From: an uncultured Clostridia bacterium
Lineage (GTDB): Bacteria > Bacillota > Clostridia > Peptostreptococcales > Anaerovoracaceae
Reading direction: 5' to 3'
NCBI GenBank assembly: GCA_934234035.1
Contig: CAKQHH010000005.1
Location: 1-64,000, forward strand
Length of the DNA: 64,000 nt
The notes under the pieces are model-generated. The model was not told where the DNA came from. It saw only the letters and a program-made list of their open reading frames with translations, and made no database searches. Positions 1 through 64,000 of the stretch are shown piece after piece. Both the position numbers and the translations under genes were made by a program. The stretch's first letter is position 1; each line of letters starts with the position of its first letter.

Positions 1-77
1 AACTTCCTGTCTGAATTTGCAAATTTAAAATCCAGTTCCGCCGGAACAAAAGCAGAACTTACTTTTTCAATTCACGA

Positions 78-105
78 AAGGAACCGGCACATCCGCCGGT
101 TCCTT
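78..105 (-). terminator. Probable intrinsic terminator after potD
   Basis: The two arms are 11 bases long and perfectly complementary, with a 6-base loop. They lie about 25 bases past the potD stop. The U-tract after the minus-strand hairpin is short (TTT then mixed bases), so termination strength is uncertain. The rest of 1-129 holds only a second small GTTCC/GGAAC hairpin and no gene. Confidence 0.6.
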
Positions 106-129
106 CATAATACGGTCTATATAATATCC

Positions 130-1182
130 CTATTTCGCCTTCACTTCTTTCCAGTACTTGCTGTACAAATCCGTGGTTTTCGTATCCAGCGTTTTCAGCG
201 TATCGCACATGGCCAGGGTCTCATCCGTCGGGAAGATGGCTTCCTCGTTCCGGTACTTCTTTTCGATGAACTTCATCGCCGCCTCGTTCGGAGTGGTGTA
301 GTAGAGGTAATCGAAATTCTTTTTTGCCACCTTCGCCTTGCACATGTAGTTGATGAACTTCTCCGCGTTGGCCTTGTTCTTGGAGGTTTTCGGGATGGCC
401 CAGGAATCTACGAAGAATTCCGTGCCTTCCTTCGGAATGACGAATTCCACATCCGGGTTCAGGTCCTTGGTGTAGATGTACTCGCCGTTCCACACCACGC
501 CGATGGCTGCGGAGCCGTCGGCCAGCAGATCCCGGGCGGAATCGTTGGCGTATTTGTACACCAGCGGCTTCTGCTTCTTCAGCAGTTCCGCCGCCGCCTT
601 GATTTCCTTCTCGTTGGAGGTGTTCTGGTCGTATCCCAGCAGCCGCAGGGCGATCATGAAGTCGTCCCGGACGCTGTCCGGCATCACGATGCTGTCCTTG
701 AACTTCGGATTCCACAGGTCTCCCCAAGAATCTATTTTTACATCCCCCACCATCTTCTTGTTATAGATGATTCCGGAAACGCCCACCATGTACGGCACGG
801 AGTATTTATTGCCCGGGTCGAAGGATTCCGACTTCTTCAGGTAGCGGGAATCGATGTTCTTCAGGGCCGGGAGGTTCTTCTTGTCCACCTCCAGGAGCAT
901 TTTGTTGTGAATCATCTTCTCGATCATGTAGTCGGAAGTGATGATGACGTCGTAGTCCGCGGTTCCCTTCTCGATGACCGGATACATTTCCTCTGCGGTA
1001 TCGTAGGTATCCTGAATGACCCGGATTCCCGTCTCATCCTCGAAGTCCGCAATCGCCTCCTGGTCGAAATAGTCTCCGTAGCTGTAGACGTAGACCTCGC
1101 CGTTCTCGCCGCTTCGGCAGCCGGTGCAGAGCATCATTCCCAGCACGACCACCGCCGCAAGCACCCATTTGATTTTCTTCAT
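130..1182 (-). CDS. potD: Spermidine/putrescine-binding lipoprotein PotD
   Basis: Extracytoplasmic solute-binding protein of a polyamine ABC importer, 350 residues. The N-terminus is a lipoprotein signal: MKK, a hydrophobic stretch, then a Cys at residue 22 in a C-T-G-C context. The usual Leu at -3 is a Cys, so the lipobox is slightly off consensus. After it comes the family-typical VYVYSYGDYFD segment that starts lobe 1. The gene is last in a regulator-potA-potB-potC-potD operon and abuts potC without a gap. The start is supported by an AAGGA-type site just upstream. The substrate class (spermidine/putrescine) is assigned from the family and operon. Which polyamine is preferred cannot be read from the sequence. 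Confidence 0.93.
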   Translation of the reverse strand: MKKIKWVLAAVVVLGMMLCTGCRSGENGEVYVYSYGDYFDQEAIADFEDETGIRVIQDTYDTAEEMYPVIEKGTADYDVIITSDYMIEKMIHNKMLLEVDKKNLPALKNIDSRYLKKSESFDPGNKYSVPYMVGVSGIIYNKKMVGDVKIDSWGDLWNPKFKDSIVMPDSVRDDFMIALRLLGYDQNTSNEKEIKAAAELLKKQKPLVYKYANDSARDLLADGSAAIGVVWNGEYIYTKDLNPDVEFVIPKEGTEFFVDSWAIPKTSKNKANAEKFINYMCKAKVAKKNFDYLYYTTPNEAAMKFIEKKYRNEEAIFPTDETLAMCDTLKTLDTKTTDLYSKYWKEVKAK

Positions 1183-1962
1183 CTACGCAGCCGTCCTTTC
1201 ATTCTTAATATTGTTCCAGTTCACCACCAGCAGCACCACCAGCGCAATCAGGAAGATTACGGTGGACAGAGCGTACAGGGATGGACGAATTCCGATTTTC
1301 ACCTCGCTGTAGATCAGCGTGGAGATGGTGTTGATGCCCGCCCCTCTGGTAAAGTGGGTGATGATGAAATCATCGATGGACATGGTAAAAGAAAGCAGGA
1401 ATCCCGATGCGATTCCCGGCAAAAGCTCCGGCAGCACCACTTTGCGGAAGGCGTATCCCCGGGAAGCGCCCAGGTCCAGCGCCGCTTCGAACAGGGTGTC
1501 CGTCGCCTTGTTCATCCTCGGCCGCACCGACAGAATCACGTATGGAATGCAGAACGTGATGTGGGAAAAAAGAATCGTGCAGTATCCCAAAGAGATTCCG
1601 AACATCAGGAAGGACAGCATCAGCGCGATTCCCGTCACGATGTCCGCATTCAGCATCGGAATGTTGTTGCACCCCATCAGCACCGTCTGGGTGTTCTGCT
1701 TCATCCCATCGATTCCGATAACCGCCATGGTTCCGATAATCGTGGCAATCAGCGCCGCCAGCAGCGCGATGGAGAAGGTGTTCACCAGCGCACCCAGAAT
1801 CAGCTTGCTGTGAAACATTTCCGCGTACCACTTCAGGCTGAACCGGGTAAACACCGACATGGACTTCGCCTCGTTGAACGACAGCACGATCAGCGTCAGT
1901 ATCGGGAGATACAGGAACAGCATGATAATTACAATGTACAGATTTCCAAAGAATTTCTTCAT
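1183..1962 (-). CDS. potC: Spermidine/putrescine ABC permease PotC
   Basis: Inner-membrane permease of the polyamine importer, 259 residues, with six predicted hydrophobic segments. The cytoplasmic coupling loop carries the EAA-type motif near residue 165 (EAALDLGASRGYAFRKVVLP), which contacts the PotA ATPase. The start ATG overlaps the potB stop (ATGA) and follows GGGAGGG at good spacing, so the two genes are probably translationally coupled. With PotB it should form the heterodimeric channel. The length is normal for PotC. Confidence 0.93.
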   Translation of the reverse strand: MKKFFGNLYIVIIMLFLYLPILTLIVLSFNEAKSMSVFTRFSLKWYAEMFHSKLILGALVNTFSIALLAALIATIIGTMAVIGIDGMKQNTQTVLMGCNNIPMLNADIVTGIALMLSFLMFGISLGYCTILFSHITFCIPYVILSVRPRMNKATDTLFEAALDLGASRGYAFRKVVLPELLPGIASGFLLSFTMSIDDFIITHFTRGAGINTISTLIYSEVKIGIRPSLYALSTVIFLIALVVLLVVNWNNIKNERTAA

Positions 1963-2795
1963 ATGAACGTTCCCTCCCCGGTTTTATCGAATTTCTCCAG
2001 CAGCACCATGCTGATAATAATGAACACCATCATCACCAGGGACAGTCCCGACCCCAGATACCAGTTGGAGTTCACCGTGAACTCCTGCTCGATGATGTTT
2101 CCGATCAGGTTCACCTTTCCGCCGCCCAGCATGTTGGAAATAACGAAGGTGGTGAGAGCCGGAATAAATGCCATGGTGATTCCGCTGACGATGCCCGGCA
2201 CGCACAGGGGTAAAATCACTTTGCGGTACACATAGGCTTTACCGGCTCCCAGGTCGTACGCAGCCTCGATCAGATGGCTGTCGATCTTCATCACCGCATT
2301 GTAAATCGGCAGAATCATAAACGGCAGGAAGTCATATACCATGCCCAGTACTACCGCGCCCGGCGTGTTCATCATTTCCTGTCTCGGAAGTCCCAACGCC
2401 TGCAGGATTCCGTTAATCACCCCTGCCCGTTCCAGCAGCACCTGCCATGCCATGGTCCGGAGCAGGAAGTTCATCCACATCGGCAGAATCAGCACGAAAA
2501 TCGTAAAGCCCTGCTTTCCGAACTTGCTGTCCCGAAGCACCATCGCCATCGGGAATGCCACAATCAGGCACACCAGCGTGCTCACCAGCGCCAGCAGCAG
2601 GGACAGCCCCAGCGCCTGCATGTGGTTGGCGCTGAACATGGCGGTGATGTTATCCAAAGTAATCCCTCCGTCTCGGGACGTGAATCCGTAGTAGGCAATG
2701 GAGAGGATGGGAATAACCGTTCCGGCAATCACAAAGACGATGAACGGTGCCGACCATTTCTTGCTAAATGTCAATTTCAATCGCCTCCTCTTCAT
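1959..2795 (-). CDS. potB: Spermidine/putrescine ABC permease PotB
   Basis: Second membrane subunit of the polyamine importer, 278 residues from the first ATG, with an EAA loop (EAAYDLGAGKAYVYRKVILP) near residue 180. The ATG start overlaps potA by 32 bases and has no good ribosome binding site. A strong GAGGAGG lies just inside the frame and is better placed for a TTG at 2780 or 2774, so the true start may be there, giving about 271-273 residues. The overlap with potA and potC suggests coupled translation of the whole transporter. Confidence 0.92.
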   Translation of the reverse strand: MKRRRLKLTFSKKWSAPFIVFVIAGTVIPILSIAYYGFTSRDGGITLDNITAMFSANHMQALGLSLLLALVSTLVCLIVAFPMAMVLRDSKFGKQGFTIFVLILPMWMNFLLRTMAWQVLLERAGVINGILQALGLPRQEMMNTPGAVVLGMVYDFLPFMILPIYNAVMKIDSHLIEAAYDLGAGKAYVYRKVILPLCVPGIVSGITMAFIPALTTFVISNMLGGGKVNLIGNIIEQEFTVNSNWYLGSGLSLVMMVFIIISMVLLEKFDKTGEGTFI

Positions 2796-3852
2796 GTGTC
2801 TTCGGTTTGTGCATGATCTGAATATTCTCCGGACGAACGTACAGTCCTACCGTACTTCCCACTTCGTAGGAATCGTAGTTCTGCAGGAGCCACTCAAAAT
2901 CTCCTTCCGTATCCGCCTGGGCCAGCATCTCGTAGTGCATGCCGATGAACAGCTTGCTGGTAATCTTGGCATCCAGAATGCCTTTTCCCGCCGGATGTAT
3001 TTCCAGATCCTCCGGCCGAATCAGCACGTCCACATCCAGTCCCGGAGCGAATCCGTTCTCGCTGCCGTCGATGCACGGGAAATCCACGCCGTTGATTCGA
3101 ACCAGGCGATCCCGAACCATTTTGCCGGAAAGGATGTTGCTGTCACCGATGAAATCCGCCACGAATGCGTTCTCCGGCTCGTTGTAGATTTCCTCCGGCG
3201 TTCCTTCCTGCTGAATCCGTCCGCTGTTCATGACGATGACCTTATCCGACATGGTCAGCGCCTCTTCCTGGTCGTGGGTGACGTAGATAAAGGTGATGCC
3301 CAGCTCGTGCTTCAGCCGCACCAGCTCGTACTGCATCTCCTGTCTCAGCTTCAGGTCCAGCGCTCCCAGCGGCTCGTCCAGAAGGAGCACCTTCGGCTCA
3401 TTCACGATGGCCCGGGCCATGGCCACCCGCTGCTGCTGTCCGCCGGACATCTGGGAGATTTTCCGGTTCTCGTAGCCCTCCAGGTTCACCAGCTTCAGGC
3501 CGTAATGCACCTTCTCCTTGACGTCCGATTCGTTCATTCCTTTTACCCGAAGACCGAAGGCCACGTTGTCTCCCACGGTCATGTGCGGGAAGAGGGCGTA
3601 GTTCTGGAATACCGTATTCAGGTTTCGCTGGTTGGACGGCACGTTGGTGATATCCTTTCCGTCAAAAAGAACCCGGCCGCTGTCCGGGTTTTCGAAGCCC
3701 CCCAGAATCCGCAGCGTCGTGGTCTTTCCGCAGCCGGACGGTCCCAGCAGCGTGACAAATTCTTTTTCCTGAATGGAAATGGTAATGTTCTTCAGGACTT
3801 CGTTCTCCCCGTAGGATTTCCGAATGTTCTCCAATCTAATCAGTTCCGCCAA
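2764..3852 (-). CDS. potA: Spermidine/putrescine ABC transporter ATPase PotA
   Basis: ATP-hydrolysing subunit, 362 residues. Visible motifs are Walker A GPSGCGKTTT near residue 38, signature MSGGQQQR near 135, Walker B VLLLDEPLGALD, and the switch His in YVTHDQEEA. A C-terminal part of about 120 residues fits the TOBE regulatory domain of PotA/MalK-type ATPases. The start codon is TTG, nine bases after GGAGG. It follows the XRE-cupin regulator gene by about 40 bases and overlaps potB, so it is the first structural gene of the importer. Confidence 0.94.
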   Translation of the reverse strand: MAELIRLENIRKSYGENEVLKNITISIQEKEFVTLLGPSGCGKTTTLRILGGFENPDSGRVLFDGKDITNVPSNQRNLNTVFQNYALFPHMTVGDNVAFGLRVKGMNESDVKEKVHYGLKLVNLEGYENRKISQMSGGQQQRVAMARAIVNEPKVLLLDEPLGALDLKLRQEMQYELVRLKHELGITFIYVTHDQEEALTMSDKVIVMNSGRIQQEGTPEEIYNEPENAFVADFIGDSNILSGKMVRDRLVRINGVDFPCIDGSENGFAPGLDVDVLIRPEDLEIHPAGKGILDAKITSKLFIGMHYEMLAQADTEGDFEWLLQNYDSYEVGSTVGLYVRPENIQIMHKPKTHEEEAIEIDI

Positions 3853-3891
3853 TGCTTTCTTCCTCCTTTGTTCTTTCCCGATGTCATTTCT

Positions 3892-4425
3892 TTAAAAGCT
3901 TGGGGGTGTGCTCACCCAGATCAGCTCGGCTCCCGCCGGTGAGCTGATGTAATGTTCTTCGTCCGGGTAGAGATAGAAGCTCTCTCCTTCTCCCACGGCA
4001 TATTTCTCTTTCCCGATGTGGACTTCCACACTTCCGGAAATAACGTATCCGAACTCCTCGCCCTCATGAGGATTGTCCGGTATGGTGGATCCCCCCTTCT
4101 CCAGGGTCAGCCGGATGGGTTCCATCTCGTTTCGCTGGGCGTTGGGGACAATCCATTCGATGCGGCTCTTCCTTGCCGAATCTTCTTTCACAAAATAATC
4201 TTCCGCCGAGAACACCACCTGGGGGCGGGTCCGGTTGGCAAAGAATTCTCCGCAGTCCGTTCCCAAACAGGTGAGAATATCCTCCAGGGTGGCGATGGAC
4301 GGGGAAGTGAGATCCCGTTCAATCTGCGAAATAAACCCTTTGGACAGCTCTGCCCGGTCTGCCAGCTCCTCCTGGGTCAGGCCTCGTTCGATCCGGATTC
4401 GACGGATTTTCTCTCCGATTTCCAT
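3892..4425 (-). CDS. XRE-family regulator with C-terminal cupin, PuuR-like
   Basis: Predicted transcription factor of 177 residues. Residues 1-60 form an XRE helix-turn-helix (IRRIRIERGLTQEELADRA then LSKGFISQIERD). The C-terminal 90 residues form a cupin beta-barrel (HEGEEFGYVISG, YLYPDEEHYISS) that could bind a small ligand. The ATG at 4425 is preferred over one at 4449 because AGAGG lies five bases before it. It heads the potABCD operon, and the promoter region carries repeated TTTAGT half-sites, so autoregulation and polyamine-responsive control of uptake are likely. Regulators of this architecture (PuuR and relatives) often sense polyamines. The ligand here is inference. Confidence 0.88.
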   Translation of the reverse strand: MEIGEKIRRIRIERGLTQEELADRAELSKGFISQIERDLTSPSIATLEDILTCLGTDCGEFFANRTRPQVVFSAEDYFVKEDSARKSRIEWIVPNAQRNEMEPIRLTLEKGGSTIPDNPHEGEEFGYVISGSVEVHIGKEKYAVGEGESFYLYPDEEHYISSPAGAELIWVSTPPSF

Positions 4426-4451
4426 GATAACCTCTTTTTCTAAAAACACAG

Positions 4452-4495
4452 AATACTAAAAATGAAGTTTAGTATTTGTAAACTCAAACACTAAA
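4452..4495. promoter_or_regulatory. Candidate operator array for the pot operon
   Basis: Three copies of a TTTAGT half-site lie in alternating orientation: ACTAAA at 4455-4460, TTTAGT at 4468-4473 and ACTAAA at 4490-4495. The first two form an exact inverted repeat, AATACTAAA with TTTAGTATT, 7-base spacer. The second and third form an 11-base arm pair with one mismatch. The array starts at the -10 box and covers the expected transcription start, a typical repressor position. Confidence 0.7.
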
Positions 4496-4496
4496 A

Positions 4497-4524
4497 ATTA
4501 TACTTGACCCCGCAAAGAAGTCAA
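4497..4524 (-). promoter_or_regulatory. Promoter of the regulator-potABCD operon
   Basis: A sigma-70/A-type promoter reads TTGACT (4524-4519), 16-bp spacer, TATAAT (4502-4497) on the minus strand. The -35 box lies inside an 8-base inverted repeat (TACTTGAC at 4501-4508, GTCAAGTA at 4520-4527). Transcription should begin near 4490, inside the operator array. Confidence 0.8.
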
Positions 4525-4547
4525 GTACATTTTTTGTATATTATTCT

Positions 4548-5399
4548 TTAAATTTCCAGGCCCATCTCTGCCAGAACGTCCACCATGGCATCCATTTCCT
4601 TGTTCTCGTGGAACTCGATTCTTCCGGCGTCACTGAGCATTGCCAGCTTCGGATCGATTGGCAGCTTTGCGATGACCGGAATGCCGTATTCCGCACCGAT
4701 GGCATCCGCAGAGCTCGGTCCGAATACTTCGATTTTCTTTCCGCAGTCCGGGCATTCCAGGTAGCTCATGTTCTCCACCATTCCCAGAATCGGAATGTTC
4801 ATCATCTGCGCCATCTTCATGGCCTTCTCTACGATCATGGATACCAGTTCCTGCGGAGAGGTTACGATGATGATGCCATCCACCGGAATGGACTGGAAGA
4901 TGGTGAGCGGAACGTCGCCGGTGCCCGGCGGCATATCGATGAACATTACATCCAAATCGCCCCAGATTACATCGGTCCAGAACTGGGTAACCGCACCGGC
5001 GATTACCGGTCCTCTCCAGATAACCGGATCCGTCTCGTTATCCGTCAGCAGGTTCAGCGACATAATCTCCATCTCCGTCGGTGTGGAAGCCGGAAGCAGT
5101 CCCATGTTGGACACCTCTGCCTTCTCGTGAATTCCAAACATCTTCGGAATGGATGGTCCGGTGATATCCGCATCCAGGATACCAGTCTTCAGACCGTTTC
5201 TATTTGCAGCGATTGCAGACAATGCGGTGACCATGGATTTGCCCACGCCGCCCTTTCCGCTGACTACGCCAATGACTTTTTTGACACTGCATCCCTCATG
5301 CATCTTTTCGTGAGGATCCTTCTGTTCCCCCTGTCTGGACGCACAATCTGCGCTGCATGTTTCGCAAGAATGAGTGCAGTTTTCTTCAAATTCTGCCAT
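4548..5399 (-). CDS. Mrp/Nbp35-family Fe-S cluster carrier ATPase
   Basis: Cytosolic P-loop ATPase of 283 residues that is expected to bind and deliver [4Fe-4S] clusters to apo-proteins. The deviant Walker A is GKGGVGKSM near residue 48. A CPDC pair near residue 218 matches the bridging cluster ligands of the Mrp/ApbC dimer. In addition the N-terminus has four cysteines (C8, C12, C15, C19), as in Nbp35-type proteins, suggesting a second, stable cluster. It is preceded by an extended -10 promoter and GGAGG. The neighbouring flavin reductase gene is on the same strand but about 110 bases upstream. Confidence 0.9.
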   Translation of the reverse strand: MAEFEENCTHSCETCSADCASRQGEQKDPHEKMHEGCSVKKVIGVVSGKGGVGKSMVTALSAIAANRNGLKTGILDADITGPSIPKMFGIHEKAEVSNMGLLPASTPTEMEIMSLNLLTDNETDPVIWRGPVIAGAVTQFWTDVIWGDLDVMFIDMPPGTGDVPLTIFQSIPVDGIIIVTSPQELVSMIVEKAMKMAQMMNIPILGMVENMSYLECPDCGKKIEVFGPSSADAIGAEYGIPVIAKLPIDPKLAMLSDAGRIEFHENKEMDAMVDVLAEMGLEI

Positions 5400-5444
5400 T
5401 TTATTTCCTCCTATACATTACACAATATACATTCGCACCAGGTG

Positions 5445-5484
5445 ATTATACCATATTCTCATCCCGAATGCACTGTATGCATTC
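5445..5484 (-). promoter_or_regulatory. mrp promoter with overlapping palindrome
   Basis: A TATAAT (5450-5445) is preceded by TG one base further up, an extended -10. The -35 box is poor. A 19-base perfect palindrome, GAATGCA-5-TGCATTC (5466-5484), covers the -35 region. This arrangement suggests either a bound activator or repressor. No terminator-like T-run follows, so it is not simply the end of the upstream gene. Confidence 0.6.
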
Positions 5485-5508
5485 CACTATTAAATTTATT
5501 CTCTACTA

Positions 5509-6450
5509 TTAGATATATTCGTTGCCGTTCACCCGGTCCACGTATTGACACGCGTGGGTGGCCGCCACCGCACCGTCGCCCACCGCCGTGGTGAGCTGGC
5601 GCACGGATTTGCTCCGGCCGTCTCCCGCTACGAACACGCCGTCCCGCTTGCCGCCGCAGTTTTCATCAATTTGATAGTATCCGGCGTCGTCCATCTCCAC
5701 CAGTCCACGGAAAGGCTCCCCGTTCGGCACCTGTCCGATGGCCACAAAAAATCCGTCCACCGGAAGTTCCGTCTCTTCTCCGGTCTTCCCATCCCGCAGG
5801 GTCACGCTCTGAATAATCTTCTCGCCCTGCACGGCGGATACGGTCTTCTCCATGGCAAAAACAACATTGTCTTTGGACTCCAGTTCCCGAACCAACCCCT
5901 CTTCCGCGCGGAAACGGTCTCGGCGATGGATGATGGTCACCTTCCGGCAGATGCCCGACAGGTAGATGGCATCCTCCACCGCGGTGTTGCCGCCGCCGTA
6001 GACCGCCACATCCCGGTTCCGGAAAAAGGCGCCGTCGCACACGGCACAGAAGGAAAGTCCCCGGCCGATGAAATCTTCTTCCCCCGGTACGTTCATCTTC
6101 CGCCGCTGCAGTCCGGTGGCCAGAATCACAGCGGTGCATTCCACCGATTCGTCCGCCGTCCTTACTTCATAGCTTCCGTCTTCCTTCGGCAGGATTTCCG
6201 TTACGCCATCCATGAAAATCTCGGTGCCGCAATCCGCCGCCTGCTGCTGCAGCTTCATGGCGTATTCCGCACCGCCCATTCCCGGCGCTGCCGGGAAGTT
6301 GTCAATCTCATCGGTGTAGGTAATCTGTCCGCCAATCATCTCTTTCTCGAAGAGGGCTACGGTCTTTCCCGCACGGCCGGCGTAGATTCCCGCCGTCAGT
6401 CCCGCCGGGCCGCCGCCCACAATTACTACATCATATTTTTCATTCATCAT
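5509..6450 (-). CDS. trxB: Thioredoxin-disulfide reductase family flavoprotein
   Basis: NADPH-dependent, FAD-containing disulfide reductase of about 313 residues, the usual length of bacterial TrxB. Motifs in order: FAD-binding VGGGPAGLTAG near the start, redox pair CAVC (FCAVCDGAFF) near 134, NADPH-binding YGGGNTAVEDA near 153, and the C-terminal FAD motif GVFVAGDGR. The redox disulfide lies in the NADPH domain, as in true TrxB. The start at 6450 is chosen because AAGGAG lies just before it, inside a longer frame beginning at 6465. No thioredoxin gene is adjacent, so the partner could be a thioredoxin elsewhere or another acceptor. Confidence 0.9.
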   Translation of the reverse strand: MMNEKYDVVIVGGGPAGLTAGIYAGRAGKTVALFEKEMIGGQITYTDEIDNFPAAPGMGGAEYAMKLQQQAADCGTEIFMDGVTEILPKEDGSYEVRTADESVECTAVILATGLQRRKMNVPGEEDFIGRGLSFCAVCDGAFFRNRDVAVYGGGNTAVEDAIYLSGICRKVTIIHRRDRFRAEEGLVRELESKDNVVFAMEKTVSAVQGEKIIQSVTLRDGKTGEETELPVDGFFVAIGQVPNGEPFRGLVEMDDAGYYQIDENCGGKRDGVFVAGDGRSKSVRQLTTAVGDGAVAATHACQYVDRVNGNEYI

Positions 6451-6594
6451 TATCACTCCTTGCATCCTCTCGGTACGTTGCTAAATTTCTTCTTATTATA
6501 TACAGTATACCGACTTCTAAAGTGCATATCTTGAGTATAGTCGTTTCTTTCCGGGGTGGCAATATGATTTTTCTGTGATATTTATTTTCGGCGG

Positions 6595-6623
6595 TTGAAA
6601 TCCCCCGGCCGAAAGAGTATTAT
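6595..6623 (+). promoter_or_regulatory. htpG promoter
   Basis: TTGAAA (6595-6600), 17-bp spacer, TATTAT (6618-6623). Transcription would start near 6630, at the left arm of the CIRCE element. Confidence 0.8.
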
Positions 6624-6628
6624 GTTTA

Positions 6629-6655
6629 TTAGCAAACGGACTCGGTGAGTGCTAA
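6629..6655 (+). promoter_or_regulatory. CIRCE operator (HrcA binding site)
   Basis: The left arm TTAGCAAAC matches 7 of 9 bases of the CIRCE arm TTAGCACTC. The right arm GAGTGCTAA is perfect, and the spacer is exactly 9 bases. It sits at the predicted start of transcription of htpG, as HrcA-repressed CIRCE sites do before groE and dnaK. Confidence 0.85.
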
Positions 6656-6716
6656 CCTCCCCGATCCTGTTTTTATGAGAATGAAATAAATATGAATAGA
6701 AGGAAGGTATGACAAG

Positions 6717-8651
6717 ATGAGCAAGAAACAGTTCAAAGCAGAATCCAAGCGGATGCTGGATCTGATGATTAACTCCATTTACACCAACCGGGAGATTTTC
6801 CTGCGGGAGATTATCAGCAACGCCAGCGACGCCATTGACAAGCGGTATTACGAAGAGGCCAAGAGCGGCAAGACCGGACTTTCCCGGGAGAATTTTGAGA
6901 TTCGGATTGAGCCGAACAAGGATGCCCGCACACTGACCATTTCTGATAACGGCATCGGAATGTCCGCGGAGGAGCTGGAAGAGAATCTGGGAATCATCGC
7001 GAAGAGCGGTTCCCTGGGCTTTAAGGCGGAGAACGAAGAGGCCGCCAAAGATACCGACATCATCGGACAATTCGGCGTGGGATTCTACAGTGCTTTTATG
7101 GTGGCAAAACACATCGAGGTAACTTCCCGCAAGCTGGGAGAGGAGCAGGCTCACGTATGGATCAGTGACGGCGCCGACGGTTATTCCGTGGAGGATGGCA
7201 GCCGGGACGAGGTGGGCACCACCGTTCAGCTGACCCTGCGGGATGATACCGAGGAGGACAAATACGATGAGTTCCTGGAGGAGTATCGCCTGCGCAGCCT
7301 GGTTACCAAATACTCCGATTACATCCGCTACCCGATCGTGATGAACGTGGAGAAATCCAAGATGAAGGAAGCGTCGGAGGAAGAGAAGGCCAAGGAGGAT
7401 TATCAGCCGGAGTACGAGACCTACCGGGAGGACGAGCGCCTCAACAGCATGGTGCCGATCTGGAAAAAGAAGAAGAGCGAGATCACCGCGGAGGAGTACA
7501 ACGAGTTCTACAAGTCCAAATTCTTCGACTGGAACGATCCGCTGAAGGTCATCCACACCAACGTGGAGGGCGTGATTTCCTACGATGCCCTGCTGTTCAT
7601 CCCGAGCCAGGTGCCGTTCAACTACTACACCAAGGACTTTAAGAAGGGGCTGCAGCTCTACTCCAGCGGCGTCATGATTATGGACCACTGCGAGGACCTG
7701 CTGCCGGATTACTTCAGCTTCGTCAAGGGTCTGGTGGATTCTCCGGACCTGTCCCTGAACATTTCCCGTGAAATGCTGCAGCAGGACCGCCAGCTGAAGG
7801 CCATCGCCCAGCGTCTGGAGAAGAAGATTTCAAGCACCCTTCTGGAGATGCAGGAGAAAGATCGGGAGAGCTACGACAAAATGTTCGAAGCCTTCGGCAT
7901 GCAGCTGAAGTACGGCGTCTACGACCAGTACGGCGTGCACAAAGATAAGCTGAAGGACTTTATCGAATTCTACAGCAGCACCACCGACGAGCTTGCCACC
8001 TTCAAGGAATACGTGAGCCGCATGAGGGACGATCAGAAATACATCTACTACGCAACCGGCGAATCCAAGGAAAAGATTGCCAAAATGCCGCAGATGGATC
8101 TCTTCAAGGAGAAGGGCTATGAGGTTCTGTACTGCACCGACGAGATTGACGAGTTCGCCCTGAAGATTCTGCAGAACTACGACGATAAGGAGTTCAAGAG
8201 CATTTCCGATAAGGATCTGGGCTTCGAGATGAGCGACGAAGAGAAGAAGGCGCAGGAAGAGAAGCAGGAGGAAGCTAAGGACGTTCTCTCCGCGGTAAAA
8301 GAAGCGTTGGGGGACAAGGTGGCGTCCGTCATTCTCTCCACTCGACTGAAGGATCATCCGGTATGCTTTGCCTCCGGCGATGGCCTCTCCCTGGAGATGG
8401 AAAAAGTACTGAAGGCCCAGGCGGAAATTACCGGCAACAAGGAAGTGGGCGCCATCAAGGCGGACAAAATCCTGGAGCTGAACGGAGACCATCTGTTCTT
8501 CGCGGCCCTGAAGGCCGCAGTGGAATCCGACAACAAAGAAAAGGTTTCGGATTACGCTCAGCTTCTGTACGATCAGGCTCTGATTATTGAAGGTCTGCCG
8601 ATTGACGACCCGGTCGCCTTCAGCAACCGAATCTGCAACTTGATGAAATAG
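6717..8651 (+). CDS. htpG: Molecular chaperone HtpG (Hsp90)
   Basis: ATP-dependent cytosolic chaperone, 644 residues, close to the usual bacterial length. The N-terminal GHKL ATPase domain shows NASDAIDK near 35, DNGIGM near 81 and GQFGVGFYSAF near 118. The middle domain contains the LPDYFSFVKGLVDSPDLSLNI region with the conserved ISRE motif. The C-terminal dimerisation domain ends the protein. GGAAGG precedes the ATG by nine bases. The gene is monocistronic between a CIRCE-controlled promoter and a strong terminator, so heat-shock control by HrcA is likely. Confidence 0.97.
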   Translation: MSKKQFKAESKRMLDLMINSIYTNREIFLREIISNASDAIDKRYYEEAKSGKTGLSRENFEIRIEPNKDARTLTISDNGIGMSAEELEENLGIIAKSGSLGFKAENEEAAKDTDIIGQFGVGFYSAFMVAKHIEVTSRKLGEEQAHVWISDGADGYSVEDGSRDEVGTTVQLTLRDDTEEDKYDEFLEEYRLRSLVTKYSDYIRYPIVMNVEKSKMKEASEEEKAKEDYQPEYETYREDERLNSMVPIWKKKKSEITAEEYNEFYKSKFFDWNDPLKVIHTNVEGVISYDALLFIPSQVPFNYYTKDFKKGLQLYSSGVMIMDHCEDLLPDYFSFVKGLVDSPDLSLNISREMLQQDRQLKAIAQRLEKKISSTLLEMQEKDRESYDKMFEAFGMQLKYGVYDQYGVHKDKLKDFIEFYSSTTDELATFKEYVSRMRDDQKYIYYATGESKEKIAKMPQMDLFKEKGYEVLYCTDEIDEFALKILQNYDDKEFKSISDKDLGFEMSDEEKKAQEEKQEEAKDVLSAVKEALGDKVASVILSTRLKDHPVCFASGDGLSLEMEKVLKAQAEITGNKEVGAIKADKILELNGDHLFFAALKAAVESDNKEKVSDYAQLLYDQALIIEGLPIDDPVAFSNRICNLMK

Positions 8652-8676
8652 AATTACTTGCTCATGAGATGAAACG

Positions 8677-8710
8677 AGGGCTGCGGCATGGCGCCGCAGC
8701 CCTTGTTTTT
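8677..8710 (+). terminator. htpG intrinsic terminator
   Basis: An 11-bp GC-rich stem (AGGGCTGCGGC with GCCGCAGCCCT) has a 5-base loop and is followed by TTGTTTTT. Confidence 0.9.
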
Positions 8711-8725
8711 ATACTTATACTTAAG

Positions 8726-8754
8726 TTTACTTTCCGAGTCAAGTGTGCTAGAAT
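8726..8754 (+). promoter_or_regulatory. Promoter of the sortase-pilin locus
   Basis: TTTACT (8726-8731), 17-bp spacer, TAGAAT (8749-8754). It lies between the htpG terminator and the sortase start, so the pilus locus has its own promoter. Confidence 0.65.
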
Positions 8755-8830
8755 GCATTCCTGTGTCTATATTTAATAGATTTCTTTAAAACGCTTTATT
8801 TCATTAACCCTAATAAGGCAAGGAACGTGA

Positions 8831-9664
8831 ATGAAAAAGAAAGCCAAAACCCTAGCAATTCTGCTGGTTTTTCTTATTGGATTGCTAATAATGCTGTATC
8901 CGTTTATAAGCAACTTCCGGAACCGGATGAGAACGGAGAATCTGATTGGTGTGTACAACGGAGATGTGGACAAGACTTCGCAGCGAAAGCTGACGGAAGC
9001 CTTTCGGAAAGCACGAGCGTACAACCGAAATCATACGGTAAACACAATTGTGGACATATTCAATCAAGACTCCCCGGTGCGGGATGAATACATGTCTCTC
9101 CTGAATCTGTCCGGAAACGGAATGATGGGATATATCGAAATTCCCGAGATTCACCAGCGACTGGCAATCTACCACGGAACCGACGATGAGGTGCTCCAAA
9201 AGGGCTGCGGTCACATTGCCGGAACCAGCCTTCCGGTAGGGGGCAAAAGCACGCATTCCGTGCTTGCCGCTCATCGAGGCTTGCCCAGCGCCAAGCTTTT
9301 CACCGATCTCGACCGGTTAAATGAAGGGGATGAATTCTACGTGTTTGTACTGAACCGAACCCTGGCCTATAAGGTGGATCAAATTAAAACGGTAAAACCG
9401 GATAATTTAGATGACCTGCAGATTGTAAAAGGAAAGGATTACGTGACCCTATTTACGTGCACGCCGTATGCTGTGAATACCCATCGGCTGTTGGTGCGGG
9501 GGCATCGCGTACCGTACGTTCCGAAGGACAACGCCACCCGGACCATGATGGACTCTTTCGAGATGTATTGGATTATTATATTCGTCATTGGAATCATTGC
9601 GCTGGCAGTGGTTGTATGGATAAAACAAAAAGAACGCAAGAAAATGCAAAAGGAGGTGAGATGA
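8831..9664 (+). CDS. Class C (pilin-polymerising) sortase
   Basis: Membrane-anchored cysteine transpeptidase, 277 residues, that should link pilin subunits through a Lys side chain. It has an N-terminal membrane segment (residues 8-28), the sortase beta-barrel, catalytic His148, Cys210 in TLFTCTPYAVNTHRLLVRG and Arg219, then a C-terminal membrane helix with a basic tail. The second membrane helix and the TCTPY..NTHR motif are class C hallmarks. The usual lid motif (Asp-Pro-aromatic) before the barrel is not evident. A DSP appears there instead. It precedes the LPSTG pilin gene and shares its orientation. Confidence 0.93.
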   Translation: MKKKAKTLAILLVFLIGLLIMLYPFISNFRNRMRTENLIGVYNGDVDKTSQRKLTEAFRKARAYNRNHTVNTIVDIFNQDSPVRDEYMSLLNLSGNGMMGYIEIPEIHQRLAIYHGTDDEVLQKGCGHIAGTSLPVGGKSTHSVLAAHRGLPSAKLFTDLDRLNEGDEFYVFVLNRTLAYKVDQIKTVKPDNLDDLQIVKGKDYVTLFTCTPYAVNTHRLLVRGHRVPYVPKDNATRTMMDSFEMYWIIIFVIGIIALAVVVWIKQKERKKMQKEVR

Positions 9665-9702
9665 CGCTCCACCGGAGTATGAACAACAATTATTTTCTAT
9701 AA
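9661..9702 (+). CDS. Candidate 13-residue mini-ORF between sortase and pilin
   Basis: The ORF encodes MTLHRSMNNNYFL. Its ATG overlaps the sortase stop (ATGA) and follows a near-perfect Shine-Dalgarno AAAGGAGGTGA, though the gap from GGAGG to ATG is only four bases. Such a strong site at the very end of the sortase gene is hard to explain otherwise. It could encode a leader peptide, couple translation, or protect the mRNA ahead of the pilin gene. There is no similarity evidence, so the call is tentative. Confidence 0.35.
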   Translation: MTLHRSMNNNYFL

Positions 9703-9745
9703 TTACATCAATATATTGCATCAATTTTGGGGAGGAGAAATATTT

Positions 9746-11329
9746 ATGAAGAGGAGAACGTTTAAACGTCTATGTACCATGTGTCTGGCATTTGTGGCAG
9801 CATTTACGATGGGCATGTCCACAGCATCTTTTGCAGCGACGCCGGATACGGAAGATGTAATGAAGGTTTACAATGTGGAGAAGGGTGCCACTGTTACGGC
9901 ATACCAAATTGTAAAGGAAGTAAAAGGTGAATGGAAACCGGTCGATGGCGTAAATATCAAAGATCCGACCAATCCGACTGCAAATGAGATTACAATGATT
10001 AACGTAAATGAACTCAAACCAATCCCGTTAACACAGGGGCCGGACGGTGTGTACTCCAAAGCCGGAGAAGCGGCCGGAATGTACCTGATTGAGGTCTATG
10101 GTACCGGTGCAACCGTGTACAATCCGATGATTGTCAGCGTGGATTATGATAAAGTAGCCGACAGTGTCGACGCAAAATCCAATTTTTCAAACAATGCATA
10201 CGCAAAGAGCAGCACTCCGGAAGTAAAGAAGACCAACGATAAGACCGGAAATACCGGTGTTGAGGCGAAGCCGACAACCAACAAAGGCACCTCGGTACAG
10301 GTGAACGGAACAGCGAATTTCACTATCGAGACGATTATTCCGTCCTACAGTGCACATTACGAAAATCCTACATTCAAAGTCACCGACAAGATGGATTCGG
10401 GTCTCACTCCACCGGAAGCAAAGGATGTGAATGTAACCGTCGGCGGAAAAGCGATTCCGGACGGAAAGTGTACGGTTACAAAGAAAGCGGATGGATTCGA
10501 AGTTGCATTCGACAGCGCTTATGTCCGCAGCTTAGCTTCTAAAACAGATAACGAGAGAAAAGTGGTAATCAAGTACGGTGCCTTGGTTAACGATAAAGCA
10601 ACCTGGAACTTCGTACCGAATAAGAACAAAGCCACCATCACATACAGCAAGAACGAAGCAGCTACCGATACAAAAACCGATAATTCCAAGGTTTACACAT
10701 TCGGTCTGGATGCAACTTTAAACGGAACTGCAACTACCAACAACAAGAAGACGCACGAAATCATTAAGCTGAATGAGGACGGCAAAGCACAGAATCTGGG
10801 CTACACCTCGGAATCCGGCAAGGAAGAAAACGGCGAGAACGCTCTGGCCGGAGCAACCTTCACGCTCTACAACGATAAGTCCTGCGCCGATAATACAAAG
10901 GTAACGGAGACAACGACCACAGATAACGGTTACATGGAAATGAAGGGACTCAAGGAAGGAACTTATTACCTGAAGGAGACCGCCGCACCGAATGGATATG
11001 CACCGCTCAGCGATGTATACACGGTTAAAATCTCCGCACTCTACAACGACAACGGTACGCTGAAGAGCTACACGGTGAACATCACGGATGCGAACAAAAA
11101 GACTTACACCTCCACTTACAACGCAACGTACACGGACGGTGACAGCCTGAATCAGGTAACTGTAGCAGACAATTCCGAAACTCTGTTCATCAAAAACAAC
11201 AGAATGTCCGGACTGCCGTCCACCGGCGGCATGGGAACTTACATCTTCCTGATTGTCGGCGCAGCCATCATGGCATTTGCGGCAGTTGCTTTCGTAAAGA
11301 ACTCGAAAAAGGCAAACGAGACCAAATAG
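9746..11329 (+). CDS. LPXTG-anchored major pilin (SpaA/isopeptide type)
   Basis: Surface pilus shaft protein, 527 residues from the ATG at 9746, which follows GGGGAGGAG. A Sec signal peptide covers about 30 residues and ends near SFAA. A middle region rich in Thr, Asn and Lys fits isopeptide-bonded Ig-like pilin domains. A CnaB/SpaA-type domain carries the E-box YYLKETAAPNGY with Glu411. The C-terminal sorting signal is LPSTG (490-494), a hydrophobic helix and a basic tail. The usual pilin motif (VYPK) is absent. Lys136 in VSVDYDK at the end of the N-terminal domain occupies the equivalent position. Assembly by the adjacent sortase is inferred. Confidence 0.9.
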   Translation: MKRRTFKRLCTMCLAFVAAFTMGMSTASFAATPDTEDVMKVYNVEKGATVTAYQIVKEVKGEWKPVDGVNIKDPTNPTANEITMINVNELKPIPLTQGPDGVYSKAGEAAGMYLIEVYGTGATVYNPMIVSVDYDKVADSVDAKSNFSNNAYAKSSTPEVKKTNDKTGNTGVEAKPTTNKGTSVQVNGTANFTIETIIPSYSAHYENPTFKVTDKMDSGLTPPEAKDVNVTVGGKAIPDGKCTVTKKADGFEVAFDSAYVRSLASKTDNERKVVIKYGALVNDKATWNFVPNKNKATITYSKNEAATDTKTDNSKVYTFGLDATLNGTATTNNKKTHEIIKLNEDGKAQNLGYTSESGKEENGENALAGATFTLYNDKSCADNTKVTETTTTDNGYMEMKGLKEGTYYLKETAAPNGYAPLSDVYTVKISALYNDNGTLKSYTVNITDANKKTYTSTYNATYTDGDSLNQVTVADNSETLFIKNNRMSGLPSTGGMGTYIFLIVGAAIMAFAAVAFVKNSKKANETK

Positions 11330-11355
11330 CAATAATATAGCTTACACTTAAAAGA

Positions 11356-11387
11356 AGGGCCGCGACGCCATGTCGCAGCCCTTTTTT
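11356..11387 (+). terminator. Terminator after the pilin gene
   Basis: The GGGC-GCGAC / GTCGC-GCCC stem has one internal mismatch and a short loop. It is followed by six Ts on the plus strand. It sits between convergent genes. The plus-strand T-run favours the pilin transcript. Confidence 0.8.
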
Positions 11388-11402
11388 AGTTCTTCTTTTT
11401 TT

Positions 11403-12557
11403 CTATTTATCCCCGTCTCCCTCGAAGTAAGCGGCCACCTTCTTCAGGTTCTCGATAATCGGCAGGTGCTGCGGGCAAATTGCCTCACACTGGCCGCAGC
11501 CGATGCAGTCGCTGGCTTTGCCGCTGTTCAGCGCCGTTCTGCTGTAGAACTCCCGCTGAGTGGTCCAGTCCGTCCGCGTCTCGTTCTGGTCCGCGTTGTA
11601 CAGAGAGAAGTATTCCGGAATCGGAATGTTCATCGGACATCCTGCCGTGCAATAGGAACATCCGGTGCACTGAATCTCAATGCCCTCGTTAATCTTCGTC
11701 ACCGCCTGCCGGATCAGTTCCTGCTCCTTTTCGTCCAGCGGCTTAAAGTCTTCCATGTATCCCGTGTTATCCAGCAGCTGCTCCATGCTGCTCATGCCGG
11801 ACAGCACCACGGCCACATTGTCATGACCGGCCGCATAGCGGATGGCCCAGGATGGGATGGACAGATCCGGATCGTATGCCTTGAATGCCGCCTCTACGCT
11901 CTCCGGAATCCGGTTCGCCAGCATACCTCCTTTTACCGGTTCCATTACGATGACCGGCTTGTTGTGCTTTGTGATTGTCTCATAGGCTTCCCGTGCCTGA
12001 ATTCCCGGGCTGTCCCAATCCAGGTAGTTCAGCTGAATCTGGACGAACTCCAGCTCCGGATGCTCCGTCAGCACCCGATCCAGGAACGGTGCTTTGTCGT
12101 GGCAGGAAAAGCCCACGTGACGGATTTTTCCCTCTGCCTTCATCTTTGCCACCATATCGAAAGCACCCACTTCTTGAAATTTGCCGTAGTTGTCGTGGCC
12201 CATATCGTGGAGGAGATAGTAGTCAAAATACTCCACACCGCAGCGCTCTAGCTGTGCCAGGAACACCTCTTCCGGCGTGCCGTCCTTCACGTAGGCCAGG
12301 TGATATTTATCCGCCAGGGTGTAGCGGTCGTGGGAGTACCGGTCGGTCAGGGCCAGCTTCACCACCTGCTCACTGTTCTTGTTGTGATACATCCATGCGG
12401 TGTCGAAATAGGTAAAACCCCTCTCGATAAAAGTATCCACCATTTCCTTTACCTGCTCCACATCGATGTTGTCCAGCTCTCCGTTCTCTGCGTCCGTTCT
12501 CTTCGGAAGACGCATCATTCCGAATCCCAGCTTTTTCTTCGATTCGATTACTGCCAT
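11403..12557 (-). CDS. Aldo/keto reductase with C-terminal 2x[4Fe-4S] motifs
   Basis: Predicted oxidoreductase of 384 residues. The first 270 residues are an aldo/keto reductase barrel (GFGMMRLPKR start, FDTAWMYHNKNSE active-site segment with Asp and Tyr, then the Lys and the HVGFSCHDK strand). The C-terminal 100 residues hold two ferredoxin-type clusters of ligands, CTGCSYCTAGCP and CIGCGQCEAICP, which suggests electron transfer to or from ferredoxin rather than simple NADPH use. The start at 12557 follows GGGAGGG. A frame open to 12602 runs into the tRNA terminator and is not used. The substrate cannot be predicted. Confidence 0.9.
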   Translation of the reverse strand: MAVIESKKKLGFGMMRLPKRTDAENGELDNIDVEQVKEMVDTFIERGFTYFDTAWMYHNKNSEQVVKLALTDRYSHDRYTLADKYHLAYVKDGTPEEVFLAQLERCGVEYFDYYLLHDMGHDNYGKFQEVGAFDMVAKMKAEGKIRHVGFSCHDKAPFLDRVLTEHPELEFVQIQLNYLDWDSPGIQAREAYETITKHNKPVIVMEPVKGGMLANRIPESVEAAFKAYDPDLSIPSWAIRYAAGHDNVAVVLSGMSSMEQLLDNTGYMEDFKPLDEKEQELIRQAVTKINEGIEIQCTGCSYCTAGCPMNIPIPEYFSLYNADQNETRTDWTTQREFYSRTALNSGKASDCIGCGQCEAICPQHLPIIENLKKVAAYFEGDGDK

Positions 12558-12602
12558 CTGTATTCCCTCCCTTTGATCAAAAAAATAATCCGCATATAGC
12601 AA

Positions 12603-12632
12603 AACAGAAGTTCAATTGCTGAACTTCTGTTT
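12603..12632 (-). terminator. Terminator of tRNA-Pro
   Basis: A perfect 12-bp stem (AACAGAAGTTCA with TGAACTTCTGTT) and a 5-base loop lie four bases after the tRNA 3' end and are followed by TTTT-rich sequence on the minus strand. Confidence 0.85.
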
Positions 12633-12636
12633 CTAT

Positions 12637-12713
12637 TGGTCGGGATGGCGAGATTCGAACTCACGACCTTCTCGTCCCGAACGAGACGCCCTACCAAGCT
12701 GGGCCACATCCCG
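12637..12713 (-). tRNA. tRNA-Pro (anticodon CGG)
   Basis: A 77-nt cloverleaf includes an encoded CCA. The acceptor stem CGGGATG pairs with CATCCCG. The anticodon arm TCTCG-TTCGGGA-CGAGA places CGG at positions 34-36, reading codon CCG. The T-loop is TTCGAAT. The discriminator base is A, as usual for bacterial tRNA-Pro. Confidence 0.97.
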
Positions 12714-12731
12714 ACGTCGATTACATTGTTT

Positions 12732-12760
12732 ATATTACCACAATAATTCCATCGACGCAA
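12732..12760 (-). promoter_or_regulatory. tRNA-Pro promoter
   Basis: TTGCGT (12760-12755), 17-bp spacer, TAATAT (12737-12732) on the minus strand, about 20 bases before the mature tRNA. The same TTGCGT -35 box is used by the S10 operon promoter. Confidence 0.7.
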
Positions 12761-12810
12761 GCCTTTTTTCTGAATATCTGAATTTTAATTAAATTTCATT
12801 TATTTATGCT

Positions 12811-13296
12811 TTATTCGGATATCTCCGGCAATTTGGTCACATCCACCCACTCCAGTGCTCGGGAGAACCGGAAGAGCTCATCGCAAGTCACTTCGATGGC
12901 GCTGTTGGCCGTGCCGCAGGCCGGAAAAACCGTGTCGAACCGGCGAAGGGATTCGTCGCAGTACACCTTCACATCTTCTCTATCGATGGCAAAAGCACAG
13001 ACGCCGCCGATGGGATGCCCGGTAAAATCCAATACTTCATCCGGCGTAAGGAATTTTGCTTTTACCCCGAAGGTGTGCTTGTATTTGTGGTTGTCCACTT
13101 TGGCGTCCCCCGCCATCTGCACCACAATCGCACCCTCTTCCTTGTTGCGGAAAGACAGGGTTTTGCAAATGCGGGCACCGTCTACGTGCAGGGCCTCTGC
13201 CGCCAGATCCACGGTGGCGCTGGATGCGTCGAACTCCATCACCCGGTCCGCTGCCTCAAACTGCTCCAAATATTCTTTTACCTTCTCAATCGACAT
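12811..13296 (-). CDS. YbaK/EbsC-family aminoacyl-tRNA deacylase
   Basis: Trans-editing protein of 161 residues, the usual length of the family. It should hydrolyse mischarged tRNA, for example Cys-tRNA(Pro) or Ala-tRNA(Pro). Family marks are the central Lys in ICKTLSFRN, HPIGGVCAFA with the Gly-rich substrate loop, and PACGTANSAIEVT near the end. GGGGGGAAGGAG precedes the ATG. The gene lies about 100 bases upstream of tRNA-Pro(CGG), a plausible substrate, and about 55 bases after recR. The substrate specificity is inference. Confidence 0.9.
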   Translation of the reverse strand: MSIEKVKEYLEQFEAADRVMEFDASSATVDLAAEALHVDGARICKTLSFRNKEEGAIVVQMAGDAKVDNHKYKHTFGVKAKFLTPDEVLDFTGHPIGGVCAFAIDREDVKVYCDESLRRFDTVFPACGTANSAIEVTCDELFRFSRALEWVDVTKLPEISE

Positions 13297-13350
13297 GATT
13301 TCTCCTTCCCCCCTAAAGGTTTCCGTAAATGCGTTCGCTTTTGAATTCGA

Positions 13351-13953
13351 TTAAATCTCCCGGCGGCCTTCCATCGCCTTCAGCAAGGTGACTTCGTCGG
13401 CATACTCCAGGTCGCCGCCCACCGGAATGCCGTGGGCAATTCGCGTCACTCGAATTCCGGACGGCTTCAGCAGACGGGAAATGTACATGGCGGTGGCTTC
13501 CCCCTCGATGTTGGGATTGGTGGCGATGATCACCTCTTCCACCTCCGGCTCCTTCTGCAGCCGAACAATCAGGGACTTCAGATTGATGTCCCCGGGACCG
13601 ATTCCCTCCACCGGCGAAATGGTGCCGTGAAGAACGTGATACCGCCCGTTGAACTCCCGAATCCGCTCCATGGCCAGCACGTCTTGCGGGGATTCCACCA
13701 CGCAAATGACCTTCGGGTCCCGCTGGGGATCCGAACAGATGGAACAGGGATCTTGATCCGTCAGATTTCCGCACACGGAGCAGTAGCGAAGGTTCTGCTT
13801 CGCATCCCGAATGGCGTTCGCCAGGTTCTCCACTTCCGGCGTACTCAAAGACAGCACATGAAACGCCAGTCTCTGTGCTGTCTTTCCGCCGATTCCCGGC
13901 AGCTTTGAAAACTCATTGATTAATCGATTCAGCGGTTTTGGATACTGCCTCAT
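13351..13953 (-). CDS. recR: Recombination mediator RecR
   Basis: DNA-binding clamp protein of the RecFOR gap-repair pathway, 200 residues. It shows the N-terminal helix-hairpin-helix ([15 protein letters not shown]), a four-Cys zinc finger ([16 protein letters not shown]), a Toprim domain ([14 protein letters not shown]) and the C-terminal Walker-B-like tail. It is 10 bases after ybaB in the conserved dnaX-ybaB-recR order. Confidence 0.97.
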
Positions 13954-13963
13954 TCTGCGCCTC

Positions 13964-14317
13964 CTAGAGTCCCGGGATTCCCAGTCCTCCGGTAATCTTG
14001 CTCATTTCCTGCTCCACAACGGTATCTACCTGTCTCATGCCTTCGTTCACTGCGGCAATCAGCAGATCCTGCAGCATTTCCACATCATCCGGATCCACTA
14101 CATCCTTGTCGATATTCAGCTTGGTGATTTCCTTGTTGCCGTTGATTACCACTTCAACCGCACCGCCGCCGGCTGTAGAGGTGAATTCTCTCTCCGCCAG
14201 TTCTGCCTGGCTCTGCTCCATCTCCCGCTGCATTGCCTGCATCTGCTTCAGCTGCTTCTGCATGTCGCCGCCGCCCATCTTGGTCTTTCTCTTTCCTGCT
14301 CTCATACCTTTGCCCAT
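13964..14317 (-). CDS. YbaB/EbfC nucleoid-associated protein
   Basis: Small DNA-binding protein of 117 residues that forms dimers on nucleoid DNA. A Gly/Lys-rich N-terminus is followed by a long amphipathic helix rich in Met and Gln (residues 20-40) and the conserved core [11 protein letters not shown]...[10 protein letters not shown]. The start is supported by GGAGG-type sequence. It lies between dnaX and recR, as in most Bacillota. Confidence 0.94.
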
Positions 14318-14347
14318 TTTTCTTTTCCTCCTCTGTAGTTCTTAATG

Positions 14348-16252
14348 TTAGTCAATTATTTCCACGGACGTGCCGAAAAGGTTCCCGGCTTCCTCCGCAA
14401 TTTCGGTAACGATATCGTCCTTCTGCTGCATCTGGGTTGGGTAATCCACGCCCCCCATCATATTGTAGTCGGAGGGAACGATTTCATCCACCCCTTCATC
14501 GCCGATGCCGAACTCCGCTTCCGCCGGGTATGCCGGCACTTCCGGTGTGGGCGGTATTGGCGTCGCTGCCGGTGGGGTAGAAGGCTTCGCTGCTGCAGCC
14601 GGTTTCACGGCCCGCGCCGGCGCTGTCCCGGTCGGTGCTCCCTTTCCGTCGTCGGACCGCAAGGTTACTACCGCGTGCTCGCCCAAAATCTGCCGAGCCG
14701 CCGCCTGAATCTCCGCCTTACAGTCGTTGGCCAAGCCGATCTTATTCGCCTTTACCAAAATCGACAGTTCCCCGTTCCGGTAGGATTCGATTCGGCTGGT
14801 GCTTCCCACCATAATCCGGAAGCTGGCACCCGCATCCTGCGCCACGATATCCACAATCCGATCCCATACCGCTTCCGGATCGAATCCGGCCTCATAAAAA
14901 GAATCTTCCGCCGCGTCGGAGGTTTCCGGTACGGTCGGTGCCGCTTCTTTGGCCGGCGTTGGAACTGCTTCCGGGGTTTCCGGAATAGCTGCGGCCGGTG
15001 CCGCAGGTTCCGATACCGTTGCGGCCGGCTCCGCCGCTTCTTTTGGCTCTGCTGCTTTTTGGGGCTCTGCCGCTGCCGCCTGCACCGCCGGTACCAGCGG
15101 CACCTTCTTGAGTTCTGCTTTTGCCAGCTGAAGCATCTCCGCGACTTTGGACGACGGCACCGCCTTGCCGTTCATCAGGTGCAGCGCGGCCGTTTCCAGA
15201 AGAATTCGCGGCTGGGTGGAATAGCGTGCCAGGTTGATGTATTCCGAAAGAAGGCGAATGCTCATCTCCAAAGAATCCGCATCCATCTGACTTGCCTGCA
15301 GCCGCATGCGGCCGATGTTCTCCTCCGATGCATTGATCAGCCGCTTAGCATCGTCCACATACCGCACCACCATCAGGTTCCGGTAATGCTCCAGCCAATC
15401 GCTGAATATCTGTTTCGCGTCGCAGCCGGTGCGGAGGGCATCGCCCACCCGCTTCAGCGCTTCCGCCATATTGTGTTCGATTACGTTCTGGGTCAATCCC
15501 AGATAGAAGTCCAGTCCGGCACTGCCCAGGTAGTCTTCCACCGTCTCTAAGTCCACCAGTTCATCGCCGCCGCTGATGCACTGCTCCAGAATGCTGAGTC
15601 CGTCCCGCACGGATCCGTCGGCCTTCTGCGCCACCAGTGCCAGGGCATCCCGGGTGATGTTCACTTGTTTTCGCCGGCAGATTCGAGCCATTCCTTCAAT
15701 CAGGTCCTCTTCGGACACTCGGCGGAAATCCAGCCGCATGCACCGGGAACGGATGGTTTCCCGCACCTTCTCCGGATTGGTGGTAGCCAGGATGAAAATC
15801 ACATGCTCCGGCGGTTCTTCCAGGGTTTTCAGGAAGGCATTCTCCGCACTGGTGGAAAGCATGTGCACCTCGTCGATGATGTAGACCTTATACCGGCCCA
15901 CCATCGGCGGATAGTTCACCCGGTCGATTAAGTCCCGCATATCATCCACACCGTTGTTGGATGCGGCATCCATCTCGATGACATCCAGAAAACGGCCTTC
16001 CTTAATGGCTTTGCAGCTCTCGCATTCGCCGCAGGGAAGCTGTCCGTCCGCCGGATCGCCGGTGCAGTTCAAGGCCTTCGCCAGAATTCGGGCCGTGGTG
16101 GTCTTTCCCGTTCCCCGCGTGCCGGTGAACAGGTAGGCCTGGCTCACATTGTCCGTTTCCAGCTGATGCTGCAGAATCCGCACGATGTGCTTCTGTCCGA
16201 TGATTTCATTGAAACGCTCCGGCCGCTCCGACCGATACAAAGCTAGATGCAT
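14348..16252 (-). CDS. dnaX: DNA polymerase III subunit tau/gamma
   Basis: Clamp-loader ATPase of about 634 residues. It has Walker A GTRGTGKTTTARI near residue 46, a four-Cys zinc module (CTGDPADGQLPCGECESC), Walker B IIDEVHML and the SRC motif SRCMRLDF. An Ala/Pro/Glu-rich linker near residues 385-470 connects to the C-terminal polymerase-binding part. The start is taken at 16252 because GGGAGGAAAG directly precedes that ATG. The ATG at 16264 lies before this site and is unlikely to be used. No A6G slippery heptamer was seen, so a frameshifted gamma form is not predicted. Confidence 0.96.
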   Translation of the reverse strand: MHLALYRSERPERFNEIIGQKHIVRILQHQLETDNVSQAYLFTGTRGTGKTTTARILAKALNCTGDPADGQLPCGECESCKAIKEGRFLDVIEMDAASNNGVDDMRDLIDRVNYPPMVGRYKVYIIDEVHMLSTSAENAFLKTLEEPPEHVIFILATTNPEKVRETIRSRCMRLDFRRVSEEDLIEGMARICRRKQVNITRDALALVAQKADGSVRDGLSILEQCISGGDELVDLETVEDYLGSAGLDFYLGLTQNVIEHNMAEALKRVGDALRTGCDAKQIFSDWLEHYRNLMVVRYVDDAKRLINASEENIGRMRLQASQMDADSLEMSIRLLSEYINLARYSTQPRILLETAALHLMNGKAVPSSKVAEMLQLAKAELKKVPLVPAVQAAAAEPQKAAEPKEAAEPAATVSEPAAPAAAIPETPEAVPTPAKEAAPTVPETSDAAEDSFYEAGFDPEAVWDRIVDIVAQDAGASFRIMVGSTSRIESYRNGELSILVKANKIGLANDCKAEIQAAARQILGEHAVVTLRSDDGKGAPTGTAPARAVKPAAAAKPSTPPAATPIPPTPEVPAYPAEAEFGIGDEGVDEIVPSDYNMMGGVDYPTQMQQKDDIVTEIAEEAGNLFGTSVEIID

Positions 16253-16275
16253 CTTTCCTCCCATAATATAGACAA

Positions 16276-16419
16276 CGCTCTTAGATTACCTGCAGATTGG
16301 AGAAGACGGGTCTGCGGCACAGGGTAAGGACCGCTTATTGCTGCTTCCTCTCGGACCTGACAAGATTCACGGCTCACCCTTGCGCAGGGTCCCCTCGACC
16401 TGCAGGTAATCTAAGAGCG
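16276..16419 (-). ncRNA. ffs: SRP RNA, copy 1 (4.5S/ffs-like), upstream of dnaX
   Basis: RNA scaffold of the signal recognition particle that binds Ffh, about 144 nt. The apical helix 8 reads GTCAGGTCCGAGAGGAAGC, giving a UCC-GAGA-GGA hairpin with a GNRA loop and the conserved AGG / AGCAGC internal loop. The rod below it pairs step by step. The ends form a perfect 20-bp stem (CGCTCTTAGATTACCTGCAG and its complement). There is no U-run after the stem and the dnaX ATG is 24 bases on, so the RNA is probably processed from a transcript that continues into dnaX. No large Alu domain is evident. Confidence 0.93.
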
Positions 16420-16446
16420 CTCGATTCTCACATAAACTCAGTGCTT

Positions 16447-16475
16447 ATTATATAATTTAAAAATTTTATTGTCAA
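16447..16475 (-). promoter_or_regulatory. Consensus promoter of SRP RNA copy 1
   Basis: TTGACA (16475-16470), exactly 17 bases, TATAAT (16452-16447) on the minus strand: a perfect match to the vegetative consensus. Start of transcription is expected near 16440, about 20 bases before the SRP RNA stem. Confidence 0.93.
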
Positions 16476-16520
16476 TCTCTCTATGGCATCGTGGATTTCC
16501 GCCGCGGGATTCGCGCCACA

Positions 16521-16558
16521 GAAAGAGGCGGTGCGCCCCATTTCCGGCCGCACCGCCC
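16521..16558 (-). terminator. Terminator of the amino-acid ABC operon
   Basis: A GGCGGTGCG / CGCACCGCC stem with a 13-base partly structured loop lies 34 bases past the ATPase stop and is followed by TCTTTCTG on the minus strand. The short T-run makes the efficiency uncertain. Confidence 0.65.
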
Positions 16559-16591
16559 CTAAAGTGTCCCTATTGTTTATTCTGTTTTCTT

Positions 16592-17386
16592 CTATTTCTT
16601 CACCTGCAGCATGGCGCCCAGGAATTCCTGAAGCCGCTCGCTCTTCGGATGTTCGAAGATTTCCTCCGGCGTTCCTTCCTCCACAATTTTGCCCTTGTTC
16701 ATGAACACCACTCGGTCCGCCACTTCCCGGGCAAAGCCCATCTCGTGAGTCACCACCACCATGGTGGTATTTCGGGCAGACAGCGTCTTCATTACGTTCA
16801 GCACTTCTCCCGTAATCTCCGGGTCCAGGGCGGACGTGGGTTCGTCGAACAGCATGATTTTCGGCTCCATGGCCAGCGCCCTCGCAATGGCCACCCGCTG
16901 CTTCTGTCCGCCGGAGAGACGACCCGGAAACTCATTTCTCTTGTCCTGGAGCCCTACCAGCTTCAGGAGCTCCAGCCCCCGCGCCTCCGCATCGGCCGGA
17001 TTCACGCCTTTTACTTTTACCGGCGCGTAGGTGATATTCTTCAGGCAGTTCATGTGCGGGAAAAGGTTGAAGTGCTGGAACACCATTCCCGTTTCGCAGC
17101 AGATGCGCTTCAGTTCTTTCTCCGTCGGATACACCGCCTCCGGCTGTCCGTTCTTATTCTGTACCTGTCCTTTTTCCGAATCCACGAAAACCTCCCCGTT
17201 CAGAGCGATGCTTCCTTGAGTGATTCGGGTCAAGGCGTTGATGCAGCGAAGGAGGGTGCTCTTCCCGGAGCCGGACGGTCCGATAATGGCCACGGTTTCG
17301 CCCTTTTCCACCGATAGACTCACGTCGTCCAGAGCCCGGCAACCGGCAAAATCCTTCACGATATTCTTCATTTCCAGCAGTGCCAT
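16592..17386 (-). CDS. Polar amino-acid ABC transporter ATPase (GlnQ/HisP type)
   Basis: Cytoplasmic ATPase of about 264 residues. It carries Walker [12 protein letters not shown], signature [15 protein letters not shown], Walker [15 protein letters not shown], and His in VVTHEMGFA, all typical of the polar amino-acid family. An insertion of about 20 residues between Walker A and the Q-loop (around [16 protein letters not shown]) is longer than in GlnQ itself and resembles HisP-like members. The start at 17386 follows AAAGGAGG, one base after the permease stop. The amino acid carried is not identifiable from the ATPase. Confidence 0.93.
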
Positions 17387-17387
17387 T

Positions 17388-18056
17388 CTAGGCCTCCTTT
17401 CCATCGTACAGGGACGTCTTCTTTTCCAATCTCTCCAGCAGGCAGGTCACCAGGAAGGAGAACACCAGATACATCGCCGCCGCGATTACGTACGCCATCA
17501 GGGAACCGTCTCTGTTCACGATGCTTTTGGACACTTTCATAATATCCGCCAGGGCAATTGCCGACGCCAGCGCCGTGTCCTTCACCAGGACGATGATCTC
17601 GTTGGAAATCGGCGGAATCACGATGCGAAATGTCTGGGGCAAAACGATACCGAACAGCGTCTGGCTCCGGCTCAGTCCCAGCGAATGCGCCGCCTCGTAC
17701 TGGCCCGCGTCGATGCTCTTCATGCCGCCCCGATAGATCTCCGCAAAATACGCCGCATAGTTCAGCGCAAAGGTAATCACCGCCGTCGGAAACGCATCCA
17801 TGCGGATGTTCAGGCAAATCGGGAAGAAGTAGTAGAAGAAGAACAATTGCAGCATCAGCGGCGTTCCCCTAAAAACAAGTACGTACACTTTACAGAACCA
17901 CCGAAGAGGCGGCAGATTCGAATTCTCCCCCAATGCGATGGGCAGTCCCAGCGGCAAGGAGAAAATCAATGTCAAGGCAAATAATTCCAGTGAAATAATC
18001 GCCCCTTGCAAAAGTGCCGGTGTAATTGTCTGTATGTAGCTCATATAACTCCTCAC
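17388..18056 (-). CDS. Polar amino-acid ABC transporter permease
   Basis: Membrane subunit of 222 residues with about five hydrophobic segments and the His/Glu/Gln/Arg/opine family coupling loop ([20 protein letters not shown] near residue 130). It appears to be the only permease in the operon, so a homodimer is likely. It follows the binding-protein gene after a 150-base spacer that carries a very stable hairpin, which would allow less permease than binding protein to be made. Confidence 0.92.
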
Positions 18057-18061
18057 AATCC

Positions 18062-18087
18062 GTCAGCGGGTCCGAAGACCCGCTGAC
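18062..18087 (-). promoter_or_regulatory. Intercistronic UUCG-capped hairpin
   Basis: A perfect 11-bp stem (GTCAGCGGGTC with GACCCGCTGAC) is closed on the minus strand by a C(UUCG)G tetraloop. No U-run follows, so it is more likely an mRNA-stabilising or attenuating element between the binding-protein and permease genes than a full terminator. Confidence 0.75.
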
Positions 18088-18137
18088 CCATCAAACTCCT
18101 TATAGATTCATATGATAAAGCAAAGTGCAGTCATTCA

Positions 18138-18219
18138 CCTTATCGTCCCATGCTGTCATATCCAAAGTTGTCAAATCCCTAGTTGTCGTATCCTTGTCGT
18201 CAAATCCCTAGTTGTCATA
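18138..18219 (-). repeat. Degenerate 29-30 bp tandem repeat at the end of the binding-protein gene
   Basis: On the minus strand, unit A (18219-18191, 29 bases) and unit B (18190-18161, 30 bases) share the 17-base core CGACAACTAGGGATTTG (unit A starts TATGAC, unit B TACGAC). A third, decayed unit runs on to about 18138. The stop codon TAG of the binding protein lies in unit A, so the repeat straddles the coding end. It is not a CRISPR array: there are too few units and no spacers. Confidence 0.75.
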
Positions 18220-19032
18220 CCCCTCGTTGATAATCAGGCTGCTGCCTTTGCCAAACCATTTCTCGCAAATCTTGTCTGCCGTTCCGTCATCGATGCATTC
18301 CTGAATCGCATCGTTCACCTTTGCAGCCAATTCCTTGTCTCCCTTACGGAAGCCTACCGCGTACTTATCCGATCCGAAATCGAAATCCGACTGATACAGT
18401 TTGGTTTTATTCTTGTTGTTGTACAGTGCGTATACTTCGTCGATGACGATAACATCGATGCGGCCCGCTTTCATATCCAGAATCGCTTCATCGTAGGTTG
18501 GATATTCCGATACGTTATCCGCAAAAGAATCATAATTCTTATCCGCCTTAATGGATTCCAGCGCTGCCGAATCCGCCTGCGTACCCACCTTGTAGTTCTT
18601 CAGATCCGCACTGCTCTTGATGTTGATGCCCTTGTCCAGGGACATAACCAAAATCTTATTGTTAAAGTACTTGTTGGACAGTGTCATGCTCTTCTGACGA
18701 TCCTTCGTCGCCGACATTCCGTTCCACACGCAATCGATGTTCTTGGATTTCAGCTCCGCTTCCTTGGCATCCCAGTCGATTGGCTGGAATTCCACCTTGA
18801 TGCCCAGCTTCTTTCCAACAGCCTTCGCCAGATCGATGTCTACGCCCACCAGGTTATCGTCCTTATCCCGGAAACCCATCGGTGCAAAAGTATCATCCAG
18901 TCCTACCGTCAGCGTACCCTTGTCTTCAATATACGCATAATCCGAGGCTTCCTTGGAGCTTCCGCATCCGCTCAGCAGTGCCATTCCGGCAACCAATGCA
19001 ACTGTTGTAATCAGATAGATAAATTTCTTCAT
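18208..19032 (-). CDS. Polar amino-acid-binding lipoprotein
   Basis: Extracytoplasmic receptor of 274 residues. It has a lipoprotein signal with a good lipobox (LLSGC, Cys about residue 23), then the SBP_bac_3 fold: LTVGLDDTFAPMGF near the start, IDLAKAVGKKLG, and an aspartate-rich cleft (IDVIVIDEVYAL). The family is that of glutamine, arginine, histidine or cystine receptors. The ligand is not deducible. It is first in its operon, and the C-terminus (NEGYDN) is encoded by the start of a tandem repeat, so the final residues may be recently acquired. Confidence 0.92.
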   Translation of the reverse strand: MKKFIYLITTVALVAGMALLSGCGSSKEASDYAYIEDKGTLTVGLDDTFAPMGFRDKDDNLVGVDIDLAKAVGKKLGIKVEFQPIDWDAKEAELKSKNIDCVWNGMSATKDRQKSMTLSNKYFNNKILVMSLDKGINIKSSADLKNYKVGTQADSAALESIKADKNYDSFADNVSEYPTYDEAILDMKAGRIDVIVIDEVYALYNNKNKTKLYQSDFDFGSDKYAVGFRKGDKELAAKVNDAIQECIDDGTADKICEKWFGKGSSLIINEGYDN

Positions 19033-19072
19033 TTTCCTTCCCTCGTCCTTTTTTCATTTTTTCATTTTTTCT

Positions 19073-19101
19073 CGCCGGATCCCTTTGCTCCGGCGGTTTT
19101 T
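19073..19101 (+). terminator. Plus-strand terminator-like hairpin in the ABC leader
   Basis: CGCCGGA / TCCGGCG stem with a 9-base loop. On the plus strand GTTTTT follows. No plus-strand gene ends here, so it may stop antisense transcription. On the minus strand it is a plain hairpin in the 5' leader of the binding-protein mRNA. Confidence 0.4.
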
Positions 19102-19105
19102 GTTT

Positions 19106-19145
19106 TATCACTTTATCGTGTTAAAGTACTAATGTGATAGTGTTA
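19106..19145. promoter_or_regulatory. Candidate operator of the amino-acid ABC operon
   Basis: Just past the -10 box, GTGTTA occurs twice, 22 bases apart (19118-19123 and 19140-19145), about two helical turns. The inner copy sits in an 18-base inverted repeat ACTTTA-6-TAAAGT (19110-19127). Outer arms TATCAC and GTGATA (19106-19111, 19134-19139) add further symmetry. The position suits a repressor. No cognate regulator gene is adjacent. Confidence 0.6.
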
Positions 19146-19173
19146 TAATACCAAAGGTCGGTTCTTTTGTCAA
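19145..19173 (-). promoter_or_regulatory. Promoter of the amino-acid ABC operon
   Basis: TTGACA (19173-19168), 17 bases, TATTAT (19150-19145) on the minus strand. The transcript would carry a leader of about 105 bases before the binding-protein ATG. Confidence 0.85.
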
Positions 19174-19232
19174 TAAAATATAAGTATTTTTATAAATTCA
19201 TCTCTGTTTTTCTGTTCAAAAAAATAAAAAAA

Positions 19233-19377
19233 CGCCCTTAGATAACCTGCAGTCCATCAAGAGGTGGATCTGCGGCACACGGACGGAACCGCTTATTGCT
19301 GCTCCCTCTCGGTCCTGACAAGGTTCACGGGCGTCCATTGCGCAGGACCCCTTGAAACCGCAGGTTATCTAAAGACG
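19233..19377 (-). ncRNA. SRP RNA, copy 2 (paralogue of copy 1)
   Basis: About 145 nt with the same rod fold as copy 1. The terminal stem differs by compensatory changes: an A-U becomes U-A (AGATTACC to AGATAACC, matched on the other strand) and G.U pairs appear. A lower helix changes from AGGGT/ACCCT to GGACG/CGTCC. The apical part reads GTCAGGACCGAGAGGGAGC, keeping the GAGA loop and AGCAGC motif, but placing an A opposite a G at the pair next to the internal loop. A T7-A-T7 tract directly follows the terminal stem, so the RNA has its own terminator. A TATAAT at 19401-19396 may be its -10 box, with a poor -35. Confidence 0.88.
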
Positions 19378-19405
19378 TTTCGTCTCACTTATTCAATTAT
19401 ACGCA

Positions 19406-19431
19406 GCGGAAGCGGGCACAGCCCGCTCCGC
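19406..19431 (-). terminator. GC-rich hairpin after rplQ
   Basis: GCGGAGCGGGC pairs with GCCCGCTTCCGC, with one bulged base and a 3-base loop, 15 bases past the rplQ stop. It probably ends the ribosomal superoperon, but no U-run follows and the TATAAT of SRP RNA copy 2 comes next, so read-through into that RNA is possible. Confidence 0.5.
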
Positions 19432-19446
19432 CTGTCAAATCATATC

Positions 19447-19788
19447 TTATACCAGTTCCAGATATACGACTTCTGCGTTGTCTCCCTGTCTCGGTCCGAG
19501 CTTGAGAATTCTGGTGTAACCACCATTTCTATCTTCATATCCCGGAGCGATTTCTTCAAACAGCTTTGTTACAACGTCCTCGTCAAAGATATATTCGAGT
19601 ACCTGTCTCCGTGCGTGAAGATCACCCTTCTTTGCCTTTGTAATCATCTTTTCAGCGATACGGCCGGCTTCTTTCGCTCTCATCTCAGTGGTAGTGATTC
19701 TACCCTCTCTGAAGAGATCGGTTACCAGGTTTCTCAGCATGGATTTTCTGTGTGCAGAATTTCTGCCCAGCTTTCTGTAACCCTTCAT
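19447..19788 (-). CDS. rplQ: Ribosomal protein bL17
   Basis: Large-subunit protein of 113 residues, full length for Bacillota ([22 protein letters not shown] at the N-terminus, an rRNA-binding helix). It is the last gene of the S10-spc-alpha superoperon, 17 bases after rpoA. It binds domain VI of 23S rRNA near the exit tunnel. After it, related genomes usually carry ecfA-ecfT-truA. Here a hairpin and the second SRP RNA follow. Confidence 0.97.
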
Positions 19789-19805
19789 CAGTATGCTCCT
19801 TTCGC

Positions 19806-20753
19806 TTAGTTATCGTCGTTTGGCTTGAGGCTCAATCCGAGCTCAGCCAGCTTGTTCTTCACTTCTACAAGTGACTTCATTCCGAGGTTTCTGACCTTCA
19901 TCATGTCTTCCTCGGACCGCTGAGTCAATTCCTCAACGGTGTTGATGGATGCTCTCTTGAGGCAGTTGAATGAACGAACCGACAATTCAAGGTCCTCAAT
20001 TGTCATTTCAAGTGCTTTAACCTTGCGGTCTTCGTCTTTCTCGATCATGAATTCCATCTCATCCACATCGGAACCCAGTCCGATGAACAGGTTGAGATGT
20101 TCCTGCATGATTTTCGCACCAATTGAAACGCCTTCTTCCGGTGTAATCGATCCATCTGTCCAGAGTTCCAGGGTCAGCTTGTCAAAGTCTGTAACCTGGC
20201 CGACTCTCGTATTGTCTACCGTGAAGTTTACTTTCTTCACAGGAGTAAAAATAGAATCCACTGGAATTTCTGCGATCGGAGTATTTTCCTTTTTGTTCTG
20301 TTCCGCCGGAACATAACCTCTTCCCGAAGTCAGGTTCATCTCCATTACAAGTGTCGCATTATCTGCGAGCGTTGCAATGTGCAGATCCGGGTTGAAAATT
20401 TCCGTATCCGCATCCACAATGATGTCGGCAGCTGTTACTTCTTTCGGACCCACTGCGTTAATGATGGCTCTCTTGTTCTCATCTCCGTTGATGCGAACTG
20501 CCAGTCTTTTCAGATTGAGGATAATTTCCGTCACATCTTCTTTAACGCCAGGAATCGTCGAGAACTCGTGAAGAATTCCATCGATCTTTACCGAAGTGAT
20601 AGCAGCGCCTGGCAGGGAACTCAGGAGAATTCTTCTCATACAGTTACCTAATGTTGTGCCGTATCCTCTTTCCAGAGGTTCTACGACAAACTTACCATAG
20701 TGGCCATTCTCATCGATTTCTTTAGTGATTGTTGGCTTTACTATCTCGATCAT
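19806..20753 (-). CDS. rpoA: RNA polymerase subunit alpha
   Basis: Assembly platform of RNA polymerase, 315 residues. The N-terminal dimerisation domain carries [26 protein letters not shown] near residue 22. The C-terminal domain ([32 protein letters not shown]) can contact UP elements and activators. It is in the conserved place between rpsD and rplQ, so subunit synthesis is tied to ribosome production. Confidence 0.98.
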
Positions 20754-20802
20754 TCTCTTCCTCCCATTAATTTACCAGCAAAATGTAAAAACATTAAACG
20801 CA

Positions 20803-21390
20803 TTATCTAGAGTAGAACTCTACGATGTAACGCTCTTCGATTGGTAAATCGATGTCAGCACGAGTTGGAGCAGTCAGGATCTTGCCTTCCAGCTTGTCCA
20901 GGTCAATGTCCAGCCACTGTGGAGTGGTGATAACCATGTCTCTCAGCTCCTTGAACTTCGGAGAGGACTTGGACTTTTCCTTTACGGAGATAACGTCTCC
21001 AGCCTTCAGTTCCATGGAAGGAATGTTTGCTTTCTTTCCGTTTACCAGGAAGTGTCCGTGGGAAACCAACTGTCTGGCTTCTCTTCTTGTTGCAGCAAAT
21101 CCCATTCTGAATACTACATTGTCGAATCTGCTCTCCAGCATAATCAGAAGGTTTTCACCGGCACCGCCGGCTCTCTTGGTAGCCTTCTCGTAGGTGTTTC
21201 TGAACTGAGTTTCCTGAAGTCCGTAGTAGAACTTAACCTTCTGTTTCTCAGTCAGCTGAATACCGTACTCGCTCTTCTTTCTTCTGCTCTGCTGAACCTG
21301 TCTCTTCGATTTCTTATTAATTCCCAGGTACTGAGGCTCAATGCCAAGTGCCTTTGCTCTCTTCAGTACCGGTTCTCTATTTCTAGCCAT
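20803..21390 (-). CDS. rpsD: Ribosomal protein uS4
   Basis: 16S rRNA assembly-initiating protein, 195 residues. It has the S4 RNA-binding domain (MLESRFDNVVFRMGFAATR...HGHFLVNG). The N-terminal zinc Cys set of some S4 proteins is missing, so this is the zinc-free form. In E. coli S4 represses the alpha operon. Here the gene lies inside the same group (rpsM-rpsK-rpsD-rpoA-rplQ). Confidence 0.98.
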   Translation of the reverse strand: MARNREPVLKRAKALGIEPQYLGINKKSKRQVQQSRRKKSEYGIQLTEKQKVKFYYGLQETQFRNTYEKATKRAGGAGENLLIMLESRFDNVVFRMGFAATRREARQLVSHGHFLVNGKKANIPSMELKAGDVISVKEKSKSSPKFKELRDMVITTPQWLDIDLDKLEGKILTAPTRADIDLPIEERYIVEFYSR

Positions 21391-21409
21391 GTATTACTCC
21401 TCCTTCCGA

Positions 21410-21802
21410 TTAGACTCTTCTCTTCTTAGGCGGTCTGCATCCGTTGTGCGGAATCGGTGTAATATCCTTGATGGATACAACCTTCAGGCCTGCAGTTTCC
21501 AGTGCTCTGATAGCAGCTTCTCTACCGGAACCCGGTCCCTTTACAAATACTTCTACGGATTTCAGACCGTGCTCCATAGCAGCCTTTGCAGCTACTTCTG
21601 CAGCACTCTGTGCAGCGAATGGTGTGGACTTTCTGGAGCCCTTGAAACCATTGGATCCTGCACTGGACCAAGAAAGAGCATTACCGTCCATATCAGTCAG
21701 AGTAATCAGTGTGTTGTTAAAGGTGGACTGGATATGAGCTTGGCCTCTTTCAACGTGTTTACGTTCTCTTTTTTTCTTTCTAACTTGCTTTTTAGCAGCC
21801 AT
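21410..21802 (-). CDS. rpsK: Ribosomal protein uS11
   Basis: Small-subunit platform protein, 130 residues, with a Lys/Arg-rich N-terminus and the conserved [20 protein letters not shown] and C-terminal [18 protein letters not shown]. It lies 19 bases after rpsM and 19 bases before rpsD. Confidence 0.98.
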
Positions 21803-21821
21803 ATTTCTCTACCTCCTCACC

Positions 21822-22187
21822 TTATTTCTTCTTACCAGCCAGACGCTTAGGTCCTTTACGAGTTCTAGCGTTCGTCTTGGTTTTCTGTCCTCTTACTGGA
21901 AGACCTCTTCTGTGTCTGATGCCTCTGTAGCTTCCGATCTCCATCAGTCTCTTGATGTTGAGGGAAGTCTCTCTTCTCAGGTCACCTTCTACGATGTAAT
22001 CGTTTTCGATTACCTTTCTGATCTTTCCGGCATCTTCTTCGGACAGATCCTTAACTCTGATGTCTGGATTTACGTTCGCTTTAGCGAGGATATCCTTAGA
22101 CGATTTCAGACCAATACCATAAATATAAGTCAGACCGATTTCGATTCTCTTATCTCTTGGCAGGTCAACTCCGGCAATTCTTGCCAT
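21822..22187 (-). CDS. rpsM: Ribosomal protein uS13
   Basis: Head protein of the 30S subunit, 121 residues from the ATG at 22187 ([14 protein letters not shown]), which follows AAAGGAGG. An in-frame ATG at 22205 precedes that site and is rejected. The C-terminal basic tail ([19 protein letters not shown]) reaches toward the P-site tRNA. The 134 bases between rpmJ and this start are the largest gap inside the superoperon and hold two hairpins. Confidence 0.98.
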
Positions 22188-22259
22188 TTCTTCCTCCTTT
22201 CCCATCTTCCATCACCACTCCGGGGGCGATATAGACAGGGGTTGCAATTTTGAATAGTC

Positions 22260-22312
22260 GCACCGCTTTCCCGGCAAAACGGCGCCTTATATTAATATGT
22301 TTTTATTAATAT
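22260..22312 (-). promoter_or_regulatory. Structured leader of rpsM
   Basis: Two hairpins are visible in the rpmJ-rpsM gap. The first is an AU-only inverted repeat, ATATTAATA with TATTAATAT (22289-22312). The second is a GCGCCG / CGGTGC stem (22260-22285) with a 14-base loop. The hairpin pair and its TAAGGCGCCG junction recur before rpsG. It may be a binding site for a regulatory ribosomal protein, as S4 has in the E. coli alpha operon. The protein involved is unknown here. Confidence 0.5.
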
Positions 22313-22321
22313 CTGATAAAA

Positions 22322-22435
22322 CTAGCCTTGTCTCTGCTTGTGCTTAGGGTTCTCACAAATAACCATGACTCTACCGTGTCTCTTGATTACTTTGCACTTC
22401 TCACACATAGGCTTAACTGAAGCTCTTACCTTCAT
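22322..22435 (-). CDS. rpmJ: Ribosomal protein bL36
   Basis: A 37-residue protein, [20 protein letters not shown] onward to HKQRQG. The zinc ligands C11, C14, C27 and H32 are all present, so this is the zinc-binding form. It lies between infA and rpsM, as in most Bacillota. Confidence 0.97.
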
Positions 22436-22453
22436 GTTAGTTCCTCCTTATAC

Positions 22454-22684
22454 TTAGTTGTTATTGTTCTTATCACGCCAGGTAATGCGTCCACGAGTCA
22501 AGTCATACGGAGAAAGCTCTACTCTAACGCGGTCGCCCGGGAGAATTCGAATGTAGTTCATACGAATCTTTCCGGAAATGTGTGCAAGGACTTCAAAACC
22601 GTTTTCCAGCTTTACCTTGAACATTGCGTTAGGCTGAGCATCCACGACTGTGCCCATAACCTCGATGGCATTCTTTTTCGCCAT
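22454..22684 (-). CDS. infA: Translation initiation factor IF-1
   Basis: S1/OB-fold protein that occupies the A site during initiation, 76 residues ([20 protein letters not shown], then [19 protein letters not shown]). An Asn-rich tail is slightly unusual. It is directly downstream of adk. The methionine aminopeptidase gene often found between them is absent. Confidence 0.97.
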
Positions 22685-22717
22685 AATATCAGTCTCCTTT
22701 AATTATAACGTCAGGAA

Positions 22718-23371
22718 TTATTCCTGCTCACCGATTGCCTGAACGATTGCATCGAAAACTTCATCCAGGGAAGCTTCTCCGTCAAAGTCAACCAGCGAAC
22801 CTGCTTCCTTATAATATCCAATAAGCGGAGCGGTCTGATCTTCGTAAACGTTGATTCTGTTTTCCACAGTCTCAATGTTGTCGTCTTTTCTCTGAATCAG
22901 CTCGCCGCCACAGATATCGCAGACACCTTCCTTCTTCGGAGGAATGTTGACGATATGATAGCTTGCACCGCAGTCCTTGCAGACTCTTCTGCCGGTCAGA
23001 CGCTTAATCAAAGCTTCCTTCTCAACCTTGAGGTTGATTACGATATCCATTTTCTGATTGGATTCCGAAAGGAATTCATCCAGCTTTTCTGCCTGGAAAA
23101 TCGTTCTTGGGAATCCATCCAACAGGAATCCGTTCTTACAATCATCCTGCTGCAGTCTGTCCTTTACCAGATCAACAACCAGTTCATCCGGTACAAGCGC
23201 ACCTGCATTCATGTACTCCTGCGCTTTTTTCCCCAGTTCGGTACCTTCCTTAATATTCTTCCGGAAGATATCGCCGGTGGAAATGTGCGGAATCTCATAC
23301 TTTTCTACCAGTCTTACGGCCTGGGTTCCCTTTCCGGCTCCCGGAGGTCCCAGCAAAACAGCTCTAAGCAT
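22718..23371 (-). CDS. adk: Adenylate kinase
   Basis: Converts ATP and AMP to two ADP, 217 residues. P-loop LGPPGAGKGTQ at the start, NMP-binding region with the DGFPRT motif near 85, and a zinc-type LID with four Cys (CKDC and CDIC). The zinc LID is typical of Gram-positive enzymes. The start is at 23371 after GAGGAGAG. A frame open to 23401 is rejected. It follows secY by 33 bases. Confidence 0.97.
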   Translation of the reverse strand: MLRAVLLGPPGAGKGTQAVRLVEKYEIPHISTGDIFRKNIKEGTELGKKAQEYMNAGALVPDELVVDLVKDRLQQDDCKNGFLLDGFPRTIFQAEKLDEFLSESNQKMDIVINLKVEKEALIKRLTGRRVCKDCGASYHIVNIPPKKEGVCDICGGELIQRKDDNIETVENRINVYEDQTAPLIGYYKEAGSLVDFDGEASLDEVFDAIVQAIGEQE

Positions 23372-23404
23372 TTCATCTCTCCTCTGTGTTCCACGAAGCA
23401 ATAT

Positions 23405-24685
23405 TTATTTCAGGAATCCCTGATAGTTTCTCATCAGCATCTGATTCTGAATCTGTTTCACCGTGTCGGTTGCAACACCTACGGCAATCAGGAGGGAAGT
23501 ACCTCCGAATGTCATTTCAAACGGTGTAAAATTGCTGACGATAGTTGGAATCACCGATACCGCTGCCAGGAACAGGCCTCCGGAGAAGCACAGTCTGGAC
23601 ATTACACGGGAAAGGTATTCCACTGTTGCCGTTCCCGGACGAATACCGGGAACAAAGCCGCCACTCTGACGCATATTCTCTGCTACTTCTGTCGGATTAA
23701 ATGTAATCGCGGTGTAGAAGTAAGTGAAGAACATTGTGAGAACAACGTTTAATACTACATAAATCCAGAGACCCGGGTCCCCGGACGGTGATATGTACTT
23801 GTTGACAAAGTCCGCATATGCTGATTTCGGAGCGAAGTATGTAACAATCAGCGGGAACTGTAACAGTGATAACGAGAAGATGATCGGAATTACTCCGGCC
23901 TGATTCACCTTCATCGGAATGTGTGTTGACTGTCCCCCATACATTTTACGTCCCACAACTCGCTTTGCATACTGCACCGGAATCTTTCGAACGCCTTGCT
24001 CGAACAGTATGATTACCATTACAAGCATAACAGATACAATCAATAATGTTAATACAGCAACTCCGCTAATCGCACCCTCAGATACCTGAGCGTAAGTATT
24101 TCTGACAAATGTCGGGAAGCGATCCACGATACCGGCAAAGATAATCAATGAGATTCCGTTGCCGATACCATATTCGTTAATCTGCTCACCCAGCCACATC
24201 AGGAACACTGTACCTGCTGTCAATACCATAATTATCGTAATGGATGCAAATGCGCTCTTATCAACGACCGCATTCTTGAAGAGCCCCACCGTCAATCCGA
24301 TTGCCTGGATCAGTCCCAGGACAACCGTCATGTATCGGGTGATTGTCGCCATCTTCTTGTGGCCCTCGTTCCCTTCTTTCGAAAGTCTTTCAAAATAAGG
24401 AAGCGCAATTGTCAGAAGTTGTACGATAATAGATGCTGTAACATATGGTGTGATACTCAGCGCGAAAATTGTAAAATTACTGAACGATCCACCAGAAAAC
24501 AGATCGAAAAGATCCAGAAGACCTGTCTCCCCAGAGAACATCTGTGATAAGTATGTTCTGTTAATTCCCGGAACCGGAATATTGGATCCGATTCGATATA
24601 CAACCAACATCATGAGCGTGAAGAGAATCTTCTTGCGAAGTTCTTCTACTTTCCATGCCTGTGAGAGAGTCTTCAGTAACTCCAT
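23405..24685 (-). CDS. secY: Protein translocase subunit SecY
   Basis: Channel of the Sec system, 426 residues with ten predicted membrane helices, starting TLSQAWKVEELRKKILFTL. The cytoplasmic loop with the conserved GIGNGISLIIFAGI is present. It follows rplO with no gap. SecE is encoded in this window at 53213. Confidence 0.98.
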   Translation of the reverse strand: MELLKTLSQAWKVEELRKKILFTLMMLVVYRIGSNIPVPGINRTYLSQMFSGETGLLDLFDLFSGGSFSNFTIFALSITPYVTASIIVQLLTIALPYFERLSKEGNEGHKKMATITRYMTVVLGLIQAIGLTVGLFKNAVVDKSAFASITIIMVLTAGTVFLMWLGEQINEYGIGNGISLIIFAGIVDRFPTFVRNTYAQVSEGAISGVAVLTLLIVSVMLVMVIILFEQGVRKIPVQYAKRVVGRKMYGGQSTHIPMKVNQAGVIPIIFSLSLLQFPLIVTYFAPKSAYADFVNKYISPSGDPGLWIYVVLNVVLTMFFTYFYTAITFNPTEVAENMRQSGGFVPGIRPGTATVEYLSRVMSRLCFSGGLFLAAVSVIPTIVSNFTPFEMTFGGTSLLIAVGVATDTVKQIQNQMLMRNYQGFLK

Positions 24686-25126
24686 TTAGAGCACCTCTAC
24701 CTTTCCTCCTGCTGCTTCAATCTTTTCTACAGCACTCTTGCTGAACTTTTCAGCTTTTACAGTGATCTTCTTGGTGATTTCGCCGTTGCCCAGGACTTTA
24801 ACGCCGTCCTTGACCTGCTTAACAACTCCTGCCTCAACAAGAGCTGCGCAATCTACAACCGCACCGTCTTCGAAACGGTTCAGATCCTGTACGTTTACTT
24901 CAGAATACTCCTTTGTGAACGGATTGGTGAATCCTCTCTTCGGAAGTCTTCTGTACAGTGGCATCTGGCCACCCTCGAAGCCGAGTCTTACTCCGCCGCC
25001 GCTACGAGATTTCTGACCGTTCATACCTCTGCCGCCGGTTTTACCCTGACCGGTAGCGGTACCACGACCTCTTCTCTTTGGAGCCTTTGTGGAGCCCTCA
25101 GCTGCTTTTAATTCATGAAGTCTCAT
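24686..25126 (-). CDS. rplO: Ribosomal protein uL15
   Basis: Large-subunit protein, 146 residues. The Gly/Arg-rich N-terminal tail ([20 protein letters not shown]) penetrates 23S rRNA, and the C-terminal core follows. The ATG at 25126 is nine bases after GGAGG and is preferred over a GTG six bases earlier. Confidence 0.97.
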
Positions 25127-25140
25127 GGTCACATTCCTCC

Positions 25141-25323
25141 TTATAGTTCTTCAACGCTCAGAAGATGGGAAACCTTTGCGATTGCACCACGAACTGCAGC
25201 GGAATCTGCCAGTTCTACGGAGTGGTGCAGCTTCTTCAGGCCCAGTGCTTCCACGGTCTTCTTCTGTTTAGGGGATGCGCCGATGGTGCTCTTGACTAAA
25301 GTAATCTTTAATGTCTTTGCCAT
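25141..25323 (-). CDS. rpmD: Ribosomal protein uL30
   Basis: A 60-residue protein ([20 protein letters not shown]), short form usual in bacteria. It lies between rpsE and rplO, 14 bases before the latter. Confidence 0.97.
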
Positions 25324-25334
25324 ATCTTTGCCTC

Positions 25335-25838
25335 CTATCCTAAAATTTCTTCCGGTGTCTTGCCACGACGCTTTGCAACTTCATCGATGGTAGTGAGGTT
25401 TCTCAGACCTTCGATAGTTGCCAGTGCCATGTTTCCGGTATTGCTTGATCCGAGCGATTTCGCTCTAACGTCCTTAATTCCGGCAGCTTCCAGTACGGTA
25501 CGTACGGAAGAACCAGCGATAACTCCGGTTCCCGGTGCGGAAGGCATAATCAGAACCTTTCCTGCGCCGAAGATTCCCAGTGTTTCGTGAGGAACGGTTG
25601 TTCCTACTGTCGGTACATAAATCAGTTTCTTCTTCGCATCCTCAGTAGCTTTTCTTACTGCTTCAGGGATTTCCTGAGCCTTACCGAGTCCGATACCAAC
25701 GTGACCTTCGCCATCGCCGACAACGATAGTAACACTGAATCTCATGTTTCTACCGCCCTTTACGGTCTTAGCAACACGTCTGATATTTACGATGGTCTCA
25801 GTGAGTTCCAGCTTGGATGCATCAATCTTGCTACGCAT
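25335..25838 (-). CDS. rpsE: Ribosomal protein uS5
   Basis: Small-subunit fidelity protein, 167 residues. The N-terminal double-stranded RNA-binding fold ([19 protein letters not shown]) and the C-terminal domain ([20 protein letters not shown]) are complete. It lies 13 bases after rplR. Confidence 0.98.
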
Positions 25839-25851
25839 TCCTTGTCCTCCC

Positions 25852-26217
25852 TTAGAATTCTAATCCAGCTTCGCGAGCACCGTCAGCGAGTTCCTTAACT
25901 CTGCCGTGGTACAGGTATCCGCCTCTATCGAAAGCAACTACCTTGATGCCCTTAGCGACTGCTTTTTCACCAACTGCTTTGCCTACAGCCTTTGCTGCAT
26001 CCTTGTTTCCACCGTTCTCCAGCTGAGCCTTGAGCTCCTTATCGAGAGAAGATGCGGAAACCAGAGTGTTTCCGTTAACATCATCGATAATCTGAGCCGA
26101 AATATTGCTGTTCGATCTATAAACGCAAAGTCTTGGCTTCTCGGGAGTTCCGAAAACGTTTTTTCTGACTCTTTCGTGTCTTTTGAGTCTTCTATCATTT
26201 CTGCTAGCTTTTGCCAT
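25852..26217 (-). CDS. rplR: Ribosomal protein uL18
   Basis: 5S rRNA-binding protein, 121 residues, with a basic N-terminus ([16 protein letters not shown]) and the conserved [22 protein letters not shown] end. Confidence 0.98.
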
Positions 26218-26235
26218 TTTTCAAATCCTCCCTTC

Positions 26236-26778
26236 TTATTTAGCTCCGCTCTTTCCTTCCTTCTTCTGAACAACTTCGCCTTCCATGATGATTCCCTTGC
26301 CCTTGTAAGGTTCAGGCTTTCTCCATGCTCTGATGTTTGCAGCGTAGTTTCCTACTGCAGCCTTATCAGCACCCTTGACGATTACAGTTGTAGCGTCCGG
26401 AACTTCTGTTTCAATACCTTCCGGATCAACCATCTCTACCGGATGGGAGAATCCGAGTTTCAGAACCAGAGTGTTGCCCTTCTTGGATGCAGAGTAACCT
26501 ACACCGTTGATGGTCATCTTCTTCTGGAAGCCGTCGGTTACACCGACAACCATGTTGTGAATCAAAGTTCTAGCCAGACCGTGCTGTGCTCTGTGAGTTC
26601 TGTCATCGGTCGGTCTAACAACGGTCAGCACACCGTCTTCAATCTTGATTTCCAGATCCTGGTTTACGCTGTTCTCCAGCTCACCCTTCGGACCCTTTAC
26701 TTTTACCAGATTATTATCGTCTACCGTTACTTCTACGCCGGCAGGGATAGTAATAGGTCTAACACCAATTCTTGACAT
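26236..26778 (-). CDS. rplF: Ribosomal protein uL6
   Basis: Large-subunit protein near the sarcin-ricin loop, 180 residues, with two repeated domains ([17 protein letters not shown] first) and the C-terminal [15 protein letters not shown] motif, here [11 protein letters not shown]. Confidence 0.98.
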
Positions 26779-26790
26779 TTTCTATACCTC

Positions 26791-27189
26791 CTACCAAACG
26801 TAACAAATAACTTCTCCGCCAACACCCAGCTTACGAGCCTGCTTATCAGTGATCACACCGTTGGATGTGGAGAGGATTGCGATACCGAGTCCACCCAGAA
26901 CCTTCGGAACCTGATCTGCTTTCGCATATACTCTCAGTCCTGGCTTGGAAATTTTCTTGATTCCATAAATGGTCTTCTCTCTGTTCGGACCATACTTGAG
27001 TTCAACTTTGATAGTGCCCTGTGCACTGTCAGAAACAACCTCGTAGCTGTTGATGAATCCCTCGTTCTTCAGGATTTCAGCAATAGATTTCTTCATCTTG
27101 GATGCCGGAATATCTACTGTCTTGTGTCCAGCTGTGTTGGCATTTCTGATTCTTGTCAGCATATCTGCTATTGGGTCTGTCATTGCCAT
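26791..27189 (-). CDS. rpsH: Ribosomal protein uS8
   Basis: 16S rRNA-binding protein, 132 residues from the ATG at 27189 ([18 protein letters not shown]). The longer frame to 27225 begins with GTG and lacks a site of its own. GGAAAGGAG precedes the chosen start by ten bases. In E. coli S8 represses the spc operon. Here that site was not traced. Confidence 0.97.
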
Positions 27190-27258
27190 AACAGTAATTC
27201 TCCTTTCCTCACGCGGTTCCCGCACTGCAATTCAGTGACGGGCCTTCGCAACTTAAAC

Positions 27259-27444
27259 CTACCAGCTTGCTTTTCTTACGCCCGGAATTTCGCCCTTGTA
27301 AGCAAGCTCTCTGAAGCAGATACGGCAGATACCGTATTTCTTCAGAACAGAGTGCGGTCTGCCGCATACTCTGCATCTTGTGTAAGCCCGAGTCTTATAC
27401 TTAGGCTTTCTCTGCTGTTTAACCTTTAGCGATGTCTTAGCCAT
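27259..27444 (-). CDS. rpsZ: Ribosomal protein uS14, zinc type (RpsZ)
   Basis: A 61-residue short zinc form with CRVC and CRIC ligand pairs separated by 12 residues. This form is standard in Gram-positive main operons. A zinc-free paralogue, if any, lies elsewhere. Confidence 0.97.
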
Positions 27445-27458
27445 TTTCTCCTCCTAAA

Positions 27459-28001
27459 TTACTTTGCGAACGGCATGCCCATCAGCTCAAGAAGTGCCTG
27501 AGCTTCTTCGTCGGTCTTAGCCGTTGTCGTGAACACGATGTTCATTCCCTTTACGGTTTCAACATCATCATACACAATTTCAGGGAAGATGAGCTGTTCT
27601 TTAACGCCCATGGAATAGTTTCCTCTGCCGTCAAAAGAGTTTCTGTTTACACCCTTGAAGTCTCTTACTCTCGGAAGAGAAATGTTGAACAGCTTGTCTG
27701 CGAATGCATACATTCTGTCGCCTCTCAGTGTAACCTTTGCACCAACCGGCATACCCTGTCTAACCTTGAAGTTAGCGATGGACTTTCTAGCCTTTGTAAC
27801 AACCGGCTTCTGTCCAGCGATCAGAGCGATTTCCTTAACAGCGCTTTCCATGATCTTGGAGTTGTCCTTTGCTTCGCCCAGACCCATGTTAATGGTAATC
27901 TTCTCCAGCTTCGGAACTTCCATCGGATTGGAATAATTGAACTTATCCTTCAGTGCTTCAAATACTTCTGTTCTGTATTTTTCTTTCAGTCTGTTTGCCA
28001 C
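27459..28001 (-). CDS. rplE: Ribosomal protein uL5
   Basis: 5S rRNA-binding protein of the central protuberance, 180 residues. The start is GTG at 28001, directly after AAAGGAGGAGAG. The longer frame overlaps that site. The core [20 protein letters not shown] and the [18 protein letters not shown] segment are intact. Confidence 0.97.
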
Positions 28002-28018
28002 TGTCTCTCCTCCTTTCA

Positions 28019-28324
28019 CTAGTCTATAACGTTACCGGTCTTCTTGGAGTAACGTACTTTCTTTCCATTCTCTTCCTTGTAGCCAACTCTGGTTCCGGCC
28101 TTTGCTTCCTTGTCATAGAACATAACGTTGGATGCATCGATCGGTCCTTCGATGTGCTTAATCTCGGAATTGGATGTTCTGGTTGCTCTTGCGTGCTTGG
28201 TCTGAACGTTAACGCCTTCAACAACAACCTTATTCTTCTTCGGCAGTACGCGCAGTACGGTTCCGGTCTTGCCCTTGTCCTTTCCTGCGATTACTACTAC
28301 TGTATCATTCTTCTTAATCTGCAT
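28019..28324 (-). CDS. rplX: Ribosomal protein uL24
   Basis: Assembly-initiating protein with a KOW motif ([20 protein letters not shown]), 101 residues. Confidence 0.97.
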
Positions 28325-28335
28325 TGTTACACCTC

Positions 28336-28710
28336 CTACAGTACTTCCGGTGCCAATGACACGATCTTCATGAAGCCGTTATCTCTCAGCTCTCTAGCTA
28401 CAGGTCCGAAGATACGGGTTCCAACCGGATTCTTGTCGGTTCTGTCCTTGATGATAACTGCAGCGTTCTGGTCGAACTTTACATAGCTGCCGTCATCTCT
28501 TCTAGCGCCGGTCTTGCTTCTAACGATAACAGCCTTTACAACGTCGCCCTTCTTGACAACTCCACCAGGAGTTGCATCCTTAACTGCGCAAACGATGACA
28601 TCACCGATGTTTGCATATTTACGGCCTGTTCCGCCGAGGATGCTGATGCAAAGAAGTTCCTTTGCTCCGGAATTGTCGGCAACTCTCAGTCTAGTTTCTG
28701 TCTGAATCAT
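28336..28710 (-). CDS. rplN: Ribosomal protein uL14
   Basis: Subunit-interface protein, 124 residues, starting [20 protein letters not shown]. The conserved core is uninterrupted. It lies 11 bases after rpsQ. Confidence 0.98.
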
Positions 28711-28721
28711 TTGTCGCCTCC

Positions 28722-28976
28722 TTATTTAGCCTTCTCAACGATTTCGACAACTCTCCATCTCTTATCCTTGGACAGAGGCTTTGTCTCCATAATTCTTACT
28801 GTATCGCCGATACCACATGTGTTATTCTCATCGTGTGCCTTGAACTTCTTCGTTCTCTTCACACCCTTACCGTAAAGAGAATGTCTGACGATTTCTTCTG
28901 TAGCAACGACAACAGTCTTATCCATCTTGTCGCTGACAACGATGCCAACTCTTGTCTTTCTTCTATTTCTTTCCAT
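28722..28976 (-). CDS. rpsQ: Ribosomal protein uS17
   Basis: 16S rRNA-binding OB-fold protein, 84 residues ([20 protein letters not shown]). Confidence 0.97.
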
Positions 28977-28994
28977 TGTCCATCCTCCTTTCCG

Positions 28995-29198
28995 TTATGC
29001 CTGTGGTCCTTCAAGCTCTTTTTCCCGGATAATCGTCTTTACCCGAGCGATATCTCTCTTCACTTCTCTCATACGAACCGGATTCTCAAGCTGGCCGGTA
29101 ACGTGCTGGAATCTCAGGTTGAACAGCTCCTGCTGCATTTTTTCAAGCTCAGCGGTTCTTTCCTGGTCCGTCATTTTTCTAATTTTATTCAGATCCAT
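28995..29198 (-). CDS. rpmC: Ribosomal protein uL29
   Basis: Helical protein at the exit tunnel, 67 residues, with the conserved [19 protein letters not shown]. Its ATG overlaps the rplP stop by one base (TAATG), so translation is probably coupled. Confidence 0.97.
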
Positions 29199-29620
29199 TA
29201 TTCGTCACCACCCTTTTTCTTTACAGCGAATTTGCACTTGATCGGCAGCTTATGAGCAGCAAGTCTCATAGCTTCTCTTGCCTGTGCTTCTGTTACGCCT
29301 TCAATTTCGAACATTACTCTGCCCGGCTTAACTACTGCAACCCAGTACTCCGGACTACCTTTACCGGAACCCATTCGAACTTCTGCAGGCTTCTTTGTGA
29401 TTGGCTTATGCGGGAAAATTTTGATGTAAACCTTTCCGCCTCTCTTGATGGATCTGGTCATCGCAATTCTGGCAGCCTCGATCTGTTTGGAATCGATCCA
29501 TGCACACTCTTCCGCAATCAGACCGTAGCTTCCATATGTAATGGTGTTGCCCTTAGTTGCAACGCCCTTCATTCTGCCTCTGTGGACTCTTCTGCGTTTA
29601 ACGCGCTTTGGCATTAACAT
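29198..29620 (-). CDS. rplP: Ribosomal protein uL16
   Basis: Protein near the A-site tRNA elbow, 140 residues, [19 protein letters not shown] at the start. The conserved [20 protein letters not shown] loop is complete. Confidence 0.98.
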
Positions 29621-29644
29621 GGCAAGTCTCTCCTTTCTCTAATA

Positions 29645-30511
29645 CTATGCTTCTGTGCTCTCTGTCTGAACCTCTTCAGTTACAGCTTCCGGAGCCGGAG
29701 CCTCTACCTTCGGAGCCTTTCTGACTCTTGTTGTAGCTGGCTTTACCTCAGGTCTAGCCTCGCGGCTGTCCCTTCTACGATTTCCGAAGGATTTCTTACG
29801 ATCTCTCTTCTCGTTTCTTCTGGACTTTCTGTCTCTTCTGTCGTTCTTGGTGGATTCCGGAATTGCATCCTTGAGACCCTTGTCGAGAATCTCGCCATGG
29901 TTGATCCAAACCTTAACACCAATCTTTCCGTAAGTGGTGTCTGCTTCTGCAAAACCATAATCGATATCTGCTCTCAGAGTGTGCAGCGGAACGTTTCCTT
30001 CGCTGTACTTCTCGCTTCTTGCGATTTCCGCACCACCCAGTCTTCCGGAGCACAGAACCTTAATACCCTTTGCATTGGCTTTCATGGTTCTCTGAATTGC
30101 CTGCTTCATGGCTCTTCTGAAGGAAACTCTTCTCTCCAGTGCCTGTGCAATGCTCTCAGCAGTCAGCTGTGCGTCCAGCTCGGATCTGCGAACTTCTTCG
30201 ATGGAGATTTCTACGGTCTTGCCGGTCATCTTTACGATGGACTTCTTCAGCTCTTCAACGCCATCTCCTGCTCTGCCGATTACCATTCCCGGTCTTGCAG
30301 CCAGGATAACAACTCTTACCTTGTCTGCTGCCGGTCTCTCAACAACAACGCTTGCAACGCCTGCTGCGTAGAGAGTCTTCTTTACATAATTTCTGATCTG
30401 CTGGTCTTCAATCAGGAAGTCCGCGAAATCGTTCTTTCCTGCATACCACTTGGAGTTCCAATCCTTGTTAACTCCGACTCTCAGACCGTGTGGATTAACT
30501 TTCTGACCCAT
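29645..30511 (-). CDS. rpsC: Ribosomal protein uS3 with long C-terminal tail
   Basis: mRNA-entry protein with KH domains ([20 protein letters not shown]), 288 residues, some 65 more than the common length of about 220. After residue 220 comes an Arg/Asp/Lys-rich segment ([19 protein letters not shown]), then a Pro/Ala/Glu-rich acidic end. The tail is probably disordered. Its start overlaps rplV by 17 bases. Confidence 0.97.
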
Positions 30512-30878
30512 CTGGCGAACCTCCTTCTACCTTCTGTTCTGCATCTTCTCTGCTTCTTAAAGTCACAGCAATGTGGCTGGTTCTCTTCAGAATCATGGAT
30601 GCTCTTCCCTGAGCACCGGCTCTGAACCGCTTCATTGTCGGACCCTGGTTTGCATAGATTTCTGCAACATACAGTTCATCTGGATTCATATCGTGGTTGT
30701 TCTCTGCGTTTGCTGCAGCAGACTGTACAACCTTCTCCACCAGCTCAGCACCCTTACCGGATGTGAACTTCAGGATGGTCAGTGCCTCGTTCAAATCCTT
30801 TCCTCTTACCAGGTCGGTAACAGGCTTGAGTTTGCTTGGAGACATTCTTACATATTTCGCAGTTGCTTTTGCTTCCAT
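30495..30878 (-). CDS. rplV: Ribosomal protein uL22
   Basis: Exit-tunnel protein, 127 residues. The tunnel loop and the conserved [20 protein letters not shown] are present. A C-terminal tail of about 10 residues overlaps rpsC. Confidence 0.97.
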
Positions 30879-30896
30879 GTCAATTTCTCCTTTCTA

Positions 30897-31166
30897 CTAC
30901 TTTGACTTGTCACCGGCATGGCCTTTGTATGTTCTGGTCGGAGCGAACTCTCCCAGTCTGTGTCCAACCATATCTTCCGTGATGTATACCGGAACATGCT
31001 TGCGTCCGTCATGAACAGCAATTGTGTGTCCTACCATCTGCGGAAAAATCGTCGATGGTCTCGACCATGTCTTGATTACTTCTTTTTCATTTGCCTCATT
31101 CATCTCAACGATTCTCTTGAGGAGTTTCTTGTCAACGAAAGGGCCTTTCTTAAGCGATCTTCCCAT
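30897..31166 (-). CDS. rpsS: Ribosomal protein uS19
   Basis: 30S head protein, 89 residues ([18 protein letters not shown], then [21 protein letters not shown]). Confidence 0.98.
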
Positions 31167-31180
31167 TATATGCTCCTTCC

Positions 31181-32014
31181 CTATTTGGCATTTCTTCTTC
31201 TAACGATGTACTTGTTGGAATCCTTATGCTTGTTACGTGTCTTGTAACCCAGTGCAGGCTTACCCCATGGAGTAACCGGACCCTTACGTCCGATCGGAGC
31301 TCTGCCTTCACCACCGCCGTGTGGGTGGTCGTTCGGGTTCATTACGGAACCTCTTACGGTCGGTCTCCAACCCATGTGTCTCTTACGTCCTGCCTTACCA
31401 ATCTGGATGTTCGCATGCTCGATGTTTCCAACTTCGCCGATGGTAGCTCTGCAGTTGATTCTTACCATACGAACTTCGCCGGATGGCAGTCTAACCTGTG
31501 CATAGTTACCTTCCTTCGCCATCAGCTGAGCACCGTTGCCGGCAGATCTTACCATCTGAGCACCCTTGCCCGGCTTCAGCTCGATGTTGTGGATAATGGT
31601 ACCAACCGGAATGTTTGCGATTGGAAGTGCATTTCCAACCTTGATATCCGAATCCGGACCGGATACGATTACATCGCCGACTTTCAGCTTGTTCGGAGCG
31701 ATAATGTATCTCTTCTCACCGTCTGCGTAGCATACCAGAGCGATGTTTGCGGATCTGTTCGGATCATACTCGATGGTCTTTACAGTTGCCGGAATGTCAT
31801 CTTTGTTTCTCTTGAAATCGATGATTCTGTACTTTGCTCTTGTGCCGCCGCCTCTGTGTCTAACGGTGATCTTACCTCTTACGTTTCTTCCTGCGTGCTT
31901 CTTGAGGGTGACTGTAAGAGCTTTCTCAGGCTTATCAGTGGTGATTTCCTCGAATGTCGAAACCGTCATTCCTCTGAGGCCCGGAGATGTTGGATTGTAT
32001 TTCTTGATTCCCAT
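31181..32014 (-). CDS. rplB: Ribosomal protein uL2
   Basis: Protein needed for peptidyl transfer and subunit joining, 277 residues. The active-centre-facing [20 protein letters not shown] segment is conserved. Confidence 0.98.
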
Positions 32015-32032
32015 TCTTACATACCTCCTATA

Positions 32033-32323
32033 TTACAGTCCCTGGAAGATTTCGATCTCTTTGCTGTCTGCAGTAAGAGTAATAACAGCTTTCTTGTAGT
32101 CTGCTGTCTTACCGACATATCTTCCCATTCTCTTTGTTTTACCGTTTACATTCATAATGTTGACTTTCGCAACGTTCACGCCGAAGATCTTCTCAACAGC
32201 CTGTCTTACTTCAGTCTTGTTTGCTTCCTTAGCAACCTGGAAAACATATTTCTTGTCGCTTGCCAGATCCATCGTCTCTTCAGTGATGATCGGCTTGATG
32301 ATTGTCTGATATTCTGTCTTCAT
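32033..32323 (-). CDS. rplW: Ribosomal protein uL23
   Basis: Exit-site docking protein for SRP and trigger factor, 96 residues. Its start abuts the rplD stop (shared base). Relevant here because the window carries two SRP RNAs that must dock at this protein. Confidence 0.97.
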
Positions 32324-32946
32324 TACGCATATACCTCCTCAATTTTCTCAGCGGCTGCCTTAGTGAGAATCAGGCTGTAATGATTAACGATCTCATATAC
32401 ATTCATCGTGCTGACAAGAGCAGTTCTTACGCCCTGCAGGTTGGAAGCGGAACGGATTACGTTCTCATCCTTCTCAGCGAGTACGATCAGTGCCTTCTTC
32501 TCAGCCTTGACATTCTCCAGGACCTTAACCATCTCTTTTGTCTTCGGAGCTTCGAACTTCAGCTCGTCCAGAACGATCAGCTCGTTTTCAGCAACCTTTG
32601 CGGAAAGTGCAGACTTCAGTGCCAGTCTTTTTACCTTCTTCGGAATTGCATAGCTGTAATCTCTTGGCTTCGGTGCAAATACGATACCACCACCGATCTG
32701 GGATGGATCCGTTGTGCTTCCCTGTCTGTGACGACCGGTTCCCTTCTGTCTGAAAGGCTTGCGTCCGCCTCCTCTTACTTCGCTTCTTGTCTTGGCAGAT
32801 TGAGTTCCCTGTCTCTGGTTTGCCAGATAGTTTTTAACGGTAGCGTGTACAGCATACTCGTTAGGCTCGATACCGAAGATCGCATCGTTCAATGTGATTT
32901 CGCCAACTTCAGCGCCGGCCATGTTCAGCATTTTAATGTTTGCCAT
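32323..32946 (-). CDS. rplD: Ribosomal protein uL4
   Basis: Tunnel-constriction protein, 207 residues, with the conserved loop [19 protein letters not shown]. In E. coli L4 also represses the S10 operon through its leader. Whether that happens here is not known, but the rpsJ leader is long. Confidence 0.98.
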
Positions 32947-32969
32947 TTTGTTTCCTCCTTTCTGCCTTC

Positions 32970-33605
32970 TTACTTATCCTGACCTTTGATTGCCGGTCTG
33001 ATTCTTACGACTCCGCCCTTCTTTCCAGGAACAGCGCCCTTAACCAGCATGAGGTTGCGGTCAGCAATAACTTTAACCAGAACTACGTTCTGTACGGTGA
33101 TCTTATCTCTTCCCATTCTTCCCGGAGCCTTGTTGCCCTTGAATACTCTGGACGGATAAGTTCCGGCTGCCAGTGCGCCGGCCAGTCTCTTATGCTTGGA
33201 ACCGTGGCTCATCGGACCTCTGTGATGTCCGTGTCTCTTGATGTTACCCTGAGTTCCCTTACCTTTGGAAATGCCAGTGATGTCAATCTTCATTCCCTCT
33301 TCGAAATCAGCTACTGTGATTTCCTGACCCAGCTCATAAGTCTCGCCGTCTTCGATTTTGAACTCAGCGAGGTGCTTCTTTGGAGCAACGCCGGCCTTCT
33401 CGTAATGTCCGGTCATCGGCTTGTTCACTCTGTGAGCTTTCTGGTCTTCGTAACCAACCTGTACCGCATTGTATCCATCAGTCTCAACAGTCTTGATCTG
33501 TGTTACGACTTCAGGTCCCGCCTCAACAACGGTTACCGGTACAACTTGGCCGTCTTCGGTGAAAATCTGTGTCATTCCGATTTTCTTTCCAAGCAGTGTC
33601 TTCAT
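32970..33605 (-). CDS. rplC: Ribosomal protein uL3
   Basis: Assembly-initiating protein, 211 residues (KTLLGKKIGMTQIFTEDGQ, then GTQGNIKRHGHHRGPMSHGS). Confidence 0.98.
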   Translation of the reverse strand: MKTLLGKKIGMTQIFTEDGQVVPVTVVEAGPEVVTQIKTVETDGYNAVQVGYEDQKAHRVNKPMTGHYEKAGVAPKKHLAEFKIEDGETYELGQEITVADFEEGMKIDITGISKGKGTQGNIKRHGHHRGPMSHGSKHKRLAGALAAGTYPSRVFKGNKAPGRMGRDKITVQNVVLVKVIADRNLMLVKGAVPGKKGGVVRIRPAIKGQDK

Positions 33606-33683
33606 ATTTCTCCTCCTACTTTCTTACAGCGGATCACTCTGGTTTGGCCGGATTGCCCTCTCATGTGATCTTCCTAATCTAGC

Positions 33684-33995
33684 TTAGAGCTTGATCTCAA
33701 TATCAACGCCTGCAGGCATGTCCAGCTTAGCGAGCGCATCAGTCGTCTTAGTGGTTGCGTTCGTGATGTCGATCAGTCTCTTGTGAGTTCTCTGCTCGAA
33801 CTGCTCTCTGCTGTCCTTATACTTGTGGACCGCTCTGATGATGGTTACCACTTCCTTCTGTGTTGGCAGCGGAATTGGTCCCGATACAACAGCGCCTGTT
33901 CTCTGTGCGGTCTCTACGATCTTCGCAGCGGACTTGTCCAGCAGTGCGTGATCGTACGCCTTCAGTCTGATTCTGATTTTCTGTAATTCACTCAT
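33684..33995 (-). CDS. rpsJ: Ribosomal protein uS10
   Basis: 30S head protein that also pairs with NusB in antitermination, 103 residues from the ATG at 33995 after AGGAGGATCTACA. An open frame to 34190 runs in phase through the leader, but begins with TTG, lacks a site and does not resemble any S10 extension, so it is not used. First gene of the superoperon. Confidence 0.98.
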
Positions 33996-34217
33996 TGTAG
34001 ATCCTCCTATAATTTGTACTGTTTTCGCTATGCTTGTACAGGACTTCACTTCATTCGCCCCGGGCTTTCGTTTTGCTCCTACACTCTTTCGAGCGTTTCC
34101 CAAATGAATGCTCAAAACAAAAGTAGCGAACCCCTTCGCCCCCGTCTCGCGAGGACAATTCTCGGCAGAAATTACCTGATAGCTCAGCAACTTCCTGCTT
34201 CATCGCCTTAAACAAGC
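33996..34217 (-). promoter_or_regulatory. Long 5' leader of the S10 operon
   Basis: About 220 bases separate the predicted transcription start from rpsJ. Short complementary segments occur (for example TTCATT with AATGAA across an 80-base domain), but I could not settle one fold and see no terminator with a U-run. It is a candidate for ribosomal-protein feedback control. Confidence 0.5.
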
Positions 34218-34223
34218 TCTATT

Positions 34224-34252
34224 AGTATAACGGATATCATCCTATAACGCAA
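34224..34252 (-). promoter_or_regulatory. S10 operon promoter
   Basis: TTGCGT (34252-34247), 17 bases, TATACT (34229-34224) on the minus strand, with A/T-rich sequence upstream that could act as an UP element. Confidence 0.75.
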
Positions 34253-34455
34253 GCTTTTTTTATAAATTTTTTTCGGATTTTTTCAACTTTTTTCTGAGCA
34301 TTACCCTTTGTTTTCAAGCCTTACACGGCGGCACCGTTGTACACTGTCTCTGGAGTTTCCCGATTGTTTTGTACCTGCGCTTCACCGACTTCTATTTTTT
34401 CGTTTTTGCTTACAAAATCAAAGTTTTTTCTTTTATTTTCTCCATAATTCTCCAT
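34253..34455. other. A/T-rich spacer, no gene seen
   Basis: This spacer between the S10 promoter and the hinT terminator is rich in T-tracts on the plus strand (A-tracts in the direction of S10 transcription). No ORF with a ribosome binding site and no RNA fold was recognised. Confidence 0.5.
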
Positions 34456-34491
34456 AAAAAAAGGGAACCGCAGCCCCTGCTTGCGGTTCCC
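34456..34491 (-). terminator. Terminator of the kinase-mtaB-hinT operon
   Basis: A 10-bp stem GGGAACCGCA / TGCGGTTCCC with a 9-base loop is followed by seven Ts on the minus strand, 33 bases past hinT. Confidence 0.92.
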
Positions 34492-34524
34492 TCGCCTCGG
34501 TCAACGCGTCCGAATTGTCCCGGT

Positions 34525-34866
34525 TTAGCCCGGTGGCCAGGTCATTTTTCTTTTTCCCAGAAGATGGATGTGCAGATGTTTTACCGTCTGCTGACCGTCT
34601 TCGCCCGTGTTGATTACCACACGGTACCCGTTCTCCAGACCTTCTGAAGCGGCGATTTCGTGAATCTTCACCATCATGTAGCCCATCAGATCCCGATAGC
34701 TCTCATCCAACTCGTCCAGGGATGCGATGTGTTCCTTCGGAACCATCAGCACGTGAACCGGAGCCTGCGGGTCCGCATCCCGGAAGCACGCGATGCGGTC
34801 GTCTTCATAGACCATATCGGTTGGGATCTCGCCGTTCGCCAGTGAACAGAAAATGCAGTCACTCAT
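34525..34866 (-). CDS. hinT: HIT-family purine nucleoside phosphoramidase HinT
   Basis: Small hydrolase of 113 residues that cleaves AMP-N bonds, including lysyl-AMP type adducts. The HIT motif HLHIHLL (residues 97-103) is complete, and the N-terminus carries CIFC, a frequent zinc pair in this family. It follows mtaB by three bases, so it is co-translated with it. Confidence 0.94.
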   Translation of the reverse strand: MSDCIFCSLANGEIPTDMVYEDDRIACFRDADPQAPVHVLMVPKEHIASLDELDESYRDLMGYMMVKIHEIAASEGLENGYRVVINTGEDGQQTVKHLHIHLLGKRKMTWPPG

Positions 34867-34869
34867 GAT

Positions 34870-36243
34870 TTACCTCCTTTTCCCGGTTATCTCAGCCAGA
34901 CAGCCGTCCTCGTATAGCTCTATCAGCCGGACGGATACGAAACCGCCGGCATCCAGGGTTTCCTCTTCATCCGGAATATAGACTTTAATATAGTTCCCGG
35001 TGTATCCGGTGGCCATGCCATCCTCGTGACGCTCCACCAGCACCCGGTCTTCCCGGTTCAGGTTCCGGCGGAAGAACTCTTTGGAGATCTCATCCGCCTG
35101 CTGCTCCAGGGCGCCGGCCCGTCGGCTCTTCACGCGTCCCGAAATCATGTCTTTGAAGCCCGCCGCCTTGGTGCCTTTCCGAGCGGAATAGCGGAAGGCG
35201 TGGACCTTGCCGAAATTGCTTTTGCGAACCGCATCCAACGTGTCCTCAAAGTCCGCCTCGGTTTCCCCCGGAAATCCCACGATGATGTCCGTGGTAATGC
35301 CAAAATAAGGATCGAAATCCCGCAGCGACCGTACAATCTTGAAATAATCCTCCCGGTCGTAATGGCGGTTCATGGATTCCAGAATGGCATCGCTGCCGCT
35401 CTGAAGGGACAGATGCAGGTGATGGCACAGCTTGTCGTACTGCACGATGCGTTCGATGTGTTCGATGTCCACCACTGTCGGCTCCAGGGAGCTGAGGCGA
35501 ATCCGAAAATCCCCCTCCATGGCATCCAGGCGCCGAATCACCGCTTCCAGCCCATTCAGGCCTTCCTCCCCCGGCTCTCTTTGGAAATCGAATTCCGGTT
35601 CCGCGCCGTACAGGGCGGTGTTGATGCCCGTGAGCACCAGTTCCCGGAATCCCTTGTTCAGGAGCATTTGGGCCTCCTCCAGCACTTCTTCCAGCGGGCG
35701 GCTCCGAACCACGCCCCGGGCATACGGAATAAGGCAGTAGGAACAGAAACGGTTGCACCCCTCCTGAATCTTGATATACGCCCGGCTCATTTCCGACTCG
35801 CTGGCGGTGACGATGCCCATATCCTCGTATCCCCGAAGGTCGCGGTATGCCAGTACTTCCTTCCGCTTCTGCGGCACATCCTCCTCGCTGTCCTCCCGCG
35901 CCTGAAGGAGTTCGTATACCCGGTCCGGAATCTCGGATTTCAGGTTATTGCCCATAATCAGATCCACGTCCGGCATGGCCTCCAGCTCCTCCGAGGAAAC
36001 CTGGGCATAGCAGCCGGTAACCACCATCAAGGCGTGGGGATTCTTTTTCTTCATGCGACGGATAAATTGCCGGGACTTCCGATCCGCGATGCTGGTGACC
36101 GAACAGGTATTCACCAGATACACGTCCGCAATCTCGGTCTCCGGGACAATCTCCGCTCCTCTTTTTGCAAAAGCCTCCATCAGGGCTTCGCTTTCGTATT
36201 GATTTACTTTGCACCCAAGGGTATGGAATGCGATCTTTATCAT
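34870..36243 (-). CDS. mtaB: tRNA (t6A37) methylthiotransferase MtaB
   Basis: Radical-SAM enzyme of 457 residues that converts t6A to ms2t6A at position 37 of tRNAs reading ANN codons. It has the N-terminal UPF0004 domain with cluster Cys (FHTLGCKVNQYESE and two further Cys), radical-SAM motif CNRFCSYC near residue 157, and a C-terminal TRAM-like RNA-binding part. The MtaB rather than MiaB assignment rests on the GCKVNQYE motif. Confidence 0.92.
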   Translation of the reverse strand: MIKIAFHTLGCKVNQYESEALMEAFAKRGAEIVPETEIADVYLVNTCSVTSIADRKSRQFIRRMKKKNPHALMVVTGCYAQVSSEELEAMPDVDLIMGNNLKSEIPDRVYELLQAREDSEEDVPQKRKEVLAYRDLRGYEDMGIVTASESEMSRAYIKIQEGCNRFCSYCLIPYARGVVRSRPLEEVLEEAQMLLNKGFRELVLTGINTALYGAEPEFDFQREPGEEGLNGLEAVIRRLDAMEGDFRIRLSSLEPTVVDIEHIERIVQYDKLCHHLHLSLQSGSDAILESMNRHYDREDYFKIVRSLRDFDPYFGITTDIIVGFPGETEADFEDTLDAVRKSNFGKVHAFRYSARKGTKAAGFKDMISGRVKSRRAGALEQQADEISKEFFRRNLNREDRVLVERHEDGMATGYTGNYIKVYIPDEEETLDAGGFVSVRLIELYEDGCLAEITGKRR

Positions 36244-36256
36244 TCTGTTACTCCAT

Positions 36257-37945
36257 CTAATCCGTGTAAATACTGCCGCCGATGAACTCCCTCAGAATGG
36301 AGTCGCCGGCGATAATGCTCTCATCGTCCAGACTGTCCACGTAACGGAACAGCCGCAGAAGCCGCTGGGCCTCCGCATATTCTTCTTCCTCCTGCCGAAC
36401 TTCCTTCAGTAGCGGAACCGCATACTTCTTCAGCGCCGCCATCTCGTAGATGTGCACCGTATTGAAGAACACGTCCGCCTCGTTGCTCAGCGGGAAGATG
36501 TTTTTATTCTCTCCCTCCCGTACCTTCGGCCAGAGACGCAAAGTCATGGCGGCGGTATGGGCCCGGTTTCGGTTATCCCGAACAATTCGCCGAATCACCC
36601 GAGTATCCGTTGTTGGAATCCGGTTGTGGGAATCCAGGTTAATCTGGGTCAGCGGGCTGATGTAAATTCGGAATTTGGACTCCTCCGGCAGCTGCCGGGT
36701 CAGCAGGTGGTTGAAGGCGTGAATTCCCTCAATAACAATCACTCCGTTCCAATCCAACCGGGTCTTCCGCTTTCCGAACTCCTTATGTCCCGTCTTGAAG
36801 TTAAACACCGGCATATCCACTTCCTGTCCCTCCAGAAGTTCCTTCATCTGGCGATTAAACAGAGGCAGATCCAGGGCATCGATGTTCTCGTAATTTTTCT
36901 GGCCATCCGCATCCAGCGGCGTGTCCTCCCGTTCCACAAAATAATCGTCCGTTCCGATGTACAGCGGTTTCAGACCGTTCACCATCAGCTGAATGATCAG
37001 CCGATGGGCAAACGTGGTCTTTCCGGAAGAAGACGGCCCCAGAATCAGCACCACCTTCTTCTCCTCCTTGGAAATCCGATCCGCAATCTCCACGATTTTC
37101 TTGTCATGCAGCGCCTCGCTCAACTTAATCAGCGTCCGATACTCCCCGGACTCAATCCGATCGTTGATATCCGCCTGATACTGCACCCCCAGCAGATGAT
37201 TCCACTGGCGCTGCTCCTTCAGGGCATTGTACACCCGATATTCATCCACGTAATCCGGAATTACCCCCGGGTTCTGTGCCGACGGATGCCGAAGCAAAAG
37301 CCCCTCCCGATACTTCATCAGCTCAAATTTGGATACATACCCGGTGGACGGCACCATGTAGTTGTAGAAAAAGTCGCTGTATCCCTCCAGCGTATAGATC
37401 CGTACCGTCTCATCTACCTTCACCCGCTGCAGGCTCCGATACTTCTCCGTCAGGCCGGTCTCCTTCAGAATCTCCATGGCTTCTTTTCGCCGAAACATCT
37501 TCACCTCAATGGGATGATTCTCCTGCACCATTTTCTTCATATAAAAATAAGTTCGCGCCACGTCATCTTCCGACATGTCCACCACCTGAATTTCGCCGTC
37601 TTCGCCGCGGCGCATCACCTGCAGGAACAGACCGTCATTCAGGGACGTCATCACCTCTACGTGCACGTTCCCCAGAATCTGCCGCACCGAACAGATAAAC
37701 AGCAGAATCAAGCTGTTCTGAAAAATCAGATAGGCCTGCTTGTTCCGGATGTCCAACAGCTGCACGGTATCGTTTTCATGAATCGGCGTGGTCAGCGGCT
37801 TCACCTCGTGGTTGACGATGGCCGCCACCACCGGCCACGGCGTCTCTTCCCGATAGTGCTCCGCCAATTCTTCCGCCGTCATCTCATCGAATATTTCGAT
37901 GGCTGTATATGGGATGTTCTTTCCCAAACTGAATTGAATATTCAT
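36257..37945 (-). CDS. Nucleoside (uridine) kinase with N-terminal ThrRS-like region
   Basis: Predicted nucleoside kinase of 562 residues. The C-terminal half is a uridine kinase/phosphoribulokinase domain: P-loop LILGPSSSGKTTFAHR near residue 295, then TDDYFVERED and VIVIEGIHAFN. The first 280 residues contain a TGS-like start and an HxxxH-like segment (FFYNYMVPSTG region) of the type seen in the second additional domain of threonyl-tRNA synthetase. It has its own extended -10 promoter, so it heads the kinase-mtaB-hinT operon. The true substrate of this fused family is not established. Confidence 0.88.
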   Translation of the reverse strand: MNIQFSLGKNIPYTAIEIFDEMTAEELAEHYREETPWPVVAAIVNHEVKPLTTPIHENDTVQLLDIRNKQAYLIFQNSLILLFICSVRQILGNVHVEVMTSLNDGLFLQVMRRGEDGEIQVVDMSEDDVARTYFYMKKMVQENHPIEVKMFRRKEAMEILKETGLTEKYRSLQRVKVDETVRIYTLEGYSDFFYNYMVPSTGYVSKFELMKYREGLLLRHPSAQNPGVIPDYVDEYRVYNALKEQRQWNHLLGVQYQADINDRIESGEYRTLIKLSEALHDKKIVEIADRISKEEKKVVLILGPSSSGKTTFAHRLIIQLMVNGLKPLYIGTDDYFVEREDTPLDADGQKNYENIDALDLPLFNRQMKELLEGQEVDMPVFNFKTGHKEFGKRKTRLDWNGVIVIEGIHAFNHLLTRQLPEESKFRIYISPLTQINLDSHNRIPTTDTRVIRRIVRDNRNRAHTAAMTLRLWPKVREGENKNIFPLSNEADVFFNTVHIYEMAALKKYAVPLLKEVRQEEEEYAEAQRLLRLFRYVDSLDDESIIAGDSILREFIGGSIYTD

Positions 37946-37974
37946 GGTAAATCTCCTGATAAAAAGATGAATTC

Positions 37975-37983
37975 ATTATATCA
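37975..37983 (-). promoter_or_regulatory. Extended -10 of the nucleoside kinase operon
   Basis: TATAAT (37980-37975) is preceded by TGA, an extended -10 element. No recognisable -35 is at 17 bases. It lies about 30 bases before the kinase ATG. Confidence 0.6.
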
Positions 37984-38029
37984 TGTTTTCCGGGCGGTTC
38001 GGGGTGTTTTCGTGAGAATTCCCAACAAC

Positions 38030-38056
38030 AAAAAGGATGCCGCAAAGGGCATCCTT
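38030..38056 (-). terminator. Terminator after tuf
   Basis: A 9-bp stem AAGGATGCC / GGCATCCTT with a 6-base loop is followed by TTTTTGTTG on the minus strand, 31 bases past tuf. It separates the str operon from the nucleoside kinase operon. Confidence 0.9.
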
Positions 38057-38086
38057 TCTATAGCTTTATTAAAGCGGTATCTGAAA

Positions 38087-39280
38087 TTACTCGATGATCT
38101 CAGTTACAACGCCGGAACCTACGGTTCTGCCGCCTTCTCTGATAGCGAATCTCAGTCCTTCTTCGATAGCAATCGGAGTGATCAGGGAGATATTCATTAC
38201 TACGTTATCTCCAGGCATGCACATCTCAGTACCTTCCGGCAGCTGCAGATCTCCGGTTACGTCAGTTGTTCTGAAATAGAACTGCGGTCTGTATCCGTTG
38301 AAGAACGGAGTGTGTCTTCCACCCTCTTCCTTCTTCAGTACGTATACCTGACCCTTGAACTTGGTGTGCGGGTGAATTGTGCCCGGCTTAGCCAGTACCT
38401 GTCCTCTTTCGATCTCGTCTCTCTGAACACCTCTCAGCAGAGCTCCGATGTTGTCTCCGGTTTCAGCCTCGTCCAGAGTCTTCTTGAACATCTCAACTCC
38501 GGTTACAACAACCTTTCTCTTCTCATCGCTCAGACCAACGATTTCTACTTCGTCGCCAACCTTCAGCATACCTCTCTCTACTCTTCCGGTAGCTACAGTA
38601 CCACGACCGGTGATGGAGAATACGTCCTCAACCGGCATGATGAACGGCTGGTCGTTTGCTCTCTGTGGTTCCGGAATGTAGCTGTCTACTGCTTCCATCA
38701 GCTCACAGATCTTGTCTCCCCACTCGCTGCTTGGATCTTCCAGAGCCTTCAGAGCGGATCCTCTGATGATCGGTGTGTCGTCGCCAGGGAATTCATACTC
38801 GTCCAGAAGTTCTCTTACTTCCATCTCAACCAGGTCGAGCAGCTCCTCGTCATCAACCATATCACACTTGTTCAGGAATACGATGATGTAAGGTACGCCT
38901 ACCTGTCTGGAGAGCAGGATGTGCTCTCTGGTCTGAGGCATCGGACCATCGGTTGCAGCTACTACCAGGATAGCACCATCCATCTGAGCAGCTCCGGTGA
39001 TCATGTTCTTTACGTAGTCGGCGTGTCCCGGGCAGTCTACGTGAGCGTAGTGTCTGTTCGGAGTCTCGTACTCTACGTGTGCGGAAGAGATCGTGATTCC
39101 TCTTGCCTTTTCTTCCGGCGCCTTATCGATTTCGTCGAATGCTACGTCAGCACCCAGACCGTATCTTGCGTGCAGTGTCTTTGTGATTGCTGCAGTCAGA
39201 GTGGTCTTACCGTGGTCAACGTGGCCAATTGTACCGATATTAATATGCGGTTTGGTTCTCTCATATTTCTGCTTAGCCAT
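38087..39280 (-). CDS. tuf: Elongation factor Tu
   Basis: Aminoacyl-tRNA carrier GTPase, 397 residues. G1 GHVDHGKTT near residue 19, G3 DCPGHADY, and G4 NKCD are all standard. Last gene of the str operon. Confidence 0.98.
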
Positions 39281-39317
39281 ATCTTTCCTCCTAATATGGT
39301 AAAAATAATTATTTATA

Positions 39318-41384
39318 CTACTTCGTTACCTTTTCCAGCAGGCTCTCCGGGAGCTTGTCGAAATGGTCGAACTGCATTACATAGGTACCTCTTCCCTGTG
39401 TCTTGGAACGCAGGTCGGTAGCGTAACCGAACATCTCGGACAGCGGAACGAATCCACGTACGATTGCGGCACCGCCTCTGATGTCAGATCCTTCGATTCT
39501 TCCTCTTCTGGAACTGATATCACCGATGATGTCACCCATGTTGTTCTCCGGAACGGTTACCTCAACCTTGAAGATCGGCTCCAGAAGAACCGGTGCTGCC
39601 TTCTTGCAGGCATCCTTGAATCCCATGGTTGCTGCAATCTTGAAGGCCATCTCGGAAGAGTCGACTTCGTGGTAAGAACCGTCATACAGCTCGATACCGA
39701 TGTCTACCATCTGATAGCCTGCAACCGGACCGGTTTCCATTGCGCTGACGAATCCTTCCTCGATCTTCGGGATGTATTCCTTCGGAATCGCACCACCCAC
39801 GATGGAGTTCTTGAATTCGAATCCGGAACCGGCTTCTCTCGGATACATCTTGAAACGAACGTGTCCGTACTGTCCGGAACCACCGGTCTGTTTCTTGTGC
39901 TTGTAATCCTCGTCCACTTCCTTGGTGATGGTCTCCTTGTAGGATACCTGAGGCTTACCAACGTTCGCTTCTACTTTGAACTCTCTCAGCAGTCTGTCGA
40001 CGATGATTTCCAGGTGAAGCTCACCCATGCCGGCGATGATGGTCTGACCGGTATCGGCGTTGGTGTAGGTCTTGAAGGTTGGGTCTTCTTCTGCCAGCTT
40101 TGCCAGAGCGATACCCATCTTTTCCTGACCTGCCTTGGTCTTCGGCTCAATTGCGATCTCGATTACCGGATCCGGGAATTCCATGGATTCCAGAATGATC
40201 GGATGATCCTCGTCGCACAGAGTGTCACCGGTGGTGGTCTGCTTCAGACCAACAGCGGCAGCCAGGTCACCGGAGTATACCATCTCGATTTCCTGTCTGT
40301 GGTTCGCATGCATCTGCATGATACGGCCGATTCTCTCCTTCTTGCCCTTGGTTGCGTTGTATACGTAGGAACCTGCCTTAAGCGTTCCGGAATATACACG
40401 GAAGAATGCCAGCTTACCAACAAACGGGTCAGCAACAATCTTGAATGCAAGTGCGGCAAACGGAGCCTTATCGCTGGAGTGTCTTTCATCTTCTTCTCCG
40501 GTATCCGGGTCAATACCCTTGATAGCCGGAATGTCCAGTGGGGATGGCATGTAATCTACAATACCGTCCAGCATCATCTGAACACCCTTGTTCTTGTATG
40601 CGGATCCGCAGAACATCGGGAACATCTCGCCCTTCAGTGTTTCCTTACGGATTGTGGTCTTGATCTCGTCGATGGTGATTTCTTCACCCTCAAGATACTT
40701 CATCATGAGTTCCTCGTCGCATTCTGCAACAGACTCAACCAGCTTATCGTGCCATACCTGAGCCTCTTCCAGCATGTCTTCCGGAATATCTACGATATCA
40801 AATTCAGTTCCAAGAACGTCCTTGTCATATACCTCTGCCTTCATGGTGATCAGGTCGATGATACCTACGAACTGGTTCTCTGCACCGATTGGCATCTGAA
40901 CCGGAACGGCATTCGCTCTTAATCTATCATGAATTGTGTCGAGAACGTGGAAGAAATCCGCACCCAGAACGTCCATCTTGTTAACGAAGATCATTCTCGG
41001 TACGTTGTACTTCTCAGCCTGTCTCCAAACTGTTTCTGACTGAGGCTCTACACCCTCTTTCGCACTGAGTACCATTACCGCACCGTCCAGTACACGAAGA
41101 GATCTCTCTACCTCAACGGTAAAGTCCACGTGTCCCGGGGTGTCGATAATATTGATACGAGTGTCTTTCCACTGAGCGGTAGTAGCCGCAGAGGTGATGG
41201 TAATACCACGTTCCTGCTCCTGGGCCATGTAGTCCATGGTAGCTGCACCGTCGTGTGTTTCACCGATCTTGTGCGTTTTTCCTGTGTAAAACAGAATACG
41301 TTCTGTTGTTGTGGTCTTACCGGCATCGATATGAGCCATGATACCAACGTTTCTTGTTTTCTCCAAAGAAAATTCTCTTGGCAT
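39318..41384 (-). CDS. fusA: Elongation factor G
   Basis: Translocation GTPase, 688 residues, with G1 [15 protein letters not shown]3 DTPGHVDF and G4 NKMD. Domains II to V are complete to the C-terminus. It is co-transcribed between rpsG and tuf. Confidence 0.98.
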
Positions 41385-41432
41385 TCTATCTCCTCTCTAT
41401 AATACTCGTTTTCTCTTTCTGTCTTTTTCAGA

Positions 41433-41903
41433 TTACCATCTGAAGTGTGCAAACGCTTTGTTTGCCTCAGCCATCTTATGCGTATCTTCCTTCTTCTTTA
41501 CAGACGCACCTGTATTGTTGGACGCATCGATGAGCTCTTTTGCCAGTCTCTCTGCCATGGTCTTCTCGCCTCTGTTTCTTGTGTACAGGGTGAGCCAACG
41601 CAGAGCCAGAGTCTGACGTCTTTCCGGTCTTACTTCAATCGGAACCTGGTAGTTCGCACCACCGATTCTTCTTGCTTTAACTTCCAGTTTCGGCATGATG
41701 TTGTTCATTGCCTCTTCAAATACTTCCAGTGGTTCATTGCCGGTAGCTTCCTGAATCTGATTGAAAGCATCATATACGATGCTCTGAGCAACGCCCTTCT
41801 TACCGTCCAGCATGATGCTGTTGATGAGCTTTGCAACTACGACACTACCGTATACTGGATCTGGAAGTACATCTCTCTTTGGTGTGTTACCTTTTCTTGG
41901 CAC
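41433..41903 (-). CDS. rpsG: Ribosomal protein uS7
   Basis: Assembly-initiating 30S head protein, 156 residues. The start codon is GTG after AAGGAGGGAAGA. The C-terminal helix ends normally. The 100-base gap to rpsL contains two hairpins, and in E. coli the same gap is bound by S7. Confidence 0.97.
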
Positions 41904-41949
41904 TTCTCTTCCCTCCTTGTTACCACGGGGTACTCGACCGAACTTCTAA

Positions 41950-41986
41950 CGCCGGCCGCGGCGCCTTAATATATTACAATATTAAG
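41950..41986 (-). promoter_or_regulatory. Structured rpsL-rpsG intercistronic RNA
   Basis: On the minus strand an AU-rich hairpin (CTTAATAT / ATATTAAG, 41965-41986) is followed by a GC-only hairpin (CGCCG / CGGCG, 41950-41963). In E. coli the S7 protein binds the S12-S7 gap for feedback control. This is the likely equivalent, although the sequence is different. Confidence 0.55.
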
Positions 41987-42003
41987 ACAATATCCCGAAT
42001 CAA

Positions 42004-42420
42004 CTACTTCTTCTTAGGTCTCTTTGCTCCGTACTTGGAACGCGCCTGACCACGGTCGGATACGCCAGCGGTATCCAGGGTACCTCTTACGATGTGATAT
42101 CTAACACCCGGGAGGTCCTTAACTCTTCCGCCTCTGATCAGAACAACGGAGTGCTCCTGCAGATTGTGGCCGATACCCGGAATGTAAGCGGTAACTTCGA
42201 TTCCGTTAGTCAAACGAACTCTTGCAACTTTTCTCAGAGCTGAATTTGGCTTCTTAGGAGTAACAGTCTTAACCGCTACGCACACGCCTCTCTTCTGTGG
42301 TGAGTTAACGTTGGTAAGACTCTTCTTCAGTGTGTTCATGTTCTTACCGAGCGCAGGTGCATTAGACTTCTTTACCGAGCTGGTTCTACCCTGACGAACT
42401 AATTGGTTAATAGTAGGCAT
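42004..42420 (-). CDS. rpsL: Ribosomal protein uS12
   Basis: Decoding-centre protein, 138 residues. The streptomycin-relevant [11 protein letters not shown] stretch has the wild-type residues. First gene of the str operon, with its own promoter 120 bases upstream. Confidence 0.98.
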
Positions 42421-42488
42421 TATTGTCTCCTTTCCTCTAGAATTTATGCCACTGCAGCGATAGGCTGCAGCATTTATCGTAAATCAAA

Positions 42489-42520
42489 CTGAAAAGACCT
42501 GGTGCGCCAGGTCTTTTCAG
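42489..42520 (-). terminator. Perfect 14-bp hairpin in the rpoC-rpsL gap
   Basis: CTGAAAAGACCTGG pairs perfectly with CCAGGTCTTTTCAG around a 4-base loop. The stem carries its own T-tract, but no U-run follows. It lies after the rpsL promoter, so it ends rpoC transcripts and may also attenuate the str operon. Confidence 0.7.
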
Positions 42521-42538
42521 TGATAACGAACATTGATG

Positions 42539-42568
42539 ATTATATCAGCAATACTGATATTTTGTCAA
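42539..42568 (-). promoter_or_regulatory. str operon promoter upstream of rpsL
   Basis: TTGACA (42568-42563), 18 bases, TATAAT (42544-42539) on the minus strand, in the gap after rpoC. Both boxes match consensus. Confidence 0.88.
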
Positions 42569-42578
42569 TGCTAAATTA

Positions 42579-45500
42579 TTAATTTGCGAGACTTTCCAGA
42601 TCTTCGTTCAAACCTTCCATCTTCGCGTTTCTGTCGGAAACGGCTTCGGAAGCATTCCCCTCTTCATTTTCTTCGTAGGAGCTTCTCATTAAAGGTTCGT
42701 TTTCTCCGTAGTCTACCTCGATGTTACGATACTGCTTCATACCGGTACCTGCCGGGATGAGCTTTCCGATCATAACGTTCTCCTTCAGACCTCTCAGGTG
42801 GTCGGTCTTTCCCTTTACCGCTGCATCGGTCAGGACACGCGTGGTCTCCTGGAAGGATGCCGCCGACAGGAAGGAGTTGGTTGCCAGCGCGGCCTTGGTG
42901 ATGCCCAGCAGCTGACGTTCTGCCGTTGCCGGCTCTCCGTCTTTCTCTGCTGCAGCCTCGTTGGCCTTCTCCAGTTCGAAGCGGCTGTACATTCCACCCG
43001 GCAGCAGATCGGTGTCACCGGACTTCTCAATCTTGTACTTGGACAGCATCTGGCTTACGATAACTTCGATGTGCTTATCGTTGATATCTACACCCTGCTG
43101 TCTGTATACTCTCTGTACTTCGGACAGGAGATATTCGTATACTCCGGATACACCCAGAATTCTCATGATATCCTTCGGATCCAGCGGTCCCTTGGTGAGC
43201 TGGTGGCCGGCATGGACTTTATCGCCCTCGCTAACCAGCAGACGTGCACCGTACGGGATGATGTATTCCCGATTTCCGCCTTCCTCGCGAACGATGACCT
43301 CGGTCTTGTTGTCGTCTCGGAGCGCGATGCTTTCCACTACGCCGTCTGCCTCGCAGATCTCTGCAAGACCCTTTGGCTTTCTAGCTTCGAACAGCTCCTC
43401 GACTCTCGGAAGACCCTGTGTGATATCGCTTCCTGCGACACCACCGGTATGGAACGTTCTCATGGTCAGCTGAGTACCCGGTTCTCCGATGGACTGTGCG
43501 GCGATAATACCAACCGCTTCGCCCGGAAGTACCTGAGTTCCCGTTGCCAGGTTTCTGCCGTAGCATTTTACGCAGACACCTCTCTCCGCACGGCAGGTCA
43601 TTACGGAACGGATCTTGACGGTTTCGATACCGATTGCTTCGATGTGCTCTGCCATTGCGTCGGAAATCTCGTCGTTTGTTTTTACCAGAACTTCACCGGT
43701 GGTCGGATCTACGATATCCTCCGCCGCGAAACGTCCTGCGATACGCTGATTCAGCGGTTCGATGACGTCCTTGCCATCCTTGAATGCCTGAACCTCTACG
43801 CCTTCGGTAGAACCGCAATCCCAGTCGTTTACGATAACGCTGTGGGAAATATCTACCAGACGACGGGTCAGATATCCGGAATCGGCCGTACGCAGCGCGG
43901 TATCCGTCAGACCCTTACGAGCACCGTTGGATGAAATGAAGTACTCCAGTATGGACAGACCTTCACGGAAGTTGGACTTGATTGGAATCTCTACCGTATG
44001 TCCGGCAGCGTTGGCCATCAGTCCACGCATTCCGCCGACCTGACTGATCTGGCTCTTGTTACCTCTGGCTCCGGAGTTGGCCATGATGAACAGGTTGTTC
44101 AAGGATCCCAGGGATTCCATCAGGGCATCCGCAACCTTTCCGGTTGCTTCTCTCCATACGCCGATAACGCGGTCATATCTCTCACGGTCGGACATCAGTC
44201 CACGTCTGTAAAAGGTTTCGAATTTATCTACGTCACGCTCTGCCGCAGCAACGATTTCTGCCTTCTCTTCCGGAATTTCCATGTCGGAGATGGAGATGGT
44301 TACTGCACCGATGGTGGAATAGTGATAGCCAATGCTCTTCACGTAATCCAGCATCAGAACGGTTTCTGTATTTCCGTGCTTCTTGAAGCACTTGTCGATA
44401 ATGGTACCCAGCTGTTTCTTTCCGCACAGGAAGTCTACTTCCAGCGAATACGGATCCTTCTCGCGGTCGACAAAGCCCATATCCTGCGGCAATCCCTGGT
44501 TGAAGATGAATCGACCGACAGTGGATTCTACCAGCTTGCCCGGATCTTCCGGATATGCCTTCATCCGTACCTTGACCTTCGCGTGAATGCCGATGGTGCC
44601 GTTCTGGTACGCCATCATCATCTCGTCCATATCCGTAAAGCACTTGCCGTCGCCCTTTTCGTTGTCCAGGTTTCTCTCTTCGGTACCCGGGTGAGTCAGG
44701 TAGTAACTTCCCAGAATCATATCCTGAGTCGGGATGGTAATTGGAGAACCATCCTTCGGTGCCAGGATGTTGTTCACGGACAGCATCAGGAATCTGGCTT
44801 CTGCCTGAGCCTCTACGGACAGCGGTACGTGAACCGCCATCTGGTCTCCGTCGAAGTCGGCGTTGAACGCGGTACAAACCAGCGGGTGCAGCTTGATTGC
44901 CTTACCTTCTACCAGTACCGGCTCGAATGCCTGAATTCCCAGTCTGTGCAGTGTCGGGGCACGGTTCAGAAGAACCGGATGATCCTTAATGACGTAGTCC
45001 AGGACATCCCAGACTTCCGGCTTCATCTTCTCTACCATGGTCTTTGCGCTCTTGATGTTGTGTGCCTTCTCCTGTGCCACCAGTTCCTTCATGATGAACG
45101 GCTTGAACAGTTCCAGTGCCATGGTCTTTGGCAGACCGCACTGATAGAACTTCAGTCCAGGGCCGACAACGATTACGGAACGGCCGGAGTAGTCAACACG
45201 CTTACCCAGCAGGTTCTGACGGAAACGTCCCTGCTTACCTTTGAGCATATCCGACAGAGATTTCAGGGCTCTTCCGGCAACGCCTGTTACCGGTCTGCCT
45301 CTTCTGCCGTTGTCAATCAGAGAGTCTACAGATTCCTGCAGCATTCTCTTCTCGTTTCGAACGATAATGTCCGGGGCACCCAGCTCCAACAGCTTCTTCA
45401 GTCTGTTGTTTCTGTTGATTACCCGGCGGTACAGATCGTTCAGGTCGGACGTTGCGAAACGTCCGCCTTCCAGCTGTACCATCGGACGGAGATCCGGCGG

Positions 45501-46217
45501 AATTACCGGAACAACGTCCAGAATCATCCACTCCGGTCTATTGCCGGACTGCTTGAAGGCCTCGATGACTTCCAGTCTTTTTACCAGACGAATCCGCTTC
45601 TGACCGGACGCCTTCATGAGCTGTTCCCGAAGTTCTTCGGCCAGCTCGTCTACGTCGATATCCATCAGCAGCTGCTTGATTGCTTCCGCACCCATTGCCG
45701 CCTTGAAGTTCTTTCCGTAGATTTCTCTTGCCTCATTGTACTGGGTTTCCTCGATAATCTGCTTGTATTCAAACGGAGTATCTCCCGGATCCGTTACGAT
45801 GTAGGAAGCAAAATAGAGCACTCTCTCCAGATTCTTCGGGGTAATATCCAGAACCAGACCGATTCTGGACGGGATTCCCTTGAAGTACCAGATGTGGGAT
45901 ACCGGTGCAACCAGCTCGATATGTCCCATTCTCTCTCTACGAACCTTGGATTTGGTAACCTCAACGCCGCAGCTCGGACAGATCTGTCCTTTGAAACGGA
46001 TTTTGTTGAACTTACCGCAGCTGCAGGTCCAGTCCTTGGTCGGTCCAAAAATTCTTTCGCAGAACAGTCCGTCTCTTTCCGGCTTCAGGGTTCTGTAGTT
46101 GATGGTCTCCGGCTTGGTAACCTCGCCGTAAGACCATTCCTTCATTTTCTCTGTGGATGCCAGTTTGATCTGCAGGGATTCAAAATTTCTAAGTTCGTAA
46201 TTATTCTCGTTATTCAT
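42579..46217 (-). CDS. rpoC: RNA polymerase subunit beta'
   Basis: Catalytic subunit, 1212 residues. The active-site [12 protein letters not shown] is present near residue 455, and the zinc finger [16 protein letters not shown] is near the N-terminus. A Glu/Asn-rich tail of about 40 residues ends the protein. It follows rpoB by 17 bases. Confidence 0.98.
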
Positions 46218-46234
46218 ATTTCCTCCCTTACCTC

Positions 46235-49200
46235 TTAAATCTCGTAACCGGCCTCGTCATCGTTTCCGAGAAGACTGCTGATGTCACTGTTATCCGACAT
46301 GTCATCGTCATCCTCGAACGAGTCGTCTGCCTCTGCCTCGATTCCGGCAGCTGCTTGTGCTTCCGCTTCTGCCGCAAAAGCATCATCATCCATCTCTTCA
46401 TCGTCCGGGTCCTGCAGGCCGAATGCGTCGTCCGATTCCTCTTCCATTCTCATTCTTTCCCGCTTGCGTTCTTCCCGTTCGTGTTCTGCTTCCGACTTCC
46501 GGTCTGCCTGCTTCAGCATGCTGTCTACCGTTGCCGGATCATCGTATTCGGATGTATTCTTCAGCTTGATTTCCTTATTGTCACCGGTCATCGCGCGAAC
46601 ATCCAGTGCCAGAGCCTGGAGCTCCTTAATCAATACCTTGAAGGATTCCGGAATTCCCGGTTCCGGAATGTTCTCGCCCTTGACGATTGCTTCGTAGGTC
46701 TTTACACGACCGATGATATCATCGGACTTCACGGTGAGGATTTCCTGCAATGTGTAAGCGGCACCGTATGCTTCCAGTGCCCATACTTCCATCTCTCCGA
46801 AACGCTGTCCGCCGAACTGAGCTTTACCGCCCAATGGCTGCTGTGTTACCAGAGAGTACGGGCCCGTACTTCTCGCATGGATCTTATCATCTACCAGATG
46901 GTGCAGCTTCAGCATGTACATGTAGCCCACCGTTACGTTGTGGTCGAAGTATTCACCGGTACGTCCGTCTCTCAGCGGCAGCTTACCGGTCTTGGAATAT
47001 CCGCATTCGTCCAGCAGCTGAACGACATCGCTCTCGTGTGCACCGTCGAATACCGGTGTCGCGATATACCAGCCCTTGGTCTTTGCAGCCAGTCCCAGGT
47101 GAACTTCCAATACCTGTCCGACGTTCATTCGGGAAGGTACGCCCAACGGATTCAGCATGACCTGCAGGGTCTCGCCATCATCCTTGAACGGCATATCCTC
47201 TTCCGGCAAAATCCGGGAGATGACACCCTTGTTACCGTGACGTCCGGACATCTTATCGCCCACGTTAATCTTTCTTTTTGTCGCAATGTAGACACGTACC
47301 ACCTTGTTTACACCCGGCGGCAGCTCGCTGTCTCCGTTCTCTCTGCTGAATACCTGCACGTCTACGACGATACCGGCTTCACCGTGAGGAACTCTCAGCG
47401 ATGTATCTCTTACTTCTTTGGATTTCTCTCCAAAAATAGCACGGAGCATCCGAACTTCTGCGGTGAGATCGGTTTCGCTCTTCGGCGTCAGCTTTCCGAC
47501 CAGAATGTCGGAGGATTTTACGCTGGCACCTACGCGAATGATACCTTCTTCATCCAGTTCCTTCAGCATATCTTCGCTGACGTTCGGGATATCCCGGGTG
47601 ATCTCTTCGGCACCCAGCTTGGTCTCTCTCGCTTCGCACTCATATTTCTCAATATGGATCGAGGTGAGCACGTCATCCATAAGCAGGCGCTCGTTCAGGA
47701 TGATCGCATCCTCGTAGTTGTAGCCTTCCCAGGTCATGTAACCGATCAGCAGGTTCTTGCCCAGAGAAATCTCACCCAGATTGGTGGATGGACCGTCGGC
47801 GATTACTTCGCCGGCCTCGATGTGTTCCCCAAAGGAAACGATCGGTCTCTGATTAATGCAGGTACCCTGGTTGGAACGCTTGAACTTCAGCAGCTTGTAG
47901 TTGTCTACACCGTTGTCCTCGTCGCGGCGAATTCGGATGGTCTTTGCATCCACGAATTCAACCGTTCCGGTGTTTTTGGCCAGAACAACTGCGCCGGAGT
48001 CGCAAGCGGCCTTGTACTCGATACCGGTTCCGACATACGGAGCCTGAGTCACCAACAGCGGAACCGCCTGACGCTGCATGTTACAACCCATCAGGGCACG
48101 GTTCGCATCGTCGTTTTCCAGGAACGGAATCATTGCGGTGGATACGGACACTACCTGCTTCGGAGATACGTCCATGTAGTCCACTTCGCCTCGCATCGCC
48201 ATGGTTACTTCACCCTTGACGCCTCGAACGGCAACCTTCTTGTTCAGGAATCTTCCGTCTTCATCCAACGGTTCGTTGGCCTGAGCCACAACCATCAGTT
48301 CCTCATCGTCTGCAGACAGGTATTCCACCGTCTTGGTAACGATGCCGGTTTCTTTATCTACCTTACGATACGGTGTTTCGATAAAACCATATTCGTTAAT
48401 GATTGCATAAGTTGTCAGGGAACCGATCAGTCCGATGTTCGGACCTTCCGGAGTCTCGATTGGGCACATTCTTCCGTAGTGAGAATAATGTACGTCTCGA
48501 ACTTCCATTCCGGCTCTTTCTCTGGACAGACCACCCGGTCCCAGTGCGGAAAGTCTTCTCTTATGAGTCAGCTCTGCCAGCGGATTGTTCTGGTCCATGA
48601 ACTGAGACAGCTGAGAGCTTCCGAAGAACTCTCTTACCGCTGCGGTTACCGGACGGATGTTAATCAGCTGCTGCGGTGTCGCATTTTCGTTGGTCATGCG
48701 TTCCCGTACAGAACGTTCCATTCTGGAGAATCCGATACGGAACTGGTTCTGCAGCAATTCACCCACGGTCTTCAGACGACGATTGCCCAGGTGGTCGATA
48801 TCGTCCACTTCACCCAGACCGTAGTTCAGGTTCAACAGGTAGCTGACAGATGCGATGATGTCCGCAAGGATGACGTGCTTCGGAGAAAGCTCGTGCTTCC
48901 GGCTGGCAATTGCCGCCTTCAGATCATCCTCGGTCTCCGCATTGTCAATGATATCCTTCAGCACCGGATAGTACACCAGCTCGGACAGCTTGTACGGTGC
49001 CAGGTCGATGTCCACGTATCCGGTCGGATCCACGAACTGGTTTCCGATAACCTTAGCGACAGAATCATCGTTCTCGTTCTTGCTCCGGATCAGTGCGCTC
49101 AGTACACCGGCATTCTCGATTTCATATGCCTTTGCACGGGAAATGAATCCATCCTTTTCCACCAGGATTTCTCCGGTGTTCGGATCGATAATATCTTCTG

Positions 49201-50068
49201 CCGCATAGGCGTTCACCAGTCTGTTGTGAATTCCCAGCTTCTTATTGTATTTATATCTTCCGACTTTTGCCAGGTCGTAGCGTCTTGCATCGAAGAGAAG
49301 GGAGTTCAGCATGGAACGCGCATTCTCAACGGTTGGCGGATCTCCCGGTCTTAATCTTCTATATATTTCCTTTACGCCTTCATCGCTGTTCTTGGTATTA
49401 TCCTTTTCCAGCGTACGAATCAGTCTGTCGTCATCGCCAAAGGTGTCCAGAATGTCCTGATTAGAATCCAGACCCAGTGCTCTCAGGAAGGCGGTAATCG
49501 GTAATTTTCTTGTTCGGTCTACTCTTACATATATGATGCCAGCAGAATCCGTTTCATATTCCAACCATGCACCACGGTTCGGAATAATCGTAGAAGAGAA
49601 CAGATTCTGATTGGACTTGTCCACTAATACTTCAAAATACGGTCCCGGAGAACGAACCAGCTGTGTGACGATGGCTCTCTCTGCACCGTTGTAGATGAAT
49701 GTGCCCTTTTCTGTCATCAGAGGAAACTCGCCCATGAAGACATCCTGCTCTTTGATCTCGCCGGTCTCGCGGTTAATCAGCCGTACCTTTACCGTAAGAG
49801 ATGTTGCATACGTGGTCTCCCGTTCTTTACATTCTTCCTGACTATATTTGGTTTCTTCGGAAAAATGGTAGTCGGCGAACTCGAGACTGAGGGTATTCGT
49901 TGTATCCCGAATTGGGGAAACGTCCTCCAGAACCTCTGACAGACCTTCTTCCACAAACCATTTATAGGACTGTGTCTGCACATCAATGAGGTTCGGCATC
50001 TCGCAAACTTCATTGATCTTGGCAAAGGTCATGCGTTCTTTCCTACCAACTTTTACAGGTCTTGGCAT
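46235..50068 (-). CDS. rpoB: RNA polymerase subunit beta with acidic C-terminal tail
   Basis: Catalytic subunit, 1277 residues, about 80 longer than the common Firmicutes length. The rifampicin region reads [20 protein letters not shown] and [12 protein letters not shown], with Asp, His and Ser at the residues most often altered in resistant mutants. The last 80 or so residues are strongly acidic (runs such as [16 protein letters not shown]) and likely disordered. A perfect 10-bp hairpin lies between rplL and this gene. Confidence 0.98.
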
Positions 50069-50236
50069 GTTATCACTCCTTATTGTTCAAGAAAAAATCG
50101 ATTCTATTGCAACTAACAAGTATATGGCACAATTGCATAGAACTTATGTGAATTTTGAGTGTTTTCAGTGATTTTTTTCTCGCTCACTTCGGATCTCAAT
50201 ACTCCCAGGCGAGATAGATATATGCAAACAACAATA

Positions 50237-50261
50237 TGGGCCCTGAGACAATCAGGGCCCA
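50237..50261 (-). terminator. Hairpin between rplL and rpoB
   Basis: A perfect 10-bp stem TGGGCCCTGA / TCAGGGCCCA with a 5-base loop lies 22 bases past rplL. No U-run follows, so it may be a partial attenuator or an RNA processing site that separates rplJL from rpoBC expression, as in E. coli. Confidence 0.6.
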
Positions 50262-50282
50262 ATTTCTGACTTCGTATCTGAA

Positions 50283-50651
50283 CTACTTCAGCTCAGCTAC
50301 TGCGCCAACTTCTTCCAGAGCAGCCTTGAGTGCGTCTGCTTCAGCCTTCTCAACGTTTTCCTTAACGTTAGCCGGAGCACCGTCAACCAGAGCCTTTGCT
50401 TCCTTCAGGCCAAGACCGGTAGCTTCTCTTACAGCCTTGATAACCTTGATCTTGTTGTCGCCAACTTCCTTCAGAACAACAGTGAATTCAGTCTGTTCTT
50501 CTTCAGCAGCAGCACCACCTGCAGCTCCCGGAGCAGCTACAACAGCAGCAGCAGCGGATACGCCGAATTCTTCTTCACAAGCCTTAACGAGTTCGTTGAT
50601 TTCGAGAATGCTCATTCCCTTCAGAGCCTCGATGATCTGATCCTTATCCAT
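50283..50651 (-). CDS. rplL: Ribosomal protein bL12 (L7/L12 stalk)
   Basis: Stalk protein that recruits translation GTPases, 122 residues. N-terminal dimerisation part, Ala/Gly/Glu hinge near 40-50, and the C-terminal GTPase-activating domain ([20 protein letters not shown]). Confidence 0.98.
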
Positions 50652-50727
50652 TATAAGTTCTCCTTTTCTGATTTTTATGAGTGTTGGTTAGGCCGCAATG
50701 GCCCGCTTTATAAAATTATGATTTCGA

Positions 50728-51237
50728 TTAAGCTTCTGCAGCTTCCTCGTCGTCCTTGTCAGCAATTGCCTTGAAGGTTCTAACAAGCTGAGACAGAGGG
50801 GACTGGATGCTTCCCATGAAACGAGCGATGAGCTCTTCTCTGGACGGAATTTCAGCCAGCTCTTCTACCTGCTTTGCGTCATATACCTGGCCTTCTACTA
50901 CAGCACCCTTGAACGCCATCTTCTTGTACTGCTTGATGGACTTGTTCAGGATTCTTGCACCTGCAGTTGCGTCTTCGTTGCTGAATGCGAATGCGCTGGA
51001 ACCCTTCAGGGCTTCGCCCAGAGCTTCGTACGGAGTTCCTTCGATGGCACGCTTTACAAGAGTGTTCTTGTATACGGTGAAGCCAACGCCGCCTTCTCTG
51101 AGGTTCTTTCTCATCTCATCCGCTTCTGCTACAGTCAGACCGAGATAATCTACAACAACAACAGACTGAGCCTGTTCAAAACGTTCTTTGATTTCGTCAA
51201 TTACTACCTGTTTTGCTTTTTTTGCTTCTACAGACAT
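50728..51237 (-). CDS. rplJ: Ribosomal protein uL10
   Basis: Stalk base and autogenous regulator, 169 residues. The N-terminal rRNA-binding part (VVVDYLGLTVAEADEMRKNL) and the C-terminal helix that binds bL12 are present. Preceded by the L10 leader attenuator. Confidence 0.98.
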   Translation of the reverse strand: MSVEAKKAKQVVIDEIKERFEQAQSVVVVDYLGLTVAEADEMRKNLREGGVGFTVYKNTLVKRAIEGTPYEALGEALKGSSAFAFSNEDATAGARILNKSIKQYKKMAFKGAVVEGQVYDAKQVEELAEIPSREELIARFMGSIQSPLSQLVRTFKAIADKDDEEAAEA

Positions 51238-51297
51238 TTGTTCTCCTTTCCTGACCGCCGGGCGGTCATAGTTTTGTTCCGAATGTCACACACGGTA

Positions 51298-51382
51298 CAA
51301 AATACCCCGCTATGGAGACAGCGGGGTTCAATTTATATTGTACCTCGGCGGGAAATTAAGCTTTCGCACCCGCTGTCTACGG
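51298..51382 (-). promoter_or_regulatory. Ribosomal protein L10 leader with attenuator
   Basis: The leader carries the signature L10 element: GCGGG (51373-51369) and CCCGC (51352-51348) form a helix around the conserved TGCGAAAGCTTAAT kink-turn loop. An 8-bp hairpin ACCCCGCT / AGCGGGGT followed by ATTTTG (51298-51327) is the terminator. AGACAGCGGG (51378-51369) is exactly complementary to CCCGCTGTCT (51325-51316), so the two structures are mutually exclusive. Free L10 stabilising the kink-turn helix should favour termination. Confidence 0.92.
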
Positions 51383-51411
51383 TTGATATTCGATTTTTAA
51401 AAGATAACGAT

Positions 51412-52107
51412 TTAGCCTAAGGATGCGTTGTTCACTTTAACGCCAGGGCTCATTGTGGAAGCGATGGTTACGCTCTTGAAGTACTGACCCTTTGCTGCGG
51501 ATGGCTTTGCCTTCGCAATTGCGTTCAGCAGTGCGTTTGCATTCTCTGCCAGCTGCTCGTTGGTGAAAGATTTCTTTCCGATGATTACGTGGATGATGTT
51601 TGCCTTATCCAGACGATACTCCACCTTACCGGCTTTAATCTCTTCCAGTGCTTTTGTTACGTCCATGGTTACGGTGCCGGACTTCGGGTTTGGCATCAAG
51701 CCCTTCGGTCCCAGAACTCTACCCAGACGACCTACAACGCCCATCATATCCGGGGTTGCTACTACTGCATCGAAGTCGAACCAGTTTTCCTGCTGGATCT
51801 TCTGTGCCATATCCTCAGCACCGACATAATCCGCACCGGCTGCCTCTGCCTCTTCTGCCTTTGCGCCCTTAGCGAAAACCAGAACCTTCTTGGATTTACC
51901 GGTTCCGTGCGGCAGTACAGTAGCTCCTCTTACCTGCTGATCTGCGTGTCTTCCATCTACACCGAGACGGATGTGCATTTCGATGGTCTCATCGAACTTT
52001 GCAGTCGCAAGTTCCTTTACGTGCTGTACAGCTTCTGCTACTTCGTAAGTCTGAGTCTTATCGAAGTTTTTCGCAGCTTCGCTGTATCTTCTGCTTCTCT
52101 TTGGCAT
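51412..52107 (-). CDS. rplA: Ribosomal protein uL1
   Basis: L1 stalk protein and translational repressor in many bacteria, 231 residues, with the conserved [14 protein letters not shown] and [18 protein letters not shown] segments. It lies 43 bases after rplK. Confidence 0.98.
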
Positions 52108-52150
52108 TTTTTCCTCCTTGTGGTACTAACGGCTTCCGCCTCCCACTGTC

Positions 52151-52576
52151 TTAGCCTTCTACGATGATGCCCATGCTTCTTGCGGTTCCCTTAATCATGT
52201 CCGTTGCGGCTTCAAGGGATGCTGCATTCAGGTCCGGCATCTTAGTCTTAGCGATTTCCTGAGCCTGCTCCAGAGTAATGGTAGCGACCTTGCGCTTGTT
52301 CGGTTCTCCGGATGCACTCTCGATTCCTGCAGCCTTCTTCAGCAGAACTGCTGCTGGCGGTGTCTTGCACACGAAGCTGAAGCTTCTGTCTGCATAAACA
52401 GTGATAACAACCGGAATAACCATTCCGCTCTGATCTGCTGTTCTTGCATTGAACTGCTTACAGAAGTCCATGATGTTCACGCTCTTCTGACCCAGTGCAG
52501 GACCAACAGGTGGCGCAGGAGTTGCTCCCCCGGCAGGAATCTGTAATTTGATGTAGCCATCAATTTTCTTTGCCAT
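52151..52576 (-). CDS. rplK: Ribosomal protein uL11
   Basis: GTPase-centre protein that also senses deacylated tRNA for the stringent response, 141 residues ([20 protein letters not shown] in the N-terminal domain). Confidence 0.98.
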
Positions 52577-52599
52577 CGTCTTCTCCTTTCTTCAATTAG

Positions 52600-53193
52600 T
52601 TATTGAATTTTTCCAACCTGCGAAAATTCAAGTTCCACAGGAGTATCTCTACCGAACATCGAAACTCTGGCTTTAACAATCTGCTTTTCTGGGCTGATCT
52701 CTTCTACGATGCCCAGTTGTCCTTCAAAAGGGCCCCCGATAACGCGGATTGTATCGCCGACTTCAACGTCCAGGTCGATTCGCATTTTCTCGACACCCAT
52801 TCGTACCACTTCTTCCTTGCTCAAAGGAATCGGATCCGAACCGTGTCCAACAAAGCCCGTAACACCCTCTGTGTTGCGAACCAGGTACCAAGTTTCATTA
52901 TTTACAATCATCTTGATAACGACATATCCCGGATACAGCTTGCGGGTTTTGATTTTCCGCTGACCGTTCTTGAGTTCCATAATCTCTTCGGTTGGGATTA
53001 CGACTTCTTCAATCAGGTCCTGCATGCCACGATATTCCACCATCTTCTCGATGTTGCTCTTTACCTTGTTCTCATAGCCAGAATACGTATGCACCACATA
53101 CCACTTCGAGGTACCGTCACCACGAAGTCCTTCGCCTTCCAGCGGCGACACGGAAGTGCTGTTCGCATTCAAATTCTCTGTCATGTCCGCCAT
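52600..53193 (-). CDS. nusG: Transcription elongation factor NusG
   Basis: RNA polymerase-binding factor, 197 residues. The NGN domain begins at WYVVHTYSGYENKV near residue 31, and the C-terminal KOW domain (VGDTIRVIGGPFEGQLGIVEE) follows. About 30 extra N-terminal residues, rich in Asn, Ser and Gly, precede the domain. The ATG at 53193 is nine bases after AGGAG and is preferred to a TTG at 53199. Confidence 0.97.
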   Translation of the reverse strand: MADMTENLNANSTSVSPLEGEGLRGDGTSKWYVVHTYSGYENKVKSNIEKMVEYRGMQDLIEEVVIPTEEIMELKNGQRKIKTRKLYPGYVVIKMIVNNETWYLVRNTEGVTGFVGHGSDPIPLSKEEVVRMGVEKMRIDLDVEVGDTIRVIGGPFEGQLGIVEEISPEKQIVKARVSMFGRDTPVELEFSQVGKIQ

Positions 53194-53212
53194 ATTCAAT
53201 TGCTCCTATATA

Positions 53213-53449
53213 CTAGGAAAGTGTAATTCCAAGCACTTTACGCAGCAACGCAAGGAATCCGGTATCCACCAGCCAGAAGCCCAGAGCAAAGAATGCGCAC
53301 ACTGCAAATACAACCAGTGTACTGCTGCCCAGCTCGTTCTTCGTCGGCCATACTACCTTGCCGAACTCTTCCTTTACGCCGGCAAGATATCCCAGGATTC
53401 CGCGCTTTTCGCCGCGGCTCTTCTTCCCAGTTTCTTTTTCATTAACCAT
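53213..53449 (-). CDS. secE: Protein translocase subunit SecE
   Basis: Single-span clamp of the SecYEG channel, 78 residues. A charged N-terminus (EKETGKKSRGEKRG) with the conserved GYLAGVKEEFGKVVWPTKNE amphipathic helix precedes one membrane helix. Between rpmG and nusG, as is standard. Confidence 0.96.
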   Translation of the reverse strand: MVNEKETGKKSRGEKRGILGYLAGVKEEFGKVVWPTKNELGSSTLVVFAVCAFFALGFWLVDTGFLALLRKVLGITLS

Positions 53450-53479
53450 GATTGCACTCCGTTGTTTACAATGCAGTAA

Positions 53480-53629
53480 TTACTTTGTCTCCTTGTGAAG
53501 AGTCTCTTTTCCGCAGAACTTGCAATACTTTCTCAGCTCAATTCTGTCCGGATTGTTCTTCTTGTTCTTCATGGTGTTGTAGTTTCTCTGCTTGCACTCG
53601 GTGCATGCCAGGATGATTTTGTTTCTCAC
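53480..53629 (-). CDS. rpmG: Ribosomal protein bL33
   Basis: A 49-residue zinc form with CTEC near residue 9 and CKFC near 36. The start codon is GTG after AAGGAGGAAACTACT. First gene of the rpmG-secE-nusG operon, with a consensus promoter. Confidence 0.95.
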
Positions 53630-53686
53630 AGTAGTTTCCTCCTTATACTGCCATTATCTTGCAAAAATCCTTATTCACTCCAAAAT

Positions 53687-53710
53687 CAGAGCAGGTATCT
53701 CACTGCTCTG
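53687..53710 (-). promoter_or_regulatory. Hairpin in the rpmG leader
   Basis: A perfect 8-bp stem CAGAGCAG / CTGCTCTG with an 8-base loop is followed by ATTTTGG on the minus strand. It lies between the promoter and rpmG and resembles an attenuator. Confidence 0.55.
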
Positions 53711-53737
53711 TTTGTTATTTCATAAAGTCGCTCAATA

Positions 53738-53766
53738 ATATTACTCTGATACCTCGTCAATGTCAA
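53738..53766 (-). promoter_or_regulatory. rpmG-secE-nusG promoter
   Basis: TTGACA (53766-53761), 17 bases, TAATAT (53743-53738) on the minus strand. It leaves a leader of about 100 bases. Confidence 0.88.
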
Positions 53767-53853
53767 GAGATTTTGTAAATATTTTTGCTGCTTTACGCGT
53801 TTTATTCACTTTTTCTGAGATTATCCGGCAAGAGCCGGCTTTGAAGCGTTTCT

Positions 53854-54036
53854 CTATCTGCCGACGTGCACTTTCACGTGGCTCATCGCCATCGCTGCCA
53901 GCACGAAGCACACTACGGAAACCACCGCCTGAGTGATAATCGCCTCACGGCATACCAATACGACAAAGATTACGCTGAGAATCATCATTGCTATTGTTGC
54001 CAACATCCCATTGGAAATCATCTGTTTCTTATTCAT
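53854..54036 (-). CDS. Small two-helix membrane protein, unknown function
   Basis: I do not recognise this 60-residue protein. It has a short Lys-containing N-terminus and two hydrophobic segments (about residues 10-28 and 33-50) with a basic end (SHVKVHVGR), which suggests a membrane hairpin with both termini in the cytoplasm. The start at 54036 follows GAGG. A longer frame to 54069 has no better site. It has its own promoter and occupies the place between rlmB and rpmG, where many Clostridia carry sigH. Confidence 0.6.
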   Translation of the reverse strand: MNKKQMISNGMLATIAMMILSVIFVVLVCREAIITQAVVSVVCFVLAAMAMSHVKVHVGR

Positions 54037-54052
54037 CACAAACCTCACTTTC

Positions 54053-54067
54053 GTTGTCCGAGACAAC
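54053..54067. promoter_or_regulatory. Palindrome in the leader of the small membrane gene
   Basis: GTTGTC and GACAAC form a perfect 6-bp inverted repeat with a 3-base spacer just downstream of the predicted start of transcription. It could be an operator or an RNA hairpin. Confidence 0.45.
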
Positions 54068-54083
54068 ATCTTTCTTTAAGTGA

Positions 54084-54112
54084 ATATTATATGAAGATTG
54101 TCAGAATGTTAA
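54084..54112 (-). promoter_or_regulatory. Promoter of the small membrane gene
   Basis: TTAACA (54112-54107), 17 bases, TAATAT (54089-54084) on the minus strand. The rest of the 190-base gap to rlmB contains two GTTTC...GAAAC palindromes. Confidence 0.7.
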
Positions 54113-54117
54113 CCTTT

Positions 54118-54133
54118 GTTTCGAAATCGAAAC
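54118..54133. promoter_or_regulatory. GTTTCG-4-CGAAAC palindrome
   Basis: A perfect inverted repeat with 6-bp arms lies just upstream of the -35 box. A similar palindrome, GTTTCAA-4-TTGAAAC, lies at 54196-54213. Both share the GTTTC/GAAAC ends, suggesting two sites for one regulator. Confidence 0.45.
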
Positions 54134-54195
54134 ATGAATTTCCTTGTTGAAAAATATGGAACAATTTACTTTTTGTAATCCATTCAAAGCCTTAC

Positions 54196-54213
54196 GTTTC
54201 AAGGGTTTGAAAC
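54196..54213. promoter_or_regulatory. GTTTCAA-4-TTGAAAC palindrome
   Basis: Inverted repeat with 7-bp arms, 80 bases upstream of a matching palindrome. It could also serve as a weak rlmB terminator, but no U-run follows. Confidence 0.4.
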
Positions 54214-54262
54214 TGTTTTTGCCCCTAAAATTTTCTCGTTTTTCCTGTTGAAAAAAACCAGT

Positions 54263-55285
54263 TTACCGGCACTCCCGGCGTCTGCGGATTTCCGCCAGCA
54301 CGATGGCTGCCGCATTGGACGCATTCAACGAATTGATTTTACCCTTCATCGGAATGGAAACGACAAAATCGCATTTCTCCCGAACCAGTTTTCCGATTCC
54401 CCGGCCTTCGTTGCCGATGACAATCGCCACTGCACCGTTCAGCCCTGCCGCAGAGTAATACGCTTCGCCGTCCATATCGCAGGCCGCAATCCAGATGCCC
54501 TTACTCTGAAGTTCCTCGATGGTTCTTCCGATATTGGTCACCCGCACCACCGGAATCTGTTCGATGGCGCCTGCCGCACTCTTCGCAACGGTGCTGGTGA
54601 GGCCGCAGGCTCTCCGGTTCGGAATGATGATGCCGTGGGCGCCCATGCACTCCGCGCTTCGGATGATGGCCCCCACATTGTGTGGGTCGGTGATTTCGTC
54701 CAGGATGACGATGAACGGTTCCTCATCCATCGCCGCCGCCCGGGCGAAAATATCCTGCATCTTGGAATAATGATATGCCGGAATTTCCGCAATCACACCC
54801 TGGTGCTTCTGTCCCGGCGCCATGTGGTCCAGCTTAAACCGATCCACCATGCTGATGGACACGCCCTGTTCCTTTGCCAAAGCCCGAATGATGGAAATGG
54901 ATCCGCCGGCACCTTCCGCCATATAGATGCGTTCCACATCGTGGCCCGCCCGCAGAGCTTCAATTACCGGGTTTCTTCCCACCAGCAGGTTCTCCGCAGA
55001 TTCTTCCTGCTCAAAAGTTCTCACGCCTTTGCGCTCCGAATTTCCGCCCCGGAATCCCTCCGTCCGCGGTGCACGGCGGCTGCTCGGCCGGCTTCCCGCA
55101 CCGCCGTAATCGTATATCGGGCGGGAATTGTTCTCCCGGCTGCCGTCCCGGCCGCCTCTTCGGCTTCCGTCACTCCGCTCGTTGGAACGGTTTCCGCCGT
55201 AGCTGCTCTTGCCTCTGGCTTCTCTTCTCTCATACACCCCGTGGGCATCCCGGCGATTCTTTCCGTTTTTCTTCTTTCCGGCCAT
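54263..55285 (-). CDS. rlmB: RlmB/TrmH-family rRNA 2'-O-methyltransferase with RGG-rich extension
   Basis: SPOUT-fold methyltransferase of 340 residues, expected to methylate a guanosine ribose in 23S rRNA. The catalytic part starts near residue 100 (LLVGRNPVIEALRAG) and has the motifs NVGAIIRSAE, VIGNEGRGI and IPMKGKINSLNAS. The first 95 residues are Arg/Gly/Ser-rich (RSNERSDGSRRGGRDGSREN), basic and probably disordered, an RNA-binding extension seen in some Gram-positive members. The gene starts two bases after folA stops. Confidence 0.92.
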   Translation of the reverse strand: MAGKKKNGKNRRDAHGVYERREARGKSSYGGNRSNERSDGSRRGGRDGSRENNSRPIYDYGGAGSRPSSRRAPRTEGFRGGNSERKGVRTFEQEESAENLLVGRNPVIEALRAGHDVERIYMAEGAGGSISIIRALAKEQGVSISMVDRFKLDHMAPGQKHQGVIAEIPAYHYSKMQDIFARAAAMDEEPFIVILDEITDPHNVGAIIRSAECMGAHGIIIPNRRACGLTSTVAKSAAGAIEQIPVVRVTNIGRTIEELQSKGIWIAACDMDGEAYYSAAGLNGAVAIVIGNEGRGIGKLVREKCDFVVSIPMKGKINSLNASNAAAIVLAEIRRRRECR

Positions 55286-55287
55286 CC

Positions 55288-55776
55288 TTAACTCCTTTCA
55301 TATAGAACGAATTGATATTCAATCCCGTTTTCATTCTGCAGTTCGCTCTCCCAAGTCACCCGAAACCGAGCATCCTCGTCCAGGTTCACCATGAACCGAT
55401 CCGCATTCAAGTTCGCATGCATCTTCGTCACATACAGCTTGTCGCACTGTTCGTAGAACCGACGGTAAATGCTCTCTCCGCCGATGATAAAAACATCCTC
55501 CGTCTTGTATTCCTTCAGCGCCTCGGTCAGTTCCTCTTCCGAATGAACCACCCGACACCGTTCCGCCTCGAAATCCGGATTTCCGGTGAGCACGAAATTC
55601 ACCCGTTTCGGAAGCCCTTTCTTTCCCGGCAGGCTTTCCAGCGTCTTCCGGCCCATCACCACCACCTTATCCATGGTGGTCTCCTTAAAGTACTTCAGGT
55701 CTCCCGGGATGTGGGCCAGCAGCTCTCCGCCGCAGCCGATGCCCCATTCCGAGTCCACTGCCACAATCAGATTCAT
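55288..55776 (-). CDS. folA: Dihydrofolate reductase
   Basis: Reduces dihydrofolate to tetrahydrofolate with NADPH, 162 residues. It has WGIGCGGELLAHIPGDLKYFK with the active-site Asp/Glu region, GRKTLESLPG (NADPH-binding) and FIIGGESIYR. It recycles the dihydrofolate made by ThyA, encoded directly upstream, though a terminator-like hairpin separates the two. Confidence 0.96.
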   Translation of the reverse strand: MNLIVAVDSEWGIGCGGELLAHIPGDLKYFKETTMDKVVVMGRKTLESLPGKKGLPKRVNFVLTGNPDFEAERCRVVHSEEELTEALKEYKTEDVFIIGGESIYRRFYEQCDKLYVTKMHANLNADRFMVNLDEDARFRVTWESELQNENGIEYQFVLYERS

Positions 55777-55813
55777 ATTTCCTCCTTCCGAATCTCTTCG
55801 GTTTTCATCTATT

Positions 55814-55849
55814 TATAAAAGAAACCCGGCAAGGCTTTCCTCACCGGGT
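55814..55849 (-). terminator. Terminator between thyA and folA
   Basis: An 11-bp stem (ACCCGGTGAGG with CCTTGCCGGGT, two G.U pairs) with an AAAG loop is followed by TTCTTTTATA on the minus strand, 47 bases past thyA. folA lies 38 bases on, so it may depend on partial read-through or its own promoter. Confidence 0.75.
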
Positions 55850-55895
55850 CAGCATACGGCAGTCTGCCGCACCGTTTAATCTACACTGTTTTCCG

Positions 55896-56726
55896 TTAAA
55901 TTGCAACCGGAATATTCTTCACCTGAGGATTGTGCTCGTAGTTTTCCACCGTCAAATCATCCACCGTATAATCGTAGAAGTTCTTCACCTCCGGATTCAG
56001 GGTCACCTTCGGTGCCGGATACTGAGGCCGGGCGATCAGTTCTTTTACGATGTCCACATGGCGGTCGTAGATGTGGGCGTCGGAAATGACGTGCACCAGC
56101 TCGCCGGCTTTGAGGCCGCTGACGTTGGCCATCATCATCAGGAGCAGGGAGTACTGCACCACGTTCCAGTTATTGGCCGTCAGGATGTCCTGCGACCGCT
56201 GGTTCAGAATGGCGTTCAGCGTATCCCCTTTGACATTGAAGGTGACGCTGTACGCGCAAGGCTCCAGGTTCATCTCCGAAAGATCGTCAAAGTTGTACAT
56301 GTTGGTCAGAATCCGCCGGGAGTACCGGTCGTTCTTCAGCTGCCACAGCACGTTGTCCACCTGGTCCATTTCGCCCTGCTTGAAGGTGTACTTCTTTCCC
56401 AGCTGGTAGCCGTAGGCTTTGCCGATGGATCCGTTCTCGTCCGCCCATTCATCCCAGATATGGCTGTTCAGGTCGTGAACGTTGTTGGATTTCTTCTGCC
56501 AGATCCACAGGAGCTCATCGAAGGCCAATTTGATGGCGGTCGGGCGCAGGGTCAGTGTGGGAAATTCTTCCTGCAGGTTGTACCGATTCACCACACCGAA
56601 ATTCTTGATGGTGTGGGCCGGCGTTCCGTCCGGCCAGTGCGGGCGCACCTTCTGTCCCTCCGTACTGAAACCGTTCTCGATAATGTCCTGACACATGGTC
56701 ACGAACAGCTGATCCGCTTTGCTCAT
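55896..56726 (-). CDS. thyA: Thymidylate synthase ThyA
   Basis: Makes dTMP from dUMP with methylene-tetrahydrofolate, 276 residues. Catalytic Cys157 lies in NLEPCAYSVTFNVKG. Most ThyA proteins have a PPCH motif here, so the Tyr after the Ala in place of the usual His-containing pattern is a divergent subgroup. The phosphate-binding RSQDILTANNWN and the YRRIL-like SRRIL Arg segment are present. It follows mrnC by three bases. Confidence 0.93.
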   Translation of the reverse strand: MSKADQLFVTMCQDIIENGFSTEGQKVRPHWPDGTPAHTIKNFGVVNRYNLQEEFPTLTLRPTAIKLAFDELLWIWQKKSNNVHDLNSHIWDEWADENGSIGKAYGYQLGKKYTFKQGEMDQVDNVLWQLKNDRYSRRILTNMYNFDDLSEMNLEPCAYSVTFNVKGDTLNAILNQRSQDILTANNWNVVQYSLLLMMMANVSGLKAGELVHVISDAHIYDRHVDIVKELIARPQYPAPKVTLNPEVKNFYDYTVDDLTVENYEHNPQVKNIPVAI

Positions 56727-56729
56727 ATG

Positions 56730-57119
56730 TTACTCCTCTTCAATAATCCGGATGGCTTCCTCGATGACTTCGTCCAGCCGGTCTGCTTCCTCTGCCAGAA
56801 AAAGATATCCAATTAAGGCTTCAAATCCCGTGGCCACCTTGTAGGTGCGAGGGTCCGTATTCTTGGACCGGGACAGCGTCCGATGATTTCGAGCTCTTTT
56901 GTAGAGACGGATTTCATCCTCTGTCAGAAATCCGTTCACCAGCTTCCGCATGGCTTTCGCCTGACCTTCCGCCGAAACGTAGCGAACCGCCATCTTGTGG
57001 AGTTTTCCCACATCGTGGGGGTCGTGCTCAATCAGCATCTCCCGGACGCGAACCTCGTACACCGCATCGCCCATGTACGCCAGGGTTGTCGTGTTAATGT
57101 TCTGTATTTCCTGATCCAT
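56730..57119 (-). CDS. mrnC: Mini-ribonuclease III (MrnC)
   Basis: Dimeric RNase III catalytic domain without a dsRNA-binding domain, 129 residues. The signature YMGDAVYEVRVRE (residues 15-27) and the C-terminal catalytic Glu in TGFEALIGYLFL are present. In Bacillus it matures 23S rRNA. It lies between cysS and thyA. Confidence 0.94.
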   Translation of the reverse strand: MDQEIQNINTTTLAYMGDAVYEVRVREMLIEHDPHDVGKLHKMAVRYVSAEGQAKAMRKLVNGFLTEDEIRLYKRARNHRTLSRSKNTDPRTYKVATGFEALIGYLFLAEEADRLDEVIEEAIRIIEEE

Positions 57120-57121
57120 TC

Positions 57122-58525
57122 CTAGTTGTTTCTGATGATCTGCACCCCTTGAGGTGTATCCTTCAGCGTATATCCTTTCTCTGCCAAAGCATCCCGGATT
57201 TCATCCGCTCTGGCCCAATTCTTCTCTTTCCGCGCCTGCTGACGTTCGTCCACCAGCGCCTGAATATCCTCGCCGATGGCATCCTCCTCCGCATCCTGCA
57301 GAATTCCCAGCACATCGGTCAGCTCGTGAATCTGCTTCAGCGCCTTTTCTGCAAATTCCTTCGAACCGCTTTCATGTACCGCCTGGTTCACGGCAGTTAC
57401 CATTTCAAAGATGACGGAAATCGCCAGCGCCGTATTCAGGTCGTCCTCCAGTGCGGCGATAAATTCTTCTTTATAATGTCCATTCAGCTTCTCCAGGGTT
57501 TCCCTTTCGGAAGCGGACATCTCATCCGTACCGTTCTTCGTCAGGAACTCCAGCGTCTCTACGGCGGTCACGATACGATCGTAGCCTTGTTTTACGCTGT
57601 TCATCTCCGTATCGCTGAAGTTAATCGGGCTCCGATAGTGTCCCGACAGCAGGAAGAACCGAATGAAATCTCCGGTAAAATCCTTTCTGATGTCCCGAAC
57701 CGTAAAGAAGTTGTTCAGGGATTTGGACATCTTCACGCCGTCCACGGTGATGTAACCGTTATGCATCCAGTACTTTGCGAACGGCACGCCGTTGCAGGCC
57801 TCGGACTGCGCAATTTCATTCTCATGGTGCGGGAACTGCAGGTCCTGTCCGCCTCCGTGGATATCGATGGTCTCGCCCAGATGCTTCTTCGCCATGGTGG
57901 AGCACTCGATGTGCCAGCCTGGACGGCCTTTTCCCCACGGGGAATCCCAGGCAATTTCGTCCGGTTCTTTCTGCGCCTTCCACAGTGCGAAATCCAGCGG
58001 ATCCTTCTTCACTTCGCCGATTGCAATCCGGGCACCGGACTCCAGGTCGTCGATATTCTGTCCGGACAGCTTTCCGTAATCCTTGAACTTCCGGGTACTG
58101 TAGTACACATCCCCGTCTGCCTCATAGGCGTAGCCCTTATCAATCAGCGTCTGAATGAAATCAATGATTTCCGGAATATGCTCGGACACCTTCGGATGCA
58201 CGTCCGCCGGAATCACGTTCAGCGCCTTGGCATCTTCGAAGTATTCTTTTATGTACTTCTCGGATACCTCCGGTGCGGTGATGCCCTCTTCCTTGGCCCG
58301 GCGGATGATTTTGTCGTCCACATCGGTGAAATTCTGCACGAACTTCACATCGTATCCTCTGTATTTAAAATACCGGCGCAGCGTATCGAACACCACGAAA
58401 GGTCTGGCATTTCCAATGTGGAAGAAATTGTATACGGTCGGTCCGCAGACGTAAATCCGAACCTTCCCCTCTTCCAGCGGTACGAATTCTTCCTTGCGGC
58501 CGGTCATGGTATTGTATATCTTCAT
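57122..58525 (-). CDS. cysS: Cysteinyl-tRNA synthetase
   Basis: Class I synthetase, 467 residues. HIGH-type motif FFHIGNARPF, KMSKS at KMSKSLNNFF, and a zinc Cys in VRIYVCGPTVYN. Start at 58525 after AAAGGGGAA. The longer frame to 58546 is not supported. Confidence 0.97.
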   Translation of the reverse strand: MKIYNTMTGRKEEFVPLEEGKVRIYVCGPTVYNFFHIGNARPFVVFDTLRRYFKYRGYDVKFVQNFTDVDDKIIRRAKEEGITAPEVSEKYIKEYFEDAKALNVIPADVHPKVSEHIPEIIDFIQTLIDKGYAYEADGDVYYSTRKFKDYGKLSGQNIDDLESGARIAIGEVKKDPLDFALWKAQKEPDEIAWDSPWGKGRPGWHIECSTMAKKHLGETIDIHGGGQDLQFPHHENEIAQSEACNGVPFAKYWMHNGYITVDGVKMSKSLNNFFTVRDIRKDFTGDFIRFFLLSGHYRSPINFSDTEMNSVKQGYDRIVTAVETLEFLTKNGTDEMSASERETLEKLNGHYKEEFIAALEDDLNTALAISVIFEMVTAVNQAVHESGSKEFAEKALKQIHELTDVLGILQDAEEDAIGEDIQALVDERQQARKEKNWARADEIRDALAEKGYTLKDTPQGVQIIRNN

Positions 58526-58626
58526 CGGTTCCCCTTTCCCCGCCAAATTCCTCCGGCGGTTCCCATTCGGTTAAAAACAATTTCGGGCGGTCTCCATCGC
58601 CCGATTCAAAAGTCCAGTCCAATAGA

Positions 58627-59205
58627 TTATACACCAACTACTGCGCCAATGCATCCCATAATCAGCAATACGTACATTGGGTTTACGTGGAACTTCTTGA
58701 TCAGCAGGACGGTGGCGGCGCACATCAGGATGGCAATTCCGTCAATATGCCCCGGCAGAATTCCGGAAAGGGCGGCGATGCTCCCACCCAAAGGATGTTC
58801 CGCTTCAATGGCCGGACGGCAGATGGTAAGGGCCGCGGTAAAGATCATGCCCACTGTTGCGGGCCGAATGCCCTCCAGCGCTCCTTGAACGATTCGGCTC
58901 TGCTTGTAACGATCGATCATGCCGGCGACGATGGCCACCAGGATAAAAGCAGGTGTGGCAACTCCCAGCGTGGCTACGAGGGACCCCAGCATTCCCGCCG
59001 TCTGGTATCCCACGTAGGTGGCCGTATTCACCGCCACCGGTCCCGGCGTGACCTGCGCAATCGCCACGATGTCCGCATATTGGGACGGGGTCATGGACAC
59101 AAACCCTCGGATGGTATCGTAAATCATACCCACGATGGCCATGCCGCCGCCGAATCCCACAGCGCCGATTTTGAAGAACGCCCAGAAAAGTTTCATGAAA
59201 ATCAT
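58627..59205 (-). CDS. Chromate transporter family protein, second CHR domain
   Basis: Membrane protein of about 192 residues with a single CHR domain (FKIGAVGFGGGMAIVGMI, VTPGPVAVNTATYVGYQ). Its ATG overlaps the stop of the other CHR gene (ATGA) after GGAGG, so the two halves are co-translated and likely form a heterodimer equal to a long ChrA. The family can export chromate. The natural substrate here is unknown. Confidence 0.9.
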   Translation of the reverse strand: MIFMKLFWAFFKIGAVGFGGGMAIVGMIYDTIRGFVSMTPSQYADIVAIAQVTPGPVAVNTATYVGYQTAGMLGSLVATLGVATPAFILVAIVAGMIDRYKQSRIVQGALEGIRPATVGMIFTAALTICRPAIEAEHPLGGSIAALSGILPGHIDGIAILMCAATVLLIKKFHVNPMYVLLIMGCIGAVVGV

Positions 59206-59747
59206 TTCAGGCCTCCTTCCCGGCGGGTGTTCCAAAGAGCCCGCAGAATTCCGGTCACCAGAAACAGGAGCACAATCAGCACCACGCTCATATTCGTAAA
59301 TTCAATCAGCAGAATGCCCACCAGTGAGGCAATTCCGGAGAACCAATCCTTGATGACGCCCTTGGCAATGGAATATACCGCAATCAGTACCAGTCCCATG
59401 GCGGCTGCCCGAAGGCCGCCCAGCGCACCCATCACGTACGGATTGTCTCCGAAGGCGGACAGGCCTTTGGCCACCAGAATAATCACGACGAAGGAAGGAA
59501 GCACAACCCCCACAGTCGAAACAAGGGATCCAAGCAAACCCTTTCGCTTGAATCCCACGTACGTTGCCATGTTAATTGCAATAACACCGGGGAGGCTCTG
59601 GCAAACGGATATAACATCCAGCGCTTCCTCTGCCGTGAACCACTTTTTTTCGTTGACGGCGATGTTCTGGAGAATCGGTATCATCGCCACACCGCCGCCA
59701 ATCGTGAATAATCCCAGTTTAAAGAATGTTATAAAAAGCTCTAACAC
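59202..59747 (-). CDS. Chromate transporter family protein, first CHR domain
   Basis: Membrane protein of 181 residues, also one CHR domain (FFKLGLFTIGGGVAMIPIL, VCQSLPGVIAINMATYVGF). It precedes its partner and overlaps it. It sits two bases after proS, an unusual place for a transporter inside a housekeeping operon. Confidence 0.9.
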   Translation of the reverse strand: MLELFITFFKLGLFTIGGGVAMIPILQNIAVNEKKWFTAEEALDVISVCQSLPGVIAINMATYVGFKRKGLLGSLVSTVGVVLPSFVVIILVAKGLSAFGDNPYVMGALGGLRAAAMGLVLIAVYSIAKGVIKDWFSGIASLVGILLIEFTNMSVVLIVLLFLVTGILRALWNTRREGGLK

Positions 59748-59749
59748 AA

Positions 59750-61489
59750 TTACAGTCCAAATCTCTCCGCATTTACCAGGTCAATGGCATCCTTCGTTGC
59801 ATCCTCTGCAGACTTCAGGCTCATCTCCCCTTCTCTTCTCAGCTTATACTCCACAATACCCTCACCGGCTTTCTTTCCGACGGTGATTCGAATCGGCATT
59901 CCCAGCAGATCCGCATCCTTGAACTTCACGCCCGGTCTCTCGTCACGATCGTCGCACAGAACTTCCACTCCGGCTTTTTCCAGTTCTTCCTCAATCTTGT
60001 TGGCCAGATTCATCTGAGTCTCATCCTGCGGATTGATTACGGTAATCATTACGTGATACGGCGCAACGGAAATCGGCCAGATGATGCCGTTTTCGTCGTT
60101 GTGCTGCTCGATGATTGCCTGCAGGGTACGGGTGATGCCGATGCCGTAGCAGCCCATCTGGTATACGCAGTCGTTTCCGTTCTCATCCTTGTAGAACGCC
60201 TTCATGGATTCGGAGTACTTGGTTCCCAACTTGAAGATCTGTCCAACCTCGATACCTCTGCTGTGCTCGATGATCGGCTTTCCGCACTTCGGGCAACGCT
60301 CGCCTTCTTTCAGGACCTTGATGTCCGTCACGATATCGCCCTTGTAATCTCTTCCGTAGCATACGCCGGTCATGTGGTGGTTTTCCTGGTTTGCACCGGC
60401 ACACATGTTCACGGTTCCAACCAGTTCGCTGTCCACGACAATCTTGCAGTTCTGCAGTCCTACCGGGCCGGTGAATCCGCCGACACAGCCGGTGGTCGCA
60501 CCCATCTCATCCTCATTAGCGAATTCGATGTAGTGTTCCGGAATGCCCAGTGCGTTTACGAGCTTAATCATATTCACTTCGCGGTCACCGCGAACGAAAG
60601 CGCATACGTATTCCGCCGGATTCAGCTCATCGTCGTAAGTAACGAACATCAGCGCCTTGATGGACTTCTTCACATCCATGTGGAGGTAGTTGCATACATC
60701 CTCGATGGTCTTGGTTCCCGGAGTATATACGCTCTTCAGTTCTTCCATTTCTTCCTGAACCGGTTCGTCATCCACGCATTCCGCTCTCTCCAGCGTTGCC
60801 GCATATCCGCATTCCGGACAGTGTGCCAGTTCACTCTCTCCCACGTTAGACAGTGCGGAGAATTCGTGAGAACGGCTTCCGCCAATCGGACCGTTATCCG
60901 CTTCTACAATTCTGTAGTCCAGTCCGCAGCGAGTGAAGATTCTCTCGTAGGCACCGTACTCGTTCATGTAGCTGACATCCATTCCCGCTTCATCTCTGTC
61001 GAAGGAATATCCGTCGCTCATCAAGAACTCTCTGGAACGCAGCAGTCCGTATCTTGGACGAGCCTCGTCTCTATACTTCCACTGAATCTGGTACAGGGTC
61101 TGCGGAAGTTCTCTGTAGGAAGAGAATTCGTTCCGCGCGATATCTGTTACGGTCTCCTCATGCGTCGGTCCAAGGCAGAAGTCTCTTCCGTTTCTGTCCT
61201 TGATTCTCCACAGTTCCGGTCCGTATGCATACCATCTGCCGGATTCCTTCCACAGTTCGGCCGGATTCGGTCCCGGCATCAGGATTTCCTGGTCGCCGAT
61301 GCGGTCCAGTTCCTCCCGGACAATATTCTCTACCTTCCGCAGGGAACGATATCCCAGCGGCATGAATTCATAGATTCCCGCTGCGACCTTTCGAACCAGG
61401 TTGGCACGAATCAGCAGCTGATGGCTGACCAGTTCCGCTTCCTTCGGTGCTTCTCTCAATGTCTTCAGATGTCTCTTGGATAATTTCAT
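59750..61489 (-). CDS. proS: Prolyl-tRNA synthetase (bacterial type with editing domain)
   Basis: Class II synthetase, 579 residues. Motif 2 RDEARPRYGLLRSREFLM and motif 3 GCYGIGITRTL are present, with an insertion of about 180 residues between them that forms the editing domain. The editing domain removes Ala-tRNA(Pro), but Cys-tRNA(Pro) needs YbaK, also in this window. Confidence 0.97.
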   Translation of the reverse strand: MKLSKRHLKTLREAPKEAELVSHQLLIRANLVRKVAAGIYEFMPLGYRSLRKVENIVREELDRIGDQEILMPGPNPAELWKESGRWYAYGPELWRIKDRNGRDFCLGPTHEETVTDIARNEFSSYRELPQTLYQIQWKYRDEARPRYGLLRSREFLMSDGYSFDRDEAGMDVSYMNEYGAYERIFTRCGLDYRIVEADNGPIGGSRSHEFSALSNVGESELAHCPECGYAATLERAECVDDEPVQEEMEELKSVYTPGTKTIEDVCNYLHMDVKKSIKALMFVTYDDELNPAEYVCAFVRGDREVNMIKLVNALGIPEHYIEFANEDEMGATTGCVGGFTGPVGLQNCKIVVDSELVGTVNMCAGANQENHHMTGVCYGRDYKGDIVTDIKVLKEGERCPKCGKPIIEHSRGIEVGQIFKLGTKYSESMKAFYKDENGNDCVYQMGCYGIGITRTLQAIIEQHNDENGIIWPISVAPYHVMITVINPQDETQMNLANKIEEELEKAGVEVLCDDRDERPGVKFKDADLLGMPIRITVGKKAGEGIVEYKLRREGEMSLKSAEDATKDAIDLVNAERFGL

Positions 61490-61491
61490 TT

Positions 61492-62685
61492 CTATTGTCT
61501 CCCTTCAATTGTGCAGCTTGCGATTGCCGCAATGCCTTCTTCTCGTCCCGTAAAGCCCAGCTTCTCCGTGGTGGTGGCTTTTACATTCACCTGCCCCTCG
61601 GAAACATTCATCGCCCGGGCGAGATTTTCTTTCATGGTTTCTATATGAGGTGCCAGCTTCGGCTTCTCACAGATAATTGTCACATCTGCGTTGACAATAC
61701 GGTAATCGCCGATAATCCGGATTACCTCCCGGAGCAGTTCTATGCTGTCCGCTCCCCGATATTTCTCATCGGTATCCGGAAAATATTTTCCAATATCTCC
61801 TTTTCCCGCAGCTCCCAGCAGGGCATCCATCAATGCGTGCGTTGCCACATCCGCATCGGAATGTCCCAGAAGTCCCATTTTGCTGGGGACCGGGGTCCCG
61901 CACAATATCAGGCTTCTGTCCGGGACAAGGCGGTGTACATCGTAACCGTTTCCTGTTCTGATTTCCATAGAAATGTCCTCTTTGGTCGTTATTTTTCGGT
62001 TGGCGTACTCTCCCTCCACAAGGGCCACGGAGATGCCCGCCAATTCCGCGACGGATGCATCATCGGTACCGGCATACCCCTTCTGTCTCGCAACATCGTA
62101 GGCCCGGCGAATCACATCCAGCCGAAAGCTTTGAGGCGTCTGAACGCAAAACATGCGCCTTCTCTCAATAACTTTACTGTCCATTATAGGATAAATAAAT
62201 AACGAGTTCAAGTCGGTATCCGGAATAATCCGCATGGAATCCACCGACGGAACCGCGGTACATACCGCATCCCACCGGTCCAAACCCTTTAAGTTTCGGT
62301 CAATGATTCCGGTCGTCAGGTCCGCGCGGGCGCCGTCGTGAATCAGCACCTTTACGGAATTTTCCGAAATTCCTTTCTCTCTGCAAATATTTCCGCACAC
62401 ATCCAGACCGGCTTGAACGGAGTCTCCCCGTTCCTTTCCGCCCTTCGTCAGCCGTACCTCCTTGCCGGAAACCTCCTGCAGGGCGCGGGCTGTTTTTAGG
62501 TAAAAATCCGCATTCGTGCCGTCCGCCGGCGTGACGATGACGATTCCGTCGATATCCGGATGTTCCGCAAACGGCCGCGCGGCGCACTCCAACACGGTGC
62601 TGTCCCGATACGGCAGCATCTGCTTCGGCACCTCCGCGTTCATGCGGGTTCCTTTTCCCGCCGCAACTACGATTCCAATGTTCAT
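61492..62685 (-). CDS. ispDF: Bifunctional IspD-IspF enzyme
   Basis: Two steps of the MEP isoprenoid pathway in one chain of about 397 residues. Residues 1-225 are IspD (IGIVVAAGKGTRMNAEVPKQ, then HDGARADLTTG). From 241 the IspF domain starts (GNGYDVHRLVPDRSLILCG, then LGHSDADVATHALMDALLGA) with its zinc Asp and His. The fusion is seen in some Clostridia and alpha-proteobacteria. The start at 62685 follows GAGGGAGAA. Confidence 0.95.
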   Translation of the reverse strand: MNIGIVVAAGKGTRMNAEVPKQMLPYRDSTVLECAARPFAEHPDIDGIVIVTPADGTNADFYLKTARALQEVSGKEVRLTKGGKERGDSVQAGLDVCGNICREKGISENSVKVLIHDGARADLTTGIIDRNLKGLDRWDAVCTAVPSVDSMRIIPDTDLNSLFIYPIMDSKVIERRRMFCVQTPQSFRLDVIRRAYDVARQKGYAGTDDASVAELAGISVALVEGEYANRKITTKEDISMEIRTGNGYDVHRLVPDRSLILCGTPVPSKMGLLGHSDADVATHALMDALLGAAGKGDIGKYFPDTDEKYRGADSIELLREVIRIIGDYRIVNADVTIICEKPKLAPHIETMKENLARAMNVSEGQVNVKATTTEKLGFTGREEGIAAIASCTIEGRQ

Positions 62686-62763
62686 CGTTTTCTCCCTCAA
62701 GGTATTCTTCTAAAAGTAATCATATATAAAAACCGGTCGTTTCCGGCCATATACCGTTCTCGG

Positions 62764-63237
62764 TTATATGTGGGATTCGACCAGTTCATCTGCTTCTTCC
62801 ATTGTATAATTTCCCGCCAGCATCAGCTCGCTCTCCAGAATCTGCTTTGCCGTGCCCAGGAGCTTTTTCTCTCCGGTGGAGAGGGCCTTCTTTCGATCGC
62901 TTCGCACTAAATTCCGAACAACCGAAGCGACCTCCTCGATTTCTCCGGTTTTCAGCCGATCCATATTCAAGCGGTATCGGCGATTCCAATTCGCCGGCAT
63001 CGCTTCTGCCTCTTCGCCCAGCAGCTTAAAGACTGCCGGAAAATCTTCCGCAGTAATAATTTTGCGCACGCCAACCCGCGCAGAACTTTCCACCGGAATC
63101 AGGACCGTCATCTTGCTGTGAGGCAGATTCACATCGTAATATTTGTGAATTTCGCCCAGCACTTCTTTTTCGACAATATCTGTAATCGTTCCGGCTCCGT
63201 ACATCGGATATGCTATTTTCTCGCCAACCTGAAACAT
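62764..63237 (-). CDS. CarD family transcription factor
   Basis: RNA polymerase-binding factor of 157 residues. The N-terminal RNAP-interaction domain (FQVGEKIAYPMYGAGTITDI) and the C-terminal helical DNA-binding part with a conserved Trp (ANWNRRYRLNMDRLKTGE) are present. In Mycobacterium and others CarD stabilises open complexes, often at rRNA promoters. It heads the ispDF-proS run and has a strong promoter. Confidence 0.93.
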   Translation of the reverse strand: MFQVGEKIAYPMYGAGTITDIVEKEVLGEIHKYYDVNLPHSKMTVLIPVESSARVGVRKIITAEDFPAVFKLLGEEAEAMPANWNRRYRLNMDRLKTGEIEEVASVVRNLVRSDRKKALSTGEKKLLGTAKQILESELMLAGNYTMEEADELVESHI

Positions 63238-63266
63238 ATCGCCTCTCCTTTTTTTGACACACTGTT

Positions 63267-63295
63267 ATTATATCCCGAGGCAAAATTATTTGCAA
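63267..63295 (-). promoter_or_regulatory. carD operon promoter
   Basis: TTGCAA (63295-63290), 17 bases, TATAAT (63272-63267) on the minus strand, about 30 bases before the carD ATG. The remaining divergent gap to 63513 shows no clear plus-strand promoter. Confidence 0.85.
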
Positions 63296-63513
63296 GTAAA
63301 AATTAATTATTTTACCATCATGCTGTATATATGTCAACTGCATTTCTCGCTTTTTATTGCCGCAATCGGCACTTTTCGGGACGGGGAAACATATGCTTAT
63401 CAGTTGTTATTCTATCATCTTTCACATTTCTGTGATATAATCTTTACAGTTTTTCAATGGTGCAATCTCTTATAATAAAAGGGACTGCCGGAATACTGAA
63501 AGGAGAACTTTGA

Positions 63514-64000
63514 ATGAAGAAATTACTCGTAGTAGACGACGAAGATAAGATCCGGGAGGTCATCAAGGAATACGCTGAATTCAGCGGATATGAGGTGACC
63601 GAAGCCGCCGACGGCATGAGCGCCATCGGTCTTTGCAAACTCAATGATTACGATTTGATTATCATGGATGTGATGATGCCGAAGCTGGATGGGTTCAGCT
63701 CCGTGAAGGAAATCAAGAAGATCAAGGACATCCCGGTAATCATGCTCTCCGCCAGGGGGGAAGAATACGACAAGCTGTTCGGCTTCGAGCTGGGCATCGA
63801 CGATTATGTGGTTAAGCCATTCAGCCCGAAGGAACTGATGGCCCGGGTGAATGCGGTACTGCAGCGGAAGAGCGGTTCCGAGAACAACAGCGCCCAGGTG
63901 ATGAAGTTCGACGGACTGGAAGTGAACTTCGCTGCCCGCACCATTACCGTAGACGGTGAACGGGTCAACCTGACCCCGAAGGAATACGACCTTCTCTTCT
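63514..64000 (+). CDS. OmpR/PhoB-family response regulator (runs off the window)
   Basis: First 162 residues of a two-component regulator. Receiver domain: VVDDEDK with acidic pair, phospho-acceptor Asp52 in MDVMMP, and switch Lys101 in VVKPF. A linker rich in Ser, Asn and Gln leads to a winged-helix domain (VNLTPKEYDLLF) at the window edge. AAAGGAG precedes the ATG. The sensor kinase is expected downstream, outside the window. Confidence 0.94.
   Translation, partial: MKKLLVVDDEDKIREVIKEYAEFSGYEVTEAADGMSAIGLCKLNDYDLIIMDVMMPKLDGFSSVKEIKKIKDIPVIMLSARGEEYDKLFGFELGIDDYVVKPFSPKELMARVNAVLQRKSGSENNSAQVMKFDGLEVNFAARTITVDGERVNLTPKEYDLLF

What the first reader, a model, noticed from the sequence alone, without database searches (positions are those of the whole stretch)
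16276..19377. Two divergent SRP RNA genes within 3 kb
Both 16276-16419 and 19233-19377 carry the apical SRP motif (GTCAGG...GAGAGG...AGCAGC) and fold into the same rod of about 145 nt. Bacteria normally have one SRP RNA gene. The copies are not a recent duplication: their terminal stem and a lower helix show paired, compensatory changes (A-U to U-A; AGGGT/ACCCT to GGACG/CGTCC), so both have been kept under structural selection.
Basis: partly seen in the sequence, partly recalled or inferred. Interest (0 to 1): 0.8.

Follow-up and report, generated by a model that had tools for sequence, protein, structure and literature searches.

The report
Two old, diverged SRP RNA genes
This bacterium carries two clearly different, well-preserved genes for the RNA of the protein-targeting particle SRP, where nearly all relatives examined have one, so one protein partner probably has to work with two RNAs.

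Summary
Confirmed. Both stretches, on the minus strand, are SRP RNAs (RF01854 92.2 and 98.8 bits, cut-off 60). A (16276-16419) lies just before dnaX, the usual place (74 of 91 distinct SRP genes with enough downstream DNA). B (19233-19377) lies between rplQ and an ABC-transporter operon. They are identical in 108 of 145 columns yet keep one rod, with changes on both sides at 11 of 56 pairs. Sister genome G001 has both; A there is 143/144 identical although nearby four-fold sites differ by 19%. A third congener, G002 (80% complete), shows only B; its glnQ-dnaX gap holds no SRP RNA. So B apparently suffices there. Two SRP hits occur in 5 of 349 family genomes and 4 of 398 Bacillota; of the seven besides G001, four are split contigs, one is probably a mixed bin, one was not followed, one is a recent tandem repeat. 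Each of 6 genomes checked has one Ffh over cut-off. B carries a conserved A·G mismatch beside the Ffh-binding loop, in 3 of 121 distinct cores, all B. Best reading: old local duplication, both copies functional. Expression and binding are untested.

The parts
16276..16419 (-). SRP RNA copy A (144-nt rod, U-A pair above the symmetric loop, GAGA tetraloop), directly upstream of dnaX
   Evidence: RF01854 92.2 bits; fold and 143/144 identity with G001
19233..19377 (-). SRP RNA copy B (145-nt rod, A.G mismatch above the symmetric loop, GAGA tetraloop), directly downstream of rplQ
   Evidence: RF01854 98.8 bits; 143/145 in G001 and 138/145 in G002
16447..16475 (-). Promoter-like site of copy A: TTGACA, 17 nt, TATAAT (12 of 12 consensus bases)
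   Evidence: 7 promoter-like sites in the region against 3.6 expected; only this one is 12 of 12; unchanged in G001
16253..16275 (-). 23-nt leader between A and the likely dnaX start (16252): GGAGG, no run of 4 or more T
   Evidence: sequence; the G002 DnaX begins at the same MHLALYRSERPERF
14348..16264 (-). dnaX open frame (listed from ATG 16264; likely start 16252), followed by ybaB and recR
   Evidence: names by resemblance to the relatives' genes, no family search run
19396..19401 (-). TATAAT upstream of B; TTGACA at 19433-19438 is 31 nt away, too far for an ordinary sigma-70 promoter; TATACT and TTAACA in G001
   Evidence: by eye; not reported by the scan
19405..19432 (-). G+C-rich hairpin between rplQ and B, inside that 31-nt spacing; present in G001, not in G002
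   Evidence: by eye
19218..19232 (-). T-rich tail right after B's terminal stem: terminator-like end made from the SRP rod itself
   Evidence: sequence; not flagged by the simple scan, whose loop limit of 3-8 excludes such a rod
19447..19788 (-). rplQ, end of the rpsD-rpoA-rplQ run, upstream neighbour of B
16592..19032 (-). Amino-acid (glutamine-type) ABC-transporter genes between B and A: binding protein 18208-19032, permease 17388-18056, ATPase 16592-17404
   Evidence: names by resemblance (recalled), no family search run

Best explanation
Both genes make genuine SRP RNAs that load the same single Ffh. A holds the ancestral place before dnaX; B is an old copy, made locally in the rplQ-to-dnaX interval before G002 split from the window/G001 lineage, and the ABC-transporter operon now lies between them. 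The copies persist because they are expressed differently: A from its own consensus promoter, running into dnaX without an obvious terminator; B as a self-terminated gene behind the rpoA-rplQ operon, probably fed at least partly by ribosomal-operon read-through in the window and G001. Once B supplied the RNA, A became dispensable, and G002 lost it. Shown: identity, positions, conservation, absence from G002's gap, one Ffh. Inferred: function of both RNAs, read-through, order of events.
For: Rfam scores well above cut-off for both. A differs from G001 at 1 of 144 sites while four-fold sites of the four genes nearest A (dnaX, glnQ, glnP, SBP) differ at 115 of 619 (binomial 5e-12, a rough test; recR 14 of 103 and ybaB 6 of 51, further off, were left out); the promoter stretch of A is unchanged. 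B differs from G002 at 7 of 145 against 55 of 261 four-fold sites in rpsD, rpoA, rplQ (3e-8), with a pair-keeping A-U to G-C change. G002 shows one SRP gene, B, and a 177-nt glnQ-dnaX gap without an SRP RNA but, by eye, with TTGACA and TATAAT. An SRP gene next to dnaX is the usual arrangement: 74 of 91 distinct SRP genes with 600 nt or more downstream. In 29 named loci with rplQ, SRP RNAs were found in three, none nearer to rplQ than about 1.5 kb; one locus ends inside rplQ and two hold under 300 nt beyond it. One Ffh over cut-off plus one weaker, FtsY-like match in 6 of 6 genomes.
Against: No expression or binding data. G002 is 80% complete, so a second SRP gene elsewhere cannot be excluded. 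The tree does not resolve A, B and the copies of the Mogibacterium group (A+B as one clade p-AU 0.49; B with that group 45/0), so the duplication could be older than the genus; B shares an A with that group at the mismatch site. Lack of a T-run after A is weak evidence: only 26 of 72 full-length hits have 4 or more T in a row there. B's promoter is uncertain.
Confidence: 0.55

Rival explanations
1. Plain dosage: two interchangeable SRP RNA genes, kept only because more SRP RNA is useful; sequence differences are neutral within the fold.
For: Same rod, same GAGA tetraloop, one Ffh; many of the differences between A and B keep the pairing.
Against: Dosage copies usually stay alike by gene conversion (recalled), as G647's near-identical tandem pair is; A and B are identical in only 108 of 145 columns. 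G002 appears to do with one.
Confidence: 0.25
2. Replacement in progress: B is the working SRP RNA; A is on its way out and is kept mainly as promoter and leader of dnaX; G002 shows the end point.
For: G002 has promoter-like hexamers before dnaX but no SRP RNA; A has no T-run and only 23 nt before the likely dnaX start.
Against: A is 143/144 identical to G001's A, the whole Ffh-binding hairpin included, against 19% change at nearby four-fold sites; a mere leader would not need that.
Confidence: 0.15
3. B is a conformational or regulatory SRP RNA: its A.G mismatch lets the Ffh-binding hairpin refold, so that B-SRP forms only under some condition.
For: In B of all three genomes the predicted probability of the canonical hairpin pairs is 0.21-0.25, against 0.93-0.98 in A; A.G in 3 of 121 distinct cores, all B.
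Against: The energy model does not describe the known non-canonical pairs of this loop; next to the G.A pair, A.G could form a stable tandem sheared pair (recalled). Of 13 relatives, 4 also score only 0.50-0.78. B looks like the only copy in G002.
Confidence: 0.15
4. Artefact: assembly error or contamination put two SRP genes in one window.
For: Four of the seven other two-hit genomes are split contigs and one is probably a mixed bin.
Against: The window holds both on one sequence with 2.8 kb between them; G001 (99% complete, 0% contamination) has each with the same neighbours, though on two contigs.
Confidence: 0.02

Closest known systems
Single ffs/scr gene upstream of dnaX in Bacillota (e.g. 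B. licheniformis scr between tadA and dnaX, PMC3871023, table passage seen)
   Same: A: same RNA family, same place before dnaX
   Different: Here a second, diverged copy sits behind rplQ
Near-identical tandem SRP RNA pair in genome G647
   Same: Two SRP RNA genes about 1.5 kb apart, dnaX next to one
   Different: G647's copies are nearly identical; A and B are diverged with compensatory changes
Single SRP RNAs of G100 and G102 (Mogibacterium MAGs) and G101 (uncultured Clostridiales MAG)
   Same: GAGA tetraloop; A at the 5' side of the pair above the symmetric loop, as in B; dnaX next downstream, as in A
   Different: One copy only; that pair is A-U, not A.G

Membership tests
Bacterial SRP RNA (Rfam RF01854 / RF00169) | Covariance-model score over the curated cut-off | tested here: met
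   A 92.2, B 98.8 bits vs 60 for RF01854; the G001 orthologues also pass RF00169 at 61.3 and 65.6 bits vs 40
Bacterial SRP RNA (Rfam RF01854 / RF00169) | Ffh-binding hairpin: symmetric loop with CAGG / AGCA and GNRA-type tetraloop | tested here: met
   Motif in both, GAGA tetraloop; its role from PMC5115805 passages
Bacterial SRP RNA (Rfam RF01854 / RF00169) | Three standard pairs between tetraloop and symmetric loop | tested here: inconclusive
   A: three pairs. B: two pairs plus A.G in all 3 B orthologues
Bacterial large SRP RNA (Alu-bearing) | 5' Alu domain | tested here: inconclusive
   RF01854 is aligned over its whole length, but the 5' part has low posteriors and many non-standard pairs in A, and in B falls on the hairpin upstream of TATAAT; the rods end at about 145 nt
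Bacterial SRP RNA (Rfam RF01854 / RF00169) | Binds Ffh in the cell | not testable with these tools
   One Ffh over cut-off in G001 and in G002

The most novel reading that the evidence does not exclude
One Ffh works with two functionally distinct SRP RNAs. B, tied to the ribosomal-protein operon and carrying a conserved A.G mismatch that destabilises the free Ffh-binding hairpin, forms an SRP with different assembly or FtsY-docking behaviour from the dnaX-linked A-SRP: a natural division of labour at the RNA level of protein targeting.
Probability: 0.2. Interest if true: 0.75.

Novelty: new variant of a known kind. Interest (0 to 1): 0.5.

Why it matters
SRP RNA was single-copy in nearly all of the genomes searched here. 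A natural pair of diverged, conserved SRP RNAs that share one Ffh, together with a congener that seems to have lost one, would let the roles of the loop-closing pair, the tetraloop and the gene's placement be tested with natural variants instead of made mutants.

Tried and rejected
Not supported: horizontal or plasmid origin. Only A (with flanks) was searched, in the plasmid collection: short 73-base matches in 2 Listeria records; four-fold divergence of the genes around A between the window and the other two genomes is alike from gene to gene. Rejected as true doubles among the other two-hit genomes: G240, G349, G563, G675 are one gene cut at overlapping contig ends (100% identical overlaps of 119, 141, 213 and 73 nt); G168 has two dnaX-linked copies, most likely a mixed bin. 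G141's two copies do not match each other at DNA level; one is a 198-bit RF01854 match without a dnaX hit beside it, possibly foreign; not followed. Led nowhere: a first motif scan that was far too loose; the tree, which leaves A, B and the Mogibacterium-group copies unresolved; naming the organism (own assembly not held; nearest named RpoA 86-87%). Literature: nine searches. No listed title or opening abstract describes two diverged SRP RNA genes in a bacterium; three of these lists were cut (20 of 431, 20 of 47 and 12 of 37 papers listed), the library lacks most subscription journals, and only passages of three papers were seen, so this is weak evidence of absence. The large genome searches used strict filters that lose weak matches.
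Full report
WHAT IS THERE. Both stretches lie on the minus strand and are SRP RNA genes. RF01854 finds two places in the 64 kb: 19212-19438 at 98.8 bits and 16261-16486 at 92.2 bits, cut-off 60. The rods proper are A 16276-16419 (144 nt) and B 19233-19377 (145 nt), with folding energies of -79.6 and -75.2 kcal/mol. They are identical in 108 of 145 aligned columns. A is followed by the dnaX open frame, then ybaB and recR; B follows rplQ at the end of an rpsD-rpoA-rplQ run; three genes resembling an amino-acid ABC transporter lie between, all in the same direction.

THE HOST. The window's own assembly is not held. The nearest held genome, G001 (99% complete, 0% contamination, 39% shared 31-letter words), has one congener held, G002 (80% complete). 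The nearest named RpoA proteins, 86-87% identical, are from two Mogibacterium MAGs and one uncultured Clostridiales MAG; records very near the window may be left out of that search. The family appears to include [Eubacterium] infirmum: G013 and the named locus L045 have a contig of the same length, 1,537,028 bases; this is an inference.

HOW RARE. RF00169 gives two matches in 1 of 99 relatives, 93 having at least one. RF01854 gives two in 5 of 349 family genomes, 315 having at least one. RF00169 gives two in 4 of 398 Bacillota genomes searched at a completeness limit of 95, 391 having at least one. G001 recurs in all three sets. Among 13 genomes behind named loci, 12 have one match and one has none. 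Of the seven other two-hit genomes, G240, G349, G563 and G675 are single genes cut at overlapping contig ends; G168 has two dnaX-linked copies whose DNA is 79% identical over dnaX, most likely a mixed bin; G141 was not followed. G647 is a true but near-identical tandem pair 1.46 kb apart on one contig, with four tRNA genes and a deaminase-like frame (by eye) between. So a diverged pair with shared ancestry was shown only in the window and G001. Strict filters mean that weak copies could be missed.

THE TWO COPIES IN THE GENUS. G001 has both, with the window's neighbours: A with the transporter genes and dnaX on one contig, B with rpoA and rplQ on another; each contig ends in the interval between the transporter and B. 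G002 has B behind rplQ; its contig C83 carries permease, ATPase and dnaX with a 177-nt gap that holds no SRP RNA, only, by eye, promoter-like hexamers. A is therefore absent from its place in G002, though a copy in the missing fifth of that genome is not excluded.

SELECTION. Between window and G001, A differs at 1 of 144 sites, while four-fold degenerate sites of dnaX, glnQ, glnP and SBP differ at 115 of 619; a binomial comparison gives 5e-12. recR (14 of 103) and ybaB (6 of 51), further from A, were not pooled. The stretch from 14 nt before the TTGACA of A's promoter to the RNA is also unchanged. B differs at 2 of 145, but four-fold sites of its neighbours differ at only 5 of 266, so this says nothing by itself (P 0.49). 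Against G002, B differs at 7 of 145 while the neighbours differ at 55 of 261 (3e-8), and the changes include a pair-keeping A-U to G-C. These tests treat sites as independent and are rough.

STRUCTURE. On five sequences (winA, winB, G001A, G001B, G002B) with A's fold, 96.8% of 280 cells pair, 11 of 56 pairs have changes on both sides (6 of 500 shuffles as high), and the covariation score is 0.289 against 0.153 in shuffles (0 of 500) and 0.036-0.096 when slid; the number of further pair types does not exceed shuffles. On 18 sequences of the family RNAalifold predicts 44 pairs, 26 with a change on both sides in at least one sequence.

A DETAIL IN B. The pair between the two C-G pairs of the tetraloop stem and the symmetric loop is U-A in A and A.G in B. 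Among 121 distinct SRP cores from the loci fetched by then it is U-A in 109, A-U in 5 (G100, G101, G102 and the two of G168), C-G in 4 and A.G in 3, the B orthologues. The tetraloop is GGAA in 109, GAGA in 10 and TGAC in 2. A few of these cores are truncated at contig ends. The predicted probability of the canonical hairpin pairs is 0.93-0.98 in A and 0.21-0.25 in B of all three genomes; of 13 relatives, 9 score 0.88 or more and 4 (G101, G102, G005, L141) 0.50-0.78. The model does not describe the non-canonical pairs of this loop, and a tandem G.A/A.G arrangement may be stable (recalled), so refolding is a hypothesis. That the internal loops bind Ffh and the tetraloop contacts FtsY is stated in PMC5115805 (passages seen).

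ORIGIN. Of 121 distinct SRP genes, 91 had at least 600 nt downstream, and 74 of these are followed by dnaX; the 17 without include B and several from outside the family. B. licheniformis has the same order (PMC3871023, table passage). In 29 named loci with rplQ, three hold an SRP RNA, at about 1.5 to 6.5 kb from rplQ and each before dnaX; L043 ends inside rplQ, and L040 and L046 hold under 300 nt beyond it. So B's place looks derived. A and B share a terminal-stem sequence (TTAGAT.ACCTGC) that none of the 13 relatives aligned has as a whole, though parts of it occur there (by eye); this speaks for a duplication in this lineage. The tree leaves A, B and the Mogibacterium-group copies unresolved, and B shares an A with that group at the mismatch. 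The three B form one group with moderate support (86/90), so A is unlikely to be a copy of B made after the G002 split.

EXPRESSION. A has a 12-of-12 promoter match and no T-run in the 23 nt before the likely dnaX start. B has TATAAT with TTGACA 31 nt upstream, a hairpin between, and a T-rich tail after its rod. In G001 both hexamers before B are changed; in G002 the upstream region is different. I infer that B in the window and G001 is at least partly transcribed from the rplQ operon; this is untested.

VERDICT. Two genuine, diverged SRP RNA genes; one Ffh over cut-off in each of 6 genomes checked, the window's own genome not being held. Most likely an old local duplication in which both copies work, with B able to stand alone. 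Unusual, testable, a new variant of a known kind.

Noticed in passing
L240 (G647:C22:13500-23500): Near-identical tandem SRP RNA genes 1.46 kb apart in another Bacillota family, with four tRNA genes and a deaminase-like frame (by eye) between them.
   Followed up: partly
window 19396-19438 (-): Perfect TTGACA and TATAAT hexamers 31 nt apart with a G+C-rich hairpin between them, just before SRP RNA B; both changed in G001, and the region is different in G002.
   Followed up: partly
window 9716-11329 (+): 537-aa frame that looks like a surface pilin subunit with an LPSTGG sorting-type motif near its end (by eye, no family search).
   Followed up: no
window 34136-34211 (-) and 51289-51400 (-): Ribosomal-protein leaders: S10-Clostridia (39.2 bits) and L10 leader (66 bits).
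   Followed up: no
L132 and L147: Two family members have TGAC in place of the GNRA-type tetraloop in their single SRP RNA match.
   Followed up: no
winB and G002B, columns 110-111 and 122-123 of alignment A2: Paired double changes (TC to CT, TG to GT) in an internal loop and a bulge of B that could form an alternative small hairpin in both species.
   Followed up: no
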